A stretch of DNA of 64,000 bases from Halorhodospira halophila (lineage in GTDB: Bacteria; Pseudomonadota; Gammaproteobacteria; Nitrococcales; Halorhodospiraceae), in assembly GCF_016653405.1 (NCBI RefSeq), contig NZ_NHSN01000025.1, positions 248,001 to 312,000 of the forward strand. The letters are read 5' to 3'. A program made the position numbers and the translations under genes. Positions 1-64,000 of this stretch are shown in pieces (within the stretch, counting starts at the first letter, position 1; every line of letters starts with the position of its first letter). Under the pieces are notes generated by a model. It was not told where the DNA came from, ran no database searches, and was given only the letters and a program-made list of their open reading frames with translations.

Positions 1-2
1 GT

Positions 3-413
3 GGCGGACTGCTCTACCTGTGCCGGCAGCTCCACACCCACGATGGCTATCACGCCATGGCTGGTGTTTTCCCGGTGGACGCCGAGATGACCGACCGGCC
101 CCAGGGGCACGGATACATGACGCTGCACGCCTCGCCGCAGGCCCCGTGGAACCCGGGGACCGGGACGGCCGGGATCCCGGCCCACGAATTCCATTACTCC
201 CGACTCCGCGCGCCTCTGCCACAGGAACTGCCGTGCGCCTACCTCGTTGATCGCGGCCAGGGCCTGGGCGGGGGCCGGGACGGCCTGGTCACCGGCAACA
301 CCCTGGCCTCGTACGCCCACCTGCGCCATACGTGGGCCACGCCATGGGCCGAGCGCTTCGTGGACTTCGTCCGCGCGCAGCGGTCCGGTGCAGCATGCGC
401 CGCCCCAGGGTGA
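3..413 (+). CDS. C-terminal part of a CbiA/CobB-family cobyrinate (or siroheme) amidase, 5'-truncated by the window
   Basis: The frame is open from the first bases and encodes the last ~136 residues of a glutamine-amidotransferase-type amidase. It opens with GGLLYL, the strand that directly follows the catalytic Cys in CobB/CbiA enzymes (the Cys itself lies outside the window). It continues with HGYMTL, the HEFHYSR signature (around base 185-205) and a closing TPWAERFVDFVR segment, all typical of the class I amidotransferase domain of cobyrinate a,c-diamide synthase. The family amidates carboxyl groups of corrinoids using glutamine and ATP. In purple sulfur bacteria a paralogue, DsrN, amidates siroheme for reverse dissimilatory sulfite reductase, and the neighbouring sulfur transporters make DsrN a real alternative. 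The visible part cannot decide between them. Family assignment is firm; substrate is open. Confidence 0.85.
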   Translation, partial: GGLLYLCRQLHTHDGYHAMAGVFPVDAEMTDRPQGHGYMTLHASPQAPWNPGTGTAGIPAHEFHYSRLRAPLPQELPCAYLVDRGQGLGGGRDGLVTGNTLASYAHLRHTWATPWAERFVDFVRAQRSGAACAAPG

Positions 414-436
414 CGTTTGCGTCAGATCAATTTTTT
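411..436 (+). terminator. Weak intrinsic terminator after the amidase gene
   Basis: The amidase stop codon begins a small stem (TGACG, loop TTTG, CGTCA at 411-424), followed by GATCAA and a run of six T at 431-436. The stem is only 5 bp and the T-run is offset, so termination is plausible but weak. Confidence 0.35.
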
Positions 437-449
437 CGCCTTCCCCCCC

Positions 450-487
450 TTTATTCCGGACGTGCTGATGAATATAGTCTGAATATA
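450..487 (+). promoter_or_regulatory. Candidate promoter with tandem TGAATATA repeats before the histidine kinase
   Basis: An AT-rich island stands out in the GC-rich background. TTTATT (450-455), a 17-base spacer and TATAGT (473-478) resemble a sigma-70 promoter. The octamer TGAATATA occurs twice, at 469-476 and 480-487, with an 11-base period (one helical turn, same face), overlapping the -10. This arrangement would suit cooperative binding of a regulator. Which protein binds is unknown. Confidence 0.4.
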
Positions 488-594
488 TGAGGCAGATAGC
501 CGCGGACTTTCTGCGGCGAAAAAAACAGCAACGGCCCTAATAAAAACAAGGACTTACGTTCCAAAGGGCCCCCGGTTGAACGTCAGGAGGAGAC

Positions 595-2022
595 ATGTAC
601 GCCGGGAGAGATGCGGACCCAACCGGCCTGCGCCGGCAACGGGCGGCGCGCACTATCGAGCCCCCCAACGCACGGGAGCCCCACGGGCATGGATTCCACG
701 AGGGACCCGGCGGCTCCAGCCGCTGGCGGCCGCTGCGCCGGTTGCGGACCCTCCCGACCCCCACACACTACCCCGATACGCCGCATGCCTCCGCATCCTC
801 AGCCACCGAGCAGGAAGCCCTGCACCTGCTCAGCGCCCTGGGCGTAGTGGCGGCGCAGGCCCGCGACCTCGATGAACTGCTCGAGCACGGCCTGGCACGA
901 CTCATCGAGCAGACGGGGGCCGCCGCGGCCGCCGTGCGCCTCTTCGACGAGCAGGGTTATCTGCGCCTGGTCGAGGCCAACGGACTCAACGCCGGCTTCA
1001 TCGACGCCGAGCGTCGTCAGCCGGCGGAGGGCTGCCCCTGCGCCATCGCCGGAGAACGCACCGCTGTGCAGTTCCGCGGCGACCTGCGTCAGTGCATCCG
1101 GCGCAGCGGCTGCAACCCGCTGCCGAACCGACCACAGCTGGCCATGCTGGCGGTACCGATTCTCGATCCGGGCGGCAACGGCGTTGGCATCTACAACCTG
1201 TACTTCGAACCGCACGAAGCACAGCGCTGGATGCACCCGCCGCGCATGCTGGAGTGGATCGGCCGTCAGCTCGGCGCGGCCATCGCCCGGATCCGCGAAG
1301 AGTACCGCACCCATCACAGCGCGCTGCAGGAGGAGCGCAACCTCCTCGCCCACGAACTACACGACACGGTCGCCCAGGAGGTGGCCACGCTGCGCCTGCG
1401 GGTCCGGCAGCTGGAGGAACGGGTCAGCAGCGGAGCCGACACCGAGGCCCTGCTCGCCCCGCTGGAGGATCTGCGCACCCGGCTCGACCACACCAACGAC
1501 CAGGTCCGGACGGTGATGCAGCAGTTCCGCACGCAGGCGTTGGGCACGCCGCTGGAGACGGCCCTGAGCCGACTGGTCAACCGGTTCAGCCGGGACAGCG
1601 GCATCGAGGTCCGACTGATCCACCGCTGGCCGGAGCTGGCCCTCGGCGAGCGCGAGCAGCTGCACATCCACCGCATTGTCGAGGAAGCCCTGTCCAACGC
1701 CTGGCACCACGGCGGCGCCCGCAATGTCCGCCTGCAGCTGGAGACCCCCGGCGGTGACCTCTGCCTGCTGATCGAGGACGACGGCGGCGGCTTCGTGGTG
1801 GACGAGGTACCCGATTCGGACCCGACCCAGCCCCGCGGACACGGCCTGCGGGGGATGCGCGAGCGCGCCCGGCACCTGGGGGCGATCCTGAGCGTGGAGA
1901 GCGAGCCGGGCCAGGGCACTGCCATCCATCTGCGCCTGCCGCAGCCGCAGCGCCTGACGTGGACCACCAAGAGCCTTCACCAAGCGGGGTTCAACGACCA
2001 TGCGTATCCTGCTTGTCGATGA
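595..2022 (+). CDS. Soluble NarX-like sensor histidine kinase with a cysteine-bearing GAF domain
   Basis: A cytoplasmic two-component sensor of 475 residues. No hydrophobic segment is long enough for a membrane helix. Residues 1-70 are a Pro/Arg-rich tail and about 80-235 form a GAF-like domain. A HisKA_3 dimerisation helix follows with HELHD (phosphoacceptor His256), then an HATPase_c domain with an N-box near 363-372 and glycine boxes near 396 and 416. This is the NarX/NarQ/DegS class. The GAF domain holds a cysteine group, C147-x-C149, C167 and C173, which could bind a metal, Fe-S cluster or haem, or act as a thiol switch. The start is fixed by an AGGAGG Shine-Dalgarno 5 bases upstream. 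The 3' end overlaps the response regulator by 23 bases, so the pair is co-translated. The signal is unknown; redox, nitrate and sulfur species are all possible. Confidence 0.85.
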   Translation: MYAGRDADPTGLRRQRAARTIEPPNAREPHGHGFHEGPGGSSRWRPLRRLRTLPTPTHYPDTPHASASSATEQEALHLLSALGVVAAQARDLDELLEHGLARLIEQTGAAAAAVRLFDEQGYLRLVEANGLNAGFIDAERRQPAEGCPCAIAGERTAVQFRGDLRQCIRRSGCNPLPNRPQLAMLAVPILDPGGNGVGIYNLYFEPHEAQRWMHPPRMLEWIGRQLGAAIARIREEYRTHHSALQEERNLLAHELHDTVAQEVATLRLRVRQLEERVSSGADTEALLAPLEDLRTRLDHTNDQVRTVMQQFRTQALGTPLETALSRLVNRFSRDSGIEVRLIHRWPELALGEREQLHIHRIVEEALSNAWHHGGARNVRLQLETPGGDLCLLIEDDGGGFVVDEVPDSDPTQPRGHGLRGMRERARHLGAILSVESEPGQGTAIHLRLPQPQRLTWTTKSLHQAGFNDHAYPACR

Positions 2023-2656
2023 TCATCAGCTCTTCCGCGCCGCGCTGCAGGAGCTGCTCAACGCCCAGGGGCTGACCACCGCGAGCGGCTCCGGCCAGGA
2101 CGACGTGCTCGCCCTGGTGGCTTCGTTCGGACCCGATCTGGTGCTGCTCGATCTGCGCATGCCCGGACAGGACGGGCTGACGGTCCTGCGGCGGATCCAC
2201 GATCAGCACCCCGGGCTGCCGGTGGTGATGCTCACCGGCAGCGAGGAGGAGCGCGACTTGTTCGACTGCCTGCGCGCCGGGGCGCAGGGGTACCTGCTCA
2301 AACACAACGACCCCGATTACCTGATCTCCGCCTTGCACCAGGCCACCGACGGTAAGATCGCCGTGGCGCCCCAACTGACCGACACCCTGGCGCGGGCCCT
2401 GGGGCAGCCGCCTGATCAGCGAGCCGACGACACCCCGCCGGACCCCTTCGCCGGCCTCACCCCGAGGGAACGGGACATCCTCGAACGCCTGGCCGCCGGC
2501 GAGAGCAACAAGGTCATCGCCCGGCACCTGGGAATCTCCGACGGGACCGTCAAGCTTCATGTCAAATCGGTGCTGCGCAAGCTCGGCGTCCACTCCCGGG
2601 TTGAGGCGGCTATCAAGGCCGTGGACTTCGGGCTGACCCGTCGCCCCACCACCTGA
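2000..2656 (+). CDS. NarL/FixJ-family response regulator
   Basis: The 218-residue partner of the overlapping kinase. The receiver domain (1-120) has the acidic pair D7/D8, phosphoacceptor D51 in LLDLRMPG, T79 and K101. The LuxR-type helix-turn-helix (about 150-212) carries the usual LTPRERDILERLAAG start and a recognition helix in GISDGTVKLHVKSVLRKL. It should bind DNA as a phosphorylated dimer. Likely targets are nearby genes, possibly its own promoter with the TGAATATA repeats or the sulfur transporters downstream; this is inference from position only. Overlap with the kinase implies obligate pairing. Confidence 0.9.
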   Translation: MRILLVDDHQLFRAALQELLNAQGLTTASGSGQDDVLALVASFGPDLVLLDLRMPGQDGLTVLRRIHDQHPGLPVVMLTGSEEERDLFDCLRAGAQGYLLKHNDPDYLISALHQATDGKIAVAPQLTDTLARALGQPPDQRADDTPPDPFAGLTPRERDILERLAAGESNKVIARHLGISDGTVKLHVKSVLRKLGVHSRVEAAIKAVDFGLTRRPTT

Positions 2657-2678
2657 GACGCCACCTCGGCTACCCTCT

Positions 2679-2692
2679 CCCCCGCGCGGGGG
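2679..2692. terminator. Short GC hairpin after the response regulator
   Basis: CCCCC-GCGC-GGGGG at 2679-2692 is a self-complementary hairpin 22 bases after the regulator stop. It has no U-tract, so it is a poor terminator candidate. The rest of the 2657-2830 gap holds GC-rich sequence with no clear promoter. Confidence 0.25.
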
Positions 2693-2830
2693 GCCGTTCA
2701 GCGACTGCAGTCCCCCGTTTGGGATATTCCGGGCAACGCTTGCACGCTGAAGAATGTGCCGGGCAGAGACGCAGACCGCCCGGCGCCGCCGGGCTGCCCT
2801 CCTGAACCGACGCTGAAGGGTCGCACAGTT

Positions 2831-4096
2831 ATGGTCTTCGATTCCTTTATCGCAGCGCACTGGACGATGCTCGGCACCGTCTTCGCCATCGCGGTGGTCC
2901 TCGGTGCCGTCGTCAACAAGAGCAACTTCTGCACGATGGGCGCCGTCTCCGACATCGTGAACATGCAGGACTGGCAGCGGATGCGCATGTGGATCCTGAT
3001 CATCGCCGTGGCGATCCTCGGCGTGGGGCTGCTCGAGCCACTGGGGCTGATCAATGCCGACGAGAGCATGCCACCATATCGCAGCGCCGACTTCGCCTGG
3101 GCCGGCTACCTCGTCGGCGGCCTGCTCTTCGGCATCGGCATGACCCTGGGCAGCGGCTGCGGCAACAAGACCGTGGTGCGCATCGGCGCCGGCAACCTCA
3201 AGTCGCTATTCGTGGCCGCGATCCTGGGCACGGTGGCCTTTTTCATGGTCAATCCCCTGCCGCTGGTCGACGCCTCGCTGCGCGATCTGCTCTTCGGATG
3301 GGTCCAGGCGACGGCCCTGTCCCACAGCCACGGCCAGGACCTGGGCAGCGCCATCGCCGGCGAGGCGGGGCACTGGGTGCGGCCGCTCCTGGCCCTGTTC
3401 ATCGGCGGCGCCCTGCTCTACGCCGTGCTGCGGGTGACCGGCTTCCGCCGGGACCGCAACGCCGTCTCCGGGGCCCTGATCATCGGCGCCTGCATCGTCG
3501 CGGTCTGGACGGTGACCAGCAACGTCTACGTGGCCGACGAGATGGGTCAGCGGGATACCCTGCAGACCTACGCCACAGACTGGGACTTCCACCACCCCGA
3601 CACCGACACCGGCCGCCCGGAGAGCACCCGCTGGCTGGCACCGCAGGGGGTCAACTTCGTTGGTCCGCTGGTGCAGAGCACCGAATACACCGCCAGCGGC
3701 TTCGATCCGGCACTGGTCACCGTGGGCGTGATGGTCATCGGCGGCGTAATCCTCGGCTCTTTCCTTTGGGCCCTGATCAGCCGCAGCTTCCGCTTTGAGT
3801 GGTTCGCCGACCGCCAGGACTTCAACCGCCACCTCAGCGGTGGCGTCCTCATGGGCATCGGCGGCCCCCTGGCAATGGGGTGCACCTTCGGCCAGGGCAT
3901 CACCGGCATGTCCACTCTGGCCCTGAGCGCACCGCTGGCCCTGGGCGGACTGATCCTGGGCAGTGCCCTAACCATGAAGGTCCAGTACTACAAGCTCCTC
4001 TACGAAGACGAGGCGACCTTCGGCAAGGCCTTGGTCACCGGCTTGGTGGACCTGCGCCTGTTACCGGCATCGCTGAGGCAACTCGATGCGCTTTGA
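2831..4096 (+). CDS. YeeE/YedE-family sulfur (thiosulfate) transporter
   Basis: A 421-residue inner-membrane protein with about ten hydrophobic segments, in the Sulf_transp (YeeE/YedE) family. Three family cysteines sit in the expected settings: C34 in NKSNFCTMG, C110 in LGSGCGNKT and C351 in AMGCTFGQG. In the structurally studied thiosulfate transporter YeeE, equivalent cysteines relay the substrate through the membrane. A longer in-frame start exists at 2756, but 2831 is preferred because hydrophobic sequence begins there and GAAGGG lies about 10 bases upstream. Its 3' end overlaps the SulP gene by 11 bases, so the two are one unit for sulfur-compound movement. In a sulfur oxidiser the physiological cargo could be thiosulfate or another sulfane-sulfur species. 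Confidence 0.85.
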   Translation: MVFDSFIAAHWTMLGTVFAIAVVLGAVVNKSNFCTMGAVSDIVNMQDWQRMRMWILIIAVAILGVGLLEPLGLINADESMPPYRSADFAWAGYLVGGLLFGIGMTLGSGCGNKTVVRIGAGNLKSLFVAAILGTVAFFMVNPLPLVDASLRDLLFGWVQATALSHSHGQDLGSAIAGEAGHWVRPLLALFIGGALLYAVLRVTGFRRDRNAVSGALIIGACIVAVWTVTSNVYVADEMGQRDTLQTYATDWDFHHPDTDTGRPESTRWLAPQGVNFVGPLVQSTEYTASGFDPALVTVGVMVIGGVILGSFLWALISRSFRFEWFADRQDFNRHLSGGVLMGIGGPLAMGCTFGQGITGMSTLALSAPLALGGLILGSALTMKVQYYKLLYEDEATFGKALVTGLVDLRLLPASLRQLDAL

Positions 4097-5846
4097 CGGC
4101 AGCGGGCGGTGGGCCCCCGCCCGCCGCCTGATCCCCTGTCGCGAGTGGCCCCGTCCAACCCCGGCGAGCATCCGGGCCGACCTGATCGCCGGCATCGCCG
4201 TGGCGCTGGTGCTCATCCCCCAGTCCATGGCGTATGCGGCGCTGGCCGGTATGCCGCCCTACTACGGCCTGTACGCTGCCTTCCTGCCGGTGATCGTCGC
4301 AGCCGTATGGGGCTCCTCGCCGCAGCTGGCTACCGGCCCGGTCGCTGTAGTGGCCCTGCTAACGGCCTCGGCACTGACCCCGCTGGCCGAGCCGGGCAGC
4401 GGCGAGTTCATCACCCTGGCTATCGCCCTCGCCTTCCTGGTCGGCGTGATCCAACTGGTGCTCGGACTCTTCTCCCTGGGCACTCTGGTGAACTTTCTCG
4501 CCCACCCGGTCATCCTGGGCTTCACCAACGCCGCTGCCATCGTCATCGCCCTGTCCCAGGTCAACGACCTGCTCGGCGTTCCCTTGGACCGCGACGCCGG
4601 AATGCTGGTGGCCTTCGCCGACGTCCTCGGTCGGCTGGAGAATGCTCATCTGCCCACGCTGGCTATGGGGCTCGGCGCGCTGGCTCTGATGCTCGCCGCC
4701 CGGCGCTGGCTGCCGCGGATCCCCGGCGTCCTGCTGGCAGTGGCCGTCGGCGTGCCGGTGAGCTACCTGGTGGGGTTTGAAGACCTCGGCGGGGCCGTGG
4801 TGGGTACGGTGCCCGAGGGCCTGCCCGCGCCCGCGCTGCCCGAGCTGAGCTGGGACCTGGTGGTCACCCTGCTCGGCACGGCGGCGGTGATCGCCCTGGT
4901 CGCCTTCATGGAGGCGATCTCCATCGCCAAGGCCCTGGCGACGCGTACCCGCGACCGCATCGATCCCAATCAGGAGCTGGTCGGCCAGGGGCTGTCCAAC
5001 CTCACCGCCAGCGTTTTCCAGGCCTTCCCGGTCAGCGGCTCGTTCTCGCGCAGCGCGGTGAACCACGACAGCGGAGCCCGCAGCGGCCTGGCCTCGGTCT
5101 TCACGGCGGCGCTGGTGGGCCTGACCCTGCTTTTCCTCACCCCGCTGCTCCACCACCTGCCCGAGGCAATCCTGGCGGCGATCATCATCATGGCGGTGAT
5201 CGGACTGGTGAACATCCGGGCCCTGGTACAGACCTGGCACACCCACCGCCATGACGGTATCGCCGCGCTGGTGACCTTCGGCGGGACCCTGATCTTTGCC
5301 CCCCACCTCGACTACGGCATCCTCCTCGGCGCCGGGCTGGCGATCGTGCTCTACCTGCTGCGCACCATGCGCCCACGGGTGGTTATCCTCTCGCGCCACC
5401 CGGAGGACGGAGCGCTGCGCGACGCACGCTTTTTCGACCTGCCCGAGAGCGAGCACATCGCGGCGCTGCGCTTCGACGGGCCACTCTATTTCGCCAATGT
5501 CGGCCACCTGGAGGACACGGTGCTGCAGATCAACAACGAGCACCCGCAGGCGCGCTTCCTGCTGCTCGTCGCCGACGGCATCACCTCCATCGACTCCTCC
5601 GGGGTGGAGAGCCTGCACGGGCTGCGGGAGCGGCTTGACGACAATGGCGTGACCCTGGTGCTGGCCGGGGTCAAGCTTCAGGTCCGGGAGGTGATGCAGC
5701 GCGCCGGGCTGGAGACCGAGATCGGCGCGGAGAACATCTTCCGCCACGAGGACGACGCCATCGAGGCCATCCACCAGCGGATCGATGACCCGACCTTCGA
5801 TCCAGCCCGGTGCCCCCTGGCACCGCAACGGGGCGCCGCAGTCTGA
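4086..5846 (+). CDS. SulP-family anion permease with STAS domain
   Basis: A 586-residue inner-membrane transporter. The N-terminal transmembrane domain carries the SulP hallmarks (IPQSMAYAALAGMPPYYGLYA near residues 40-60; ATGPVAVVALL; NLTASVFQAFPVSGSFSRSAVN). The C-terminal ~130 residues form a cytoplasmic STAS domain, with TSIDSSGVESL as the conserved loop. SulP proteins carry sulfate, bicarbonate or other anions, and the sequence alone does not fix the substrate. Translational coupling to a YeeE-type transporter favours sulfate, for export of the end product or for uptake. The start at 4086 lies inside the end of the preceding gene; the stop codon sits in the loop of a GC hairpin. Confidence 0.9.
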   Translation: MRFDGSGRWAPARRLIPCREWPRPTPASIRADLIAGIAVALVLIPQSMAYAALAGMPPYYGLYAAFLPVIVAAVWGSSPQLATGPVAVVALLTASALTPLAEPGSGEFITLAIALAFLVGVIQLVLGLFSLGTLVNFLAHPVILGFTNAAAIVIALSQVNDLLGVPLDRDAGMLVAFADVLGRLENAHLPTLAMGLGALALMLAARRWLPRIPGVLLAVAVGVPVSYLVGFEDLGGAVVGTVPEGLPAPALPELSWDLVVTLLGTAAVIALVAFMEAISIAKALATRTRDRIDPNQELVGQGLSNLTASVFQAFPVSGSFSRSAVNHDSGARSGLASVFTAALVGLTLLFLTPLLHHLPEAILAAIIIMAVIGLVNIRALVQTWHTHRHDGIAALVTFGGTLIFAPHLDYGILLGAGLAIVLYLLRTMRPRVVILSRHPEDGALRDARFFDLPESEHIAALRFDGPLYFANVGHLEDTVLQINNEHPQARFLLLVADGITSIDSSGVESLHGLRERLDDNGVTLVLAGVKLQVREVMQRAGLETEIGAENIFRHEDDAIEAIHQRIDDPTFDPARCPLAPQRGAAV

Positions 5847-5857
5847 TGGCGCCCCGT
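5828..5857. terminator. Bidirectional GC stem-loop between sulP and tamB
   Basis: A perfect 10-bp stem, ACGGGGCGCC (5828-5837) pairing with GGCGCCCCGT (5848-5857), has a 10-base loop containing the SulP TGA. It lies between two convergent genes whose stops are 16 bases apart. No U-tract follows on either strand. Confidence 0.5.
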
Positions 5858-5861
5858 CACC

Positions 5862-8800
5862 TCAGTCGATATCGAAACGGTACATCAGGTCGAGGGCGCT
5901 ATCCTCACCGCTGACCGCCTCGAGGTAAAGCTGCCAGGTCAGGTAGTAGCGCAGGGTCACGGTATTCACCGGGCTGAACACGGCCACCCCGTACGCGACG
6001 TAGAGCCGCGGAGTGATGTACCCGGAGAGCACCACTTGGGCGTCCTCGCCCTCGCCGGCAGTGTCGATGTCGAAATCGCGTATACCCACCTGCTCGGCCG
6101 CCGCGGTGACCACGCCGGCGCCACCGTAAAGCCCGAGGGCCAGGGCCGCCGAGGCGAGCATTTCGTCGGTCCCGGGGCCCTCGGCCCCCATCGGCCGCCC
6201 CCGGATCAGGTAGGACAGGGCGTTCTCCTGGGACATGGTCGGCTCGCTGAACAGCGTGACCTGGGGCTCGTCAGCAAAGCCGCCGACGCGGATGCCGGCC
6301 GTTACCCGGTCACGCTCGATCCGCCGCACAGCCTCGATATCGAGCTGCGGCCGATCCAGCGGACCAGCAAACAGCACCAGCCCCCGCCGGATGGCCAAGC
6401 GCTGCCCGTAGGCACGGTACTCGCCATCCTCGACGCGCAGCTCGCCGTAAGCCTCGGTGGATCCATCCGGCTGCTGGAGCACACGCAAGGCCCCGCCGAG
6501 GCGCCCGCGCACCCCGAAGGCGGCAAGGGTGACCGCATCGCCGAGGGCCAGCTCCACATCCCCCTCTACCTGCCAGCCTTCGGGCATGGCGTCGGTCAGC
6601 GCCGGCGCCTCTTCGTCGCGGCGAACCACCACCACATCGCGCGAATGCCCTACCGCCCGGTCCGGAAGCTCGCGTATGGCGATGGCGCCCCGCGGCACCT
6701 GCACCTGTCCACCAACGCGCACCTGGCCCGGGCGCACTGCCAGGTTCAGCCGCGGACTGACCGCCAACTCGGCGAACGGGGGCACGTCCGCCCATAGCTC
6801 GTCCCCGTCCAGGCCCAGGTCCACGCGCCAGTCATCCCCGTTCCAGGCGGCGTCCCCCTGGATCCGCGCCTGGCCGTCGCCGACCCGGAAGCCGCCGCCG
6901 ATATCGGCCTGATCGCCGTCGAAAGCGACCCACAGCCCCAAGTCCTCCACACGGCTGGCGGACTGCGGCGCCGCTACGATGCCATCCCGCAGCTCGACCC
7001 GCCCGGCCAACCGCGGATCGCTGCGTGTACCGGTGAGCTGCGCCCGAGCATTGACCTCACCGGCCAGTTCGCTGAGATCGGGCACAAGGGGCCGGAAGAA
7101 GCCCACGCGCAGGCCGTCGACCCTCAGTTCGCCGGCAACGGCCTCACCGTCCGCACGCGGATCGCCGCGGACCCGGAGCGCCGCATTGCCCGCATCGGCG
7201 GCCTCAAAGTCGAGCTGGGCCTCCGCCTCGTCAGGGCTATAGCGCCCCTGGACAGCCAGGCGCTGATAATCGACGTCGCGAATCACCGGATCCCCATCGT
7301 CGAATTCGTCGTGTAGCGTCAGGGCCAGGCGCCCATCGAGGCTTTCCGCCCGGACCCGGGCGTCCACACCCTCCTCCGGGGTCCAGCGGACCGCGCCGTC
7401 CCCGGACAGGCCGCCCTCCCAGTCAACCCCGGCGGGGAGCCAAGGCTCTACCCAGGCCAGGTCGAAGCCCTCGAGGAGGAATCGCAGGTCGGCCCCCTCG
7501 GGGCCAGCGCGCACACCGTCGGGCAGCTGCAGGCGCGCGTCCCGGTAACGCCAGCACTGCGCCCCAAGTTCAAGCTCCTCGTCGGCATAGCGCATCGGGA
7601 AGGGAGCATCCAGGCGAACCCGGTGGTCGCGGAACTCGCCGCCGGCGTCCACGAGCAGACCACTCCAGCCGAATTCCGGTTGCCAGCCCCCGGCCACCCC
7701 CAGGTGGCCCTGCCCCTCGGGGGCGTGCAGGCGCACCCCTAAGTGGTGGGCGGCGCGGCTGCCGGTGGCGCGCATCTCGAGTTCGTCGACTCCCCCCTGG
7801 GGCAGCTCGATACCTCGGGCCTGCACGACGGCATCGCCCGGCTGCTGCGCCAGCGCCGGGACATCGGCCTGCCAGTCCAGGGCATCGATGTGGTAGGCGT
7901 CGTAGCGCAGCCCGCGCCCACGGCCGGCACTTTCGATATCCAGGGCGTCGGGGGCGCCGCGAACCCGTGCATGAGCCTCCAGGGCGCCGCCCAGACGCTC
8001 GTCCAACGCGCCGAGATCAGACAGCCGGGCGCGTAGCTCTACATCCCAGGTCTCCGCCAGGGCACCGTCCAGCAAGACCTCCCCACCATCGACCCGCGCC
8101 TCGATGCCGCTCAGGCGCCAGACCTCGTCCAGGGTGTGCTCGCCACGGCCGCGGACGGCCACCGCGCGCCCGTGCAGCTCGCCACTCAGGCCGGGGGTAT
8201 CGATGGTCAACGCCCACCCCTCCCCGCCGGCCTGACCGCGGACGCTGAGCGGTCCGCTCACCCCTTGCGGGGCCTGCGGCCATTCCAGCGACGGATCCAA
8301 GGCGACAGCCTCGGCGGTCACGTCCCAACGCACCCCGTCGGCGTCCCAGCCGAGCCGCGCCTGCCCTTCGAGCTCGCCGCCGAGCAGCTCACCCCGCAAA
8401 TCGGTAAGACGCGCCCCCTCGGCATCAACCTCGAACCGGCTGCGCCAGTACCCGCGGGGCACGTGCTCACCGGTCAGATCGGTGTCCAGGGTGCCGCGCA
8501 GGCCGTCGAGATCCCCCTCGGCAGTCAGGTTCAGCCCTTCGGCGGCCACGACCCCCCGGGTATCCAGGGGCCAGCCGCCATCCAGATCCTCGGTCTCGAT
8601 CCGCAGAGGCAGCTGCGGATCGAGCGGCTGGATATCCAGATCGATCGCGCCGCTGACCGGCCCAGCCAGGGTGCTGGTCACCCGCAACGCCGCCACGCTG
8701 CCACCGAACCGCGAGGCGAAACGGAGACGTTCCGGCAGCCCGGGGGCTGCCGCTGTGCCGCGCACAAACAGGGACAGCGGATAGCTCTCGGCGGTATGCA

Positions 8801-9386
8801 GCGAGCCCTCCAGCTCCACCCGGGCGTCGTCCCGCTCGACCAGCAACCGATGGATGCGCCACTCGGTGCCGACAGCCGTCCACGCGGTCTCCAGACGCTT
8901 GATCCGCTGCGCCGGGGCATCACCGAAGGTCAGGGTCACCTGCTCGACCAGCAGTTTCTCGACGTCGACGGCGAGGGGCAGCTCGATGCGGGGCAGGGTC
9001 AGCGGCTCGTCCCGGGCCTCCGGGTCGGCTTGGACCGGCGGCTCCTCTCCCTCGGCCACGGTCACCTCGACCCCACTGACCCGCAGGGAATCGACCCGCG
9101 CCTCACCGGCAAGCAGGCGCTGCGGCTGCCAGACCAGGGCCGCGCTCGTCACGGCGACGTCGACCCGTTCATCGCGCCAGCCCACGTCCGCCACTTCAAC
9201 GCCCCGCGCGAGGTTGCCGCCGGTGACCCGCAGCTCCAGCCGCGGCTCCACCGACTCGGCCACGGCGGCGGCCAGGCGCGCCCCCGAGGTGGTCATCAGC
9301 AGCCAGGCAAGCGCCAGCAAAAGCAGGCCGAGCACCGCCAGAAGGATCGTGCCGGAAAGCTTGAACAGGCGACGCAGAGTGATCAC
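5862..9386 (-). CDS. tamB: TamB, inner-membrane component of the translocation and assembly module
   Basis: A 1174-residue AsmA-like protein. One N-terminal signal-anchor helix (about residues 9-31) is followed by a very long beta-rich periplasmic region with no further membrane helix. The C-terminal DUF490/TamB domain (about 830-1174) ends in strands typical of the segment that docks to the barrel partner (YITPRLYVAYGVAVFSPVNTV). TamB spans the periplasm as a hydrophobic groove with TamA and works in outer-membrane protein insertion and phospholipid transport. The GTG start at 9386 overlaps the tamA stop by 4 bases (GTGA), the classic tamA-tamB coupling. The length is close to the ~1260 residues of E. 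coli TamB. Confidence 0.93.
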   Translation of the reverse strand: MITLRRLFKLSGTILLAVLGLLLLALAWLLMTTSGARLAAAVAESVEPRLELRVTGGNLARGVEVADVGWRDERVDVAVTSAALVWQPQRLLAGEARVDSLRVSGVEVTVAEGEEPPVQADPEARDEPLTLPRIELPLAVDVEKLLVEQVTLTFGDAPAQRIKRLETAWTAVGTEWRIHRLLVERDDARVELEGSLHTAESYPLSLFVRGTAAAPGLPERLRFASRFGGSVAALRVTSTLAGPVSGAIDLDIQPLDPQLPLRIETEDLDGGWPLDTRGVVAAEGLNLTAEGDLDGLRGTLDTDLTGEHVPRGYWRSRFEVDAEGARLTDLRGELLGGELEGQARLGWDADGVRWDVTAEAVALDPSLEWPQAPQGVSGPLSVRGQAGGEGWALTIDTPGLSGELHGRAVAVRGRGEHTLDEVWRLSGIEARVDGGEVLLDGALAETWDVELRARLSDLGALDERLGGALEAHARVRGAPDALDIESAGRGRGLRYDAYHIDALDWQADVPALAQQPGDAVVQARGIELPQGGVDELEMRATGSRAAHHLGVRLHAPEGQGHLGVAGGWQPEFGWSGLLVDAGGEFRDHRVRLDAPFPMRYADEELELGAQCWRYRDARLQLPDGVRAGPEGADLRFLLEGFDLAWVEPWLPAGVDWEGGLSGDGAVRWTPEEGVDARVRAESLDGRLALTLHDEFDDGDPVIRDVDYQRLAVQGRYSPDEAEAQLDFEAADAGNAALRVRGDPRADGEAVAGELRVDGLRVGFFRPLVPDLSELAGEVNARAQLTGTRSDPRLAGRVELRDGIVAAPQSASRVEDLGLWVAFDGDQADIGGGFRVGDGQARIQGDAAWNGDDWRVDLGLDGDELWADVPPFAELAVSPRLNLAVRPGQVRVGGQVQVPRGAIAIRELPDRAVGHSRDVVVVRRDEEAPALTDAMPEGWQVEGDVELALGDAVTLAAFGVRGRLGGALRVLQQPDGSTEAYGELRVEDGEYRAYGQRLAIRRGLVLFAGPLDRPQLDIEAVRRIERDRVTAGIRVGGFADEPQVTLFSEPTMSQENALSYLIRGRPMGAEGPGTDEMLASAALALGLYGGAGVVTAAAEQVGIRDFDIDTAGEGEDAQVVLSGYITPRLYVAYGVAVFSPVNTVTLRYYLTWQLYLEAVSGEDSALDLMYRFDID

Positions 9387-11119
9387 AGGTCCGACCCCAT
9401 GGAAAAGTGGAGACGCCAGGAGTCATCCGCCTCCCCCACCGTCGAGGCGAGATCGAGACGGACCGGCCCCACCGGCGACGACCAACGGATACCGAAACCG
9501 GCCCCGGTTTTCGCTTCGCTGCCGAGGTTGTCCCAGTCGGCGTAGGCATTGCCGCTGTCGAGAAAGACCGCCGGGCGCCAGTTGGGCGTAAGCTGGTAAC
9601 CGTATTCGACACTGCCTACGGCCAGGTAACGCCCGCCGATCACCGTGCCGTCCTCCTCCGGCCCCAGCGTCTGGTACTTGTAGCCGCGCACGCTCTGATC
9701 ACCACCGGCGTAAAAGCGCAGCGACGGCGGTACATCCGCGAATGAATCCGTGGCCAGCGCACCGACTTCACCACGGACGAGGAAACGGTGCCGCTCGCCC
9801 AGCGTGCGCACCCAGCGGGTGGCGGCACGCACACGGCGCAGCTCAATGTCCGAGGCCAGATCGGGGTCCGCCACCTCCAGGGCCAGCAGCTGCCGGTCGC
9901 CCCAGCGCGGATCGAGCCCGCCGCGGCTGCGCACCCGGCTCCAGCTGACGCCCGGGATGTAGAGCTGCGTCGTGCGCCGGTCGTCATCGATGCGGTATCG
10001 CTCGCGCTGGGCGCGCAGGGACAGGACCTGCTGCCAGCCACTCTCCAGCCGATGCCGGTGCTGAACGGAGGCGGTGATCTGCTCGGTATCGATGTCCGCC
10101 ACGTCCTGGGCCTGGACCCCAAGCTGGTATTCCAGCTGGGTGCGCAGGGGGTCGCGCAGCGGCACCGTATAGGTGCCGCTCAGGTTCTGCCGGCGCTGGG
10201 CGATCTCGCTTTCCACCGCCAGGGAGTGACCCAACTGGTTAACCCAGGGCCGACGCCAACCCAGACGAATCCGGGCACCGAGGTCCGTGGTGTAGCCCAC
10301 CCCGGTGGTGATCTCATGCCGGGCCCGGGTCGAGAGGTCCACGTCTACCGGCACCTCGCCCTCGTCCGTGCCATCGCGCTGCGGGCGAACGCGCACGTCG
10401 GAGAAATAGCCGCTGTCGAGCAGCTGGCGGTTGAAGGCCGCCACCTGCTCGGCGGTGTACGGCTCGCCGCGCTCGAAGGGGACCAGGCGCTGCAGGAACT
10501 CTTCGGCCAGGGGGGCTTCGGCGAACTGCACCACTCCGAAGCGGTACCGTATGCCGCTGTGGTAATGCAGGATCACCTCGGCCTCGCGGGCCTCCGGGTC
10601 CACCTCGACCCGGCGGGTGACGTAGCGGCCATCGAAGTACCCCCGATCCAGCGCGAGGTTCTGGATCGCCCGGCGCGCCGCCTCGTAGCGCCCGTGGTGG
10701 AGGACATCCCCCTCGGCGAGGCCGAGCCGCTGCTCGATCCCGGCGAAGGCCGGATCCGTCCCCGCCGGCCCAGTGATTAGCACGTGCACACGGCTCAGGC
10801 GGACCGGCTCACCCGGATCCACCAGCACGGTCAGCCGCACCTGCTCTTCGTCGATCCGCTCGCGACGCACCTGGACCTGCGAGTCGTAATAGCCCACGGC
10901 CTGCAGTCCGCGCTCGGCCCGCTCCGGGGCCCGCCGGCGGAAGGCGGCAACAACCGCAGGGTCGGCGGATGCCGGTTCGCCGATATGGCCGCGCACCTGA
11001 TCGGCCAACTCGCCGCTGACCCCCTCGATGACCACCTCCACCCCGGCTTGGGCCGTACGCCCGGGCAGTGCCAGCAGGATCAGCAAGAGCACGACCGGCA
11101 GCCAGACCGGGGGGGTCAC
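9383..11119 (-). CDS. tamA: TamA, Omp85-family outer-membrane barrel
   Basis: About 578 residues from the GTG at 11119, which starts a clean signal peptide (VWLPVVLLLILLALPGRTAQA) before the first POTRA domain (VEVVIEGV). Three POTRA repeats (to about residue 250) precede a 16-strand Omp85 barrel. The barrel has the family loop motif VRGYKYQTLGP and ends in the SSPVGPVRLDLAS and LHFSMGSDL strands, the last with a C-terminal outer-membrane insertion signal. The frame stays open to 11269, but that extension lacks a signal peptide and would run under the divergent gene, so the internal GTG is preferred; its Shine-Dalgarno is weak. Works with TamB just downstream. Confidence 0.9.
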   Translation of the reverse strand: MTPPVWLPVVLLLILLALPGRTAQAGVEVVIEGVSGELADQVRGHIGEPASADPAVVAAFRRRAPERAERGLQAVGYYDSQVQVRRERIDEEQVRLTVLVDPGEPVRLSRVHVLITGPAGTDPAFAGIEQRLGLAEGDVLHHGRYEAARRAIQNLALDRGYFDGRYVTRRVEVDPEAREAEVILHYHSGIRYRFGVVQFAEAPLAEEFLQRLVPFERGEPYTAEQVAAFNRQLLDSGYFSDVRVRPQRDGTDEGEVPVDVDLSTRARHEITTGVGYTTDLGARIRLGWRRPWVNQLGHSLAVESEIAQRRQNLSGTYTVPLRDPLRTQLEYQLGVQAQDVADIDTEQITASVQHRHRLESGWQQVLSLRAQRERYRIDDDRRTTQLYIPGVSWSRVRSRGGLDPRWGDRQLLALEVADPDLASDIELRRVRAATRWVRTLGERHRFLVRGEVGALATDSFADVPPSLRFYAGGDQSVRGYKYQTLGPEEDGTVIGGRYLAVGSVEYGYQLTPNWRPAVFLDSGNAYADWDNLGSEAKTGAGFGIRWSSPVGPVRLDLASTVGEADDSWRLHFSMGSDL

Positions 11120-11204
11120 CAAGGGCCGGCACAGGCTTGTATACTCGGGGGCCGCGCCCCCCCGGGAGCGCCTTGGCCGATCAGAAGAGGGGATCACGAG
11201 GTCC

Positions 11205-12764
11205 ATGCAAGAAGAGCCGGAAACGGAACGGACGGAACAGGATGAGCACCACCTGCGCCTGCGCAACATGGTCCTCGAGGACTATGACGATGTCGCGCGC
11301 ATCATGGACCAAGTGTATCCCGATATGGACGGGGCGTGGTCCCGGGAGCAGTTCGCCGCGCAGATCAACCGCTTCCCGGAGGGGCAGATCTGCATCGAGG
11401 ACAATGGTCGTGTGGTTGCCGGCGCCATCACGCTCATCGTGGACTACGGCCGTTTTGGCGACAAGCACACCTACGAGGAGATCACCGGCGGGGGCTACCT
11501 GACCACCCACGACCCCAACGGCGACGTCCTCTACGGCGTGGACATCTTCGTCGATCCGGAGTACCGCGCCATGCGCCTCGGCCGCCGGCTCTACGACGCG
11601 CGCAAGGAGCTGTGCCGGCGCCTGAACCTGCGCGGCATCGTCGCCGGCGGGCGCATTCCCGGCTACACCCGGCACGCCGACGAGATGTCGCCCGAGGAGT
11701 ACATCGAGCTGGTCAAGCGCCGCGAGATCCACGATCCGATCCTCTCCTTCCAGCTCGCCAACGACTTCCACGTGCGGCGGATCATCACCGACTACCTGCC
11801 GTCGGACCGCGACTCGCACGCCTACGCCACCCTGGTGCAGTGGAACAACATCTTCTACGAGCCCAAGGAGCAGCCGCTGATCACGCGGCGCAAGGCCGTG
11901 GTCCGGGTTGGCACCGTGCAGTGGCAGATGCGCCCGATGAGCTCGGTCGATGAACTGATCGACCAAGTCGAGTTCTTCGTGGACGCCCTGGCCGGCTACA
12001 ACGCCGATTTCGCCCTGTTCCCGGAGTTCTTCAACGGCCCGTTGCTGTCACTGTTCAACCAGGAGAACCCGGCCGAGGCCATCCGCGGACTGGCGCAGTA
12101 CACCGACGAGATCGTCGATGAGATGTCGCGTCTGGCCGTCTCCTACAACATCAACATCATCGCCGGCTCGATGCCGGTCTACCAGGAGCAGTCGCTCTAC
12201 AACGTCTCCTACCTGTGCCGGCGCGACGGCACCACCGACGAGCAGCACAAGCTGCACATCACCCCCGACGAACGCTCCTACTGGGGCGTGCGCGGCGGCG
12301 ACGAGCTCAAGGTCTTCGAGACCGACATCGGCAAGATCGGCATCCTGGTCTGCTACGACTCCGAGTTCCCGGAACTGCCGCGAATCCTCAACCAGAAAGG
12401 GGCGCGCATCCTCTTCGTGCCGTACTGGGTGGACACGCAGACCGGCTACCTGCGCGTGCGCCGCTGCGCCCAGGCCCGGGCCATCGAGAACGAGTGCTAC
12501 GTGGCGATCACCGGATCCGTCGGCAACCTGCCCAAGGTCGAGAACATCGACATCCAGTATTCACAGTCGGCCGTGTTCTCGCCGGCGGACTTCGCCTTCC
12601 CCCACGACGCCATCGTGGCGGAGACGACGCCGAACACGGAGATGACCCTGATCGTCGACCTGGACCTGGACAAGCTCACCGAGATCCGCAACGAGGGATC
12701 CGTCCGCAACTACAAGGACCGCCGCCTGGACCTCTACCGCATCCAGTGGCTGGGCCGGGACTGA
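11205..12764 (+). CDS. GNAT acetyltransferase - nitrilase fusion protein
   Basis: A 519-residue two-domain cytoplasmic protein. Residues ~15-210 are a GNAT fold, with the acetyl-CoA loop region around DPEYRAMRLGRRLYDARKE. Residues ~228-505 are a carbon-nitrogen hydrolase with the full catalytic triad: Glu274 in FPEFF, Lys349 in EQHKLHITP and Cys383 in LVCYDSEFPE. The nitrilase part resembles branches acting on amides or deaminated glutathione-like compounds. The same fusion is known as a conserved uncharacterised family in Proteobacteria. The start at 11205 has GAGG 5 bases upstream; a longer open frame (from 11028) covers the tamA 5' end and was rejected. The substrate is unknown. The fusion suggests that one domain makes or removes an acyl/amide group that the other handles. 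Confidence 0.88.
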   Translation: MQEEPETERTEQDEHHLRLRNMVLEDYDDVARIMDQVYPDMDGAWSREQFAAQINRFPEGQICIEDNGRVVAGAITLIVDYGRFGDKHTYEEITGGGYLTTHDPNGDVLYGVDIFVDPEYRAMRLGRRLYDARKELCRRLNLRGIVAGGRIPGYTRHADEMSPEEYIELVKRREIHDPILSFQLANDFHVRRIITDYLPSDRDSHAYATLVQWNNIFYEPKEQPLITRRKAVVRVGTVQWQMRPMSSVDELIDQVEFFVDALAGYNADFALFPEFFNGPLLSLFNQENPAEAIRGLAQYTDEIVDEMSRLAVSYNINIIAGSMPVYQEQSLYNVSYLCRRDGTTDEQHKLHITPDERSYWGVRGGDELKVFETDIGKIGILVCYDSEFPELPRILNQKGARILFVPYWVDTQTGYLRVRRCAQARAIENECYVAITGSVGNLPKVENIDIQYSQSAVFSPADFAFPHDAIVAETTPNTEMTLIVDLDLDKLTEIRNEGSVRNYKDRRLDLYRIQWLGRD

Positions 12765-12776
12765 TCGGCCCGGCCC
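12752..12776. terminator. GC stem-loop between convergent genes
   Basis: GGGCCGGG (12752-12759) pairs with CCCGGCCC (12769-12776). The stop codon of the GNAT-nitrilase gene is in the 9-base loop. It can fold on both strands; no U-tract. Confidence 0.45.
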
Positions 12777-12782
12777 CGGAAA

Positions 12783-13538
12783 TCAGGCGATCAGCGCCAG
12801 CAGCACGAGTACAGCGCAGACCACGGCGGTGAGCCGCCCGCGGAGCTGGCGGTACCAAGGCGGGAAGCCGGTCCCCGGATCGGCGAGGCGCTCGTAGCCG
12901 TACCAGGCGGCGAACCCGGCGGCCAGCAGCAGTGCCCCGGCGGCAGGGGCGGCAACAACCCCGAGCCCGGCACCCAGCCAGCCGACCAGCGCCGGCAGGA
13001 CACCGACTGTCATGACCGGCCAGGGGCGCTGGTCCCGCAGCAGCGCCACCCCCCAGTGGACCCCGCCGAGGAACGCCAGGATGGCGGCGCCGTAGGCCAG
13101 GGTGGCGGCCACCGCCTGCTCGTGGACCCCCGCGGGAGCGGCGGCGGCCACCAGCAGGCCGACCACGAACGGGATCAGCCCGGCATAACCCAGCGCGCGG
13201 CCCGGGCGCTCGGCCCGTGCCGACGCTGCGGTGTCACCGCCGACCACCGGATGCTCGAGGAGCTCATCGGGACCGCCGACGAAGGCGCCGTGCACGAAGA
13301 TCTGGGGCAGGCTCCGCCAGCCGGTCATCTCCTGGAGCTGGTGGAATCGGTCGCGCATCTGCGCCGATCCCATGGGCATCTCGACCTCCCGGTAATCCAC
13401 CCCGCTGCGGTGCAGCGCCCGCACCACCGAACGGGTATCGGTCAACCCCGAGCGGAAGATGACCACCGTCGCCGAACTCAGCTCACGGGCCAATGCGGGA
13501 TCGCCGCCGCCCTGCCGTATCGTGCCGTCATCTGTCAT
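12783..13538 (-). CDS. Cysteine-free glutaredoxin-like domain fused to a DUF3429 membrane domain
   Basis: A 251-residue protein. Residues ~20-100 have the glutaredoxin fold pattern: strand VVIFRSG, then a helix, the cis-proline segment SLPQIFV and the glutathione-site motif GGPDEL. The active-site CPxC/CGFS is replaced by LTDT (FRSGLTDTRSV) and the whole domain holds no cysteine. The only Cys in the protein is in the last membrane helix. Residues ~112-251 are a DUF3429 region with about five membrane helices (LIPFVVGLLVAAAAP, AILAFLGGVHWGVAL and others). The start at 13538 has a strong GGAGGAG 5 bases upstream. Thiol-redox catalysis looks impossible; the domain may have a binding or sensory role. 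It is divergent from sufT, whose product works in Fe-S assembly, and some monothiol glutaredoxins bind Fe-S clusters, but here the ligand Cys is gone. Confidence 0.75.
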   Translation of the reverse strand: MTDDGTIRQGGGDPALARELSSATVVIFRSGLTDTRSVVRALHRSGVDYREVEMPMGSAQMRDRFHQLQEMTGWRSLPQIFVHGAFVGGPDELLEHPVVGGDTAASARAERPGRALGYAGLIPFVVGLLVAAAAPAGVHEQAVAATLAYGAAILAFLGGVHWGVALLRDQRPWPVMTVGVLPALVGWLGAGLGVVAAPAAGALLLAAGFAAWYGYERLADPGTGFPPWYRQLRGRLTAVVCAVLVLLALIA

Positions 13539-13606
13539 GCCAGCTCCTCCGGTTGCATCGCGCCCCCAGTGTAGGGGATCCGGCGCGGCACCGTCGCCGG
13601 ACATGC

Positions 13607-13635
13607 GGACTCTGAAAGTCCACTTTTGCTAGCAT
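13607..13635 (+). promoter_or_regulatory. IscR-like palindrome and extended -10 upstream of sufT
   Basis: GGACT-CTGAA-AGTCC at 13607-13621 is a perfect 5-bp-arm inverted repeat. Its core GACT-N5-AGTC has the exact spacing of the type 1 IscR (Rrf2-family) operator core. Nine bases downstream is TGCTAGCAT, an extended -10 with TAGCAT at 13630-13635. The palindrome therefore covers the -35 region, a position suited to repression. The internal five bases do not match the E. coli consensus, so the regulator could be another Rrf2 protein. Confidence 0.45.
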
Positions 13636-13679
13636 GAACCCGTCCGCCACACCGTTCAGCAAACCCGGGGATCCGAGCC

Positions 13680-14231
13680 ATGTACGCACCCAAGGGCGAA
13701 CCCATCACCTTCCAGCGCGACTGCGAAGCCGTGGTCATCCCCGCCGGGGACACCGGCATCATCCCCGCCGGCGCAGAAGGGGTGCTGACACAGGCCCTCG
13801 GCGGGAGCTACACCATCTACCTGCAGGGCTACCTGTTCCGCATCGACGGCGCCAACGCCGACGCCATCGGCAAGGAACCACCCCAGCCCCCGGAACTCCC
13901 GGAAGGCGCCGGCGACGAGGACGTGGAGCGGCTGATCTGGGAACAGATGGCCACCTGCTACGACCCGGAGATCCCGGTCAACGTGGTCGACCTCGGGCTG
14001 ATCTACCGCTGCGACATCCACAAGGACGAGCACGGGCAGCGCCATGTGGACATCGACATGACCCTCACCGCGCCAGGCTGCGGCATGGGCGACATCCTCG
14101 CCCACGACGTCCGGGTCAAGGTGCAGATGGTGCCCACCGTCGCCGAGGCCCAGGTGAACCTCGTCTTCACGCCGCCGTGGAGCAAGGAGATGATGTCCGA
14201 GGCCGCCAAGCTGCAGGTCGGCCTGATGTAG
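13680..14231 (+). CDS. sufT: SufT-type Fe-S cluster assembly protein (DUF59/MIP18 family)
   Basis: A 183-residue protein in two parts: an N-terminal beta-rich segment specific to SufT (1-75) and a C-terminal DUF59/PaaD-like domain (82-183). The DUF59 domain carries the YDPEIPVNVVDLGLIY signature and the LTAPGCGMGD loop with the family's key cysteine. SufT proteins help mature Fe-S proteins, mainly under high demand. The gene stands alone here, outside a suf operon, behind a palindrome resembling an IscR-type operator. A perfect 16-bp GC stem-loop follows the stop. Confidence 0.88.
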   Translation: MYAPKGEPITFQRDCEAVVIPAGDTGIIPAGAEGVLTQALGGSYTIYLQGYLFRIDGANADAIGKEPPQPPELPEGAGDEDVERLIWEQMATCYDPEIPVNVVDLGLIYRCDIHKDEHGQRHVDIDMTLTAPGCGMGDILAHDVRVKVQMVPTVAEAQVNLVFTPPWSKEMMSEAAKLQVGLM

Positions 14232-14243
14232 TCGCAGACACTG

Positions 14244-14277
14244 GCGCCGCCGCGGGGGCGTGCCCCCGCGGCGGCGC
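14244..14277. terminator. Strong bidirectional hairpin between sufT and the aminotransferase gene
   Basis: A perfect 16-bp stem (14244-14259 with 14262-14277), all G/C, closes on a 2-base GT core. It sits between convergent stops at 14231 and 14294. There is no U-run, but the stem is very stable. Confidence 0.6.
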
Positions 14278-14293
14278 GGACATCCGGCCGCGA

Positions 14294-15493
14294 TCAGAAG
14301 CCCTGCTTCTCCATCCAAGGGATGATGCGATCGAAGGCACGCTCGATATCGTCCATGGAGGCCGCGTAGCTGATGCGCAGCGAATTCGGGCAGCTGTCAC
14401 CGAAGGCATCGCCGGGGACCACGCACACGCCGGTCTCTTTGAGCATTCGCGTGGCCAGATTGGTGGCGTCGGTGTTCGGCGGCAGCGACGGGAAGATGTA
14501 GAACGCCCCCTGCGGCCGATAGCTGGTCATATGCGGGGTGTTGCTGACCAGCTCCACAATGCGGTCACGACGCTGACGGTAAGCGTCGAGCATCTCGTCG
14601 ACGCACGCCATCCCCCCCTTGAGGGCGGCAACCCCGGCCCACTGGGCCGGCGTGTTGGCGACCGTGGTGGTGAAGATGTGGAAGCGCTGGAGCTTCTTGA
14701 TCGCCCCCTGGCTGGAGATCAGCCAACCGATGCGCAGACCGGCCATGCTGAAGGTCTTCGACAGGCTGGAGACCGCCATGACGTGGTCTAGGTCCGAGGT
14801 GCAGCGCAGCACACTCGGATACTCCATCTCGTCGAGCACCAGGTGATCGTAGACCTCGTCACTGAAGACGTAGACCCCGCGGTAGGCGGCCTCCTGGACG
14901 ATGGCCTCGACGGTCTCCCGCGGGTAGACCGTGCCGGTGGGGTTGCTCGGCGAGTTGAGGATGATGCCGAAGGTGCGCATGCCGATGTTGTCGATCACCT
15001 CCTGCGGATCGATCTGATGACCGTGCTCCGCCCGGGTGGGGATCGGCTTGACCTCCGCGCCGTTCATGCGGATCAGGGGGGCGTAGAGGGGGAAGGTCGG
15101 ATCCGGGACGAGGAACTGCCGCCCCGGCGCCGCCGTGGCGGCGATCGCCAGGTACATCGCCTCGGTGGCGCCGGTGGTGATGAGCACGTTCTCCGGGGCC
15201 AGCGGACGATCGTAGCGCTCGCTGTAGTACTCCGCCACGGCCTCGAGCATCTGCGGCAGGCCGGCATCCATGGTGTAGCCGGTCTTGCCGTCCCGCAGGG
15301 CCTGGATATGCGCCTCGACCACGTGCTCCGGCATGGGGAAATCGGGCTGGCCGATGGACAGGTGGATCACGTCGTCCATCTCGGCCGCCATGTTCACCAT
15401 CTTGCGGATGCCGGGGATGGGCAGGGCCCGGATCGAAGGGCTCCATACCGGCTCGCGCTCGTCGTCGGGATCGATATCGTCGGGATAGGCCAC
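14294..15493 (-). CDS. Class I PLP-dependent aminotransferase (aspartate/aromatic aminotransferase-like)
   Basis: 399 residues from a GTG at 15493 preceded by AGGGAG at 6-base spacing; the open frame further upstream is low-complexity and lacks homology signals. Fold type I features are all visible: the SIGQPDF start, ITTGATEAMYLA, NSPSNPTG with the PLP-interacting Asn, SDEVYDHLV, the Schiff-base lysine in SSLSKTFSMAGLRIGW, and the substrate carboxylate-binding Arg in NSLRISYA near the C-terminus. The acidic N-terminal stretch (DDIDPDDEREP) fits a halophile. It is divergent from a hydroxyacid dehydrogenase-amidase-aldehyde dehydrogenase operon, which suggests joint amino acid or keto-acid metabolism. 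The amino donor cannot be read from the sequence. Confidence 0.85.
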   Translation of the reverse strand: MAYPDDIDPDDEREPVWSPSIRALPIPGIRKMVNMAAEMDDVIHLSIGQPDFPMPEHVVEAHIQALRDGKTGYTMDAGLPQMLEAVAEYYSERYDRPLAPENVLITTGATEAMYLAIAATAAPGRQFLVPDPTFPLYAPLIRMNGAEVKPIPTRAEHGHQIDPQEVIDNIGMRTFGIILNSPSNPTGTVYPRETVEAIVQEAAYRGVYVFSDEVYDHLVLDEMEYPSVLRCTSDLDHVMAVSSLSKTFSMAGLRIGWLISSQGAIKKLQRFHIFTTTVANTPAQWAGVAALKGGMACVDEMLDAYRQRRDRIVELVSNTPHMTSYRPQGAFYIFPSLPPNTDATNLATRMLKETGVCVVPGDAFGDSCPNSLRISYAASMDDIERAFDRIIPWMEKQGF

Positions 15494-15628
15494 GGCACGC
15501 TCCCTGCGTTTCTTCGCACTGGACTCGCGGGTGGCGGCTGCTTCGCCACTCGCCCCTGACTGCAAAGTGTCATCCTTTCCAGTCCGCTTACAAGACCCCC
15601 GCGGCCGAAAGCCGGGCAGTCGCGCTCC

Positions 15629-15657
15629 TTGTCCCTCCCCCGTCCACCCGATACCTT
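15629..15657 (+). promoter_or_regulatory. Sigma-70-type promoter of the dehydrogenase-amidase operon
   Basis: TTGTCC (15629-15634), 17-base spacer, TACCTT (15652-15657). A start site near 15664 would leave a ~27-base leader containing AGGAGG before the ATG at 15691. Confidence 0.5.
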
Positions 15658-15690
15658 GGACAGAAATCACCGCCAGGAGGTCGAGGGGTC

Positions 15691-16683
15691 ATGGCCGACG
15701 GAGCACGACCTGTCATCGCCCTGCTCACCGCCCCGGACGAGGGACCGCCGCCGGGGCTCGAGCAGCTTGAGGACCGCGCCGAGGTCCGCCACGCCACCAC
15801 CCGCGAAGGGCTCACCGAAGCCATCGCCGATGCCCGGGTCCTGCTGGTGACGGATTTCCGCACCCGCTTCGTCCGCGATGCCTGGCCCCACGCCCGTCAG
15901 CTCGAATGGGTCCACGCCACCAGCGCCGGCGTCGACGCCCTGCTCTTCCCCGAGATGGCCCGCTCCTCGATCCCCCTGACCAACGCCCGCGGCATCTTCG
16001 ACCGGGCCATCGCGGAGACGGTGCTGGGGATGATCCTGCTCTTCGCCAAGGACATGCGTACCACCCTGGCCCTGCAGGAGCGCCGCGAATGGCGCCACCG
16101 TGAGACCGAGCGCATCCAGGGCAAGCGGGCGCTGGTCGTCGGGGCCGGATCCATCGGCCGGCAGATCGCCCGGCTACTGGACGGCGCCGGGCTGTCCGTC
16201 GACGGCGTGGCCAGCCGTCCGCGCAGCGACGACGCCGACTTCGGCACGGTCTACGGCACAGCGGACCTGCACGAGCAGCTGCCGCGGGCGGACTACGTGA
16301 TCATCGCCGCCCCGCTGACCGACGCCACCCGGGGGCTGTTCGACCGCCGTGCCTTCCGGGCCATGGACCCCGGCGCGCGCCTGATCAACATCGGCCGCGG
16401 GCCGATCGTGGTCACCGAGGATCTGGTCGCGTCCCTGCACGACGGGGAAATCGCCGGCGCCGCCCTGGACGTCTTCGAGGAAGAGCCCCTGCCGGCGGCC
16501 CACCCGCTGTGGGACATGCCCAACGTCTTTATCTCCCACCATATGGCCGGCGATTTCGTCGGCTGGCGCAAGGCGCTGATCCATCAGTTCATCGACAACT
16601 TCGAGCGGTGGTCCACCGGCTCACCGCTGTGCAACGTCGTCGACAAGCAACGCGGTTACGTGCCACCGGAGAATCCAGCATGA
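15691..16683 (+). CDS. D-isomer-specific 2-hydroxyacid dehydrogenase
   Basis: 330 residues. The NAD-binding domain shows VVGAGSIGRQIARLL, followed by the family catalytic set: Arg in NIGRGPIVV, Glu in FEEEPLP (DVFEEEPLPAAHPLW) and His in ISHHMAG. The N-terminal substrate domain ends in VHATSAGVDALLFPE. It resembles the branch that includes GhrA-like glyoxylate/hydroxypyruvate reductases and phosphoglycerate dehydrogenase relatives. It would reduce a 2-keto acid or oxidise a D-2-hydroxy acid with NAD(P). Shine-Dalgarno AGGAGG about 8-10 bases upstream; its TGA overlaps the next ATG (ATGA), so it is coupled to the amidase. Confidence 0.87.
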   Translation: MADGARPVIALLTAPDEGPPPGLEQLEDRAEVRHATTREGLTEAIADARVLLVTDFRTRFVRDAWPHARQLEWVHATSAGVDALLFPEMARSSIPLTNARGIFDRAIAETVLGMILLFAKDMRTTLALQERREWRHRETERIQGKRALVVGAGSIGRQIARLLDGAGLSVDGVASRPRSDDADFGTVYGTADLHEQLPRADYVIIAAPLTDATRGLFDRRAFRAMDPGARLINIGRGPIVVTEDLVASLHDGEIAGAALDVFEEEPLPAAHPLWDMPNVFISHHMAGDFVGWRKALIHQFIDNFERWSTGSPLCNVVDKQRGYVPPENPA

Positions 16684-18092
16684 GCAGCAACCCCAACGCC
16701 ATCGCCGAACTCACCGCCAGCGAGCTGCTCCGTCGCTACCGCGACGGCACCCTCTCCCCCGTCGAGGCCACGGAGGCGGCCCTGGCGCGGATCCGGGCCC
16801 ACAACGAGACGGTCAACGCCTTCTGCCTGGTGGACGAAGAGACGACGCTGGCCGCTGCCCGGCGCGCCGAGCAGCGCTACCACAACACCTCGCCGATGGG
16901 CGAGCTCGATGGCGTGCCGGTGGCCATCAAGGACGTCTTCCTGACCCGCGGCTGGCCCAATCTCAAGGGCTCCAAGACCGTCGACCCGGCCGGCCCCTGG
17001 GAGCAGGACGCCCCGGCGGTCTCGGCGCTGCGCCGCCACGGCTTCGTCCCGCTGGGCAAGACCACCACGCCGGAACTCGGCTGGAAGGGGGTCACCGACT
17101 GCCCCTGCTACGGCGTCACCCGCAACCCCTTCGACCCCGACAAGACGGCCGGTGGCTCCAGCGGCGGCAGCGCCTCCTCGGTGGTACTGGGCATGGGCCC
17201 GCTGGCCCTGGGCACCGACGCCGGCGGCTCGATCCGCATCCCGGCCGGCTTCTCGGGCCTGGTCGGGCACAAGCCAACCCAGGGCCGGGTGCCCCTGTGG
17301 CCGGCGAGCCCGTTCGGGCAGCTGGCCCACCCGGGCCCGATGACCTGGACCGTGGAGGACGCCGCACGGCTGATGAACGTCATCGCCGAACCCGACCCCC
17401 GGGATCCGACCCTGCCCGCGGCCGGCGGCGACTACGTGGCCGCACTGGCCGGCGGTGTCGGCGGCCTGCGCGTGGCCTTCAGCCCCAACCTCGGCTACGT
17501 GCAGGTCGATCCCGAGATCGCGCGCAGCGTGGCCGAGGCGGCGCGCCTGTTCGAGGGGCTGGGCGCGCAGGTCGAGGAGGTGGATCCGGGCTTCGCCGAC
17601 CCGCGCGAGGCCTTCGATCTGCTCTTCTTCGGCGGTGCCGCCAACGCCCTGCGCAGCATCCCCGAGGAGCGCCACGCCGAGATGGACCCCAACCTCATCG
17701 AAGCGGTGGGCAGCGTTCGCGACGCCTCCATGCTCGACTACCTGGCGGCGATGAACGAGCGGGCCGCGCTCATCGAGCGCACCAGCCTGTTCCACCAGCG
17801 CTACGACCTGCTGCTCACACCGACGCTGCCCATCCCGGCGTTCACGGCCGGGCTCGAGGTGCCGGAGGGGTGGCACGACCGCCGCTGGCCCAGCTGGACC
17901 CCCTTCACCTACCCGTTCAACATGACCGGCCAACCGGCCTGCTCGGTACCGTGCGGCTTCACGGCCCAGGGCCTACCCATTGGCCTGCAGATCGTTGGCA
18001 CCCGGCACGCCGACGCGCTGGTCCTGCGTGCGGCCCACACCTACCAGCAGGCCGCGCCGCTGACTGACCAGCGACCAGCCTGGGCCCACTGA
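16680..18092 (+). CDS. Amidase-signature-family amidase
   Basis: 470 residues with the complete amidase signature: Lys in VAIKDVF, the glycine/serine stretch TAGGSSGGSASS with the cis-Ser, and the nucleophilic Ser in GTDAGGSIRIPA. GatA, fatty-acid amide hydrolase and many catabolic amidases share this core. It is not part of a gatCAB set here, and its neighbours are a hydroxyacid dehydrogenase and a semialdehyde dehydrogenase. A role in breaking down an amide into an acid later oxidised by those enzymes is more likely than tRNA transamidation. The start overlaps the preceding stop by 4 bases. Confidence 0.87.
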   Translation: MSSNPNAIAELTASELLRRYRDGTLSPVEATEAALARIRAHNETVNAFCLVDEETTLAAARRAEQRYHNTSPMGELDGVPVAIKDVFLTRGWPNLKGSKTVDPAGPWEQDAPAVSALRRHGFVPLGKTTTPELGWKGVTDCPCYGVTRNPFDPDKTAGGSSGGSASSVVLGMGPLALGTDAGGSIRIPAGFSGLVGHKPTQGRVPLWPASPFGQLAHPGPMTWTVEDAARLMNVIAEPDPRDPTLPAAGGDYVAALAGGVGGLRVAFSPNLGYVQVDPEIARSVAEAARLFEGLGAQVEEVDPGFADPREAFDLLFFGGAANALRSIPEERHAEMDPNLIEAVGSVRDASMLDYLAAMNERAALIERTSLFHQRYDLLLTPTLPIPAFTAGLEVPEGWHDRRWPSWTPFTYPFNMTGQPACSVPCGFTAQGLPIGLQIVGTRHADALVLRAAHTYQQAAPLTDQRPAWAH

Positions 18093-18149
18093 CCGGCGGG
18101 CACCGGCTCCGGAATACCGAACCACGACTCCGCTGCCAAGAAGGTCAAC

Positions 18150-19601
18150 ATGATCGATTCTCCGCTACTGCCCGAATTCAACTCTTACATCGCCGGCAAC
18201 TGGGTGGGCGCCGACAACGGCGCCACATTCCAGATCACCAACCCGGCCAACGGCGAGCTGCTCGGCGAACTCCCGGCGCTGGGCGCCCACGAGGCCAACC
18301 GGGCGGTCGATGCCGCCGATGCCGCCCTGGCGGAAACGCCGGACCTGGAGACCCGGCGCGGCTGGCTGCAGGCCATCGATGCCGCACTGCGCGAGCACCA
18401 GGAGGAGCTCGGGCGCATCCTGACCCTGGAACACGGCAAACCCCACGCCGAGGGCCAGGGCGAGGTGCTCTACGCTGCCGGCTTCTTCGCCTACGCGGCC
18501 CGCAACCTCGATGCGCTCGCCCCGCGGACCCTGGAGGAACAGCCCCGCGGCTGCACCTGGACCGTACACAACCGTCCAGCGGGCGCGGTGGCCCTGGTCA
18601 CGCCGTGGAACTTCCCCATCGGCATGATCGCCAAGAAGCTCTCCGCCTCCCTCGCCGCCGGGGCGCCGGCGGTGGTCAAGCCGTCCTCGAAGACACCGCT
18701 GACCATGGTGGCGCTGTTCACCCTGCTCCACCGCGAGCTGGACCTGCCGCCGGGCATGGTCAACCTGGTCACCGGGGCCGCGGGCCCCATCGGCGATGCC
18801 CTGCTCGCCGACCGGCGCATCCGGGTGTTCAGCTTCACCGGGTCGACCGGCGTCGGTCAGCAACTGATCCGCGCCAGCGCCGACGACTGCACGCGCCTGG
18901 CTCTGGAACTCGGCGGCAACGCACCGTTCATTGTCTTTGCCGACACCGATCTTGACTGGGCCGCGGATCAGCTGATGGCCAACAAGTTCCGCGGCGGCGG
19001 ACAGACCTGCGTCTGCGCCAACCGCATCCTGGTCGAGGCGTCGGTGATCGACACCTTCTCCGAGAAGGTGGCCGAGCGCGCCGCCCGGCTGACCGTCGGT
19101 GATGGCATGGCCCCCGGGGTGGATCTGGGGCCGCTGATCGACCGCAGCGGTTACGACAAGGTCCGCCGCCACTACCTGGACGCCGTCGAGCAGGGCGCCA
19201 CGCCGGTGCTCGGCGAAGACCCCGGCCCGCTGGAGCACGAGCACGGCGCCTACTTCCCGCCGACGGTCGTCCGCGGCGTCACCGCCGACATGGCCTGCTG
19301 GCAGGAGGAGACCTTCGGGCCGCTGGTGCCCATGGCCGCCTTCGGCGATGAGGCCGAGGCGCTGGCCATGGCCAACGATACGGAGTTCGGCCTGGCCGCC
19401 TACCTGTTCACCGGTGACGACGCCCGGGCCGAGCGATTCATCCGGCGCCTGGCCTTCCCCCACGTGGGCTGGAACACCGGCAGCGGCCCGACGCCGGAGG
19501 CCCCCTTCGGCGGCATGAAGCTCTCCGGCTACGGCCGCGAGGGCGGCCTCGAGGGGCTGTTCGAGTTCATCGATACGCAGACGGTGCCCCGCGGCGGCTG
19601 A
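18150..19601 (+). CDS. gabD: NAD(P)-dependent succinate-semialdehyde dehydrogenase
   Basis: 483 residues. It is an aldehyde dehydrogenase with LVTPWNFPIGMIAKK, the glycine motif FTGSTGVG, catalytic Glu in LELGGNAPF and nucleophile Cys in GGQTCVCANR, the arrangement typical of GabD. The C-terminal PFGGMKLSGYGREGG motif is intact. It would oxidise succinate semialdehyde to succinate, the final step of 4-aminobutyrate breakdown. The Shine-Dalgarno AGAAGG is 6 bases from the ATG. Together with the upstream amidase and the divergent aminotransferase, the set could convert an amide or amino acid to a TCA intermediate; this pathway is inferred. Confidence 0.85.
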   Translation: MIDSPLLPEFNSYIAGNWVGADNGATFQITNPANGELLGELPALGAHEANRAVDAADAALAETPDLETRRGWLQAIDAALREHQEELGRILTLEHGKPHAEGQGEVLYAAGFFAYAARNLDALAPRTLEEQPRGCTWTVHNRPAGAVALVTPWNFPIGMIAKKLSASLAAGAPAVVKPSSKTPLTMVALFTLLHRELDLPPGMVNLVTGAAGPIGDALLADRRIRVFSFTGSTGVGQQLIRASADDCTRLALELGGNAPFIVFADTDLDWAADQLMANKFRGGGQTCVCANRILVEASVIDTFSEKVAERAARLTVGDGMAPGVDLGPLIDRSGYDKVRRHYLDAVEQGATPVLGEDPGPLEHEHGAYFPPTVVRGVTADMACWQEETFGPLVPMAAFGDEAEALAMANDTEFGLAAYLFTGDDARAERFIRRLAFPHVGWNTGSGPTPEAPFGGMKLSGYGREGGLEGLFEFIDTQTVPRGG

Positions 19602-19609
19602 CCCTCCGC

Positions 19610-19642
19610 GGCGCCCCGGTGGCCTGCGGCTGCCGGGGCGCC
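19610..19642. terminator. Bidirectional hairpin between gabD and epmA
   Basis: GGCGCCCCGG (19610-19619) pairs with CCGGGGCGCC (19633-19642); the 13-base loop can form a further GCC/GGC pair. It lies between convergent stops. Confidence 0.5.
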
Positions 19643-19651
19643 CCACCCCGC

Positions 19652-20605
19652 CTACCCGTCGGCCCCGCGCACCTCGCGGAGCGACGAGGCGCCCAGCGCC
19701 AGCGCCAGGAGCCGATCCACCCCCAGCGCCACACCGGCGCAATCGGGAACGCCCTGCTCGAGCGCGGTGAGCAACCGCTCATCGAGCGCGTGTACCGGCT
19801 GGCCGGCACCGCGGCGCTCGGCCTGCTCGGCCCGGAAGCGCTCGCGCTGCGCCGCCGCATCGGTGAGCTCATGGTACCCGTTGGCGATCTCCAAGCCGTC
19901 GATGAAGAGCTCGAAGCGCCGGGCCGTGCGCGGGTCGGCGTCGTCCAGGCGGGCCAGGGCGGCCTGGCTGGCCGGGAACCCATCGAGAAAGGTCAACTTA
20001 CCGTGGCCCAGGGCCGGCCCCACGGCGTGAGAGAGCAGCAGATCGAGCGTCTCATCGCGCCCCGCCGGGACGCCCCCGTGCAACTCGATGCCCTGGTCCG
20101 CCAGAGCGTCGCGGAGCACGTCATCCGCGTCGGCCAGGGGATCGACACCGGCATAATGACGAAAGGCCCCTTGGTAGGACCAGCGCTCCACCGGGCGATC
20201 ACCGACAAGCAGCGCCGCCAGCGCCGCCACCTCGTCCATCAGGTGGTGGTGATCAAAACCAATGCGATACCACTCGAGCAGGGTGAACTCGGCGGCGTGC
20301 CAGCGCCCGCACTCGCCACCGCGCCAGGCCGGACCGAGGTAGTAGATGTCGCCACTGCCGGCGGCAAGCATCGCCTTCATGGCCGATTCCGGCGAGGTCT
20401 GCAGGTAAGCGGTGGCGCCGTCAGCGGCGGCGCCTGGCACCGAGATGCTCTCCAGCGCCGGGTCCATGGCCGCAGGACCGAGACACGGCGGCTGCACCTC
20501 CAGCACCTCGCGCTCGGCCAGGAAGCGGCGGATCCGTGCCAGCTCCCGCCCCACCCGGCGCACGGTGGCACCATCGGCGGCGCCGCGCGGAGCGCCGGCC
20601 GCCAT
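19652..20605 (-). CDS. epmA: EpmA, EF-P--(R)-beta-lysine ligase
   Basis: 317 residues matching the catalytic core of class II lysyl-tRNA synthetase without an anticodon domain, the EpmA/GenX/PoxA form. Class II motifs are visible: motif 2 with FTLLEWYR, FELFIDGLEIANGYHELTD, and motif 3 GVALGVDRLLALALG. It activates (R)-beta-lysine and attaches it to Lys34 of elongation factor P. Its start is 2 bases after the efp stop, so the modifying enzyme is made with its substrate; epmB, which makes beta-lysine, is divergent next door. Confidence 0.93.
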   Translation of the reverse strand: MAAGAPRGAADGATVRRVGRELARIRRFLAEREVLEVQPPCLGPAAMDPALESISVPGAAADGATAYLQTSPESAMKAMLAAGSGDIYYLGPAWRGGECGRWHAAEFTLLEWYRIGFDHHHLMDEVAALAALLVGDRPVERWSYQGAFRHYAGVDPLADADDVLRDALADQGIELHGGVPAGRDETLDLLLSHAVGPALGHGKLTFLDGFPASQAALARLDDADPRTARRFELFIDGLEIANGYHELTDAAAQRERFRAEQAERRGAGQPVHALDERLLTALEQGVPDCAGVALGVDRLLALALGASSLREVRGADG

Positions 20606-20607
20606 CG

Positions 20608-21177
20608 TCAGTCCTTGGCGCGGCTGACGTACTCCGCCTTGCGGGTGTCGACGCGCAGCACCTCACCCTCCTCGATGAACAGGGGCACCCGCACCGTGGC
20701 TCCGGTCTCCAGCTTGGCCGGCTTGGTGCCGCCGCTGCTGGTATCGCCACGCACACCCGGATCGGTCTCGATGACCTTGAGGTCGACGAAGCTCGGCGCC
20801 TCGACCTGCAGCGGCGCGTCGTTCCAAAGGATCACGGTGCAGGTATCCTGCTCCTTGATCCACTGGGCCGCATCGCCCACGGCGCTGGCCGGGGCGGCCT
20901 TCTGGTCGAAGGAGTTGGGATCCATGAAGTACCAGAACTCACCGTCGTTGTAGAGGTACTGGAGTTCGGTCTCCATGACGTCGGCCGCCTCGACGCTCTC
21001 GCCGGACTTGAAGGTCTTCTCGACGACGCGGTTGGTCTTCAGATTGCGCAGCTTGACGCGGTTGAAGGCCTGCCCCTTACCGGGCTTGACGAACTCGTTC
21101 TCGACGATGGTGTAAGGATCACCGTCGAGCATAATCTTGAGTCCGCCCTTGAATTCGTTGGTGCTATAGGTCGCCAT
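20608..21177 (-). CDS. efp: Translation elongation factor P
   Basis: 189 residues, the standard EF-P length. The N-terminal KOW-like domain carries KPGKGQAF with the modifiable lysine at position 34, followed by two OB-fold domains ([15 protein letters not shown] near the C-terminus is the OB-fold signature). EF-P rescues ribosomes stalled at polyproline, and the K34 loop needs beta-lysylation by EpmA/EpmB, both encoded beside it. The ATG at 21177 has GAGGGG just upstream. Only 29 bases separate it from the divergent epmB start. Confidence 0.96.
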
Positions 21178-21206
21178 AATCCCCTCGGGTATGCGAAGTT
21201 GAAGCG

Positions 21207-22235
21207 ATGCTAACCGATACGGCCCGACAGCCCAAGCCAGGCAGGCAACGCCGCGCCAACGAGCGCTGGCGCCAGGAGCTGGTCGGCGCGATCCGCCAAC
21301 CCGCCGAGCTGCTCCACCGCCTGGACCTGCCCGAGGCCCTGCTCGCCCCGGCGGAGCGGGCGGCGCGGTCATTCCCGCTGCGGGTCCCAGTTCCCTATCT
21401 GGCACGCATCCGGCCCGGGGATCCCCACGACCCACTGCTGCGTCAGGTGCTCCCCATCGATGCGGAACTCGAGACGCACCCCGGCTACACCGCGGATCCC
21501 CTGGCCGAACAGGACGGGCACCCCGGCAGCGGCGTCCTGCAGAAGTACCAGGGCCGCAGCCTGCTCATCGCCACCGGGGGCTGTGCCATCCACTGCCGCT
21601 ACTGCTTCCGGCGCTGCTTCCCCTACAACCGCGAACCCGGCTGGCGCACCGCCCTCGACCGGCTGGAGCAGGCGGGAGCGCCGGAAGAGGTGATCCTCAG
21701 CGGCGGCGATCCGCTGCTGCTCGATGATCAGGCCCTGGGCGCCTGCCTCCGGCGCCTCGGTGAAATCGAGGCGGTACGCCGGGTGCGTATCCACACACGG
21801 CTGCCGGTGGTGATCCCGTCCCGGGTGACGGCCGCCCTGGCCCGCCATCTGGGACAGACCCGCCTGCAGACCCTGGTCGTCGTTCACGCCAACCACCCCA
21901 GGGAGGTCGACGCGGAGGTGGGCTCGGCGTTGGCCCGTCTGGGCAATGTCTGCTCGACAGTGCTCAATCAGACGGTCCTCCTGCGAGGGGTCAACGACGA
22001 CAGCGCCACTCTGGCAGCGCTCTCCGAGCGGCTGTTCGCCGCTGACGTCCTGCCCTATTACCTGCACCTGCTCGACCCGGTGGCCGGCGCCGCCCACTTC
22101 GACGTCGACGAAAAAACCGGGCAGCGGCTCTGGGCGGAACTCGCCCGGAGACTGCCCGGCTACCTGGTCCCGCGCCTGGCCCGCGAGGAGCCCGGCGCGG
22201 CGGCCAAGACGGTGATTACACCGGACGCGCCTTGA
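21207..22235 (+). CDS. epmB: EpmB, lysine 2,3-aminomutase-like enzyme for EF-P modification
   Basis: 342-residue radical-SAM protein with the CxxxCxxC cluster motif at C126, C130 and C133 (CAIHCRYC), and [23 protein letters not shown] and [12 protein letters not shown] typical of lysine 2,3-aminomutases. The short, N-terminally reduced form and its place beside efp/epmA identify it as EpmB (YjeK), which converts L-alpha-lysine to (R)-beta-lysine using SAM, a 4Fe-4S cluster and PLP (PLP lysine expected near the C-terminus, AAAKTVI). Its last 20 bases overlap the convergent htpX. Confidence 0.93.
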
Positions 22236-23109
22236 GCGCCTCGATGCGCTCATCCAGCGGCGGGTGCGACATGAACAGCCGCTTGATCGAAGAGCCGCCC
22301 ATCCGGCCATTGATGCCGAAGGCCTCCATCTCGTCCGGCATGTTCTGCGGCTCCACCGAGCGCTTGAGCTTCTCCAGCGCGGCGATCATCTTGTCGCGCC
22401 CGGCCAGCTTGGCGGACCCGGCGTCGGCCCGGAATTCGCGCTTGCGCGAGAAGTACATGGTAATCATCGAGGCCAACACGCCGAGGACCATCTGGGCGAA
22501 GATCATGGTGATCCAAAAGCCGGGGCCGTGACCGCCCTCATTCTTGAACACCACCCGGTCGACGAAGCGCCCGGCAACGTGGGAGAGGAAGATCACGAAG
22601 GTATTCACCACACCCTGGATCAGGGTCAGGGTGACCATATCCCCGTTGGAGACGTGCGCCACCTCGTGGGCGATGACGGCCTCGGCCTCGTCGCGGGTCA
22701 TGTTCTGCAGAAGCCCCGAGCTGACCGCCACCAGGGCGCTGTTGCGCCGGGCGCCGGTGGCGAAGGCGTTGATCTCCGGGGCGTCGTAGATCGCCACATC
22801 GGGCATGCCGATGCCCTCACGCTGGGCGAAACGGCGCACCGTCTCCACCAGCCACTGCTCCTGCTCGCCGCGCGGACTCTCGATGGGCTGTGCACCCATC
22901 ATCTTCATCGCCATGTACTTGGACATCGCTAGCGAGATGAACGAGCCGGCGAAGCCGATACCCGCGGCAAAGATCAGCAGCGTGACCAGCTCCGCATCGA
23001 TGCCGTGCTCGCGGAGGAACTGCTCCACGCCGAGCAGGTTCAGGATGATCGACAGCACCAACACGACGGCGATGTTGGTCGCCAGCAATAACGCGATCCG
23101 GGTCAGCAT
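22216..23109 (-). CDS. htpX: HtpX, membrane zinc metalloprotease
   Basis: 297 residues. Two N-terminal membrane helices (about 4-28 and 41-60), zinc motif H148-E149-x-x-H152 in IAHEVAH, two further helices (about 160-180 and 195-215) and the distal Glu in the [14 protein letters not shown] segment. HtpX degrades misfolded inner-membrane proteins together with FtsH. It is convergent with epmB and overlaps it by 20 bases, which leaves no room for a terminator between them. Confidence 0.95.
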
Positions 23110-23205
23110 CGTTGAGAACGCTCCTCTTTCGTCAGACTGCGGGATCCACTTCCTGACGCTTGGATTGGGTTCGGCGGCAAAGGTTTCAAGACCCCTTCAC
23201 CACGC

Positions 23206-25458
23206 TCAGACGTCGACACGCAGGCCGCGGACCTGGCGCAGCCCCCGCGGCAGCTGAACGCCACGCCGGCCCCGGGCGGCGCGGAAGGCCTCCAGGTCGT
23301 CGCGACTGAGCCGCTTGCCGGTCTTGCCGGCCTCCACCCGCAGCGCAGCGCCGGCGGGCAGCACGGCGACCGCCACCACCACCTCCTCACGGCTGCGCAG
23401 GCGCTGGGCCGGGATGCCGATGAGCTTGTTGCCCTTGCCCCGCGCCATCTCCGGGAGCTCCTCGAGGGGGAAAACCAGCAGCCGACCGTCGGAGCTGGCC
23501 ACCGCCACCTCGGCCCCATCGGCCTCGGCGGGCAACGCCACCGGCGGCAGCACCGCCGCCCCCTCCGGCAGGGTCAGCACGGCCTTGCCCGCGCGGTTGC
23601 GCGAGAAGAGCTCCCGCAGGGGGACACGGAAGCCGTAGCCGGCGTCGGAGGCGAGCAGCCAGCGCGACTCCGGGTCGCCGGCGAGCACCGACTGGAAGCG
23701 CGCCTTCTCCGGCGGCGTGAGCCGCTTGGTCAGCGGTTCACCTTGGCTGCGCGCCGACGGGAGCGTGTGAGCCGGCACCGCGTAGGCCCGGCCGGTGGAG
23801 TCGAGGAAGACCGCCGGCTGGTTGGAGCGCCCCGGGGCGTGATCCAGGTAACCGTCACCGGCTTTGTAGGACAGCCCGCTCGGATCAACCTCATGCCCCT
23901 TGGCCGCGCGCACCCAGCCCTTCTCCGAGAGGACCACGGTCACCGGCTCGCTGGGCATCAGCTCGGTCTCGTCCATGGCCCGCGCCGGGCCGCGGTAAAC
24001 CAGTGGCGAGCGCCGCTCGTCGCCGTGGGCCTCGGTGTCGCTGAGCAGCTCGCTCTTGACCTGCTCGCGCAGCCGGGCCTCATCGCCGAGGGTGGCGCGC
24101 AGCTCGTCGCGCTCGCGCTCCAGATCCCCCTGCTCACCAAGGATCTTCATCTCCTCGAGCCGCGCCAAGTGGCGCAGGCGCAGCTCGAGAATCGCCTCGG
24201 CCTGGGCATCACTAAGCCCGAAGCGCTCCATGAGCACCGGCTTGGGCTCGTCCTCCTCGCGGATGATGGCGATGACCTCATCGATGTTCAGATAGGCGGT
24301 GAGCAGGCCCTCGAGGATATGCAGCCGGTCCTCCACCTTATCCAGGCGCCAGGCCAGGCGGCGGCGGACCGTCTCGGTGCGGAAGCTCAGCCACTCCGCG
24401 AGCAGGTCGCGCAGGGAGAAGACCCGCGGCCGGCCATCGAGGCCGATGACATTGAGGTGAACCCGGTAGCCGCGCTCGAGATCGGTGGTGGCGAACAGGT
24501 GATCCATCACCCGCTCCGGATCCTGGCGCCGTGAGCGCAGCTGGACCACGATGCGCACCGGCGCATCGTGGTCCGACTCATCGCGCAGATCCTCGACCAT
24601 CGGTAGCTTGCGCGACTGGATCTGGGCCGCGATCTGCTCCATGACCTTGGCGCCGGCCACCTGGTAGGGAAGCGCGTGGATGACGATCTGCGCCTGCTCC
24701 CGCTCGTACTCCCAGCGGGCCCGGGCGCGCACGGTGCCGTGACCGCGCTCGTAGATGCCGCGCAGCTCCTCGCGCGGGGTGATCACGTCCGAGGCAGTGG
24801 GGAAATCCGGCGCCGGAACGTGCTCGCAGAGTTCAGCGGTGGTGGCCTCGGGATGGTCGAGCAGATGGACGCAGGCGGCAACCACCTCGCGCAGGTTGTG
24901 CGGGGGGATGTCCGTGGCCATCCCCACGGCGATCCCCGAACCGCCGTTGAGCAGCACGTTGGGCAGTCGCGCCGGCAGGCGCTCCGGCTCCTGAAGGGCG
25001 CCATCGAAATTGGGGATCCACTCCACCGTGCCCTGCCCCAGCTCGCTGAGCAGCACCCGGGCGTAGGGCGTCAGGCGCGCTTCGGTGTAACGCATGGCCG
25101 CGAAGGATTTCGGGTCGTCCGGCGAGCCCCAGTTGCCCTGCCCGTCGATCAGCGGGTAGCGGTAAGTGAACGGCTGGGCCATGTGGACCATGGCCTCATA
25201 GCAGGCCGCGTCTCCGTGGGGGTGGTACTTGCCCAGCACATCGCCGACGGTGCGCGCCGACTTCTTGTACTTTGCCGCCGCCGAAAGGCCGAGCTCGGAC
25301 ATGGCGTAGACGATCCGCCGCTGCACCGGCTTGAGGCCGTCGGAGACGTGGGGCAGGGCACGATCGAGGATGACGTACATCGAGTAATCGAGGTAGGCCC
25401 GCTCCGTGAACTCGCGGAGCGGCTGGGTCTCGAAATCGGAGGCAGCGGGATCGGACAT
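23206..25458 (-). CDS. parC: DNA topoisomerase IV subunit A
   Basis: 750 residues, the usual ParC length, with the catalytic tyrosine at Y124 in [13 protein letters not shown], the winged-helix CAP region and a short five-bladed C-terminal domain. ParC rather than GyrA is supported by length, by pairing with parE and by the missing GyrA-box QRRGGKG. In the quinolone region the sequence reads [12 protein letters not shown]: the position equal to E. coli Ser80 is alanine (A84), while the Glu84 equivalent is kept. No Shine-Dalgarno is evident before the ATG, and the upstream gap holds repeated TCAGG motifs. Confidence 0.93.
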
Positions 25459-25463
25459 AGTTT

Positions 25464-25525
25464 TTCAGGATTCAGGTTTAGGGGTTCAGGGCTCAGGGGG
25501 CAGCGGTCAGGTTGAACGGATCAGG
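25464..25525. repeat. Irregular TTCAGG repeat tract between parE and parC
   Basis: Six copies of TCAGG (first three as TTCAGG at 25464, 25471 and 25485, then 25493, 25507, 25521) are packed in about 60 bases, separated by G- or T-rich spacers. The tract is non-coding and fills most of the 85-base parE-parC gap. It looks like a degenerate short tandem repeat. Confidence 0.6.
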
Positions 25526-25543
25526 GGCAGTGGCTACTGGTCC

Positions 25544-27454
25544 CTAAATGACAATCTCCGCCAAGTTGCCCTTGCTCTCCAGCCACTCCCGGCGCTGGGC
25601 GGCGGCGCCGCGACCGAGCAGCATGCCCAGCAGGCGCTCGGTCTCCTCCGGGTCGTCGACGGTGAGCTGCACCAGGCGGCGGGTATCCGGGGCCATGGTG
25701 GTCTCGCGCAGCTGGACCGGATTCATCTCGCCCAGGCCCTTGAAGCGGGTCTCCTGCACCTTGCCCTTGATGCGCTCCGCCTCGATGCGGTCGAGGATGC
25801 CCTGGCGCTCGTCGCGATCCAGGGCGTAGAAGGTCTGCTTGCCGACATCGATGCGGTAGAGCGGCGGCATGGCCACGTAGACGTGTCCGCCGGCGACCAG
25901 GGCCGGGAAGTGGCGCTGGAACAGCGCGCAGAGCAGCGTGGCGATATGCGCCCCATCGGGGTCGGCGTCGGCGAGGACGCAGACCTTGTGGTAGCGCAGC
26001 CCGGAGAGGTCGTCGCTGCCCGGATCGACCCCCAGCGCCACGGCGATGTCGTGGACCTCCTGCGAGGCCATGACCTCGTCCGGCGCCACCTCCCAGGTGT
26101 TGAGGATCTTGCCACGCAGGGGCATGACCGCCTGGAACTCCCGCTCGCGCGCCTGCTTGGCGGAACCGCCGGCGGAATCGCCCTCGACCAGGAAGAGTTC
26201 ACTGCGCGCCGGATCCTGCCCGGTGCAGTCGGCCAGCTTGCCCGGCAGCGCCGGCCCGCTGCCGACGCGCTTGCGGGTCACCTTCTTGGCAGCGCGCTGA
26301 CGGCGCTGCGCGGCGCGCACCACCAGATCGACGATCTGCTCGGCGCTCTGGGTATGCTCGTTGAGCCACAGGCTGAAGGCGTCCTTGATGGCTCCGGAGA
26401 CGAAGGCGGCGCAGTTGCGCGAGGAGAGCCGCTCCTTGGTCTGCCCGGCGAACTGCGGCTCGTGCATCTTCACCGACAGGACGTAGCTGATGTGCTCCCA
26501 GACGTCCTCCGGGGCAATCCGCACGCCGCGCGGCAGCAGGTTGCGCAGCTCGCAGAACTCCCGCAGGGCCTCGGTCAGCCCGGTACGCAGGCCGTTGACG
26601 TGGGTGCCGCCCTGGGCGGTGGGGATCAGGTTGACGTAGCTCTCGGCCGGGCCGCTGCCCTCGGGGAGCCAGACCAGGGCGCACTCCATCTCCTCGTGCT
26701 CGGAGCCGAGCCGGGCGGTGAACGGCGGATCCGGCAGGTGCTCGTACTCGGCCACGGCGCCGGCCAGGTAGTCGCGCAGACCGTCCTCGTAATACCAGCT
26801 CAGCACCTCCGGCTCCTGCCCCTCGCCGCCGGTGGCGTCGCGGAGGACGACCGTCAGCCCCGGGCAGAGCACCGCCTTGGCACGCAGCAGGTGCTCGAGC
26901 CGCGCCCGGGAGAAGCGCGGGCTATCGAAGTAGCTGGTATCCGGCCAGAAGCGCAGCGTGGTCCCGGTCTCCCGCGTCTTGCCCACCTGCTCCAACGGCT
27001 CGATGCGCTCCCCTGCGGAGAAAGCGATGGTGTGCTCGGCGCCGTCACGGCGGATGTGCACCTGCAGCCGCGTCGACAGGGCATTGACCACCGAGACGCC
27101 AACCCCGTGCAGGCCGCCGGAGTAGCGGTAGCTCTTACTGGAGAACTTGCCGCCAGCGTGGAGCCGGCCGAGGATCACCTCCACGGCCGGGACCCCTTCG
27201 GTGGGGTGGGTATCCACCGGCATCCCGCGGCCGTCGTCGCTGACCTCCAGCGAACCATCGGCGTGCAGAGTCACCTCGATACGCCGGGCGTGGCCGGCCA
27301 CCGCCTCGTCGACGCTGTTGTCGATGACCTCCTGTGCCAGGTGGTCGGGGCGGTTGGTCTCGGTGTACATGCCGGGGCGCCGGCGCACCGGCTCCAGGCC
27401 GGTGAGGACTTCGATGTCGGTGGCGTCGTAGGTCTGCTGGGTCTTGGTCGTCAT
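25544..27454 (-). CDS. parE: DNA topoisomerase IV subunit B
   Basis: 636 residues. The GHKL ATPase domain (VIDNSVDEAVAGHA; DGRGMPVD; GGLHGVGVSVVNALS) is followed by the transducer domain and the TOPRIM domain with EGDSAGGSAKQAR and the metal-binding ADADPDGAHI, ending in the KGLGEMNPVQLRETTM tail. The size is that of ParE (about 630) rather than GyrB (about 800). ParE pairs with ParC to decatenate daughter chromosomes. parC lies 85 bases downstream on the same strand. Confidence 0.95.
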   Translation of the reverse strand: MTTKTQQTYDATDIEVLTGLEPVRRRPGMYTETNRPDHLAQEVIDNSVDEAVAGHARRIEVTLHADGSLEVSDDGRGMPVDTHPTEGVPAVEVILGRLHAGGKFSSKSYRYSGGLHGVGVSVVNALSTRLQVHIRRDGAEHTIAFSAGERIEPLEQVGKTRETGTTLRFWPDTSYFDSPRFSRARLEHLLRAKAVLCPGLTVVLRDATGGEGQEPEVLSWYYEDGLRDYLAGAVAEYEHLPDPPFTARLGSEHEEMECALVWLPEGSGPAESYVNLIPTAQGGTHVNGLRTGLTEALREFCELRNLLPRGVRIAPEDVWEHISYVLSVKMHEPQFAGQTKERLSSRNCAAFVSGAIKDAFSLWLNEHTQSAEQIVDLVVRAAQRRQRAAKKVTRKRVGSGPALPGKLADCTGQDPARSELFLVEGDSAGGSAKQAREREFQAVMPLRGKILNTWEVAPDEVMASQEVHDIAVALGVDPGSDDLSGLRYHKVCVLADADPDGAHIATLLCALFQRHFPALVAGGHVYVAMPPLYRIDVGKQTFYALDRDERQGILDRIEAERIKGKVQETRFKGLGEMNPVQLRETTMAPDTRRLVQLTVDDPEETERLLGMLLGRGAAAQRREWLESKGNLAEIVI

Positions 27455-27612
27455 CGGATCACGTGGTCGCGGATCGGGCCATTGAGGGTTCGCGCTCAGG
27501 GCGAGCAGTTTCCGGCTCCCGGCGGCAACTTACAAGGGAGCCGTGCACCGGATATCCCGTCCCCCCTCCGGGGCACGGGCGCGAGCGGGCACCCTGCCGG
27601 CTCGACGCTCAT

Positions 27613-27641
27613 TTGACCACCCCTTGCGGCTCCGTTACTTT
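27613..27641 (+). promoter_or_regulatory. Promoter placing the xseB start site at or next to its ATG
   Basis: TTGACC (27613-27618), exactly 17 bases, TACTTT (27636-27641). Transcription would begin near 27648, 2 bases before the ATG at 27650. No Shine-Dalgarno precedes xseB, consistent with a leaderless message. Confidence 0.55.
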
Positions 27642-27649
27642 TCCCCGTC

Positions 27650-27913
27650 ATGAGTGAGAGCGATTCGCAGGAATCCGCCCCCCAGGGCGACCTCCCCGAC
27701 TTCGAGCGCTCGGTGGCCGAGCTCGAGGCACTGATCGAACGCATGGAGCGTGGCGAGCAGAGCCTCGAGGAGGCGCTGCGCGACTTCGAGCGGGGCATCC
27801 ACCTGACCCGCCACTGCCAGAAGGCGCTGGGCGCCGCCGAGCAGAAAGTGGCCATCCTACTCGAGAACAGCGAGGACGGTGATGTCGGCCCGTTTCGACC
27901 CGACGATTCTTGA
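27650..27913 (+). CDS. xseB: Exodeoxyribonuclease VII small subunit
   Basis: 87 residues with the compact XseB helical hairpin: FERSVAELEALIERMERGEQSLEEALRDFERGI is the family signature, followed by CQKALGAAEQKV. XseB binds in several copies to XseA to form ExoVII, which digests single-stranded DNA. It precedes ispA as in many gammaproteobacteria (xseB-ispA-dxs order; dxs is not here). The reading frame has no ribosome-binding site, and the predicted promoter puts the transcript start at the ATG. Confidence 0.92.
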   Translation: MSESDSQESAPQGDLPDFERSVAELEALIERMERGEQSLEEALRDFERGIHLTRHCQKALGAAEQKVAILLENSEDGDVGPFRPDDS

Positions 27914-28805
27914 AGCCCTGGAGGCGGCACTGCCGCCACTGCGCGAACGCGCGGAGCGGGCCCTGGAGGCGGCCCTGCCCGCCGCTGAAGCCCACCCGAC
28001 GGGCCTCCACGAGGCCATGCGCTACGCCGTGCTCGGCGGCGGCAAGCGCATGCGCCCGACCCTGGTCTACGCCACCGGCCGGGCCCTGGACTACACCGGC
28101 AGTGGGCTGGACGCCCCGGCCTGCGCCGTCGAGATGATCCACGCCTATTCGCTCGTCCACGACGATCTGCCCGCCATGGACGATGACGACATGCGCCGCG
28201 GGCAGCCCACCTGCCACCGCGCCTACGACGAACCGACGGCCATCCTGGTCGGCGACGCCCTGCAGGCCCGGGCCTTCGAGCTGCTCGCCGACGGCGAGCG
28301 GGAGGACGCCCCGGCCCCGGCCGCCCGCGCCGGGATGGTGCAGGCACTGGCCCGGGCGGCCGGCTCGCGCGGCATGGTCGGCGGCCAGGCCATCGACCTC
28401 GCCTCCGTCGGGCGCCGGCTCGACGCCGCCGAGCTCGAGGACATGCACATCCACAAGACCGGGGCCCTGATCCGCGCCAGTGTCCAGCTCGGCGCCCTGG
28501 CCAGTGGCCCGACCTGCGCCGCCACCCTCAACGCCCTCGACCGCTACGCCAAGTGCGTCGGTCTCGCCTTCCAGATCCACGACGACGTGCTCGACGTCGA
28601 AGGCGACGCCAAGGCCCTGGGCAAGGAGCAGGGCGCCGACGCAGCCCGGGATAAGCCCACCTACCCGTCAATCCTCGGGCTGCGCCAGTCGCGCGAACTG
28701 GCCGAGCGGCTGGCTGGCGACGCCATCGATGCCCTCGACGGGCTGGGCCCCGGCGCCGATGTACTGCGCGGACTGGCCGCCTACTGCATCCAGCGCCAGG
28801 CCTGA
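27882..28805 (+). CDS. ispA: Polyprenyl synthase: (2E,6E)-farnesyl diphosphate synthase
   Basis: About 307 residues. Both Asp-rich motifs are present: the first in HDDLPAMDDDDMRRG (residues ~93-107) and the second in FQIHDDVLDVEGD (~230-242), with GGKRMRP and the lysine-bearing HKTGAL. It condenses IPP with DMAPP and geranyl-PP to give C15 farnesyl-PP for quinones, undecaprenyl-PP, and carotenoid/bacteriochlorophyll side chains in phototrophs. A GTG at 27879 is possible, but the ATG at 27882 has better spacing from GAGG. It overlaps xseB by 32 bases. Confidence 0.93.
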   Translation: MSARFDPTILEALEAALPPLRERAERALEAALPAAEAHPTGLHEAMRYAVLGGGKRMRPTLVYATGRALDYTGSGLDAPACAVEMIHAYSLVHDDLPAMDDDDMRRGQPTCHRAYDEPTAILVGDALQARAFELLADGEREDAPAPAARAGMVQALARAAGSRGMVGGQAIDLASVGRRLDAAELEDMHIHKTGALIRASVQLGALASGPTCAATLNALDRYAKCVGLAFQIHDDVLDVEGDAKALGKEQGADAARDKPTYPSILGLRQSRELAERLAGDAIDALDGLGPGADVLRGLAAYCIQRQA

Positions 28806-28984
28806 AAGCCCGCCTTCCCGGACAAAAACCCTGCCGAGACCGTCGGGATCGCCCCTTTACAAATATTTAAACTCGTTCCAAATTCAAACCTACCGCTGGA
28901 AGCCGAGACCGAGGCCGCAGAATCATGCTGAACCCCACTTGTCACCCGCCGCACACGACGGGCTCAGACACCAGGAACAAGACC

Positions 28985-29764
28985 ATGGAAGACGTCCAGG
29001 GACGAGCCGACACCCGGCAGATCGAGATCAACAAGGTCGGCATCAAGGACATCCGCCATCCGGTGCGGGTCCGCGACCGCACGGGGCGGGACCAGCACAC
29101 CGTGGCCACCTTCAGCATGTACGTGAACCTGCCGCAACACTTCAAGGGCACGCACATGTCGCGGTTCGTCTCGATCCTCGAGGGCCACGACCGCGAGGTG
29201 ACCGTCGAGTCCTTCCACGAGATGCTCGCCGAGATGACCGACCGGCTCGAGGCCCATTCCGGGCACATCGAGATGGCGTTTCCCTACTTCGTGAACAAGC
29301 AGGCGCCGATCACCGGGGTCGAGAGCCTCATGGACTACGAGGTGACCTTCGTCGGCGAGATTCACGGCGACCGGCACGAAACCTGGGTGCGCGTTGCCGT
29401 GCCGATCACCACACTCTGCCCTTGCTCCAAGGAGATCGCCGACCGTGGCGCCCACAACCAGCGCTCGCTGGTCATCGTGACGGCCCTCATGGACGGTTTT
29501 GTCTGGCTTGAGGAACTCATCGACCTCGTCGAGCAGGAAGGCTCCTGTGAGCTTTACGGGCTCCTCAAGCGCCCGGACGAAAAACACGTGACGGAGCGCG
29601 CCTACGACAACCCGAAGTTCGTCGAGGACGTGGTCCGGGACATCGCCGGCCGCCTCAACGACGATGAGCGCATCGCCGCGTACTCCGTGACCTCCGAGAA
29701 CTACGAGTCCATCCACAACCACTCCGCGTTTGCGCTCATCGAGCAGGACAAGCGGGGGCGCTGA
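28985..29764 (+). CDS. folE2: GTP cyclohydrolase FolE2 (type IB)
   Basis: 259 residues from the ATG at 28985 (AGGA upstream); an ATG at 28925 would add 20 residues. Type IB features: [15 protein letters not shown], the zinc/metal-site Cys in [20 protein letters not shown] (about residue 145) and NHSAFALIE at the C-terminus. It converts GTP to 7,8-dihydroneopterin triphosphate, the first step of folate synthesis. FolE2 works with metals other than zinc and replaces FolE1 in many bacteria. A 119-base AT-rich stretch separates it from ispA (TTTACA at about 28856), so it may have its own promoter. Confidence 0.92.
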
Positions 29765-29812
29765 CCCCGCGGCGACACCGCCCCGGCGCGGCCCGGATCA
29801 GCTGCCCCGCCC

Positions 29813-29843
29813 CGCCCGGGGGGCGACCTCCGCCCCCCGGGCG
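29813..29843. terminator. Hairpin terminator after folE2
   Basis: A perfect 13-bp stem, CGCCCGGGGGGCG (29813-29825) with CGCCCCCCGGGCG (29831-29843), loop ACCTC, followed by CCCATTT. Confidence 0.6.
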
Positions 29844-29885
29844 CCCATTTGACATCAATCAATCGCGACCCGTGCATCGACCGCC

Positions 29886-29930
29886 TTGAGTGCGTAGCAT
29901 AGTCCTTGTAGAGTCTCTGACCGTTCGGTC
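29886..29930 (+). promoter_or_regulatory. Promoter and TetR-type operator of the efflux operon
   Basis: TTGAGT (29886-29891), 17-base spacer, TAGAGT (29909-29914). Directly downstream, over the predicted start site near 29921, lies the palindrome GACCG-TT-CGGTC (29919-29930), the usual shape of a TetR-family operator. An isolated perfect TTGACA at 29849 lacks a good -10. Confidence 0.55.
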
Positions 29931-29979
29931 GGTTGGCGAGATGACCGCACCCCGGAACCCGACGTAGGACGCGGAGCCC

Positions 29980-30600
29980 ATGCCCGACAACACCGGTCGC
30001 ACCGAAGCTGCCGAACGGATCGTCGCCGCTGCCAAGCAACTGTTCGCCCGCGAGGGCTACAGCTCGGTGTCGATCCGCGACATCGCCGAGGCCGCCGAAG
30101 TCAGCAAGGCCAATGTCTTCCACCACTTCGCCTCCAAAGAGGAGCTCTACGTGGAGACGCTGCGCCGCTGCTGCGAATCGGCCCGGGCGCTGATCCACGC
30201 CTTCGCCGAGGAAGAGACCCGTGACCCGGCACAGCAGCTGCGGGCCTTCGTCCGCGCCGACCTGCACCCCGCCCTGGACGACCCCGATGCCACCCGGCTG
30301 GTGCTCGCCGAGGCCTTTGACGCCAATCCGTGTCGCGCCCGGACCCTGGTCGACGAGGTCTTCGGTGCCGACTTCCAGCGCATGACAGAGATCTTCTCGC
30401 GCGGCCAGCACACCGGCTCCTGGCGCCGGGACACGAACCCGGCGCTGATGGCGTCACTGATGCTCGCCGCCAACACCTTCTACACCGCTCACCGAGAGGT
30501 CCTGCGCCAGCTTCCCGGCGTGGACTTCGCCGACGACCCTGATCAGTACGCGGATCACGTCGTCGACATCCTGCTCGACGGGATCCAAAAGGAGGCCTAA
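29980..30600 (+). CDS. TetR-family transcriptional regulator
   Basis: 206 residues. The N-terminal helix-turn-helix reads RIVAAAKQLFAREGYSSVSIRDIAEAAEVSKANVFHHFASKEELY (about 13-58), typical of TetR. The C-terminal ligand domain is helical and variable. It heads an operon with an MFP, an RND pump and a TolC homologue and sits just after a palindromic operator, so it probably represses the operon until it binds a pump substrate. Its stop is directly followed by the GTG of the adaptor gene. Confidence 0.88.
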   Translation: MPDNTGRTEAAERIVAAAKQLFAREGYSSVSIRDIAEAAEVSKANVFHHFASKEELYVETLRRCCESARALIHAFAEEETRDPAQQLRAFVRADLHPALDDPDATRLVLAEAFDANPCRARTLVDEVFGADFQRMTEIFSRGQHTGSWRRDTNPALMASLMLAANTFYTAHREVLRQLPGVDFADDPDQYADHVVDILLDGIQKEA

Positions 30601-31755
30601 GTGACTGACTGGCACATGCTCGATTCGTCCCCCGAGGCGCCGGCCCGGCCACGCCGGCTGCGGACGGTGGTCGCCATCATCGCCCTGGCCCTGCTCGCTG
30701 CCGGCTGTGGCGACGATGCCGGCGACAACGACGGGAACGGCGGCGAGGAGGCGCTTTCGGTGACCTGGATCGAGGCCACCGAGGAACAGGTCCGCGAGGT
30801 CCGCAACACCGTCGGCAGCGTCGAGGCCAAGTCGCGCCCGCTGCTCGCCGCCGAGGTCGGTGGCGTCATCGATGCCATCCATGTCGACGAGGGCGCCCGC
30901 GTCGAGCGCGGCGACCTGCTCGCCGAGATCGACCGCGAGGACTACGTCGACGACCGGGATGCCGCGGCCGCCGATGTGGCCCGGCTGACGGCGATGGTCG
31001 GCGTGCAGGAGCGCAACGTGGCCCGCAACCGGGAACTCTACGAGGACGATCACATCTCCGAGGACGAGCTCGACAACGCCGAGGCCGAACTCGAGGCTCG
31101 CGAGGAGGAGCTCGCCTCCGCCCTGGCGCAGTTGCGGCGCGCCGAGCGGGACCTGGAGCGGACCCGGATCCGCGCCGTGGTCGGCGGTGCCGTTGATGAA
31201 CGCCACATCAGCGAGGGCGACTACGTCACCGCCGGCGACTCGGTCTTCCAGCTCATCAATCTGGATCGGCTCAAGGTCCGCCTGCCGGTCTCCGAGAGCC
31301 TGGCCCCGCGGCTCGACAGCGGGACAGAGCTGATCCTGCGCAGCCGCTCCGGCCTGCAGCCAGAGCTGGAGACCACCATCTCGGACCTGCGACCCGGCAT
31401 CCGCGATGCCACCCGCTCGCTGCAGCTGATCGCCGAGGTGGACAACCCCGGCGGCTGGCGCCCCGGGGCCAGCGCCGAGGCGGAGGTGGTGCTCGATGTC
31501 CGCGACGGCCTCGTCCTGCCCAACCAGAGCGTCGTGCGCCGCCCCGCCGGCGAGGTGATCTACGTCCTCGGCGAGGACGGCGGCGCCGTCGAGGAGCGCG
31601 CCGTGGAGGTCGGCACCCGCTTCGGGGACCGCGCCGAAATCCGCGACGGGCTGGAGCCGGGTGAGCGCGTCGTCCTCGACGGCGCGGGCTTTCTCACCGA
31701 CGGCGCCGCCGTGGACGCCGCTCCCCACGAAGGCGACGACGCGGACACGGAGTAA
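30601..31755 (+). CDS. RND efflux periplasmic adaptor (membrane fusion protein), lipoprotein
   Basis: 384 residues from a GTG with AGGAGG 5 bases upstream, the Shine-Dalgarno lying inside the end of tetR. A signal helix ends in the lipobox LAAGC (Cys36). Lipoyl halves flank a coiled-coil hairpin (about residues 115-185, rich in EAELEAREEEL), followed by beta-barrel and membrane-proximal domains. The protein is very acidic (GDDAGDNDGNGGEE after the Cys), as in halophiles. It links the inner-membrane RND pump to the TolC channel encoded downstream. Confidence 0.9.
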   Translation: MTDWHMLDSSPEAPARPRRLRTVVAIIALALLAAGCGDDAGDNDGNGGEEALSVTWIEATEEQVREVRNTVGSVEAKSRPLLAAEVGGVIDAIHVDEGARVERGDLLAEIDREDYVDDRDAAAADVARLTAMVGVQERNVARNRELYEDDHISEDELDNAEAELEAREEELASALAQLRRAERDLERTRIRAVVGGAVDERHISEGDYVTAGDSVFQLINLDRLKVRLPVSESLAPRLDSGTELILRSRSGLQPELETTISDLRPGIRDATRSLQLIAEVDNPGGWRPGASAEAEVVLDVRDGLVLPNQSVVRRPAGEVIYVLGEDGGAVEERAVEVGTRFGDRAEIRDGLEPGERVVLDGAGFLTDGAAVDAAPHEGDDADTE

Positions 31756-31761
31756 CGCACC

Positions 31762-34700
31762 ATGACGCTCTCCGAGCTCTCCATACGCCGCCACGTTCTG
31801 GCGGTGATGATCAGCGCGCTGATCGTGCTCATCGGCGCGATCGCCTATCAGGATATCGGCACCGACCGCATCCCCAATATCGACTTCCCCATGGTCAGCG
31901 TCACCGTCCACCAGGACGGCGCCGACCCGGAGCTGATGGATTCGGCGGTCACCGACGAGGTCGAACGGGCCGTCAACACCGTCCCGGGCATCGACGACAT
32001 CCAGTCGGTCTCCCTGCCCGGGACCTCGGTGGTCACCATCCAGTTCGATCTGGAAGTGGACGTGGACGTGGCCTTCAACGAGGTCAACGCGAAGGTCTCC
32101 GAGATCGTCCAGGACCTGCCCGAGGAGGCGGAGGCACCGGTCGTCGACAAGGTCGAGATGGACGCCCAGCCGATCATGTGGCTCTCCCTGCAGGGAGATC
32201 GCACGGCGCAGGATCTCGACCGCTACGCCCGCAACGAGGTCCGCCCGCAGCTGGAGGGCATCACCGGCGTCGGCGAGGTGCAGATCGGCGGCGCGCGCGA
32301 GCGGACCATGCGCCTGGAGGTCGACCCGGACCGCATGGCCGCCCACAACGTCGACGCTCAGTCGGTCATGCAGGCCCTTGAGGAGGAGCACGCCCAGATG
32401 CCGGGCGGCTTCCTGGTCGGTGGCGAGACCGAAGAGATGCTCAAGCTCGACGTCGAGTACCACGACGCCGAAGGACTCGAGCAGATGATCGTCGCCGGGG
32501 ACGGCGACGAACGCGTGCGCTTTAGCGACATCGGCCGGGTCGAGGACGGCCTGGCGGACATGCGCCAGCTGGCCCGGTTCAACGGCGAGCCGACCATCGG
32601 CCTGGGCGTGGTCAAGATCTCCGGGGCTAACACCGTCGCCATCATCGACGAGGTCAAGGAACGCCTGGACGATCAGATCCGTCCCCAGCTGCCGCCGGGG
32701 CTGGAGCTGCACATCTCCACCGACGAGTCGCAGTTCATCCTCGAGCAGATCGACTCGCTCTACCTGACCATTGCCCTGGGCATCCTCTTCGCTGCCCTGG
32801 TGATGTGGCTGTTCCTGCGCAACCTGCGCTCGACGGCCATCGTCTCGCTGGCGATCCCCGTCTCGCTGATGGCGGCCATCGCGGTGATCCACTTCTTCGG
32901 CTACACGCTGAACTCGATCACCATGCTCGGCATGCTGCTGCTCATCGGCGTGGTGGTGGACGACGCCATCGTGGTGCTGGAGAACATCTACCGCCACCGC
33001 CAGCAGTACCGGGAAGGCCCCATGGCGTCGGCGATTTCCGGCTCCAACGAGGTTTTCTTCGCGGTCATCGCCTCCACCCTGACGCTGATCTCGATCTTCG
33101 GTTCGGTGATCTTCATGGAGGCGATCATCGGTCGGTTCTTCGAATCGTTCGCGGTGGTGGTCGCCTTCGGCGTGCTCGCTTCGAGCATTGTTGCCCTGAC
33201 CCTGATCCCGATGCTCGCCTCCCGCTTCCTCCACGTGCCCGAGCAGGAGGGAGCCTTCTACCGGGCACTGGAACAGGGCTTCAAGGCCATCGAGCGGGTC
33301 TACCGGTGGTCTCTGGGCTACATCCTGCGCTTCCGCTGGACAACCCTGGGCCTGGCGCTGGTCTTTGCCGTCGCGGTGGCTACCGTCATCGCCCCGCGCC
33401 TGGGCGGCGAGTTCGCCCCGGACGAGGACACCGGGGAGTTCATGGTCAATTTCCAGACGCCGCTCGGCTCCGGGATCGAGTACACCGACCGGCAGATGCG
33501 CGAGGTCGAGGCTATCCTTGAGGCGCAGCCGGAGGTGGATCGCTACTTCTCGGCCATCGGCATCGGCGACCGCGGGCAGGTCAACCGCGGCATCGCCTTC
33601 GTCCGCATGGTCGACCGCGACGAGCGGGACGCTTCGCAGCAGGAGGTGGTGCAGCGGATCCGCCCCGAGCTCGCCGAACTGCCCGGGGTACGCGCCTTCG
33701 CCTCCGACGTGCCCTTCGTCCCCGGCCAGCGCGGCGAGCCCCTGCAGTTCGTGGTCACCGGACCCAACGTCGAGGAACTCGGCGATCACGCGCGGGCGAT
33801 CCAGGAGCGCCTGGAGGAGGTCGACGGCATGGGCAGCATCGACCTGGACCTGGATCTGGAGCTGCCCCAGGTGGAGGTCGAGGTGGATCGGGAGCAAGCC
33901 CGGAGTCTGGGCCTGAACGCCCACGACATCGCCCAGACCATCAACGTGCTTGCCGGCGGCTTCGATGTGGCCCGCTTCGACGACGGCCCCGGGGGCCAGG
34001 ACGGGCGGCGCTACGACATCCGCCTCAAGGCCCAGGAGGACATGATCCGCGACATCGACGACCTGCAGCGGATCCAGCTCCTCTCTGAGCACGGCGATAT
34101 GGTGCCGCTGGAGGCGGTGACCACCATGGAGGAGACCTTGGGGCCGGCGGCGATCACCCGCCACAACCTCTCTTACTCGGCGGAGTTCTACGCCGACCCG
34201 GAACTACCACTGGCCGAGGCCGTCGAGGAGCTCAACGCCGTGGCCGACGACGTCCTGCCGCTGAACTTCGACGTGGAGCTGGTCGGCCAGGCCGAGGAGA
34301 TGGAACGGGCCGTCGCCGCCATGCTCTTCGTGCTCTTCCTGGCGGCGACGCTCGTCTATATCGTGCTGGCCAGCCAGTTCAACTCCTTCGTCCAGCCACT
34401 GCTGATCATGGCGGCACAGCCGCTGGCGCTGATCGGCGGACTGCTCGGTCTCTGGGTGGGCGGCTTCACGCTGAACATCTACTCGATGATCGGCATGGTG
34501 TTGCTCATGGGCCTGGTCACCAAGAACGGCATCCTACTGGTGGATCTAACCAACCAGTACCGCGAGAAGCGGGATCTCTCGATCAACGAGGCCCTGGCCG
34601 AGGCGTGCCCCATCCGTCTGCGCCCGGTCCTGATGACCTCGCTGACGCTGATCCTGGCGCTGATCCCGGCGGCGGCCGGCCTGGGTGCCGGAGCCGAGAC

Positions 34701-34857
34701 CAATGCACCGATGGCAGCGGCGATCATCGGCGGTATGATCACGGCCATGCTGCTCACCCTGGCTGTAATACCGGCGGCCTACTCCCTGCTCGAGGGCTAC
34801 CTCGCGCGGCGGGGCTGGGGCCGGCTGAGCAAGATCGCCGAGGACTACTTCGGATGA
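31762..34857 (+). CDS. RND-family efflux transporter (AcrB/MexB-like)
   Basis: 1031 residues with twelve membrane helices and two large periplasmic loops. Proton-relay residues are present: D400/D401 in IGVVVDDAIVVLENIY (TM4) and K921 in GLVTKNGILLVDL (TM10). Charged relay residues and the absence of the CusA methionine set favour a drug/hydrophobe exporter (HAE class) over a heavy-metal pump, although the operon also has a Fur-type regulator and a CDF metal exporter. Six bases separate it from the adaptor gene. Confidence 0.93.
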   Translation: MTLSELSIRRHVLAVMISALIVLIGAIAYQDIGTDRIPNIDFPMVSVTVHQDGADPELMDSAVTDEVERAVNTVPGIDDIQSVSLPGTSVVTIQFDLEVDVDVAFNEVNAKVSEIVQDLPEEAEAPVVDKVEMDAQPIMWLSLQGDRTAQDLDRYARNEVRPQLEGITGVGEVQIGGARERTMRLEVDPDRMAAHNVDAQSVMQALEEEHAQMPGGFLVGGETEEMLKLDVEYHDAEGLEQMIVAGDGDERVRFSDIGRVEDGLADMRQLARFNGEPTIGLGVVKISGANTVAIIDEVKERLDDQIRPQLPPGLELHISTDESQFILEQIDSLYLTIALGILFAALVMWLFLRNLRSTAIVSLAIPVSLMAAIAVIHFFGYTLNSITMLGMLLLIGVVVDDAIVVLENIYRHRQQYREGPMASAISGSNEVFFAVIASTLTLISIFGSVIFMEAIIGRFFESFAVVVAFGVLASSIVALTLIPMLASRFLHVPEQEGAFYRALEQGFKAIERVYRWSLGYILRFRWTTLGLALVFAVAVATVIAPRLGGEFAPDEDTGEFMVNFQTPLGSGIEYTDRQMREVEAILEAQPEVDRYFSAIGIGDRGQVNRGIAFVRMVDRDERDASQQEVVQRIRPELAELPGVRAFASDVPFVPGQRGEPLQFVVTGPNVEELGDHARAIQERLEEVDGMGSIDLDLDLELPQVEVEVDREQARSLGLNAHDIAQTINVLAGGFDVARFDDGPGGQDGRRYDIRLKAQEDMIRDIDDLQRIQLLSEHGDMVPLEAVTTMEETLGPAAITRHNLSYSAEFYADPELPLAEAVEELNAVADDVLPLNFDVELVGQAEEMERAVAAMLFVLFLAATLVYIVLASQFNSFVQPLLIMAAQPLALIGGLLGLWVGGFTLNIYSMIGMVLLMGLVTKNGILLVDLTNQYREKRDLSINEALAEACPIRLRPVLMTSLTLILALIPAAAGLGAGAETNAPMAAAIIGGMITAMLLTLAVIPAAYSLLEGYLARRGWGRLSKIAEDYFG

Positions 34858-34868
34858 GGGGCGGCCCC

Positions 34869-34886
34869 GGGGGCCTGACGGCCCCC
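34869..34886 (+). terminator. Intercistronic hairpin between the RND and tolC-like genes
   Basis: GGGGGCC-TGAC-GGCCCCC, a 7-bp stem 12 bases after the RND stop and 27 bases before the next ATG. It could dampen downstream expression or protect the 3' end of the upstream message. Confidence 0.4.
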
Positions 34887-34913
34887 AAGCCCCTGCGAAA
34901 AGGACCAACGCCC

Positions 34914-36398
34914 ATGAAGCGAGGCAACACGAGAGCGCAGTTCAGGCTCGCCCCCCGGTTCACCGGCTGGACCCTGGCCGCCCTACTGGCGCTGCCCGGG
35001 GCCATCGCCGCCGGTGACAACGGCAACAACGAGCACGACGCCGCGGAGGCGGTGGTCGACGCCCCGGTCCCGGTGGAGGACGACGAGGACGCCCTGGCGC
35101 CGGCAGAGGTCAAGGAGCGAGACCCGCAACAGGACCTGCTGCAGGTGTACCGGCTGGCCCTGGAGGCGGACCGCAGCCTGGCCGCCGCCCTCAACCGGCG
35201 CCGCGCCGCCGACGAGGAGATCGCCCAGGCCCGCTCGCAGTTCCTGCCACAGATCACCGCCTCGGCGGGCTACGAGGACGAGACCCAGGACATCGAGGAC
35301 GTGCCGGAAGATCTGGACACCTCCGGCTGGGACGCCTCGCTGTCTCTGACCCAGCCGATCTTCCGGCGCGGCAACTTCATCGACCTGGAGCGGGCCCGCA
35401 CCGCCGTGGACCGGGCCGACGTGGAGCTCTCCCTGGCCGAGCAGGCACTGGTGGTGGATGTCACCGAGGCCTACTTCGACGTCCTCCTGGCCCAGGACGA
35501 GCAGGCCCTGGTCGAGGCCGAGCTGGCCGCCGTCGAGAGCCAGCTGCGCCGGGCCGAGCGGGCCCTGGAGGTGGGCACCGGCACCCAGACCGACGTCGAC
35601 GAGGCGCGGGCCGCCTTCGACCGGGTGCGCGCCGAGCAGGTGGCCGTGGACAACCAGGTGGAGGTCGCCCAGCAGGCACTGCGCCGGCTGACCGGCGAAC
35701 TGCCCGGCGAGCTGGCCGGCCTGGGCGAGACGTTCGAGCCCAAGCCGGTGGAGCCCACCGACACCGACCACTGGGTGGACCTGGCCCAGCGCTACAACCT
35801 GGAGGTCCAGCTCGCCGAGCGCGATGACCAGCTGGCCCGACACGACGTCGAAAGCCAGCGCGCCGATCGCTGGCCGGAGGTGGACCTGGAGGGGCGGCTG
35901 ACGCGCTTCGATGGCGAGCGGGATCAATTCAACCAACCCACCCAGGACGGCTACACAGACACCCGCTCCATCCGGCTACAGGTCTCGGTGCCGCTCTACA
36001 CCGGCGGGGCCATCTCCAGCCGGGTGCGCCAGGCCGAGGCGGAGCGCACCGCGGCCAGCGACGACCTGGCCGATCAGCGCCGGGCCGCTGCCCTGGACGC
36101 CCGTTCCGCCTTCCTCGGCCTGACCTCGGAGCTGGAGCGAGTCCGGGCGCTGGAGCAGGCCCTCGTCTCGGCGCGCAGCAACGAGGCCTCGGTGCGTCGC
36201 GGCCAGGAGGTAGGTACCCGCACCACCACCGACGTCCTCGACGCCCAGAGCCAACGCTTCGAGACCAAGCGCGACCTGGCTGCGGCGCGTTATGATTACC
36301 TGCTGAACTTCGTGCAGCTGCAGGTGGCCGCCGGACTGGCGGTGGACGAGACGGTCATCCGCGAGGTCAACGAACAGCTGCAATCGGTTTCCCGATAA
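34914..36398 (+). CDS. TolC-family outer-membrane efflux channel
   Basis: 494 residues. A cleavable signal peptide (about 1-33, LAALLALPGAIAAG) is followed by an acidic linker (EDDEDALAPAEVKE) and two outer-membrane-efflux repeats. The repeats have the expected long helices (YRLALEADRSLAAALNRRRAADEEIAQARSQ; VTEAYFDVLLAQDE) and barrel strands (SLTQPIFRRG; RLQVSVPLYTGGAISSRVRQA). With the adaptor and RND pump it completes a tripartite exporter from cytoplasm to outside. AAGGA 9 bases upstream supports the ATG at 34914. Confidence 0.92.
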   Translation: MKRGNTRAQFRLAPRFTGWTLAALLALPGAIAAGDNGNNEHDAAEAVVDAPVPVEDDEDALAPAEVKERDPQQDLLQVYRLALEADRSLAAALNRRRAADEEIAQARSQFLPQITASAGYEDETQDIEDVPEDLDTSGWDASLSLTQPIFRRGNFIDLERARTAVDRADVELSLAEQALVVDVTEAYFDVLLAQDEQALVEAELAAVESQLRRAERALEVGTGTQTDVDEARAAFDRVRAEQVAVDNQVEVAQQALRRLTGELPGELAGLGETFEPKPVEPTDTDHWVDLAQRYNLEVQLAERDDQLARHDVESQRADRWPEVDLEGRLTRFDGERDQFNQPTQDGYTDTRSIRLQVSVPLYTGGAISSRVRQAEAERTAASDDLADQRRAAALDARSAFLGLTSELERVRALEQALVSARSNEASVRRGQEVGTRTTTDVLDAQSQRFETKRDLAAARYDYLLNFVQLQVAAGLAVDETVIREVNEQLQSVSR

Positions 36399-36409
36399 CC
36401 CCGGATCCC

Positions 36410-36865
36410 ATGAAACAAGCAGCGTGCACGACGACCACGGACGAAGCCCTGCAGGCCCTGCGTGACGCGGGGCTGCGCCTGACCCAGCCGCGGCGGCAGA
36501 TCGTCGCCACCCTGGTGGCCGCCGATACCCCGCTGAGCCCGCGCGAGCTGCATCAGCAGCTCGGGTCTACGGCGTGCGACCCGGTGACGGTCTACCGCTG
36601 CCTGACCGACTTCGAACGCCTCGGGCTCGTGCACCGACACGAGTTCGGGGACGGCTCCACCCGCTACCAGCTGGTGGAGGCCGACGGCAGCCACCAGCAC
36701 TACGTCATCTGCCGGCACTGCCAGCGCAAGGACCCCATCCACGCCTGCCCGGCGGACCTCGAAGCCGCGGTGCGCGCCCGCGGCTACGCCGGGGTCAGCC
36801 ACACCCTGGAGTTCTTCGGCGTGTGCCCGGACTGCCAGCAGGGATCCGATCAGGAGCCCCGGTGA
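36410..36865 (+). CDS. Fur-family metal-dependent repressor (Zur-like)
   Basis: 151 residues. Winged-helix (LRLTQPRRQIVATLVAADTPLSPRELHQQL ... DPVTVYRCLTDFERLGLVHRH) followed by a dimer domain with HQHYVICRHCQRKDPIHAC and a final CPDC. The two CxxC pairs form the structural zinc site, and the reduced set of His residues and Cys-rich end resemble Zur more than Fur. It begins 11 bases after the channel gene and overlaps the CDF exporter by 4 bases. Most likely it senses a metal that the CDF protein exports. Metal identity is inferred. Confidence 0.85.
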   Translation: MKQAACTTTTDEALQALRDAGLRLTQPRRQIVATLVAADTPLSPRELHQQLGSTACDPVTVYRCLTDFERLGLVHRHEFGDGSTRYQLVEADGSHQHYVICRHCQRKDPIHACPADLEAAVRARGYAGVSHTLEFFGVCPDCQQGSDQEPR

Positions 36866-38028
36866 GCGCCTCCCGAGCCACGCGCACTGCCGAGGATCCT
36901 GCACGGGCCAAGCGCCGGGTCACCCTGATCGGCGGGGTGATCAATCTCTTCCTCGGCTCCGGTAAGATCGTCGCCGGCTGGCTGGGGCAATCCCAGGCCT
37001 TGGTCGTGGACGGGGTCCACTCCCTCTCGGACCTGGCCTCCGACGCCCTGGTGTACGTGGCCGCCACCTACGGGAGCCAGGAAGCGGACAGCGACCACCC
37101 GTACGGCCACGCCCGCATCGAGACGGCGGCGACCGCCGGCATCGGCGCGGTGCTCCTGCTGGTGGCCGCCGGGTTCATCTACGACGCGGTACAGCGGCTA
37201 CTCGTCGCCCCGGAGTCGCTCTGGGTGCCGGGCTGGCTTGCCCTCGGCGCAGCGCTGGCGTCGCTGGTCATCAAGGAGGGCCTCTACCACTACACCCGGT
37301 GGGTGGCCAACCGGGCGCACTCGAACCTCATCCACGCCAATGCCTGGCACCACCGCTCCGATGCCCTCTCCTCCGTGGTGGTCATCGGCGGCATCATCGG
37401 CGTATTCCTGGGGCTACCGTGGCTGGACGCCGTCGCCGCCATCGTGGTGGCACTGATGCTCGCCCACGTGGGGATCCGCTTCGCCTGGCGCTCGGTCTGC
37501 GAGCTGGTCGATACCGGCCTCGATCCGGAGCAGGTGGCGCGCATCGAGGGACTGGTCGGCGAGATCGACGGGGTTCGCGACGTTCACGGCCTGCGCAGCC
37601 GGCACATGGCCGAGGAGGCACTGATCGACCTGCACATCCAGGTGGACCCGCGGCTGAGCGTCTCCGAGGGCCACCGGATCAGTGAGGCCGTGCGCCGGCG
37701 CCTCATCGAGGACATCGGCGTGGTCACGGAAGTGCTGGTGCACGTCGACCACGAGCCGCCGCACTGGGACGAGGCCACCGCCGCCCTGCCCCTGCGCAGC
37801 AAGGTCGAGCGCGACCTACAGACCGCCTGGTCGGGCATCCAGGGGGGCGACAGCGTCGAGCGCGTCGACCTGCACTATATGGAGGGACGCCTGGAGGTGG
37901 AACTCCACCTGCCCTGGGGCCCGGACTGCGACACCACCGCCCTGCACCAACGTGCCACCCAGCTGGCCGCAGCCGCCGAGGGCCTGGCCTACGTCAGCGC
38001 CTGTCGGGTCCACTTCATCGGACGCTGA
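36862..38028 (+). CDS. Cation diffusion facilitator (CDF) metal exporter
   Basis: 388 residues from a GTG whose GTGA overlaps the fur-like stop; AGGAG is just upstream. Six membrane helices. The transport-site motifs are the first DxxxD-like set VDGVHSLSDLASD (TM2) and the HHRSDALSS (HxxxD) set in TM5. A cytoplasmic domain with RSRHMAEEALIDLHIQVDP follows, then an additional ~90-residue C-terminal region (from about 290) beyond the usual CDF length. HxxxD sites favour zinc or iron/manganese. The 3' end overlaps the convergent srkA by 14 bases. Confidence 0.88.
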   Translation: MSASRATRTAEDPARAKRRVTLIGGVINLFLGSGKIVAGWLGQSQALVVDGVHSLSDLASDALVYVAATYGSQEADSDHPYGHARIETAATAGIGAVLLLVAAGFIYDAVQRLLVAPESLWVPGWLALGAALASLVIKEGLYHYTRWVANRAHSNLIHANAWHHRSDALSSVVVIGGIIGVFLGLPWLDAVAAIVVALMLAHVGIRFAWRSVCELVDTGLDPEQVARIEGLVGEIDGVRDVHGLRSRHMAEEALIDLHIQVDPRLSVSEGHRISEAVRRRLIEDIGVVTEVLVHVDHEPPHWDEATAALPLRSKVERDLQTAWSGIQGGDSVERVDLHYMEGRLEVELHLPWGPDCDTTALHQRATQLAAAAEGLAYVSACRVHFIGR

Positions 38029-39001
38029 GCGGGGGCTCGGCCAAAGCAGCCAGTTGCTCGCGCAGCGCCAACATGTGTTCCTCCCAGTAGCGGGGCTCGG
38101 CGAACCAGGGGAAGGCCTGCGGGAACGCCGGATCCTCCCAGCGCTCCGCCAGCCAGGCGGCGTGGCGCATCAGCCGCAGGGTGCGCAGGGGCTCGATCAG
38201 GTGCAGCTCGCGCGGGTCGAGCTCACAAAAGGTCCGGTACCCCTCCAGGACCGCCTCGAGGAACGACTCCTGCTCGGCCCGCTCGCCGGGAAGCAGCATC
38301 CAGAGATCCTGGACGGCCGGCCCGGTGCAGGTGTCATCCAGGTCCACCAGATGGAACCCGGCCTCGGTCTGCAGCACGTTCCCCGGGTGGAAATCGCCGT
38401 GCACGCGGATCGGGCGCACCGCCCCGGCACGCTCCCAGCAGGCGCTCACCGCCTCGAGGAGATCCTCGGTAAGGGTGGCGTAGGCCTCCTCCAGGTGCGG
38501 CGGCAGCCAGTTGCCGGCCAGCAGCCGGTCCCGGACCCGCCGGCCGTGATCCCCCGGGTCGAGGGCGGGACGATGGGTGAAGGCACCGCCCCCGCCGACG
38601 ACATGGATGCGACCCAGGTAGGCGCCCAGGCGGCGAAGCACGTCGCGGTTGTCCACCTCCAGCATGCGCCCGCCCCGCATGGGATACAGGGCGATGCGGA
38701 AGCCGTGACTGTGGGCGAGGGTGCTCGCTCCACAGCGCATGGGCGCCACCACCGGCACCTCGGCGGCGACCAGCTCCTCGCTGAAGGCGTGCTCCTCGAG
38801 GATCTGCGCATCGTCCCAGCGCCCGGGGCGGTAGAATTTGGCCACCACGGCCGGGCCGTCCTCCACCCCGACCATGTAGACCCGGTTCTCGTAGCTGTTC
38901 AGTGCCAGCAACCGGCCGTCGCTGCGCACGCCGCCGACGGCCTCGACGGCATCGAGGACGGTGTCGGGACCGAGGGTCTCGAACGGGTGGCGCGTATCCA
39001 T
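38015..39001 (-). CDS. srkA: SrkA/YihE-type stress response Ser/Thr kinase
   Basis: 328 residues from the ATG at 39001 (TAGGAG upstream). Aminoglycoside-phosphotransferase/choline-kinase fold: NSYENRVYMVG, VVAKFYRPGRW (ATP lysine), catalytic loop VHGDFHPGNVL and metal-binding LVDLDDTCTGP. The alignment pattern, including ENRVY and FYRPGRW, is that of YihE, a cytoplasmic kinase that protects cells against stress-induced death (Cpx regulon in E. coli). A longer frame to 39391 is antisense to the next gene and was rejected. Confidence 0.88.
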   Translation of the reverse strand: MDTRHPFETLGPDTVLDAVEAVGGVRSDGRLLALNSYENRVYMVGVEDGPAVVAKFYRPGRWDDAQILEEHAFSEELVAAEVPVVAPMRCGASTLAHSHGFRIALYPMRGGRMLEVDNRDVLRRLGAYLGRIHVVGGGGAFTHRPALDPGDHGRRVRDRLLAGNWLPPHLEEAYATLTEDLLEAVSACWERAGAVRPIRVHGDFHPGNVLQTEAGFHLVDLDDTCTGPAVQDLWMLLPGERAEQESFLEAVLEGYRTFCELDPRELHLIEPLRTLRLMRHAAWLAERWEDPAFPQAFPWFAEPRYWEEHMLALREQLAALAEPPLSVR

Positions 39002-39100
39002 GAACCGGCTCCTACAGCTGGGTGTGGGCGACGACGGTCGTCCGGGGGACGGCCCCGGCCCCGCAGTCAGGGTAGCCCGCGGGCTGGTCGGCCGGCTATC

Positions 39101-39122
39101 CTTGGCCCTTTGAAAGGTCAAG
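39101..39122 (+). promoter_or_regulatory. Imperfect inverted repeat before the small membrane-protein gene
   Basis: CTTGGCCCTTT and GAAAGGTCAAG (39101-39122) pair at 9 of 11 positions (one more G-T). The repeat ends two bases before the AGGTGGG ribosome-binding site, so it could be an operator or an mRNA fold masking the site. Confidence 0.35.
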
Positions 39123-39137
39123 CAGGTGGGAAACCCC

Positions 39138-39446
39138 ATGCGCATGCAGAACGTCGAACGCGGGCCGATCGCGCGGGTCGCGGGCGTCATCGGGGCCATC
39201 GCCGTCATCGCCCTGGCGGCAACGCTCGGGATCGTCGTGCTGGCGGTGATGCTCGGTCTGGCCCTCATCGGTGCCGTGATCATCGCCGCCCGCACGTGGT
39301 GGCTACGCCGCCAGATGCGTCGCGCCGCCGCCCGCGGCGAAGGCTTCGACCCGGCACGCCGATCCGGCACGCCGACCCGTGGCCGGATCATCGAGGGCGA
39401 GTACAGCCGCGGCTCAGAGGACGATCCGCGTCATCCGCGGCGCTGA
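39138..39446 (+). CDS. Small hypothetical membrane protein
   Basis: 102 residues from the ATG at 39138, with AGGTGGG 7 bases upstream (a GTG at 39126 is also possible). A long hydrophobic region (about residues 10-50: VAGVIGAIAVIALAATLGIVVL, then AVMLGLALIGAVIIAARTWW) could form one long or two short helices, followed by a basic tail (RRQMRRAAARGEGFDPARR). It begins the M23-bactofilin block, with 81 bases to the next gene. I do not recognise a named family; an envelope role is only suggested by position. Confidence 0.6.
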   Translation: MRMQNVERGPIARVAGVIGAIAVIALAATLGIVVLAVMLGLALIGAVIIAARTWWLRRQMRRAAARGEGFDPARRSGTPTRGRIIEGEYSRGSEDDPRHPRR

Positions 39447-39527
39447 GTTGAGCCCGCCCCGGCAAAAGCGGCAGGAACCGCCGCGCCCCCGGGAGCGCCC
39501 CGTTCGCCATAGGGGAGCAGAGACGGC

Positions 39528-40457
39528 GTGAAGGATCGTTTCACGGTCACCATCACCGACTTCCGCGGCGCCCGCCACTATTCGCTGCACCAGATCGCCA
39601 AGCGCTTCGCGCTGGCCCTGGCCGGCGGCTTGGCGCTCGTGCTGCTCGCAGGCGCCCTCGCCCTCCATGCGCTCAACGACAAGATCACCGAACTGAACCA
39701 GGTCCGCGCCGACAAGGCCGAGGCCGCCCGCCAGATCGAGCGGCGCAACGAGGAACTCCGCGAGCTGGTCAGCGAGCGGGAGCAAGAGATCCACCGCATG
39801 GATCTCGAGCTCGGCCACATCGAGACCCTGGTCGGACTCGATCCCCAGCCGGAGGCCAAGCGCCGCGAGCGGCTCGACACCGCCGGCCAGACGGCGCTCG
39901 AGAAGGCGCTAATGTTGCGAACCATCCCCAGCGGCTGGCCCCTCCAAGAGGAGTCACGAATCACCAGCGGCTACGGCTGGCGGACCCATCCGGTGACCGG
40001 CGAGCGCTCGTTCCACGCCGCGGTCGATCTGCGCGCACCGGTGGGCGAGAAGATCGTCGCCACCGCCGACGGGGTAGTCAACTTTGCGGCCAAGCACCAG
40101 GGCAGCGGGCTCGGCAAGCTGGTCATCCTCGCCCACGATTTCGGTTTCCAGACCCACTACGCCCACCTGAGCCGGATCGAGGTGGAGACCGGCGAGTTCG
40201 TCGAAGAGGGCGATGTCATTGCCCGCTCCGGGGCCACCGGCAATGTCAACGGCCCCCATCTGCACTACGAGATCTGGCACACCCAGCGCAAGCTGAACCC
40301 GGAACCGTTTCTGGACTGGAGCCTGGAGAACTATGAAGAGCTCTTTGAAGAAGAGGGCCGCGTAAAATGGGAATCATTGGCAAAGGGGATCAATCGAAGA
40401 GCCGAAGCCCTGGAACGACAGTTATCTGCGACGGCACGCGACTGGTCGGAGAACTGA
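39528..40457 (+). CDS. M23-family peptidoglycan endopeptidase, membrane-anchored
   Basis: 309 residues from a GTG (GGGGAG upstream). An N-terminal signal-anchor helix (about 30-50), a coiled coil (about 50-100: NEELRELVSEREQEIHRMDLELGHIE) and a LytM/M23 domain (about 145-265). All zinc/catalytic residues are present: H163 and D167 in FHAAVDL, H244 and H246 in HLHYEI. The coiled coil could position the enzyme or make it depend on a partner. The gene overlaps bactofilin by 91 bases. Such pairs control cell curvature in other bacteria (CcmA with Csd-type endopeptidases in Helicobacter), which suggests a similar role here. Confidence 0.9.
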   Translation: MKDRFTVTITDFRGARHYSLHQIAKRFALALAGGLALVLLAGALALHALNDKITELNQVRADKAEAARQIERRNEELRELVSEREQEIHRMDLELGHIETLVGLDPQPEAKRRERLDTAGQTALEKALMLRTIPSGWPLQEESRITSGYGWRTHPVTGERSFHAAVDLRAPVGEKIVATADGVVNFAAKHQGSGLGKLVILAHDFGFQTHYAHLSRIEVETGEFVEEGDVIARSGATGNVNGPHLHYEIWHTQRKLNPEPFLDWSLENYEELFEEEGRVKWESLAKGINRRAEALERQLSATARDWSEN

Positions 40458-41032
40458 CCCTGGAGTCGAACCTGCACCTGGACGGGCAGATCAAGGGCAC
40501 CATCGTCTCGGACCATGACGTGAGTATCGGCCACACCGGCCGCTTCGAGGGCAATATCAAGGCCCACCGTCTGCTGGTCAGTGGCTACGTGGAAGGCGTG
40601 ATCGACTGCGCCAGCCTCGAGATCGTCGCCGAGGGGCGCGTCTTCGGCGAGCTCCACAGCGACGACTTCATCATCGAGGCCGGCGGCCAGTTCCTCGGCG
40701 AGAGCCATCCGCGGCGCGAGGTGCCACTGGCCGCCTTGCAGCATGAAGCCGGCCGGGAGTCGCAACTGACCGGGCCGGAACAGGCGCAGGCGCCAGCACA
40801 GGCGGAGACCGGGGCCGATACCGAGGCCGGGGCCACCCCGACGACGGACACCCCGCCCGAGCCCGAACCGGAACCGCCGCGTGCCGACCCCAGGCCCGAG
40901 CCGCACCGGGAGGAAGCGCACGGCCCGGCGGAGGAACCTGAGCAAGCGCAGGGAAGGCAGGAGCAGGAAGAAGAGGAGCCGTCGCGCAATGTCCGCCCCC
41001 AGCCGAGGCAGACGTTCTGGGGGCGGCGCTGA
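40367..41032 (+). CDS. Bactofilin with a long acidic Pro-rich tail
   Basis: 221 residues. Residues ~15-125 are a DUF583/bactofilin beta-helix with the regular six-residue-turn repeats (LDGQIKGTIVSDHDVSIG; GRFEGNIKAHRLLVSGYVEGVI; GRVFGELHSDDFIIEAGGQFLG). Residues ~130-221 are a disordered Glu/Pro tail. Bactofilins form nucleotide-free cytoskeletal filaments that recruit wall enzymes. Translation starts 91 bases inside the upstream M23 gene (AGAGGG before the ATG), an unusually long overlap that would tie the two products together. Confidence 0.92.
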   Translation: MGIIGKGDQSKSRSPGTTVICDGTRLVGELTLESNLHLDGQIKGTIVSDHDVSIGHTGRFEGNIKAHRLLVSGYVEGVIDCASLEIVAEGRVFGELHSDDFIIEAGGQFLGESHPRREVPLAALQHEAGRESQLTGPEQAQAPAQAETGADTEAGATPTTDTPPEPEPEPPRADPRPEPHREEAHGPAEEPEQAQGRQEQEEEEPSRNVRPQPRQTFWGRR

Positions 41033-41147
41033 TCTGTGGCGGGCCCGCCGGCGGCGTGTGCTAGCATGGCCGGTATCCGCCTGGGGGATTCAGGGTTTCT
41101 GAGCGCCCAGACAGAGACGGCGAACGGGCAACAGAGGGGGAGACGCC

Positions 41148-42308
41148 GTGGAACGTTGTATTGGCCTGGACATGGGGTACGGGTTCATCAAGATCGATGA
41201 CGGCCGCGAGGGGCACGTATTCCCCAGCGTCGTCGGCGAGGGCGAGTCGGGCATGCCGATGTCCCTGGGCGTGGCCCAGCGCAGCGGCAGCAGCGAGCTG
41301 CGCATCACCTACGGTGGTAAGAGCTATCTGCTGGGCGACTACGCCATCCGCCACTCGCGCCTGGCGCACCGGGGACTGTCGCCGACCCGCGCGGAGGGGG
41401 ACGACCTCAAGATCCTCTTCCTCGGCGCCCTCAGCCTCTACGCCCGCGAGACGGTGAACAACTTCCACGTGGTCACCGGCCTGCCACCAGGCCGCATGCA
41501 CATGGCCGACGACCTGGTCCGCCAGCTGCGCGGCGACCACGAGGTCATCCGCCACGTCGGCCCGAGCCGCTTCGGGGTCAGCATCCGGCTCGAGAACATC
41601 GAGGTGGTCCCGCAGCCGGTGGGCAGCTTCTGGGCCGAGGTCCTCGACGACCGCGGGCAGATCCGCGGCGATCACCCGCTGCTCAACGGCCGCGTCGGCA
41701 TCATGGACATCGGCTTCCGCACCAGCGACTTTGCCACCGTGATCGACGGCGAGTACTCCCCGGGCTTCTGCAAGACGGTGCCGCTGGGGATCTCCTTCGG
41801 CTACGAGGAGATCGCCCAGGAACTCTCCACCCAGTACGGGCTCGAGCGCGAGCAGTACACGCTGGACGAGGCCATCATCCAGGGCCAGGTCAACGTCAAC
41901 GGGCGACCGGTAGACATCGTCGAGCTCCGCGACCGCATCTTCGGCGACATCGCCACCAAACTGCTGGTCGAGGCCCGCTCGATGTGGCAGATCCAAGAGT
42001 ACGACCACATCATCATCACCGGTGGCGGTGGCCGGGTGCTCGAGCGCTACCTCCGGCCCGAGCTCTCCCAGGCCCAGCTGGCGCAGGACTCCGTCACCGC
42101 CAATGCCCGCGGCTACTTCAACTGGGCCTATTTCAACGCCCAGCAACGCGCCGCGGAGATGGGCCACGCCGCCGAGCAGGAGGCCGCCCCGCAGGAGGAC
42201 TACCGTTCCGGCAGCTACGGCACCGGCAGTACCACCTACAGCCGCGGGGGCGACAGCGACGGGGACGGCGCGGCCGTGCCGCCGGCCCGCAGCGGCAGCG
42301 AGGGCTGA
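41148..42308 (+). CDS. ParM/StbA-like actin-family ATPase (chromosomal)
   Basis: 386 residues from a GTG with GGGGGAG upstream. The actin/Hsp70 phosphate-1 loop is GLDMGYGFIKI (about 6-16), phosphate-2 is GIMDIGFRTSDFATV (about 185-199) and the adenosine motif is IIITGGGGRVLERYL (about 287-301). The overall pattern is that of plasmid ParM/StbA and archaeal Ta0583-like proteins rather than MreB or FtsA. The last ~60 residues are a low-complexity Gly/Ser/Asp tail. No ParR-like adaptor or iteron cluster is nearby, so plasmid partition is unlikely. Position after bactofilin suggests a cytoskeletal or positioning role; the phasin gene follows. Confidence 0.85.
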   Translation: MERCIGLDMGYGFIKIDDGREGHVFPSVVGEGESGMPMSLGVAQRSGSSELRITYGGKSYLLGDYAIRHSRLAHRGLSPTRAEGDDLKILFLGALSLYARETVNNFHVVTGLPPGRMHMADDLVRQLRGDHEVIRHVGPSRFGVSIRLENIEVVPQPVGSFWAEVLDDRGQIRGDHPLLNGRVGIMDIGFRTSDFATVIDGEYSPGFCKTVPLGISFGYEEIAQELSTQYGLEREQYTLDEAIIQGQVNVNGRPVDIVELRDRIFGDIATKLLVEARSMWQIQEYDHIIITGGGGRVLERYLRPELSQAQLAQDSVTANARGYFNWAYFNAQQRAAEMGHAAEQEAAPQEDYRSGSYGTGSTTYSRGGDSDGDGAAVPPARSGSEG

Positions 42309-42353
42309 CCGCCTCCCGCTGGGGCCCACGCCCCGGCGAGCGGATCGGACCGA

Positions 42354-42384
42354 GGGGCCGCGCCGCCTGGCGCGGCCCCTTTTT
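42354..42384 (+). terminator. Intrinsic terminator after the actin-like gene
   Basis: A perfect 11-bp stem GGGGCCGCGCC (42354-42364) with GGCGCGGCCCC (42369-42379), loop GCCT, followed by TTTTT and GTTT. This is the clearest classical terminator in the window. Confidence 0.85.
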
Positions 42385-42405
42385 GTTTGGCGTGGGTCAA
42401 TCTGC

Positions 42406-42446
42406 TGTTGCAACGCAACACGGGTGGTGCTATGTTGCATCGCACA
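42406..42446 (+). promoter_or_regulatory. Phasin promoter with TTGC-type operator
   Basis: TTGCAA (42408-42413), 17-base spacer, TATGTT (42431-42436). A perfect inverted repeat TGTTGC-AAC-GCAACA (42406-42420) covers the -35, and TTGCAACGCA (42408-42417) recurs as TTGCATCGCA (42435-42444) at the start site. TGC-rich repeats of this kind are the known target style of PhaR, the PHB-sensing repressor of phasin genes; the assignment is inferred. Confidence 0.55.
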
Positions 42447-42497
42447 AGGCATGGCGAGCGGTCATGCCTCGAGCAGCTTCAACAAGGAGAGAGACCC

Positions 42498-42971
42498 ATG
42501 CAAGACCAGCTCAACAAGACCATGCAACAGTTCCAGAAGATGATGGAGCCGAGCCGCAAGCTCAACGCGCTGCTCCTCGACCACGCCGAGAAGGTCGCTC
42601 ACCTGAACCTGGAGGCGGCGCGCTCCTACACCGACCTGGCCATGGAGCAGATGCGCAAGGCCATGGAGGTCCGTGATCCGGAGAGCTTCCAGAACTACCT
42701 GAACGACCAGGGCAAGGTCGTGCAGACGATGAGCAACAAGTTCACCGAGAACGCCAGCACCCTGGCCGACATCAGCAAGAACATGGGCGAGGAAGTGCAG
42801 AAGATCGCCCAGGAGAACGTCACGGCCATGACCGAGACGATGCAGGGCCAGGCCGAGAAGGCCACCGGCAAGGGCCGCAGCGCGGGCAGCAGTGCCAGCG
42901 GTGGTGCCTCGGCGGGTGGCAGCGGCAGTGGCTCCGCCGCCTCCGGCAGCAGCAGCAAGAAGTCCGCGTAA
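42498..42971 (+). CDS. phaP: Phasin family protein (polyhydroxyalkanoate granule)
   Basis: 157 residues from the ATG at 42498 (AGGAGA 6 bases upstream). Residues 1-120 are an amphipathic helical phasin domain (LNKTMQQFQKMMEPSRKLNALLLDHAEKV; AARSYTDLAMEQMRKAMEVRDPESFQNYL), without membrane helices. The last ~35 residues are a Gly/Ser-rich tail (SASGGASAGGSGSGS) ending in KKSA. Phasins coat PHA granules. The gene has its own promoter and terminator; no PHA synthase is in the window. Confidence 0.87.
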   Translation: MQDQLNKTMQQFQKMMEPSRKLNALLLDHAEKVAHLNLEAARSYTDLAMEQMRKAMEVRDPESFQNYLNDQGKVVQTMSNKFTENASTLADISKNMGEEVQKIAQENVTAMTETMQGQAEKATGKGRSAGSSASGGASAGGSGSGSAASGSSSKKSA

Positions 42972-42991
42972 CCCCTCCGGGGATTCCCGAC

Positions 42992-43028
42992 AACGGAGCC
43001 GGTGCCCCGCGGGGCGCCGGCTCCGTTT
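42992..43028. terminator. Bidirectional terminator between the phasin gene and purD
   Basis: A 17-bp stem (42992-43008 with 43011-43027, one G-T pair) closes on a 2-base core and is followed by TT on the plus strand. On the minus strand it lies just after the purD stop. Confidence 0.7.
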
Positions 43029-43053
43029 CGTTCAGCCCCCTCAACGGGGCACC

Positions 43054-43064
43054 GGGGGGGGGGG
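43054..43064. repeat. 11-base G homopolymer abutting the purD stop codon
   Basis: Eleven consecutive G (C on the coding strand of purD) start immediately after the purD TGA. It is non-coding, so slippage would not alter a protein. Confidence 0.7.
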
Positions 43065-44354
43065 TCAGCCGGTTTCCCGGGCAATGGCCCGGGCACCGAT
43101 GTCCCGCCGGTAAAACACCCCCTCCCAGTGGATGGCGGCGACACCGCGATAAGCGGCCTGTTGCGCAGCAGCCACACGCTCGCCCAGGGCGCAGCAGCAG
43201 AGCACCCGACCGCCGTTGGTCACCACCCGGCCGTCGGCGTCGAGGGTCGTGCCCCCGTGGAAGACCTTGCAGCCGGTGTGCTCGGCGTCGTCGAGCCCTT
43301 CAATGACATCGCCCCGCTCCACCGGCCCCGGATAGCCGGCCGCCGCCATCACCACGCCGACCGCCGGGCGCGGATCCCAGCTCAGCGCCACCTCCGGCAG
43401 CCGGCCGTCGAGGGCAGCCCGGCAGAGCTCGGCGAAGTCCGCATCCAGGCGCATCAGCAGGGGTTGCGCCTCCGGGTCGCCCAGGCGGCAGTTGTACTCG
43501 AGGACGCGCGGATGGCCCTCGTCGTCGATCATCAGCCCGGCGTAGAGAAACCCCTTGTAGGGCCGCCCCTCGGCAGCCAGCCCGCGGACCGTGGGCCGGA
43601 TCACCTCGTCCATGACCCGCTGGTAGAGCCGTTCATCCATCAGCGGCGCCGGCGAGTACGCGCCCATCCCCCCGGTGTTCGGACCCTCATCACCGTCGTC
43701 CCGCGGTTTGTGATCCTGAGAGCTGGCCATCGCCACCACATGCTCGCCGTCGACCAGGGCGATGAAGCTCAGCTCCTCGCCCTGCAGGCACTCCTCGACC
43801 ACGACGCGCGCACCGGCGTCCCCGAAGGCCTGGCCTGAGAGCATGCGCTCGGCGGCCAGCAGGGCGGCATCCTTGGTCGCCGCCACCTCGACACCCTTGC
43901 CCGAGGCCAGCCCATCGGCCTTGATGACCATCGGCGCGGGGTGTTCCCGGATGTAGTCGGTGGCCGCGCCCAGATCGTCAAAGGTCCGGTAGGCCGCCGT
44001 GGGGATCCCGTGACGGGCCATGAAGGCCTTGGCGAAGGCCTTGGAGCCCTCCAGCTCCGCGGCGGCCGCGGTCGGGCCCAGACAGGGGAGCCCCGCCTCC
44101 TGGAACGCGTCCACCACCCCGGCCACCAGCGGTGCCTCGGGCCCAACCACCGTAAAGGCCACCGCTTGTTCCCGGGCCTGCTGGACCAGCGCCGGGACGT
44201 CCTCCGCGCCAACCTGGATGTTCCGGACCCCGGGCTCGCGGGCGGTGCCGGCGTTACCGGGGGCGACGAGCACCTCTTCGACCTGCGCCGAGCGCGCCAG
44301 GGCCCAGGCCATGGCGTGCTCGCGACCGCCCCCTCCGATAACCAGTACCTTCAT
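43065..44354 (-). CDS. purD: Phosphoribosylamine--glycine ligase
   Basis: 429 residues, the normal PurD length. ATP-grasp enzyme starting [18 protein letters not shown], with [22 protein letters not shown]-type [26 protein letters not shown] and [12 protein letters not shown]. It joins glycine to 5-phosphoribosylamine, step 2 of purine synthesis. It is last in the fis-purH-purD run, 22 bases after purH. Confidence 0.96.
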
Positions 44355-44376
44355 CCTCTACCTCGCTTGGCCGCGT

Positions 44377-45960
44377 TCAGTGGCGGAAGTGGCGCATCCC
44401 GGTGAAGACCATGGCCAGGCCATGCTCGTCGGCGGCGTCGATTACCTCTTGGTCGCGCATCGAGCCACCGGGCTGGATGAGCGCCGCGGCACCGGCCTCG
44501 GCGGCCTGATCGACTCCGTCCCGGAACGGGAAGAAGGCGTCGGAGGCGAGCACCGAGCCCTGCAGGGCGAGCCCCGCATCCGACGCCTTCTCGCAGGCGA
44601 TCCGGGTACTGAACACGCGGCTCATCTGCCCGGCCCCCACACCGAGGGTGCGCTGCCCGCCCGCAAAGACGATGGCGTTGGACTTGACGTGCCGCACCAC
44701 TTCCCAGGCGAAACGCAGGTCGGCCCATTCGGCGTCGGTGGGCTGACGCCGGGTGACCACCCGCAGGTCGGCCGGATCGACCACTGCGGTGTCTCGATCC
44801 TGGACCAGGAGACCGCCGCGCACCCGCTTGAGCTCCAGATCTGCGCCAGCCTTCCGCGGCCAGCGGCCGGTCTGCAGCACGCGCACGTTGGCCTTGGCGG
44901 AGAAGCGCGACAGGGCCTCGTCGGTGACCGCCGGGGCAATGACCACCTCCACGAACTGGCGATCCAGGATGGCACCGGCCAACTCGGCGTCGACGGTGTC
45001 GTTGAAGGCGATGATGCCACCGAAGGCCGAGGTCGGGTCGACCTCGAAGGCCCGGTCGTAGGCCTCGCGCAGGGTCTCGGCACAGGCCACACCGCAGGGG
45101 TTGGCATGCTTGACGATGACACAGGCCGGCGCCTCGAACCCCTTGACGCACTCCAGCGCGGCATCGGTATCGGCGACGTTGTTGTAGGACAGGGCCTTGC
45201 CCTGGAGCTGGCGCGCCGTGGCGACGCTGGCCTCACCGGGGGTGACGTCACGGTAGAAGGCAGCGGACTGATGCGGGTTCTCGCCATAGCGCATATCCGC
45301 GATCTTCTCCACCTGCAACGTCCAGATACCCGGGAAATCGCCCTGCTGCTCACCCTGCTCGTCGCGCTGGCTCAGGTAGGCGGCGATGGCGCCATCGTAG
45401 CGTGCGGTGTGGCTGAACGCCCGGGTTGCCAGGTGGTGACGCAGGGCCCGGCTGGTCCCGCCCAGGCGCTGGACTTCGTCCAGGACCCGATCGTAGGCGG
45501 CAGCCTCGGTGACCACCGCCACATCGGTGTGGTTCTTGGCCGCGGCACGGATCATGGCCGGCCCGCCGACGTCGATGTTCTCGATGGCCTCGGCCAGCGT
45601 GCAATCCTCGGCGGCGACGGCCTGCTCGAAGGGGTAGAGGTTCACGCAGAGCAGGTCGATGGGCCCGATGCCGTGCTCGTCCATGACCGCGTCGTCCGTG
45701 CCGCGCCGCCCCAGCAGCCCGCCGTGGATGCGCGGATGCAGGGTCTTGACCCGGCCATCCATGATCTCCGGGAAGCCGGTCTCGGCCGAAACCTCACGCA
45801 CCGGGATACCGGCCTCGCCCAGCAGGCGGGCCGTACCACCGGTCGAGAGGATCTCGACGCCTTGCTCATGCAGGGCCCGGGCGAAGCCCTCCACCCCGCT
45901 CTTGTCGGAAACGCTGATCAAGGCCCGCCGCAGGGGCCGCACGCCGTCGTTGGTCGCCAT
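44377..45960 (-). CDS. purH: Bifunctional AICAR transformylase/IMP cyclohydrolase
   Basis: 527 residues. The N-terminal IMP cyclohydrolase domain ([53 protein letters not shown]) is followed by the AICAR formyltransferase domain ([31 protein letters not shown]). It catalyses the last two steps of IMP synthesis. It follows fis by 19 bases, the common fis-purHD organisation. Confidence 0.97.
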
Positions 45961-45979
45961 ATTGGATTGTCCGGGTTGT

Positions 45980-46276
45980 TCAGTTGTAGTCGATGCCGTG
46001 ATCGCGCAGCTTCTTGCGCAGGGTCGCCCGATTAAGGCCGAGCAGCTGCGCAGCCCGCGTCTGATTGCCAGAGCAGTAGTCCATCACCGACTCGAGGAGC
46101 GGAACCTCCACCTCGTTGAGCACGAGCCGATAGAGACCATTGCAGTCGTGCCCGTCCAGCTCCCTGAAATAGTCATCCAGGGCGCGACTGACCGCCTCGC
46201 GGATGGGCCCCCCCACCTCGCCGTCGCCGCCCCTGCCAGGACCCTGTCCGGGACCGGGTCCCTTGCCGTCCTGCAT
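45980..46276 (-). CDS. fis: Fis-family DNA-binding protein
   Basis: 98 residues. The C-terminal helix-turn-helix ([35 protein letters not shown]) is nearly canonical Fis. The N-terminal ~22 residues are Gly/Pro-rich ([17 protein letters not shown]) rather than the usual Fis beta-hairpin sequence, so inversion-stimulating contacts may differ. Fis is a nucleoid-bending protein and growth-phase regulator. In enterics it is co-transcribed with dusB; dusB is not here and DUF3426 takes that place. Confidence 0.93.
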
Positions 46277-46347
46277 GCATCACCCCCATTCATGTCTGTC
46301 TGGAAGGATAACAGAGCCGACCGGCGGCCCCCCGGGCCCTGGCGGCC

Positions 46348-47289
46348 CTACTCGACCGGTCGGAATGACAGCGAGAAACTCTCGGCCCCGCCGTCGGGCT
46401 CTGCCACGTAGAGTTCCACCGGGATCCGAGCCCCCGGCTCCATGCCCGCGCCCAGGCGCGCCCGCAGACGGCTGTCGGCCACGTAGTCCTCAGGGCGAAC
46501 CCAGCGCTCGCCGGTCACGTGGCCGTCCAGATCCCGCAGTGTCAGCCGCATCTCGGGATAGGGCAGGCGCCGCTCGCCGGTGTGCACCAGCACCCCGCCG
46601 AGCATCAGCGCATCGTCCCGACGCGGATCCGGCTCCAGCCAGCGCTCCTCGACCTCGATGACGTCGTAGCTCGCCGCGGTCTCCAGCTGGCAGTCGTACA
46701 CGGCGCAGACCGCCGAGAGCCACGCCCGCGTCCCGGGCAGCTCGAGCAGCTGCGCGCGGTAGAGGTACGAGCCATGGACCAGGGCCGCCGCCAACACCAG
46801 CACGCCAGCGGCGGTCATCCAGAGGCGCCGCTTGGGCCTCGTGCCAGCCCCCGGGGCACGGGCGGGACGCTGCCCGGCACGCAGCTCGGCCAGGACCTGC
46901 TCCCAGTCGGCCTCGCCCCCCCCCGGTTCGGCTGCCCGATCCGCCGCCTCCGGGCCGGAACCTGAGCGCTCCCCCGCGGTCGAGCGCTCACCGACGAGGG
47001 CCTGCAGGTCCACCGGCCGATCGCCTCTGTCGTCGGGCAGCATTCGGCCGATGGCCGACATCTGCGGTCCCAGGGCGGGGATGCGCACCTCGTCCCCACC
47101 GGCGGACCGGGACGGCGGGGCCCCGTCGGTCGTCGCGGCACCCGGCTCGCCGGGCAAGTCCTCGCTCAGCGCCTGAACCGCGTCGAAGGTGGTCTGGCAC
47201 AGGCCACAGGTAACCCGACCGCGCGCCTGGCGAAGCTGCCACGCACGCAGCGCGAAGATCGTCCCGCATCCAGGGCACTGGGTGTACAC
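46348..47289 (-). CDS. Zinc-ribbon (MJ0042) and DUF3426 membrane protein
   Basis: 313 residues. An N-terminal MJ0042-type zinc finger (TQCPGCGTIF ... VTCGLCQTTF, four Cys in two CxxC), an acidic disordered stretch (about 40-150), one membrane helix (about 163-180, MTAAGVLVLAAALVHGSYLY) and a C-terminal DUF3426 domain (CAVYDCQLE ... LVHTGERRLPYPEMRLTLRDLDG). The finger is cytoplasmic and the DUF is periplasmic. The family is regularly found beside prmA and fis in gammaproteobacteria, but its function is not known. Confidence 0.85.
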   Translation of the reverse strand: MYTQCPGCGTIFALRAWQLRQARGRVTCGLCQTTFDAVQALSEDLPGEPGAATTDGAPPSRSAGGDEVRIPALGPQMSAIGRMLPDDRGDRPVDLQALVGERSTAGERSGSGPEAADRAAEPGGGEADWEQVLAELRAGQRPARAPGAGTRPKRRLWMTAAGVLVLAAALVHGSYLYRAQLLELPGTRAWLSAVCAVYDCQLETAASYDVIEVEERWLEPDPRRDDALMLGGVLVHTGERRLPYPEMRLTLRDLDGHVTGERWVRPEDYVADSRLRARLGAGMEPGARIPVELYVAEPDGGAESFSLSFRPVE

Positions 47290-47327
47290 GGGCTTCCCTC
47301 GTTGTTGGAAAATCCGGCGACCGACGT

Positions 47328-48209
47328 TCAGGCGGTGCGGGTGCCGCTGACCAGCACCCAGTCGCCGCGAGTCTGCGGCGCATCCCAGGCGATGCTGCCC
47401 TGGAAGGCATCCATGACCTGCTGCTCCTGCCCCAGGAGGATCCCGGAGAGCGCCAGGCGCCCACCGACGCGAACGCCGCTACGCAGCTCACCGGCCAGCT
47501 CCACCAGCGTCGATGCAAGGATATTGGCGACGAGGAAATCGGCGCAATACGCCGGCCGCTGATCGACGGCGTACGCCGGGACCCAATCGGCGACACCGTT
47601 GCGCTCGGCGTTGTCGCGGCTGGCGATCACTGCCTGGGGGTCGTTATCGACGGCCATGCAGCGGGCCGCGCCCAGACGTACCGCAGCCACGGCTAGGACG
47701 CCAGAGCCGGCGCCGAAATCGAGGCCGTCACGCCCCTGGATCGGCTCGCCATCAAGCCACTGCAGGCACAGCGCCGTGGTCTCGTGGGTGCCGGTGCCGA
47801 AGGCCAGCCCCGGGTCGAGGTGGATGGCCACGGCGTCGCGCGGCAGCTCCGGCTCGCTCCCGGTGGGGACGATCCAAAGCCGCTCGCCGAAGGCCATGGG
47901 GCGGAAGTGGTCGAGCCACTCGCGCTCCCAGGCACGATCCTCCAGCGTCTCCGCCTGCCAGCCTTGCAGACGTTCGCCCAGCTGCCCGGCGAGCAGCTTG
48001 TAAAGGTCCTCGGGATCGGTCCCGGCAGGAAACAGCGCGGCAACTCGAACCCGCTCCCACATCGGGTGCTCGCCCACGCCGGGCTCGAGGAGCACGGTGC
48101 CATCATCGGCCTGGTAGGTCTGGGACAGCGCCCCGGCCAGTTCCAGGGCGCCATCCACGGCATCGAGGTCGCCGGCGGCGACCTCCAGCGTCACCTGCAG
48201 CTGCGCCAC
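47328..48209 (-). CDS. prmA: Ribosomal protein L11 methyltransferase
   Basis: 293 residues from a GTG. An N-terminal ferredoxin-like L11-binding domain (LQVTLEVAAGDLDAVDGALEL) and a C-terminal SAM-dependent methyltransferase with LDPGLAFGTGTHETTALCL, DFGAGSGVLAVAA, AVDNDPQAV and FLVANILASTL. It trimethylates L11 on several amino groups. The gene heads the prmA-DUF3426-fis-purHD run; the small Cys protein gene ends 3 bases upstream. Confidence 0.95.
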   Translation of the reverse strand: MAQLQVTLEVAAGDLDAVDGALELAGALSQTYQADDGTVLLEPGVGEHPMWERVRVAALFPAGTDPEDLYKLLAGQLGERLQGWQAETLEDRAWEREWLDHFRPMAFGERLWIVPTGSEPELPRDAVAIHLDPGLAFGTGTHETTALCLQWLDGEPIQGRDGLDFGAGSGVLAVAAVRLGAARCMAVDNDPQAVIASRDNAERNGVADWVPAYAVDQRPAYCADFLVANILASTLVELAGELRSGVRVGGRLALSGILLGQEQQVMDAFQGSIAWDAPQTRGDWVLVSGTRTA

Positions 48210-48212
48210 GAC

Positions 48213-48554
48213 TCAGGAACCTTGTCGCGGGGTCGGGGGAACCACGAAGCAGGCGGCCTGCTCGCGGGTATAGAAGCAGCCGTCGCGCTCGAACCCGGAG
48301 ACCACCCGCTGCTTCACCGCGATGACCCGACCGCGGTCGTCGCGTTCGCTGATCAGCTCCTCGGGCAGACCGTCGAGGCGGTGAAAGGGGGCCGGCTGCC
48401 CGTTCCCGCTGCAGGAGAGGTAGATCGTCCCCGTCTCGGTGTCCAGGAAGGCCGGGCGGAAGCCGTGGTCCCGGTTGCAAGCGCTGACGCCACCGGTCCC
48501 CTGGAACGTGGCGTTCTCACACTTGAGTCGCTCTGCCGTAAGGGCGCGAGCCAT
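48213..48554 (-). CDS. Small conserved-looking protein with five cysteines, unknown function
   Basis: 113 residues; the ATG at 48554 has GGAGG 9 bases upstream. No signal peptide or membrane helix. Cys at 11, 26, 48, 93 and 101; the segments ETGTIYLSCSGNGQPAPFHRLDGLP and VVSGFERDGCFYTREQAACFV look like beta-rich folds with charged loops. It lies 3 bases before prmA and probably shares its transcript. I do not recognise the family. Clean Shine-Dalgarno and coding-strand continuity support it as a real gene. Confidence 0.7.
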   Translation of the reverse strand: MARALTAERLKCENATFQGTGGVSACNRDHGFRPAFLDTETGTIYLSCSGNGQPAPFHRLDGLPEELISERDDRGRVIAVKQRVVSGFERDGCFYTREQAACFVVPPTPRQGS

Positions 48555-48641
48555 CGCTCACCACCTCCGAACGTCGATACCGCTTCACGGGTTATCGGCC
48601 GCTCCACTGGCCCCCTGAGTCGGGCAACGCTCCCTGCGTTG

Positions 48642-49172
48642 CTACTGATTCCGGTAGTTGGACACCGCGTGCTCGATCTCGGCTCGCGCGGCGTCGGCGC
48701 CCTTCCAGTCGCGCACCTGAACCCACTTGCCGGGCTCAAGATCCTTGTAGTGCTCAAAGAAATGGCTGATCTCCTGCAGCAGGCGCGGCGGCAGGTCGTC
48801 GGGCCCCTTAACCTCGCTGTAGTCGGTGGTCAGCTTGTCCACCGGAACCGCAATCAGCTTGGCATCCTCGCCGGACTCGTCCGCCATCTCCAGCACACCC
48901 ACCGGGCGGCAGCGGATCACCGAGCCGGGCTGCAACGGTAGGGGGGTGATGACCAGGGCGTCTACCGGATCGCCATCATCGGCCAGCGTCTGCGGCACAA
49001 AGCCGTAGTTGCACGGATAGTGCATGGCCGTGGCCATGATGCGATCGACGGTGAGCGCACCCGTCTCCTTATCCACTTCGTACTTCACGGGGCCGCCGTG
49101 GAGCGGGATCTCGATGACGACGTTGATATCGTCCGGAATCGACCGCCCGGCGGGCACGGAATCGAGGCTCAT
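48642..49172 (-). CDS. ppa: Inorganic pyrophosphatase (family I)
   Basis: 176 residues, the length of E. coli Ppa. Family I active-site features: [44 protein letters not shown] (Asp ligands for Mg), KVP-like [11 protein letters not shown], and [15 protein letters not shown]. It hydrolyses pyrophosphate to drive biosynthesis. The ATG at 49172 has GGAG 8 bases upstream; the frame upstream (to 49277) shows no homology. Confidence 0.96.
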
Positions 49173-49331
49173 GCAGTTACTCCGTTCAGTAGAGGACGTT
49201 TGCGTATCGAGGAACGGTTCGACAGGGGCGAACTGTAACGCCGTTGCTGCGCCGCGGCAAGCAAGGCCGCGGCGCAACCGGCCGCCCCGTAAGGGGCCCT
49301 ATGCCAGCGCACCCCGGCGTCGACGTCAACC

Positions 49332-49365
49332 GGCGGCATCGTGCCGCCATGCCATGCGGTATGAT
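49332..49365 (+). promoter_or_regulatory. Inverted repeat and -10-like box before the membrane-protein/mpl genes
   Basis: GGCGGCA-TCG-TGCCGCC (49332-49348) is a perfect 7-bp-arm repeat. TATGAT at 49360-49365 is a good -10 with no matching -35; the repeat occupies the -35 zone, so activation or repression there is possible. Confidence 0.35.
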
Positions 49366-49394
49366 TGGGCCGAACAACCACCCAGGGGGAGAGC

Positions 49395-49895
49395 ATGGGT
49401 CCTTTGCTGCAGAAACTGGTGGGGATCTGCCTCTTTCGCGACGGTCCCCAGGATCTGCCCTACTCGGCCACGCACCTGCTCGGGTTGATCGGGGCGAGCA
49501 TGATCCTAACCTACATCGCCGCGGACAACCTCCCGGACACGGGCACCGTCGGCCTGCAGGTGGTGGTCGCGACCGGCTTCAGCCTGGCCTTCCTCTACGC
49601 CCTGCTCCTGCTGCGCGGACTAACTCCGCGCTTCACCCAGAGCGCCACGGCGATGTTCGGCACCGACGTGCTGATCGGCATCCCGGTCACACTGATGACC
49701 TTCCCCATCGCCGCCTACGGCGCGGAGCAGGCCCAGGGCGCCGCCGCCGGCATCCTCTTGCTCTGGTTCTGGCAGGTGGCCATCCTCGGGCACATCTTCC
49801 GGCATACGCTGGAGATGCGCCTGGCGCTCGGCATCCTCCTGGCGCTGGCGTACAGCTTCCTCAGCTTTCAGGTGGTCCAGCTGGCCGCCGACTGA
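49395..49895 (+). CDS. Integral membrane protein, unknown function
   Basis: 166 residues from the ATG at 49395 (AGGGGG 5 bases upstream). Four or five hydrophobic segments (about 25-45, 52-72, 88-105, 118-135, 145-163), with a short polar N-terminus (LVGICLFRDGPQDLPYS). The arrangement resembles small YIP1-like membrane proteins, but I cannot assign it. It ends 12 bases before mpl and is probably co-transcribed with mpl, ubiX and the Lon-N-domain gene. Confidence 0.65.
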   Translation: MGPLLQKLVGICLFRDGPQDLPYSATHLLGLIGASMILTYIAADNLPDTGTVGLQVVVATGFSLAFLYALLLLRGLTPRFTQSATAMFGTDVLIGIPVTLMTFPIAAYGAEQAQGAAAGILLLWFWQVAILGHIFRHTLEMRLALGILLALAYSFLSFQVVQLAAD

Positions 49896-49907
49896 TCGGG
49901 ACGGTCC

Positions 49908-51275
49908 ATGAAGATACACATCCTCGGTATATGCGGCACGTTCATGGGCGGCGTCGCCCTCCTCGCCCGGGAGAGCGGGCACGCGGTGGACGGCAGCGAC
50001 AGCGCGGCGTGGCCACCGATGAGCGACATCCTCGACCAGGCGGGCGTCCCGGTCCGACCCGGCTACGACGCCGCCCACCTGGAACCCGCCCCGGACCGGG
50101 TGGTCATCGGCAACGCCCTCTCCCGCGGCAACCCGGCTGTCGAGCACATCCTGGACCGCGGGCTGCCCTACCAGTCCGGTCCCGCGTGGCTGGCGGAGAA
50201 CGTCCTCAACGGCCGCTGCGTGGTAGCCATCGCCGGCACCCACGGCAAGACCACCACCGCCTCGATGACCGCTTGGGCCCTGGAGCGCTGCGGCCTCGAC
50301 CCGGGCTATCTGATCGGCGGCGCCCCGGGGTTCAGCGAGCGCTCCGCCCGGCTAGGCACCGGTTCGCCCTTCGTGGTGGAGGCCGACGAGTACGACACGG
50401 CCTTCTTCGACAAGCGCGCCAAGGTCGTCCACTACCAGCCCCGCGTCCTGCTGCTGAACAATCTGGAGTACGACCACGCCGACATCTACCCGGATCTGGA
50501 GGCCATCGCCACGCAGCTCCACCATGCGGTGCGTACCGTCCCCGGCAACGGCCGCGTGCTCATCAACGGCGATGACCCCAACCTGCCCGCCGTCGTCGCG
50601 CGCGGCTGCTGGTCGCGGCTGGAGCGAATCGGCTTTGGCGCCGACAATGACTGGCGCATCACCGCCGACGACCGCCCTGACGCCGGCGCCGTACTCCTGC
50701 ACCGGCGCACTCCGCTCGGCCCGCTGCATCCGCCGCAGCCGGGCCGCCACAACCTGGCCAATGCCGCGGCGGCGGTGGCGGCTGCCGCCGGGGCCGGGGC
50801 GGATCCGACCACCGCCCTGGAAGCCGTGAACGCCTTCCCCGGCGTCCGCCGCCGGCTGGAGGTGCGCGGCCGCGTCGGCGGGGTCGAGGTCATCGACGAC
50901 TTCGCCCACCACCACAGCGCCGTGGCCGCCACCCTGGAGGCCCTGGCCGCCCCGGGGCGGCGACTGCTGGCCGTGCTGGAGCCGCGCTCGAACACCATGC
51001 GCCTGGGCATCCACCGCCGGCAGCTGGCCGACGCCCTGGCCCGCGCCGACCACGCCTTCGTGTTGACCCCACCGGACCTGCCCTGGTCCGTCCCCGAGGC
51101 CCTGGCACCACTGGGAGGGCGCCTGCATACCGCCGCCGAGGTCGACCACCTGGCCCGGCTCGCCCTGGCCGAGGCGCGCCCTGGCGACCGCCTGGTGGTG
51201 ATGAGCAACGGCGCCTTCGGCAACATCCACGAGCGACTGCTGGCCGGCCTGGAGGCCGGGAGCGCCCCGGCATGA
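49908..51275 (+). CDS. mpl: UDP-N-acetylmuramate:L-Ala-gamma-D-Glu-meso-DAP ligase
   Basis: 455 residues, Mur-ligase fold. N-terminal HILGICGTFMGGVALLARE, ATP loop AGTHGKTTTAS, VEADEYDTAFFDKRAKVVHY and LNNLEYDHADIY are Mpl-specific. The C-terminal domain carries DFAHHHSAV and LEPRSNTM. It recycles the murein tripeptide by joining it to UDP-MurNAc. Its stop overlaps the ubiX start (ATGA). Confidence 0.95.
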   Translation: MKIHILGICGTFMGGVALLARESGHAVDGSDSAAWPPMSDILDQAGVPVRPGYDAAHLEPAPDRVVIGNALSRGNPAVEHILDRGLPYQSGPAWLAENVLNGRCVVAIAGTHGKTTTASMTAWALERCGLDPGYLIGGAPGFSERSARLGTGSPFVVEADEYDTAFFDKRAKVVHYQPRVLLLNNLEYDHADIYPDLEAIATQLHHAVRTVPGNGRVLINGDDPNLPAVVARGCWSRLERIGFGADNDWRITADDRPDAGAVLLHRRTPLGPLHPPQPGRHNLANAAAAVAAAAGAGADPTTALEAVNAFPGVRRRLEVRGRVGGVEVIDDFAHHHSAVAATLEALAAPGRRLLAVLEPRSNTMRLGIHRRQLADALARADHAFVLTPPDLPWSVPEALAPLGGRLHTAAEVDHLARLALAEARPGDRLVVMSNGAFGNIHERLLAGLEAGSAPA

Positions 51276-51880
51276 GCGGGGTCAGCGTCGCCCTAACCGG
51301 GGCCTCTGGCCTGCAGTACGGTCTGCGCCTGGTGCAGACCCTCGCCGGGGCGGGCGAGACCGTCCATCTGCTGGTCTCCGATGCTGCCCGGGTGGTTGCC
51401 GGACTGGAGACGGACACCCCGCTCCCCCGGCGCAGCGCCGAGTTGCACCGCCAACTGGTCGGGGCCCTAGGCATCGATCCGGCGCGGCTCCACGTCTACA
51501 GTGATCAGCAGTGGACCGCACCCCTGGCTTCCGGCTCGGCAGCCCCGAAACGCATGGTGGTCTGCCCCTGCACCACCGGCACCCTGGCGGCGATCGCCGG
51601 CGGACACTCGGACAGCCTGATCGAGCGCGCCGCCGATGTGGTACTCAAGGAGCGCGGTCAACTGGTGGTGGTTCCGCGGGAGACCCCGCTCTCGGCGATC
51701 CACCTGGAGCATATGCTGTCCCTGACGCGGCTCGGCGTGGTGGTCCTGCCGGCCAACCCGGGGTTCTACCATCGGCCGCAGCGGGTCGAGGACCTGATCG
51801 ACTTCGTCGTGGCACGGATCCTGGACCACTTGGATGTGGCCCACGACCTGGGCCCCCGCTGGGGCAAGGAGAGCGACTGA
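51272..51880 (+). CDS. ubiX: Flavin prenyltransferase UbiX
   Basis: 202 residues. Flavodoxin-like FMN protein with VALTGASGLQYGLRL, MVVCPCTTGTLAAIAGGHSDSLIERAADVVLKE and VPRETPLSAIHLEHML. It attaches a dimethylallyl group to FMN to make the prenyl-FMN cofactor for UbiD decarboxylase in ubiquinone synthesis. It overlaps mpl by 4 bases and the next gene by 1 base. Confidence 0.94.
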   Translation: MSGVSVALTGASGLQYGLRLVQTLAGAGETVHLLVSDAARVVAGLETDTPLPRRSAELHRQLVGALGIDPARLHVYSDQQWTAPLASGSAAPKRMVVCPCTTGTLAAIAGGHSDSLIERAADVVLKERGQLVVVPRETPLSAIHLEHMLSLTRLGVVVLPANPGFYHRPQRVEDLIDFVVARILDHLDVAHDLGPRWGKESD

Positions 51881-52482
51881 TGGACGATGAGCTGCCGCTG
51901 TTCCCTCTGCGTACAGTGCTTTTCCCGGGTGGGCGACTGGAGCTGCGCATCTTCGAGCGCCGCTATCTGGATCTGGTCACCTACTGCCTGCGCAACGACA
52001 ACACCGGCTTCGGCATCTGCCTGATCGAGAATGGCGGCGAGGCGGGGCTGCCGGCCCGTCCCCACGCCGTGGGGACGGAGGTGCGCATCATCGACTGGGA
52101 CCAGCGCAGCGACGGTCTGCTGGGGATCACCGTCGAGGGACAGCGGCGCTTCGAGATCCTTGAGCGGCAGACCCCGACGGGGAAGGTGCAACAGGCGCAG
52201 GTGCGCTGGCTGACCGACCCGCCGGCGCCGCAACTGGACGCCGAGCTCCGCCCGCTGGCCGATCTGCTGGAGCGAATCCTCGATCAGATCGGCGGCCTGT
52301 ACGGGGCCATGCCCCGCCAGCTCGATGATGCCGGCTGGGTCAGCGCGCGGCTATCGGAGCTGTTGCCGATCCCCACCGAGGCGAAGCAGCAGCTGCTGGA
52401 GATCGACGCCCCGGAGGAGCGCCTGGAGCTGCTGCGCCGGGCCCTGGAGCAGGACTCGCCGCCCCGCGGCGACGCCGACTAG
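51880..52482 (+). CDS. Lon N-terminal-domain protein (stand-alone substrate-binding domain)
   Basis: 200 residues covering only the Lon substrate-binding (LAN/PUA-like) domain: LPLFPLRTVLFPGGRLELRIFERRYLDLV, FGICLIENGGE and a helical C-terminal half (LSELLPIPTEAKQQLLEIDAPEERLELLR). No ATPase or protease domain follows, as in the widespread YbgR-like group. The function is unsettled, perhaps protein binding. The ATG shares one base with the ubiX stop (TGATG). The large nested palindrome begins 9 bases after the stop. Confidence 0.9.
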   Translation: MDDELPLFPLRTVLFPGGRLELRIFERRYLDLVTYCLRNDNTGFGICLIENGGEAGLPARPHAVGTEVRIIDWDQRSDGLLGITVEGQRRFEILERQTPTGKVQQAQVRWLTDPPAPQLDAELRPLADLLERILDQIGGLYGAMPRQLDDAGWVSARLSELLPIPTEAKQQLLEIDAPEERLELLRRALEQDSPPRGDAD

Positions 52483-52491
52483 CCCCACGCA

Positions 52492-52734
52492 CCGGGCGTT
52501 GCGGTGTGCCCCCCGAGGCCGGGGCCTTTGAGCGTGCCGAGCCGCGCAGCCCCGGCGGGGGGCCAGCGCGAACCTTTCCGGTTCGCGCTGGTCAGCGAGG
52601 TTTTGTCCGAGCGGCGCGACCGCGCCGCGAGTTAAGCGAGCGGCCCCGCCGGGGCGAGCAGCGCAGGGGACCCCGCCGCCAGGCGGGGCGCGCTCATCAG
52701 GCCCCGGCCTCGGGGGGCACACCGCAACGCCCGG
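52492..52734. repeat. Large nested palindrome (multi-stem-loop intergenic element)
   Basis: A 243-base non-coding element fills the gap between two convergent genes. The outer stem is a perfect 35-bp inverted repeat (52492-52526 with 52700-52734), extended by GAGCG/CGCTC (52530-52534 with 52691-52695). Inside are a perfect 12-bp stem (52549-52560 with 52644-52655), enclosing a 12-bp hairpin CCAGCGCGAACC/GGTTCGCGCTGG (52563-52591, loop TTTCC) and an 8-bp hairpin GCGGCGCG/CGCGCCGC (52611-52628, 2-base core). A 7-bp hairpin CCCCGCC/GGCGGGG sits at 52671-52688. The result is a branched fold that could form in RNA of either strand or as a DNA cruciform. It may be a bidirectional terminator, a structured RNA or a mobile palindromic repeat; copies elsewhere cannot be seen from this window. 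Confidence 0.8.
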
Positions 52735-52743
52735 CGGGGGGGG

Positions 52744-54738
52744 TCAGCGACCAGCGTCGCCGGACAGGGCCCGGGCGGGCAAGATGCGGATCGGCTGTGC
52801 CGGCTCCAGGATGCGTAGATCCCCCGTGGTCAACAGCCGATCCACCACACGGATGCGCTCACCGGGTGTCACCGGCCGAGACTGGATCGCCGCCACCGGC
52901 CAGCCGCTCTGGATGCGCTCCACCTCCAGGCTGACCAGCCACACCGATGCCGCCTCGCCCGTGACGCTCATCGGCGCCGGCCACAGGCGCAGTACCAACC
53001 GTCGCTCCGAATCGGCCGGTATCACCCGAATCAGCGCCGGCAGACGCCCCCGGTACCAGCGCGGCAGCGGCGCCATTCGGTACAGATCCGGCTCCGGCTG
53101 CAACCAGCGCAACGCCCCGTAGAGGCGGCGCTGGGGCTCCTGCCAGCCGGCTTCATCGAGCCGGGCAACCAGTGTCTCCGGCTCCGCCAACCACTGCAGG
53201 TCCACCGCACGGCGGCCGCCGTCAAGCCAACGCAGTTCCCGTCCGAACGCGTGCGCCGGCCCCACCTCCAGCCACTCGGCAACCGTCAGCTCCGGCGGAT
53301 CGGCCTGGGCGACGAAGCGCTGGCGCTCCTCGGGGAGGATCAACGCCGCCTTCACCACCACCCCAGCCACCAGGACCAGGGCCACGATGGCCGGCAAGGT
53401 TCGCTCCGGAAGGCGCCGCTGTGAAGCCGTGCGCGCCAGCACCACCAGCCCGGCGATGACCACGCCCAGCAGCAGGCCGCCCACCGCATCCGCCAGCCAC
53501 AAATCCCCGACCACCACACCGCCGATTGCGGCCAGCAGCGGGATCCCCACCCCCACCACCTGCACCGGGCGGCGCAGCGGCCCGTAGGCCACCGTGGCCA
53601 GGACCCCTGAGGCCAGGACCAGCGTCGTGAAGCCGGCCAGCGCCGGCGACGGGAAGGCCAGCGGTGGGGCGCCGCGGTAGAGCGTGGCGGTGCTCAAGTT
53701 GCCACTGACCACCCCCAGCAGCACCGCCAACAGGGCCGCTGCAGGGACGATCAGGCCGAGCACGGCGGCCACCCGCAGGCGACCGCCCCAGGCCACCCAG
53801 GCCACCCCGGCCAGCCAGGCCGGCACCCAGGCCTGCGGCTCGAGGAGCAGGGCCGGCATGACGAAAGCCGCGCGCAGGCCGGTATCCAGTTCGCTCATCA
53901 GCACCGCCAGCAGCGCCTCGTCCACCAGCGTTGGCCCGCCCCACCACCCCTGGTACAGGGTCAGCACCATCAGGGCGAGCAGCGCCGCCCACCAGATCCA
54001 CCCGGCGCCATAACTGAATGCGCGCAGGGCGTGGCGCGGACCACTAAGCACCTGGGCGGCCACCGGATGAACCCTTCCCCAGGCCCGGGCCCGCCAGGCG
54101 ATCAGGGCCGCCGCCCGGCGCAGGCGCGGCGCGATCAGGTGGCGCGCCAGCCACCAGCCGGCCCAAACAGCGATCAGGGCGATCAGCAGCAGCGCCCCAA
54201 GGCGCAGCGACACCGATGCGGCCACGGCCAGCGAGGCGCCGAAGACCATCCCTGGCAGCAGGTAGGCCGGCGCCCAGAGCACCGCCGAGACCAGGTTCAC
54301 GAGCAGGAAGGGCCGCGGCGGCATGTTCATCATGCCGGCGATGGCCGGGATGATCCCCCGCACCGGGCCCACGAAACGTCCAAAGAAGAGGCTCTTGCCA
54401 CCGTGAGCAGCGAAGAAGGCGTCCCCCTTGGCGAGGGCACCGGGGTAGCGGCGCAGCGGCCAGTAGGTGCGCAGCCGATCGCCGAAGTGGCGACCGAGCC
54501 AATAGCTGATGGAGTCGCCGACGAAAGCCCCGGAAAAGGCGGCGACCAGACTCGGCCATAGCTCCAGATGCCCGGTGCCCACCAGGGCCCCCGCGAAGAA
54601 CAGCAGCGTGGCACCGGGGACGATCAGACCGGCCACCACCACCCCCTCGCAGAGGGCGATGAGGAAGATGACCAAGGTGGCCCAGCCCGGGTGGGCCGCC
54701 ACCCAGTCGAGCAGACCGGCGATCCAGGAGAGATCCAT
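52744..54738 (-). CDS. DedA - PAP2-like - LssY C-terminal fusion membrane protein
   Basis: 664 residues. Residues ~1-200 are a DedA/SNARE-assoc domain (IVPGATLLFFAGALVG; SYWLGRHFGD; FFGRFVGPVRGIIPAIAGMMNM). Residues ~235-455 have the helix pattern of a PAP2 phosphatase, but the catalytic motifs are altered: PSP-ALAG instead of PSGHA, and GDLWLAD where HWPSD is expected, so both histidines are missing. Residues ~470-650 are an LssY C-terminal soluble domain (AHAFGRELRWLDGG; MAPLPRWYRGRLPALIRV). DedA proteins flip undecaprenyl phosphate or other phospholipids. The poly-G run next to its stop continues into the nested palindrome. Confidence 0.82.
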   Translation of the reverse strand: MDLSWIAGLLDWVAAHPGWATLVIFLIALCEGVVVAGLIVPGATLLFFAGALVGTGHLELWPSLVAAFSGAFVGDSISYWLGRHFGDRLRTYWPLRRYPGALAKGDAFFAAHGGKSLFFGRFVGPVRGIIPAIAGMMNMPPRPFLLVNLVSAVLWAPAYLLPGMVFGASLAVAASVSLRLGALLLIALIAVWAGWWLARHLIAPRLRRAAALIAWRARAWGRVHPVAAQVLSGPRHALRAFSYGAGWIWWAALLALMVLTLYQGWWGGPTLVDEALLAVLMSELDTGLRAAFVMPALLLEPQAWVPAWLAGVAWVAWGGRLRVAAVLGLIVPAAALLAVLLGVVSGNLSTATLYRGAPPLAFPSPALAGFTTLVLASGVLATVAYGPLRRPVQVVGVGIPLLAAIGGVVVGDLWLADAVGGLLLGVVIAGLVVLARTASQRRLPERTLPAIVALVLVAGVVVKAALILPEERQRFVAQADPPELTVAEWLEVGPAHAFGRELRWLDGGRRAVDLQWLAEPETLVARLDEAGWQEPQRRLYGALRWLQPEPDLYRMAPLPRWYRGRLPALIRVIPADSERRLVLRLWPAPMSVTGEAASVWLVSLEVERIQSGWPVAAIQSRPVTPGERIRVVDRLLTTGDLRILEPAQPIRILPARALSGDAGR

Positions 54739-54792
54739 CAGTTCGCTGCTCCAGGCTGTCGGTCCCCGCTCGGGACAGACCTGCCCGCAGAT

Positions 54793-54827
54793 AAAAAGAT
54801 CCGGAGGGGCCGCAGCCCCGCCGGATC
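54793..54827 (-). terminator. Intrinsic terminator of hemL (minus strand)
   Basis: On the minus strand, GATCCGG-x-GGGGC/GCCCC-x-CCGGATC (54798-54827, one internal mismatch, 4-base loop) is followed by five U (A-run 54793-54797). It ends the hemL transcript before the DedA/LssY gene. Confidence 0.8.
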
Positions 54828-54882
54828 CGTGGATGCGCAGGTCCGGGCCGGCAGCGGCCCACCCGCGCGCGCCCGCACCCGC

Positions 54883-56163
54883 CTAGACGCGGGCGAAGGC
54901 ACGCTCGGCGGCGTCCAGGGTCTCCTGCACCGCCGTGTCGTCGTGGGCCAGCGAGACGAAGCCGGCCTCGAAGGCCGCCGGCGCCAGGTAGACGCCCTCT
55001 TCCAGCATGGCGTGGAAGAAGCGGTTGAACGCCTCGAGGTCGCAGGCCTTGACCTGGTCGAAGCGGGTGACCGGCGCGTCTTCCGTGAAGAACAGGCCGA
55101 ACATGCTCCCGGCCTGGTTCGTGGCCAGCGGGATGCCGGCGGCATCGGCCCGCTCCTTGATGCCGTCGACCACGCGCGTGGTGGTCTGCTCCAGACCCTC
55201 GAACGCCCCCGGGGCGGTGATCCGCTCCAGGGTCGCCAGCCCGGCGGCCATGGTCACCGGATTGCCGGAGAGCGTCCCGGCTTGGTAGACGCCACCGGTG
55301 GGGGCCAACCCTTCCATGATCTCGCGCCGGCCGCCGAAGGCGCCCACCGGCATGCCGCCGCCGACCACCTTACCCAGGCAGGTCAGGTCCGGGGTGATGC
55401 CGTAGCGCCCCTGGGCGCACTGCGGCCCGACGCGGAAGCCGGTCATGACCTCATCGAAGATCAGCAGGGCGTCGGTGCGGTCGCAGACCTCGCGCAGCTT
55501 CTCCAGGAAACCGGGCACCGGCGGCACGCAGTTCATGTTGCCGGCCACCGGCTCGACGATCACCGCGGCGATCTCGCTACCATGCTCGTTGAAGCACTGC
55601 TCCACCGCCTCGATGTCGTTGTAGGGCACGGTCAGGGTCTCGGCGACCACAGCCTCCGGGACGCCGGGGCACCCGGGCACGCCCAGGGTCAGGGCCCCGG
55701 AACCGGCCTGGGCCAGCAGCGCGTCGACGTGGCCGTGGTAATTGCCCTGGAACTTGACGATCTTGTCGCGCCCGGTGAAGCCACGAGCCAGGCGCAGGGC
55801 GCTCATGGTCGCCTCCGTGCCGGAGTTGACCAGGCGCACCATCTCCAGCGACGGCACGTGCTGGCAGAGGGTGCGGGCCATCTCCACCTCAAGTTCCACC
55901 GGGGTCCCGAAGGACAGCCCACGCGCGGCGGTCTCCTGCACGCGCCGGACGATCTCGGGATCCGCGTGACCGGCGACCAGCGGCCCCCAAGAGCAGACGT
56001 AGTCGACGTAGCGCTTGCCGTCCACGTCCCACATGTACGGCCCCTCGCCGCGCTCGAAGAAGATCGGTTCGCCGCCGACCCCCTTGAACGCGCGCACCGG
56101 GGAGTTGACACCGCCGGGGATCAGCTCCCGGGCCTGCTGGAACAACTGATGGGTGCGCTGCAT
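54883..56163 (-). CDS. hemL: Glutamate-1-semialdehyde 2,1-aminomutase
   Basis: 426 residues. Fold type I PLP enzyme with the GSA-AT sequence [56 protein letters not shown] and the PLP lysine in [17 protein letters not shown]. It makes 5-aminolevulinate for haem, sirohaem, cobalamin and bacteriochlorophyll. It is downstream of thiE in a rubredoxin-thiE-hemL run; a U-tailed terminator follows. Confidence 0.96.
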
Positions 56164-56205
56164 GGGTACTCCTCTTGTCTTGTGATTCGGTCTCGGGACG
56201 GGATT

Positions 56206-56835
56206 CTACCGACTGCGCTGCCACTGGGCGACGAGCTGCCGGGCCGCCGCCTCCGCATCCTCGGCGGCGAATAGCGCGCTGACCACGGCAGCGGCGTCGG
56301 CCCCTGCGGCGGCCACCTCGTGGAGGTTCCCGGCGTCGATCCCGCCGATGGCGACGGTCGGACAGCCCGTGGCCTCGCGCCCGGTGCGCAGCAGCTCCAT
56401 GGGCGCCAGGCCGGACTCCGGCTTAGTCGGCGAGGGGAAGACACTGCCGAAGGCCACGTAGTCCGCCCCCTCGGCCACCAGCCGGCGGGCCCGCTCCAGG
56501 TCGTCGTAGCACGATACGCCGATCCAGGCGGCATCGCCCAGCCGCTGCCGGGCCGCTGTCACGGAGCCGTCGTCGCGGCCCAGGTGGACCCCGTGGGCCC
56601 CGACGGCCTCGGCCAGGGCCACGTCATCATTGACCAGGAACAGGGCATCCGCGTCCGCGCAGAGCCGACGCAGCGCCGTCGCCTCACGCCGCCGACGCTC
56701 GCCGTCGTCACCCTTATCGCGGTACTGGACGATCCCCACCCCGCCGCGCAGCACGGCCGCCACGGCATCCTCGAGATCGGGGCGGGGCTGGGTCACCGCG
56801 TAGACCCCCGTCAGTTGACTTGCTCGCTTCTCCAC
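56206..56835 (-). CDS. thiE: Thiamine-phosphate synthase
   Basis: 209 residues from a GTG with GAGG 5 bases upstream. TIM-barrel with GVYAVTQPRPD, VQYRDKGDDGERR, FLVNDDVALAEAVGAHGVHLGRDD, VSCYDDLERARRLVAEGADYVAFGSVFPSPTK and VAIGGIDAGN. It couples the thiazole phosphate carboxylate with the pyrimidine pyrophosphate. One unusual detail is that the canonical Q-x-R pyrophosphate motif reads VQYRDK, which is normal for ThiE. Its Shine-Dalgarno overlaps the rubredoxin stop region. Confidence 0.93.
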   Translation of the reverse strand: MEKRASQLTGVYAVTQPRPDLEDAVAAVLRGGVGIVQYRDKGDDGERRRREATALRRLCADADALFLVNDDVALAEAVGAHGVHLGRDDGSVTAARQRLGDAAWIGVSCYDDLERARRLVAEGADYVAFGSVFPSPTKPESGLAPMELLRTGREATGCPTVAIGGIDAGNLHEVAAAGADAAAVVSALFAAEDAEAAARQLVAQWQRSR

Positions 56836-56842
56836 GTCGACC

Positions 56843-57013
56843 TCACACCTCCATCGGCTCGAAGGCCTCCTTGCCGGCGCTGCACTCCGGGCAGAGGAAG
56901 CCCTCCGGCAGATCCTCAAAGGCAGTTCCCGGCTCGATCCCCTCGTCCGGGACCCCCTGACTCTCGTCGTACATCCAGCCACACACGGTACAAACCCAGA
57001 CACGCTCGGCCAC
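56843..57013 (-). CDS. Rubredoxin
   Basis: A 56-residue gene from a GTG at 57013, with AGGGAGGGG 5 bases upstream. Two CxxC pairs hold the single iron: C8-x-x-C11 in [12 protein letters not shown] and C41-x-x-C44 in [16 protein letters not shown]. The central acidic loop ([24 protein letters not shown]) is typical. Rubredoxins carry single electrons, for example to oxygen- or peroxide-detoxifying enzymes. It is a small gene overlooked by length cut-offs, in front of thiE and hemL with 7 bases between it and thiE. Confidence 0.93.
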
Positions 57014-57046
57014 GACGGCCCCTCCCTGTATCGATTCCGACCCGCC

Positions 57047-58378
57047 TCACTCTACCAAAGCCTGTCCCCGTGCCCGACCCCGCGCCTCGTCGACCCCCAG
57101 GGCGACCAGGAAGGCACCGGCGAACAGCACCGCACACAGCAGGATCGCCGACTGCAGGCCGACGGCCGCCTGCAGCGCACCAACGCCGACCAAGCCGCCG
57201 GCGGCGGCCAGCTTGGTCGCCAACCCCCAGAACCCGAAGAACTCCGCGGCACGCCCCGGCGGTGCGAACAGGCCCACCAGCGTCCGCCCGGCGGACTGGC
57301 ACGAGCCCAAGGCCAGGCCGGCAGCCACCCCGGCGGCGAGGAACACGTACTGTGCCTGCCACTGCGTGCCCAGCCAGCGGTTGAGCGCTTCGGTCAGCTC
57401 CGGCGTGAGCCAGATCAGCAGGATCGCCACCACCCACATCACCAGGGTCACCATGTAGGTGCGCTTGGCACCGAAACGATCCTGGGTCAGGCCGAAGCCG
57501 ATGGCACCGGCCGCCGCCGAGAACTGGGTCACCACGAACATGATCAGCCGGGCCCGCTCGTCCCAGCCGATCACCTGGGCCCCGTAGATGAAGGCGTAGG
57601 CGATGACGATGGCCAGCCCCGACATGGCCATCAGCAGTGAGACCATAAACACGGCCAGATCGCGCAGGTAGCCGAGGCTGCGCAGGGTGCGCCCGACACG
57701 CTCGGCACCGAGCCGGATATAGCCCCGCCCGGCCGGCAGCCGGCGCGCCTGGCCGCGCTCGCGCAGCCACAGGAAGGTGGGGATGGCACAGATCAGGAAG
57801 AACGCGGCGGCGAAGGGCCCCACCCAGCGGATGCGGTCGAAGTTCTCCTCACTGACCTCGCCGAGGACCAGCACCGTGAACGCGGTGGCGAACAGCCCGC
57901 CGATGTAGCCCAGCGACCAGCCCAGCCCCGAGACCCGGCCCATCTCCCGCGGCCCGGCGATATCCGGCAGGAAACCGGCGATGAACGCCTCGCCCATGGA
58001 GTAGGCGTAACTGGAGATCACGATCAGCACGAAACCGAGGACGACGTATCCCGGCTCCACCCAGTAGAGCGCCGCGGTGGCGGCGACGGTGGTGATATAG
58101 CTGAGGAAAAGGAAGCGGCGCTTGGCCGCCGCGTAATCCATGACCGCGCCGAAGATCGGCGCGGTGGCCACCACGCCCAGATAGCTCAGCGCCAGCGCCG
58201 TGCTCCACAGCAGGTTGCCCAGCCGGTAGTCGTCGCCGCCGTCGCCGACGATCACCCGTGTGAACAGGTCGCCGTAGATGACGGTGATGATCAGCAGGGT
58301 GTAGGCCTGATTGGCGAAATCGAACATCGCCCAGCCGAACACCTCGCGCCGCGGCGCCCTGCTCGTTGCCCAGACCAC
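57047..58378 (-). CDS. UMF1-family MFS transporter (Atg22-like)
   Basis: 443 residues from the GTG at 58378, which has GGGAGG 4 bases upstream; TTG at 58393 is a weaker alternative. Twelve membrane helices. The FGWAMFDFANQAYTLLIITVIYG start is the UMF1/BtlA (vacuole effluxer Atg22-like) signature. Other features are GAVMDYAAAKRRFLF, GEAFIAGFLPDIAGPREMGRVSGLGWSLGYIGG and a second-half GLTQDRFGAKRTY loop. Atg22 exports amino acids from yeast vacuoles; the bacterial substrate is unknown. Confidence 0.87.
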   Translation of the reverse strand: MVWATSRAPRREVFGWAMFDFANQAYTLLIITVIYGDLFTRVIVGDGGDDYRLGNLLWSTALALSYLGVVATAPIFGAVMDYAAAKRRFLFLSYITTVAATAALYWVEPGYVVLGFVLIVISSYAYSMGEAFIAGFLPDIAGPREMGRVSGLGWSLGYIGGLFATAFTVLVLGEVSEENFDRIRWVGPFAAAFFLICAIPTFLWLRERGQARRLPAGRGYIRLGAERVGRTLRSLGYLRDLAVFMVSLLMAMSGLAIVIAYAFIYGAQVIGWDERARLIMFVVTQFSAAAGAIGFGLTQDRFGAKRTYMVTLVMWVVAILLIWLTPELTEALNRWLGTQWQAQYVFLAAGVAAGLALGSCQSAGRTLVGLFAPPGRAAEFFGFWGLATKLAAAGGLVGVGALQAAVGLQSAILLCAVLFAGAFLVALGVDEARGRARGQALVE

Positions 58379-58427
58379 GGGACCTCCCGCCAATCGGCCA
58401 CCTTACGCCGGACACCGTACAGGGAGA

Positions 58428-58451
58428 GCCGCCCGGCGGCTAGCGGGCGGC
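58428..58451. repeat. Inverted repeat in the MFS - DEAD-box divergent gap
   Basis: GCCGCCCG (58428-58435) and CGGGCGGC (58444-58451), 8-base loop, sit between the divergent starts at 58378 and 58477. It might be an operator or mRNA fold for either gene. Confidence 0.3.
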
Positions 58452-58476
58452 GGCGGAGTCCGGTACCCTGAACGGC

Positions 58477-59766
58477 ATGAGCGAAACTCACCTGACCGAT
58501 CAGCGTTTTACCGACCTACCCATCCACGACGCGGTGCTCGACGGACTCGATGACGCGGGCCTGACCCACTGCACCCCGATCCAGGCGGAGACCCTGCCCC
58601 GGACGCTGGCCGGCGGCAACATCGCCGGCGAGGCGCAGACCGGAACCGGCAAGACCGCCGCCTTTGTCATCGCCACCCTCCACCATCTGATGAGCCATCC
58701 GGTGGACGAGGACGCCGTCGGCCCCTGGGCGATCATGCTCGCCCCGACCCGCGAGCTGGCCCTGCAGATCTACCACGACGCCGAGCAGATCGGTGCCTAC
58801 ACCGGCCTGAAGTTCGCCGCCGTCTACGGTGGCACCGGCTACGATTCGCAGCGCCAGCAGCTCCAGGACGGGGTCGATGTCATCATCGGCACACCCGGGC
58901 GGATCATCGACTTCTACAAGCAGAAGGTCTTCAGCCTGCGCAACATCGAGGTGGTGGTCCTTGACGAGGCCGATCGCATGTTCGACCTCGGCTTCATCTC
59001 GGACATCCGCTTCCTGCTCCGGCGCATGCCCCGGGCCGAGCAGCGGCTCAACCTGCTGTTCTCCGCCACCCTCTCCTACCGGGTCATGGAGCTGGCCTGG
59101 GAGCACATGGGCGACCCACCCCGGGTGGCGGTAGAGAGCGAGCAGCGCACCGCCGATCACGTCCGCCAGACGCTCTACCACGTGGCCAAGGAGGACAAGA
59201 CCTCCTTCGTGGTCGGGCTGCTGCAGCACATCGACCCACGGCGTACCCTGATCTTCGCCAACACCAAGCGCGCCGCCGAGCGCCTGGTGGGCTACCTCAA
59301 GGGCAACGGCATCGAGGCGGCGGTCATCTCCGGCGACATCCCGCAGAACAAGCGCGAACAGCTGCTTGAACGCTTCCGCAGCGGCGATCTGCCGGTGCTG
59401 GTCGGCACCGACGTGGCTGCTCGCGGGCTGCACATCGACGCCGTCAGCCACGTCATCAACTTCGACCTGCCCAACGATCCGGAGGACTACGTCCACCGCA
59501 TCGGGCGCACGGCGCGTGCCGGCGAGAGCGGCGATGCCATCTCCCTGGCCTGCGATGAATACGTCTTCTCGCTGCCGGACATCGAGGCGTACCTGACCGA
59601 GAAGATCCCCTCGGCGCCGCCGCCGCAGGAGTATTTCGCCGAGCTGGCGCCGCCGAAGATGCCGCGCAAGCCGCGCAACGGCGGAGGCCCGCGCCGTTCC
59701 GGGGGGCAGAACGGACGTGGACCGTCTTCGCGCCGGCGCAGCAGCGGGGCGCGGAGTTCGCGCTGA
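58477..59766 (+). CDS. rhlB: DEAD-box RNA helicase (RhlB-like)
   Basis: 429 residues. Motifs in order: Q-motif CTPIQAETL, I AQTGTGKT, Ia APTRELALQ, II VLDEADRMFD, III FSATLS, IV FANTKR, V TDVAARGLHID, VI HRIGRTARAG. RNA-dependent ATPase that unwinds structured RNA, in E. coli with the degradosome. The C-terminal tail (about 385-429) is basic and Arg/Ser/Gly-rich, as in RhlB/RhlE. The family is certain; the RhlB assignment over RhlE is moderate. No strong Shine-Dalgarno is visible. Confidence 0.88.
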   Translation: MSETHLTDQRFTDLPIHDAVLDGLDDAGLTHCTPIQAETLPRTLAGGNIAGEAQTGTGKTAAFVIATLHHLMSHPVDEDAVGPWAIMLAPTRELALQIYHDAEQIGAYTGLKFAAVYGGTGYDSQRQQLQDGVDVIIGTPGRIIDFYKQKVFSLRNIEVVVLDEADRMFDLGFISDIRFLLRRMPRAEQRLNLLFSATLSYRVMELAWEHMGDPPRVAVESEQRTADHVRQTLYHVAKEDKTSFVVGLLQHIDPRRTLIFANTKRAAERLVGYLKGNGIEAAVISGDIPQNKREQLLERFRSGDLPVLVGTDVAARGLHIDAVSHVINFDLPNDPEDYVHRIGRTARAGESGDAISLACDEYVFSLPDIEAYLTEKIPSAPPPQEYFAELAPPKMPRKPRNGGGPRRSGGQNGRGPSSRRRSSGARSSR

Positions 59767-59851
59767 GGCGTCTGGTCTCGCCCCGCGCGGGCGTGTCATA
59801 GTCGGAGGCGAGGGGCGCGACCGCCGGGGCAGACAAGGCGAACGGGAGACC

Positions 59852-60286
59852 ATGTACGACTTCCTCAGCTACCGCGTAAGCGATTACATGACCACGGCGC
59901 CGAAGACGGTGGGCCACGAGACCCCGCTGCGCGAGCTCCAGCGCCTGTTCGACGCCCACGACTTCAACGGCGTGCCCGTGGTGGACGAGCAGCAGCGGCT
60001 GCTCGGGCTGGCCACCAAGCTCGACCTGCTCAAGGCGTTCACCTTCACCCCGGACGCCATGGTGCCGCGCTACGACGCCATCATGGAGCGTCCGGTCCAC
60101 GAGGTCATGACCCGCGAGCCCATCACGGTGCCACCGGACCTGCCCCTGACCCGCGTCCTGCAGCGCATGGTGGACATGCGCACCAAGGGGTTCCCGGTGG
60201 TCGATGACGAAGGTCGCGTGGTCGGCGTGATCGCCCGCGAGGATCTGCTTGGCGCCCTGCGGGACGCCACCAGCAGCACCGGCTAG
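59852..60286 (+). CDS. CBS-domain pair protein
   Basis: 144 residues with two CBS motifs: VSDYMTTAPKTVGHETPLRELQRLFDAHDFNGVPVVDEQQRLLGLATKLDL (about 10-65) and VHEVMTREPITVPPDLPLTRVLQRMVDMRTKGFPVVDDEGRVVGVIAREDL (about 80-140). A stand-alone pair of this type binds adenosine ligands and acts as a sensor for a partner. The next genes, 21 bases on, encode a MotA/MotB-type stator, so a regulatory effect on it is possible but unproven. ATG chosen with GGGAG close upstream. Confidence 0.87.
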   Translation: MYDFLSYRVSDYMTTAPKTVGHETPLRELQRLFDAHDFNGVPVVDEQQRLLGLATKLDLLKAFTFTPDAMVPRYDAIMERPVHEVMTREPITVPPDLPLTRVLQRMVDMRTKGFPVVDDEGRVVGVIAREDLLGALRDATSSTG

Positions 60287-60307
60287 GCAGCAGAGGGCCG
60301 CACCCCC

Positions 60308-61210
60308 ATGAACCCGTCTACCCTGGTCGGCATCATCGGCGGGTTGATCCTGGTCGGCTCCGTGCTGTTCATCGCCGCGGAAGAGGCGCTGGTCTTCCTC
60401 AACTTCCCCGGCTTGGCGATCGTCATCGGCGGCACCCTGGCTGCCACCTTCCTCGCCTACCCCATGGACGAGGTCCTGCGGGTCTTCCGCCTGGTGTGGA
60501 TCGTCATCCGCAACGAGCGCGTCTACACCCGCGACGACATGGAGGAGCTGATCCGCATCTCGCAGCTCTGGTTCAAGGGTGACGTGCGGGCGGTGGAGGA
60601 CGCGCTGGAGAACGTGGCCAACCCCTTCCTGCGCACCGGGGTGCAGCTGCTCATCGACCTGACACCGGAGGAGGACATCCTCGACCTGCTGCAGTGGCGC
60701 ATCCAGCGGCTGCGCGCCAAGGAACACGCCGAGGCGCAGATCTTCCGGGTCATGGCCTCCTTTGCGCCGGCGTTCGGCATGATCGGCACCCTGGTGGGGC
60801 TGATCAACATGATGTTCATCCTCGACGACGGCGACATCGCCCAGATCGGCCAGCAGATGGGCGTGGCACTGCTGACCACGTTCTATGGCATCCTCCTCGC
60901 CAACCTCGTCCTCAAGCCCATCGCGGTGAAGCTCGAGCGGCGCACCGAGCAGCGGCTGGTGACCCTGAACATGATCCTCCAGGGCATCTCGCTGATGTGC
61001 CAGAAGCGCAACCCGACCCTCATGCGCGAGACGCTGCACTCGTTCATCGCCCAGTACAAGGACGAGATCCGGGACCCGGACCTGATCCAGCAGCTCGAGG
61101 AGACCAGCCAGCGCGCCGCGGCCGCCGCCAACTCCCCGACTGGCGGACAGGGCGGTGGCAGGCCGGAGGCGCGCGGCGGCGGCGACCGCCCCGCCGGCGC
61201 CGAGCGCTGA
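60308..61210 (+). CDS. motA: MotA/TolQ/ExbB-family stator (MotA-like)
   Basis: 300 residues with four membrane helices (about 5-28, 33-53, 155-175, 190-212). The MotA cytoplasmic loop carries the rotor-contact region NPFLRTGVQLLIDLTPEEDI (Arg and Glu near 97-115), and helix 3 has the conserved proline in ASFAPAFGMIGTLVGLINMMF. The C-terminus is a low-complexity Gly/Ala/Arg tail (QGGGRPEARGGGDRPAGAER). With the next gene it forms an ion-driven MotA5-MotB2 stator. No flagellar gene is in the window. Confidence 0.88.
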   Translation: MNPSTLVGIIGGLILVGSVLFIAAEEALVFLNFPGLAIVIGGTLAATFLAYPMDEVLRVFRLVWIVIRNERVYTRDDMEELIRISQLWFKGDVRAVEDALENVANPFLRTGVQLLIDLTPEEDILDLLQWRIQRLRAKEHAEAQIFRVMASFAPAFGMIGTLVGLINMMFILDDGDIAQIGQQMGVALLTTFYGILLANLVLKPIAVKLERRTEQRLVTLNMILQGISLMCQKRNPTLMRETLHSFIAQYKDEIRDPDLIQQLEETSQRAAAAANSPTGGQGGGRPEARGGGDRPAGAER

Positions 61211-61225
61211 CCCCGGGGGCAAATC

Positions 61226-61954
61226 GTGGCCGAGCAGACCCCCAGCAACCGCCGCACCCGACAGTTCAACCGGCAGGTCCAACCGGAGGGCGACAAGGAG
61301 GAGGACAACAGCTGGCTGCTGGTCTACCTCGACGTCATCACCCTCCTGCTGATCGTTTTCGTCATCCTCCTCGCACTGCTCGAGCCGGAGGAAGACGATG
61401 ACCGCGAGGGCCTCGGCGACGGCGTCCTGGAGGGGCGCGAGCATATCCTCGAGGGTGACCCCAGCGTGCTCGAGGGGCTGCCGGCCCCGCTGGATGAGCC
61501 CGACCCCGTTGAAGTCCCCGCGGAACTCGAGGAGGCCGGCATCCAGGCCGTGGGCGAGGAGGAGACCCTCACCTTCCGGCTCGACGACGCCGTACTCTTC
61601 GAGACCGGACGGGCCGAACTCCAGGCTGAAGGCCAGGACGCCATCGACGAGCTGGTCCCGATCCTCGAGGCCACCGGGGTGCGCCTGTCGGTGGAGGGGC
61701 ATACCGACAACATCCCCATCGCCACCGAGCAGTTCCCGTCGAACTGGGAGCTCTCCTCGGCGCGGGCCAGTGCCGTTCTGCGCTACCTCGAGCAACAGGG
61801 CCTGGACCCGCGACGGATGCGCGCCATCGGCTACGGCGACATCCGCCCGATCGCCGACAACGAGACCGCCGAGGGGCGCGCCGAAAACCGCCGGGTGGAG
61901 ATCACCCTGCACTTCGGCACCGATAGCCCGCCGGAAGATCTGCCGCTGCCGTAG
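61226..61954 (+). CDS. motB: MotB-like stator protein with OmpA domain
   Basis: 242 residues from a GTG. Short cytoplasmic tail, one membrane helix (about 30-52) with the ion-binding aspartate D36 in LVYLDVITLLLIVFVILL, and a strongly acidic linker (EEDDDREGLGDGVLEGRE). The C-terminal OmpA/peptidoglycan-binding domain has LSVEGHTDNIPI and NWELSSARASAVLRYL. It anchors the stator to the wall and couples H+ or Na+ flow to rotation. Directly after motA. Confidence 0.9.
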   Translation: MAEQTPSNRRTRQFNRQVQPEGDKEEDNSWLLVYLDVITLLLIVFVILLALLEPEEDDDREGLGDGVLEGREHILEGDPSVLEGLPAPLDEPDPVEVPAELEEAGIQAVGEEETLTFRLDDAVLFETGRAELQAEGQDAIDELVPILEATGVRLSVEGHTDNIPIATEQFPSNWELSSARASAVLRYLEQQGLDPRRMRAIGYGDIRPIADNETAEGRAENRRVEITLHFGTDSPPEDLPLP

Positions 61955-62016
61955 GCAAGCAGCCGGGCACCGGCGATACTGACCCCTGGAGACCGACTGG
62001 AGACCCGAGCCCCGAG

Positions 62017-62697
62017 ATGGACAACGCTGGCCCGCCCACCCTGTCGAACTTTCCGCCGGTCATCGGCTTCCTGCTGACGGCGAACATCCTCATCTTCCTG
62101 CTGCAGATCGTGATCGGGCCGCAACTGCTGATCACCGTCTTCGGACTCTGGCCGCTGACCGGGGGGCTGGACCTACCCCCGACCATGGGGCCGCTACCCG
62201 ATTTCCAAATCTGGCAGCTGCTCACCTACGGCTTCCTGCACGGCGGGCTGCTGCACCTGTTCGTGAACCTCTTCGCCATGTGGATCCTCGGCGTCCACCT
62301 GGAGTACGCGTGGGGCTCACGGACCTTCGCGCTCTACTTCTTCATCTGCGTCATCGGCGCCGGTCTGGTCCAGCTGTTCGTCGCCACCCAGGCAGCGGCG
62401 GATGGCCAGATCTACCCGACCGTCGGCGCCTCGGGCGGGGTGTTCGGCATCCTCCTGGCCTTCGGCATGATGTTCCCCAACTACCGGCTGATGCTGCTCA
62501 TCCCGCCAATCCCGATCAAGGCGAAGTACTTCGTCATCGGCTACGGCGCGTTCGAGTTGTTCGCCGGCATCACCGGCACGGTGGCCGGCATCGCCCACTT
62601 CGCCCACCTCGGCGGCATGGTGGTCGGCTTCCTGCTGATCCAGTACTGGCGCGGCAAGCTGCCGATCAAACCGCGGTACCAGCGCTTCCACTGGTAG
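62017..62697 (+). CDS. Rhomboid-family intramembrane serine protease
   Basis: 226 residues, about six membrane helices. The L1 loop has LLTYGFLHGGLLHLFVNLFAMWILG. The catalytic Ser is in TVGASGGVFGIL and the His in HFAHLGGMVVGFLLI; both are intact. Rhomboids cleave membrane helices within the bilayer. Ends in a short basic tail (KLPIKPRYQRFHW). Substrate unknown. Separate from motAB by 62 bases. Confidence 0.9.
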   Translation: MDNAGPPTLSNFPPVIGFLLTANILIFLLQIVIGPQLLITVFGLWPLTGGLDLPPTMGPLPDFQIWQLLTYGFLHGGLLHLFVNLFAMWILGVHLEYAWGSRTFALYFFICVIGAGLVQLFVATQAAADGQIYPTVGASGGVFGILLAFGMMFPNYRLMLLIPPIPIKAKYFVIGYGAFELFAGITGTVAGIAHFAHLGGMVVGFLLIQYWRGKLPIKPRYQRFHW

Positions 62698-62718
62698 GCC
62701 CCTTCCCCCGTCGGGGCC
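62697..62718. terminator. Short hairpin after the rhomboid gene
   Basis: GGCCCC (62697-62702) and GGGGCC (62713-62718) with a 10-base loop, overlapping the last base of the stop. A second hairpin, GCTTCG/CGAAGC (62736-62756), lies just before the next ribosome-binding site. Confidence 0.35.
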
Positions 62719-62772
62719 GACCGGTCTACGCTGGAGCTTCGCTTCAGGGACGAAGCCGAAGGAGAACGCATC

Positions 62773-63933
62773 ATGGACGACGATCGTGCCACGGTCCGCC
62801 TCGTGGACCGTCTCCTGGCCGACGCCGTGCGGCGTCGGGCCTCGGACATCCACCTTCAGCCGGAAGCCGACCGGATCCGCGTGCGGCTGCGTATCGACGG
62901 CCTGCTGCGCGAAGCCGAGGCCCCGCCGGCCGCCCTGCACGGGCGCATCGCCGCGCGCATCAAACTGCTCGCTGGGATGGACGTCGCCGAGCAGCGCCTG
63001 CCGCAGGACGGTCGCCTGGAAGCCCGCGACGGTGACGGCCACCGCGTGCAGTTCCGCGTCGCCAGCTGCCCCGGGGTCCACGGCGAAAAGCTGGTCTTGC
63101 GCCTGATCGAGCAGGACGCCCCGACCACCCTCGAGGCCCTGGGCCTGCCCGATCCCGCCCGGCAGGCCCTGGAGGCGGCCCTTGACCGCCCCGACGGCCT
63201 GATCCTGGTCACCGGACCCACCGGCTCCGGCAAGACGGCGACGCTGCACGCTGCGCTGCGCCGGCTGAACACCCCCGAGCGCAACATCTGCGCCGTCGAG
63301 GATCCCGTGGAACTGGACACCCCCGGGGTGACCCACGTGGCCGTCAACCGCCGCGCCGGCATCGACTTCGCCCGGGCCTTGCGCGCCTTCCTGCGCCAGG
63401 ACCCGGACGTGATCATGGTCGGCGAGATCCGCGACGCCGAGACCGCAGCCATCGCCGTCAAGGCGGCGCAGACCGGTCACCTGGTCCTCTCCACCCTGCA
63501 CACGCGCAGCGCCCCCGGGGCGGTAGAGCGCCTGGCACAGATGGGCTTGCCTGGCCACGATCTGGCCTCCAGCCTCTCCCTGGTCGTGGCCCAGCGGCTG
63601 GTCCGCCGCCTCTGCCCGGCGTGCCGGGACACCACCGAGACGGCGCCGCAGCCGATGGCGGCAGAGCCGCCCGGCGACTACGCCCGCCGCGGCTGTCCAC
63701 AGTGTCAGGACGGCTACTGCGGGCGACGCGGTATCTTCCAGGTCATGCCACTCACGCGGACGGTGGCCGATGCCGTACTCGCCGGGGCCTCGGCCCGCGA
63801 GATCGAGACACGCGCCCGGGCGGACGGCATCCCGGACCTGCACGACGCCGGTTGGCCGCTGGTGGAGGCCGGCGAGACCAGCGCCACCGAGCTGCGTCGG
63901 GTCACCCACGAGGCCGACTCTTGGCCCGCCTGA
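62773..63933 (+). CDS. Short GspE/PilB-type secretion ATPase
   Basis: 386 residues with an N2 domain (SDIHLQPEADRIRVRLRIDGLL) and an ATPase core: Walker A GPTGSGKT, Asp box ICAVEDPVEL, Walker B IMVGEIRDAETA, His box TGHLVLSTLHT, and the Zn motif CPAC ... CPQCQDGYCGRRG. The N1 (MshEN) domain of full PilB/GspE (~560 residues) is absent. It would power pilus or pseudopilus assembly. AAGGAG 8 bases before the ATG; the next gene begins 13 bases inside it. Confidence 0.88.
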   Translation: MDDDRATVRLVDRLLADAVRRRASDIHLQPEADRIRVRLRIDGLLREAEAPPAALHGRIAARIKLLAGMDVAEQRLPQDGRLEARDGDGHRVQFRVASCPGVHGEKLVLRLIEQDAPTTLEALGLPDPARQALEAALDRPDGLILVTGPTGSGKTATLHAALRRLNTPERNICAVEDPVELDTPGVTHVAVNRRAGIDFARALRAFLRQDPDVIMVGEIRDAETAAIAVKAAQTGHLVLSTLHTRSAPGAVERLAQMGLPGHDLASSLSLVVAQRLVRRLCPACRDTTETAPQPMAAEPPGDYARRGCPQCQDGYCGRRGIFQVMPLTRTVADAVLAGASAREIETRARADGIPDLHDAGWPLVEAGETSATELRRVTHEADSWPA

Positions 63934-64000
63934 GCTGGCGTGGCCTCGACCGCGGCGGGCGTCGCCTGGGCGGAAGCTGCCACGCCGATTCACCGGCCGC
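63921..64000 (+). CDS. Start of a GspF/PilC-type inner-membrane platform protein (3'-truncated by the window)
   Basis: A TTG at 63921 with GAGG 7 bases upstream begins a frame reading LARLSWRGLDRGGRRLGGSCHADSPA, which matches the N-terminal pattern of GspF/PilC (a W/Y-x-G start, then G-x-x-x-x-G and A-x-S). It overlaps the ATPase gene by 13 bases, as expected for a gspE-gspF pair. Only 26 codons are visible, so the family call is moderate. Confidence 0.6.
   Translation, partial: MARLSWRGLDRGGRRLGGSCHADSPA

Follow-up and report, generated by a model that had tools for sequence, protein, structure and literature searches.

The nested palindrome that lies between two convergent genes of Halorhodospira halophila, within the 64,000 nucleotides that were analysed here as a whole (the window), is in our reading one member of a REP/MITE-like family of non-coding repeats that are dispersed and form nested hairpins, and in which the two outer arms of a locus are kept identical and the core enclosed by them is flipped through template switching or inter-arm recombination. 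We place the probability of this reading at roughly two in three.

The window element (52483-52743, assigned to no strand) takes up the whole space between the convergent stop codons, at 52480-52482 on the + strand and from 52744 on the - strand, which bears out the position given in the earlier note. The gene on its left (51880-52482, +) encodes a LON substrate-binding domain protein (PF02190, E 7.3e-28) and the convergent gene on its right (52744-54738, -) a VTT-domain protein (PF09335, E 2.5e-21), which we take to be DedA-like. The outer stem had been described as perfect over 35 bp: the perfect pairing stands, but the length is 36 bp, formed by the locus-specific left arm (52492-52527, +) and its complement on the right (52699-52734, +), and the arms extend imperfectly to 45 nt with 93% complementarity (52483-52527/52699-52743). 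By comparison, among 100 dinucleotide shuffles of this 261-nt stretch no perfect inverted repeat exceeded 18 bp (mean of the longest, 10.8), and the folding energy of the element lies below that of 200 shuffles by 14.7 sd on the + strand and 12.9 sd on the - strand. The four inner stems of 12, 12, 8 and 7 bp claimed for the element were all recovered in the core (52528-52695), whose parts, all read on the + strand, are arranged as follows. P1 (52530-52536 with 52689-52695, including one T-G; recognised from the sequence and the computed fold) stands beside the arms and is followed by a motif (52539-52549, GAGCCGCGCAG here and GAGCANCGCAG in most copies), the 5' side of the 12-bp P2 (52549-52560, pairing with 52644-52655; 11 of its 12 pairs are altered on both sides in some copies), the hairpins P3 (12 bp, 52563-52574 with 52580-52591) and P5 (8 bp, 52611-52618 with 52621-52628), the 3' side of P2, the motif again as a direct repeat of its first copy (52656-52666, GAGCAGCGCAG), and the small hairpin P4 (7 bp, 52671-52677 with 52682-52688, from the sequence).

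A search of the host and related genomes returned many copies of this element, with compensatory changes among them, so that the single, unvarying copy which the earlier note had taken as the mark of a locus-specific artefact or simple terminator is not what was found; the palindromic mobile repeat, which it listed beside a structured RNA, a DNA cruciform and a strong bidirectional terminator, is supported by the own-genome copies and by a copy whose orthologous site in genome G006 is empty. The own genome (G000) carries at least 19 copies of full or near-full length, two of which reach contig ends, as well as fragments, the count being a lower bound because the best 40 of 118 candidates were scored. 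Matches occur in 10 of the 40 genomes searched, the own genome included, and in 6 of 9 within the genus. A scan of named genomes with the core-motif pattern gave at least 119 stretches; the 80 loci among the matches listed bear titles that are mostly those of Beta- or Gammaproteobacteria, the remainder being one MAG each of Deltaproteobacteria and Muproteobacteria and a few named no more closely than Proteobacteria or Pseudomonadota. As called by a crude gene caller, and with orthologs counted apart so that the copies are not independent, 50 copies are distributed as 25 between convergent genes, 12 between tandem and 4 between divergent ones, 6 called inside an ORF and 3 at contig edges; the corresponding figures for the 19 own-genome copies are 10, 4, 2, 2 and 1. 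The frequent siting between convergent gene ends suggests either tolerance at such places or a candidate role at transcript ends. A RAYT transposase (PF01797-type) was considered as the present mobiliser in the own genome and rejected, no match being found there, nor in G004, G005 and G007; G006 has one match below the cut-off, and matches above it occur in the element carriers G001 and G003 and likewise in G002 and G008, where no element was found.

The arms belong for the most part to their own locus. Both flanks are available for 47 copies, and in 44 of these the outer stem reaches a score of 12 or more, with a length of 19-48 bp (median 34.5 bp) and, over all 44, only 42 mismatches in 1515 pairs; the three copies devoid of a good stem count against the explanation that we favour. 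When the arms of the 50 full copies (the partial copy L077 being left out) are paired with their own partners, the median score is 18.75 (range 0-35), versus a median of 0 and a 99th percentile of 7.8 for the 2450 combinations across different copies, whose maximum of 46 presumably comes from orthologs. Likeness among the arms of 17 own-genome copies (L019_182 and L018_148, which have no full flank, were excluded) does not rise beyond that of shuffles (z 1.8 mononucleotide, 0.9 dinucleotide). Common ancestry of these 17 arms was rejected on the lack of signal against dinucleotide shuffles. Terminal inverted repeats are shared by the two L019 copies and by 13 copies of a Rubrivivax MAG, and not by the 17 own-genome copies.

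Furthermore, the two arms of a locus change in concert. At 11 of the 12 sites compared between the own genome and G006 (L022/L076 was left out for its weak stem and for the left arm of L022, which is partly N), 60 positions have changed in both arms with pairing preserved, 13 have changed in one arm only, and 2 otherwise. Taken over 21 of 22 ortholog comparisons, the arms show 92 double, 20 single and 5 other changes, figures that come from permissive alignments of diverged arms and from species that share ancestry. The five sites compared between G000 and G004 give 6 double, 4 single and 1 other, from which it follows that single changes are not rare at short distance. At the window site itself, the aligned G000 and G004 arms differ at three positions, all altered on both sides, and in length. 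The pair L012/L070 has nearly identical arms, with no paired double change and one single change, yet its core is inverted.

Arms were also compared beyond the genus. Among the matches listed, outer stems scoring at least 20 are present in 40 of 80 testable named copies versus 20 of 600 swapped pairs, some of the MAG copies having arms in common. Three Burkholderiaceae genomes carry stems in 57 of 66 copies, with a median of 80 bp and lengths up to the 180-nt limit of the test, and 12 orthologous comparisons of their arms, in flanks 89-97% identical, give 126 double, 36 single and 5 other changes. Seven of these comparisons, made between G041 and G042, account for 53 double, 15 single and 2 other; one G041/G042 pair, with 3 single changes and zero double ones, counts against our explanation, and no inversion is seen among the 7 G041/G042 element positions (5 loci) listed, despite the long arms. 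The 13 copies of the Rubrivivax MAG have nearly one common arm sequence. Next to cores of the Xanthomonadaceae and Nevskia types no long arms were found; many copies of this kind are followed by another hairpin, and in another subfamily, comprising L103, L105, L119, L124, L142, L154 and others, a hairpin of the type TTTGGTTACTTTTCTTT..AAAGAAAAGTAAC follows in place of the long outer arms. It was also observed that the elements of the three Burkholderiaceae genomes (L281-L330) are often paired on opposite strands, a few hundred bases apart, and that many have their own long arms, which in some cases exceed 100 bp.

In the sequences compared, the core of about 165 bp is both conserved and covarying. 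The own-genome cores are 80% identical on average (153 pairs), and across 38 cores the 30 pairs of the helices P2, P3 and P5 are paired in 95.8% of cases, as against at most 44.5% in slid controls. The comparison for covariation that had been proposed for this element thus brought out compensatory changes, 17 of the 30 pairs being altered on both sides, and the 67 double-change cells compare with a shuffle mean of 14.9, none of 500 shuffles being as high; unpaired cells number 47 of 1117. Standard changes on one side only fill 19 cells. The closing pair of P2 accounts for 17 of these, and elsewhere 2 one-side cells stand against 65 double and 46 unpaired. The relationships among cores follow the genome in some cases, L009 and L013 of G000 grouping with L080 of G004 (support 100/99) and L070 with L072, both of G006 (97/87), and the locus in others, such as L026 with L055 and L010 with L083. 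The P1 variant that adjoins the arm keeps to the locus, being GGACGCGCC at L013, L080 and L086 and GAGCGCGC at L009 and L068. Since cores group by genome while the P1 variant keeps to the locus, gene conversion of the inner core would fit better than re-insertion.

Such covariation is what would be expected if the element were a structured RNA or a strong bidirectional terminator whose stems covary through selection on the RNA fold, and this reading can also call upon the placement of half of the 50 copies between convergent genes, crudely as these were called, and upon an excess of G-T over A-C among arm mismatches, read on the motif strand, in every data set (38 to 16 in G040, 16 to 6 in the gammaproteobacterial set). 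We nevertheless hold it to be unlikely. Wobble intermediates are almost absent from the core, the element turns round relative to the genes, and Rfam 15 yields no gathering-score match in the window, where only far lower-scoring ones fall in the element region, and nothing except tRNA in 7 related loci. As for a simple intrinsic terminator, no T-run stands beside the outer stem on either strand, and the sole terminator-like match is weak and internal, which speaks against it. The strand asymmetry of the arm mismatches was rejected as a sign of RNA selection: in the Burkholderiaceae arms, to which the split between arm ends and middle applies, the G-T excess is confined near the ends, and the variable middle has 24 G-T versus 21 A-C (p 0.77). 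These even middle mismatches, together with the few wobbles of the core, favour DNA-level copying over selection on RNA as the explanation of the pairing, although the core may act as an RNA. Two other wobble counts were set aside, one of 57 G-T to 16 A-C because the energy model of the consensus fold favours G-U, the other of 66 to 36 because permissive arm extension counts random matches.

The arrival of an element can be followed on contig C10 of G000 (L019, C10:1-3200), where two copies about 1 kb apart share their arms and are identical at 221 of 231 aligned bases, the second (C10:1035) having a perfect stem of 27 bp. In G006 the first copy is present and inverted and the second is absent, its place being occupied by about 24 bases between matching flanks with no hairpin over 6 bp; such presence/absence polymorphism at orthologous sites is a trait of MITEs. 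The shared arms and the empty G006 site make the copy at C10:1035 look like a recent arrival that carried arms and core together. No target-site duplication is obvious there, the flanks being too diverged from those of the empty G006 site to define one. At L015 both G000 and G004 carry an element, whose arms run past the stop codon and reach into the final three codons of the + gene. G006 has none at this site but retains a hairpin of 10 bp with a 7-nt loop; G001, G003 and G005 likewise have no element here, the best hairpins in the short stretches scanned being of 7, 3 and 3 bp. The empty G006 site may represent the ancestral state or a loss. At the L023 site G006 has an inverted element that has lost the sequence between its two motifs, and at the L024 site only a possible remnant, judged by eye, while the window site is devoid of the element in G001, G005 and G007, with best hairpins of 9, 7 and 4 bp. 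The orthologous sites of L015, L023, L024 and L069 were located through individual flank searches. Two of them hold other structures. Outside the halved element at the G006 ortholog of L023 (L227) there is another inverted repeat, perfect over 33 bp, whose own-genome counterpart is by eye only partly complementary. The G008 ortholog of L069 (L249) carries a different nested hairpin, perfect over at least 18 bp and by eye longer with a bulge, followed by a T-run and with this core absent, that is, a long-armed terminator at the same gene boundary.

These sites bear directly upon the proposal that a mobile core inserts into hairpins which already exist, the symmetry of the target accounting for the random orientation of the core and for arms that differ from locus to locus. 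The hairpin left at the empty L015 site of G006 agrees with it, and so do the REP dimers lying inside palindromes in A. variabilis and H. neapolitanus, where REP-free palindromes were not found either (PMC3733652). That hairpin may equally be a deletion scar. The young copy at C10:1035 brought its own arms to a site that in G006 offers no such hairpin, the near identity of arm sequence among the 13 Rubrivivax MAG copies counts against it, and suitable hairpins are scarce, a scan of the 64-kb window for arms of at least 14 bp and loops of at most 60 nt having revealed only two besides the element (14244-14277 and 24543-24574, perfect over 16 and 14 bp, none of 20). We regard this proposal as quite improbable. 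Empty long palindromes were considered as insertion targets and rejected, the window holding none.

Between species the core is often inverted with respect to its flanks, a feature that, like the mostly locus-specific arms, the earlier note had not anticipated. Comparison of G000 with G006 shows inversion at 8 of 13 sites (L009/L068, L010/L073, L012/L070, L011/L084, L022/L076, L016/L071, L017/L085, and L019 copy 1/L074 at 6719, the last judged by one flank because the contig ends there) and the same orientation at L014/L072, L013/L086, L020/L074, L026/L087 and L021/L075. Between G000 and G004 it is inverted at one of five sites, the window site. There the G004 contig C54 resembles the own genome by 99.5% in its left flank and 86% in its right, as if chimeric; a further G004 contig, C33 (left flank 89%), likewise has the inverted core. 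In the six pairs inspected in full, five of them inverted, the flank directions agree, and every inverted pair has the unequal loops that separate arm from P1 swapped along with the core, which places the exchange within the arms. A separate observation concerns L018 (G000:C15:1-3600), where two copies lie at the contig start and their flanks match, in opposite directions, along 1176 bases; the compared flanks lie between both copies, and the match may be the same DNA counted twice.

A core that is often inverted between inverted repeats would also be produced by a site-specific inversion switch (inverton) driven by a recombinase, an interpretation to which we grant very little probability: in the five inverted pairs the exchange points fall outside the conserved P1, within arms whose sequence varies from locus to locus, and the three proteins near the window element show no match to a recombinase family. 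Least probable of all is an artefact of assembling palindromic DNA. Several genomes are in draft form, where palindromes may be wrongly assembled, which also counts against our own reading; the own genome is in 45 contigs with some copies at contig ends, and C54 has its chimeric look. Against an artefact, the single-contig G006 has 14 stems scoring at least 12 with 12 mismatches in 496 pairs, and misassembly would not yield arms that vary from locus to locus and change jointly.

The model that we propose, template switching or recombination between the arms, would operate as follows. A new copy would arrive together with its arms, and in later rounds of replication or recombination one arm would template the other. 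Mutations would be copied across, and the arms would thereby stay identical while diverging from those of other loci. The copying from arm to arm could lengthen the arms, as the L015 arms reaching into codons and the long Burkholderiaceae arms suggest, and would sometimes turn the core round. Recombination between the arms would likewise invert the core and could convert the arms, and the data fit it and template switching alike. In addition, the inner cores of different loci would be homogenised by gene conversion.

Both dispersed intergenic palindromes and template switching are known. The literature on the latter describes how template switching between inverted repeats homogenises and lengthens arms, produces double changes in one step and inverts the spacer (PMC8604942, PMC8794818), and PMC8794818 argues from RNA data that long perfect hairpins originate in this way. 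The elements studied here resemble these quasi-palindrome cases in their homogenised arms and inverted spacer, and both signs, paired arm changes and spacer inversion (8/13 for G000/G006, 1/5 for G000/G004, 0/7 listed for G041/G042), are found in our data. The cases given in the portions of those papers at hand involve short arms, few-base spacers and single genes or rRNA, whereas ours are the loci of a whole family, with arms that run to tens of bases, in some cases to more than 100, and with spacers of about 170 bp; that these spacers are so much longer than the few-base inversions of PMC8604942 and PMC8794818 counts against the mechanism. REP elements are 20-40 bp long and carry a tag, GTAG- and CGTC-tagged REP dimers being described (PMC3733652). 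Like REPs and their dimers, as that paper presents them, our elements are dispersed intergenic palindromes found mainly between convergent or tandem genes, beside stop codons, and some REP dimers too can lie inside longer palindromes (PMC3733652). Unlike REPs, the elements have a core of about 165 bp with nested stems and arms of 19-48 bp, longer in Burkholderiaceae, the arms being mostly unique to each locus and the core inverted between species. The Beta-proteobacterial repeat element, BRE, is 75-91 bp long and often tandem (PMC3110155). It is likewise a dispersed, GC-rich, mostly intergenic repeat of Betaproteobacteria, from which our element, set beside it by description only, differs in being neither 75-91 bp long nor typically tandem (PMC3110155). 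Contigs of a MAG titled Bordetella parapertussis carry the motif of the present family (among the matches listed), and the BRE of Bordetella, likened to it by description only, may be related. Within the open-access PMC papers we found no description of this core family, nor of the combination at such scale.

Could these loci represent a widespread bacterial class of self-maintaining palindromes? In such a class a structured core would arrive with an inverted repeat that then grows outward by copying its own flank and is curbed mainly by the adjoining coding sequence, the outcome being arms that are unique to each locus, fast-changing and self-complementary, and a core whose orientation equilibrates. 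We advance this generalisation tentatively and do not consider it the probable one.

In conclusion, our observations address the puzzle of how long perfect hairpins arise and remain perfect, since paired arm change and spacer inversion occur together here at many loci, in whole genomes and with long arms. If the wider class just outlined is real, its loci would keep a natural record of template switching in wild bacteria, and the core would constitute a repeat superfamily, hitherto undescribed, of Beta- and Gammaproteobacteria. If our model is right, compensatory change in the stems of bacteria would, on its own, be no proof of a selected RNA structure, which would affect the calling of structured RNAs from covariation.
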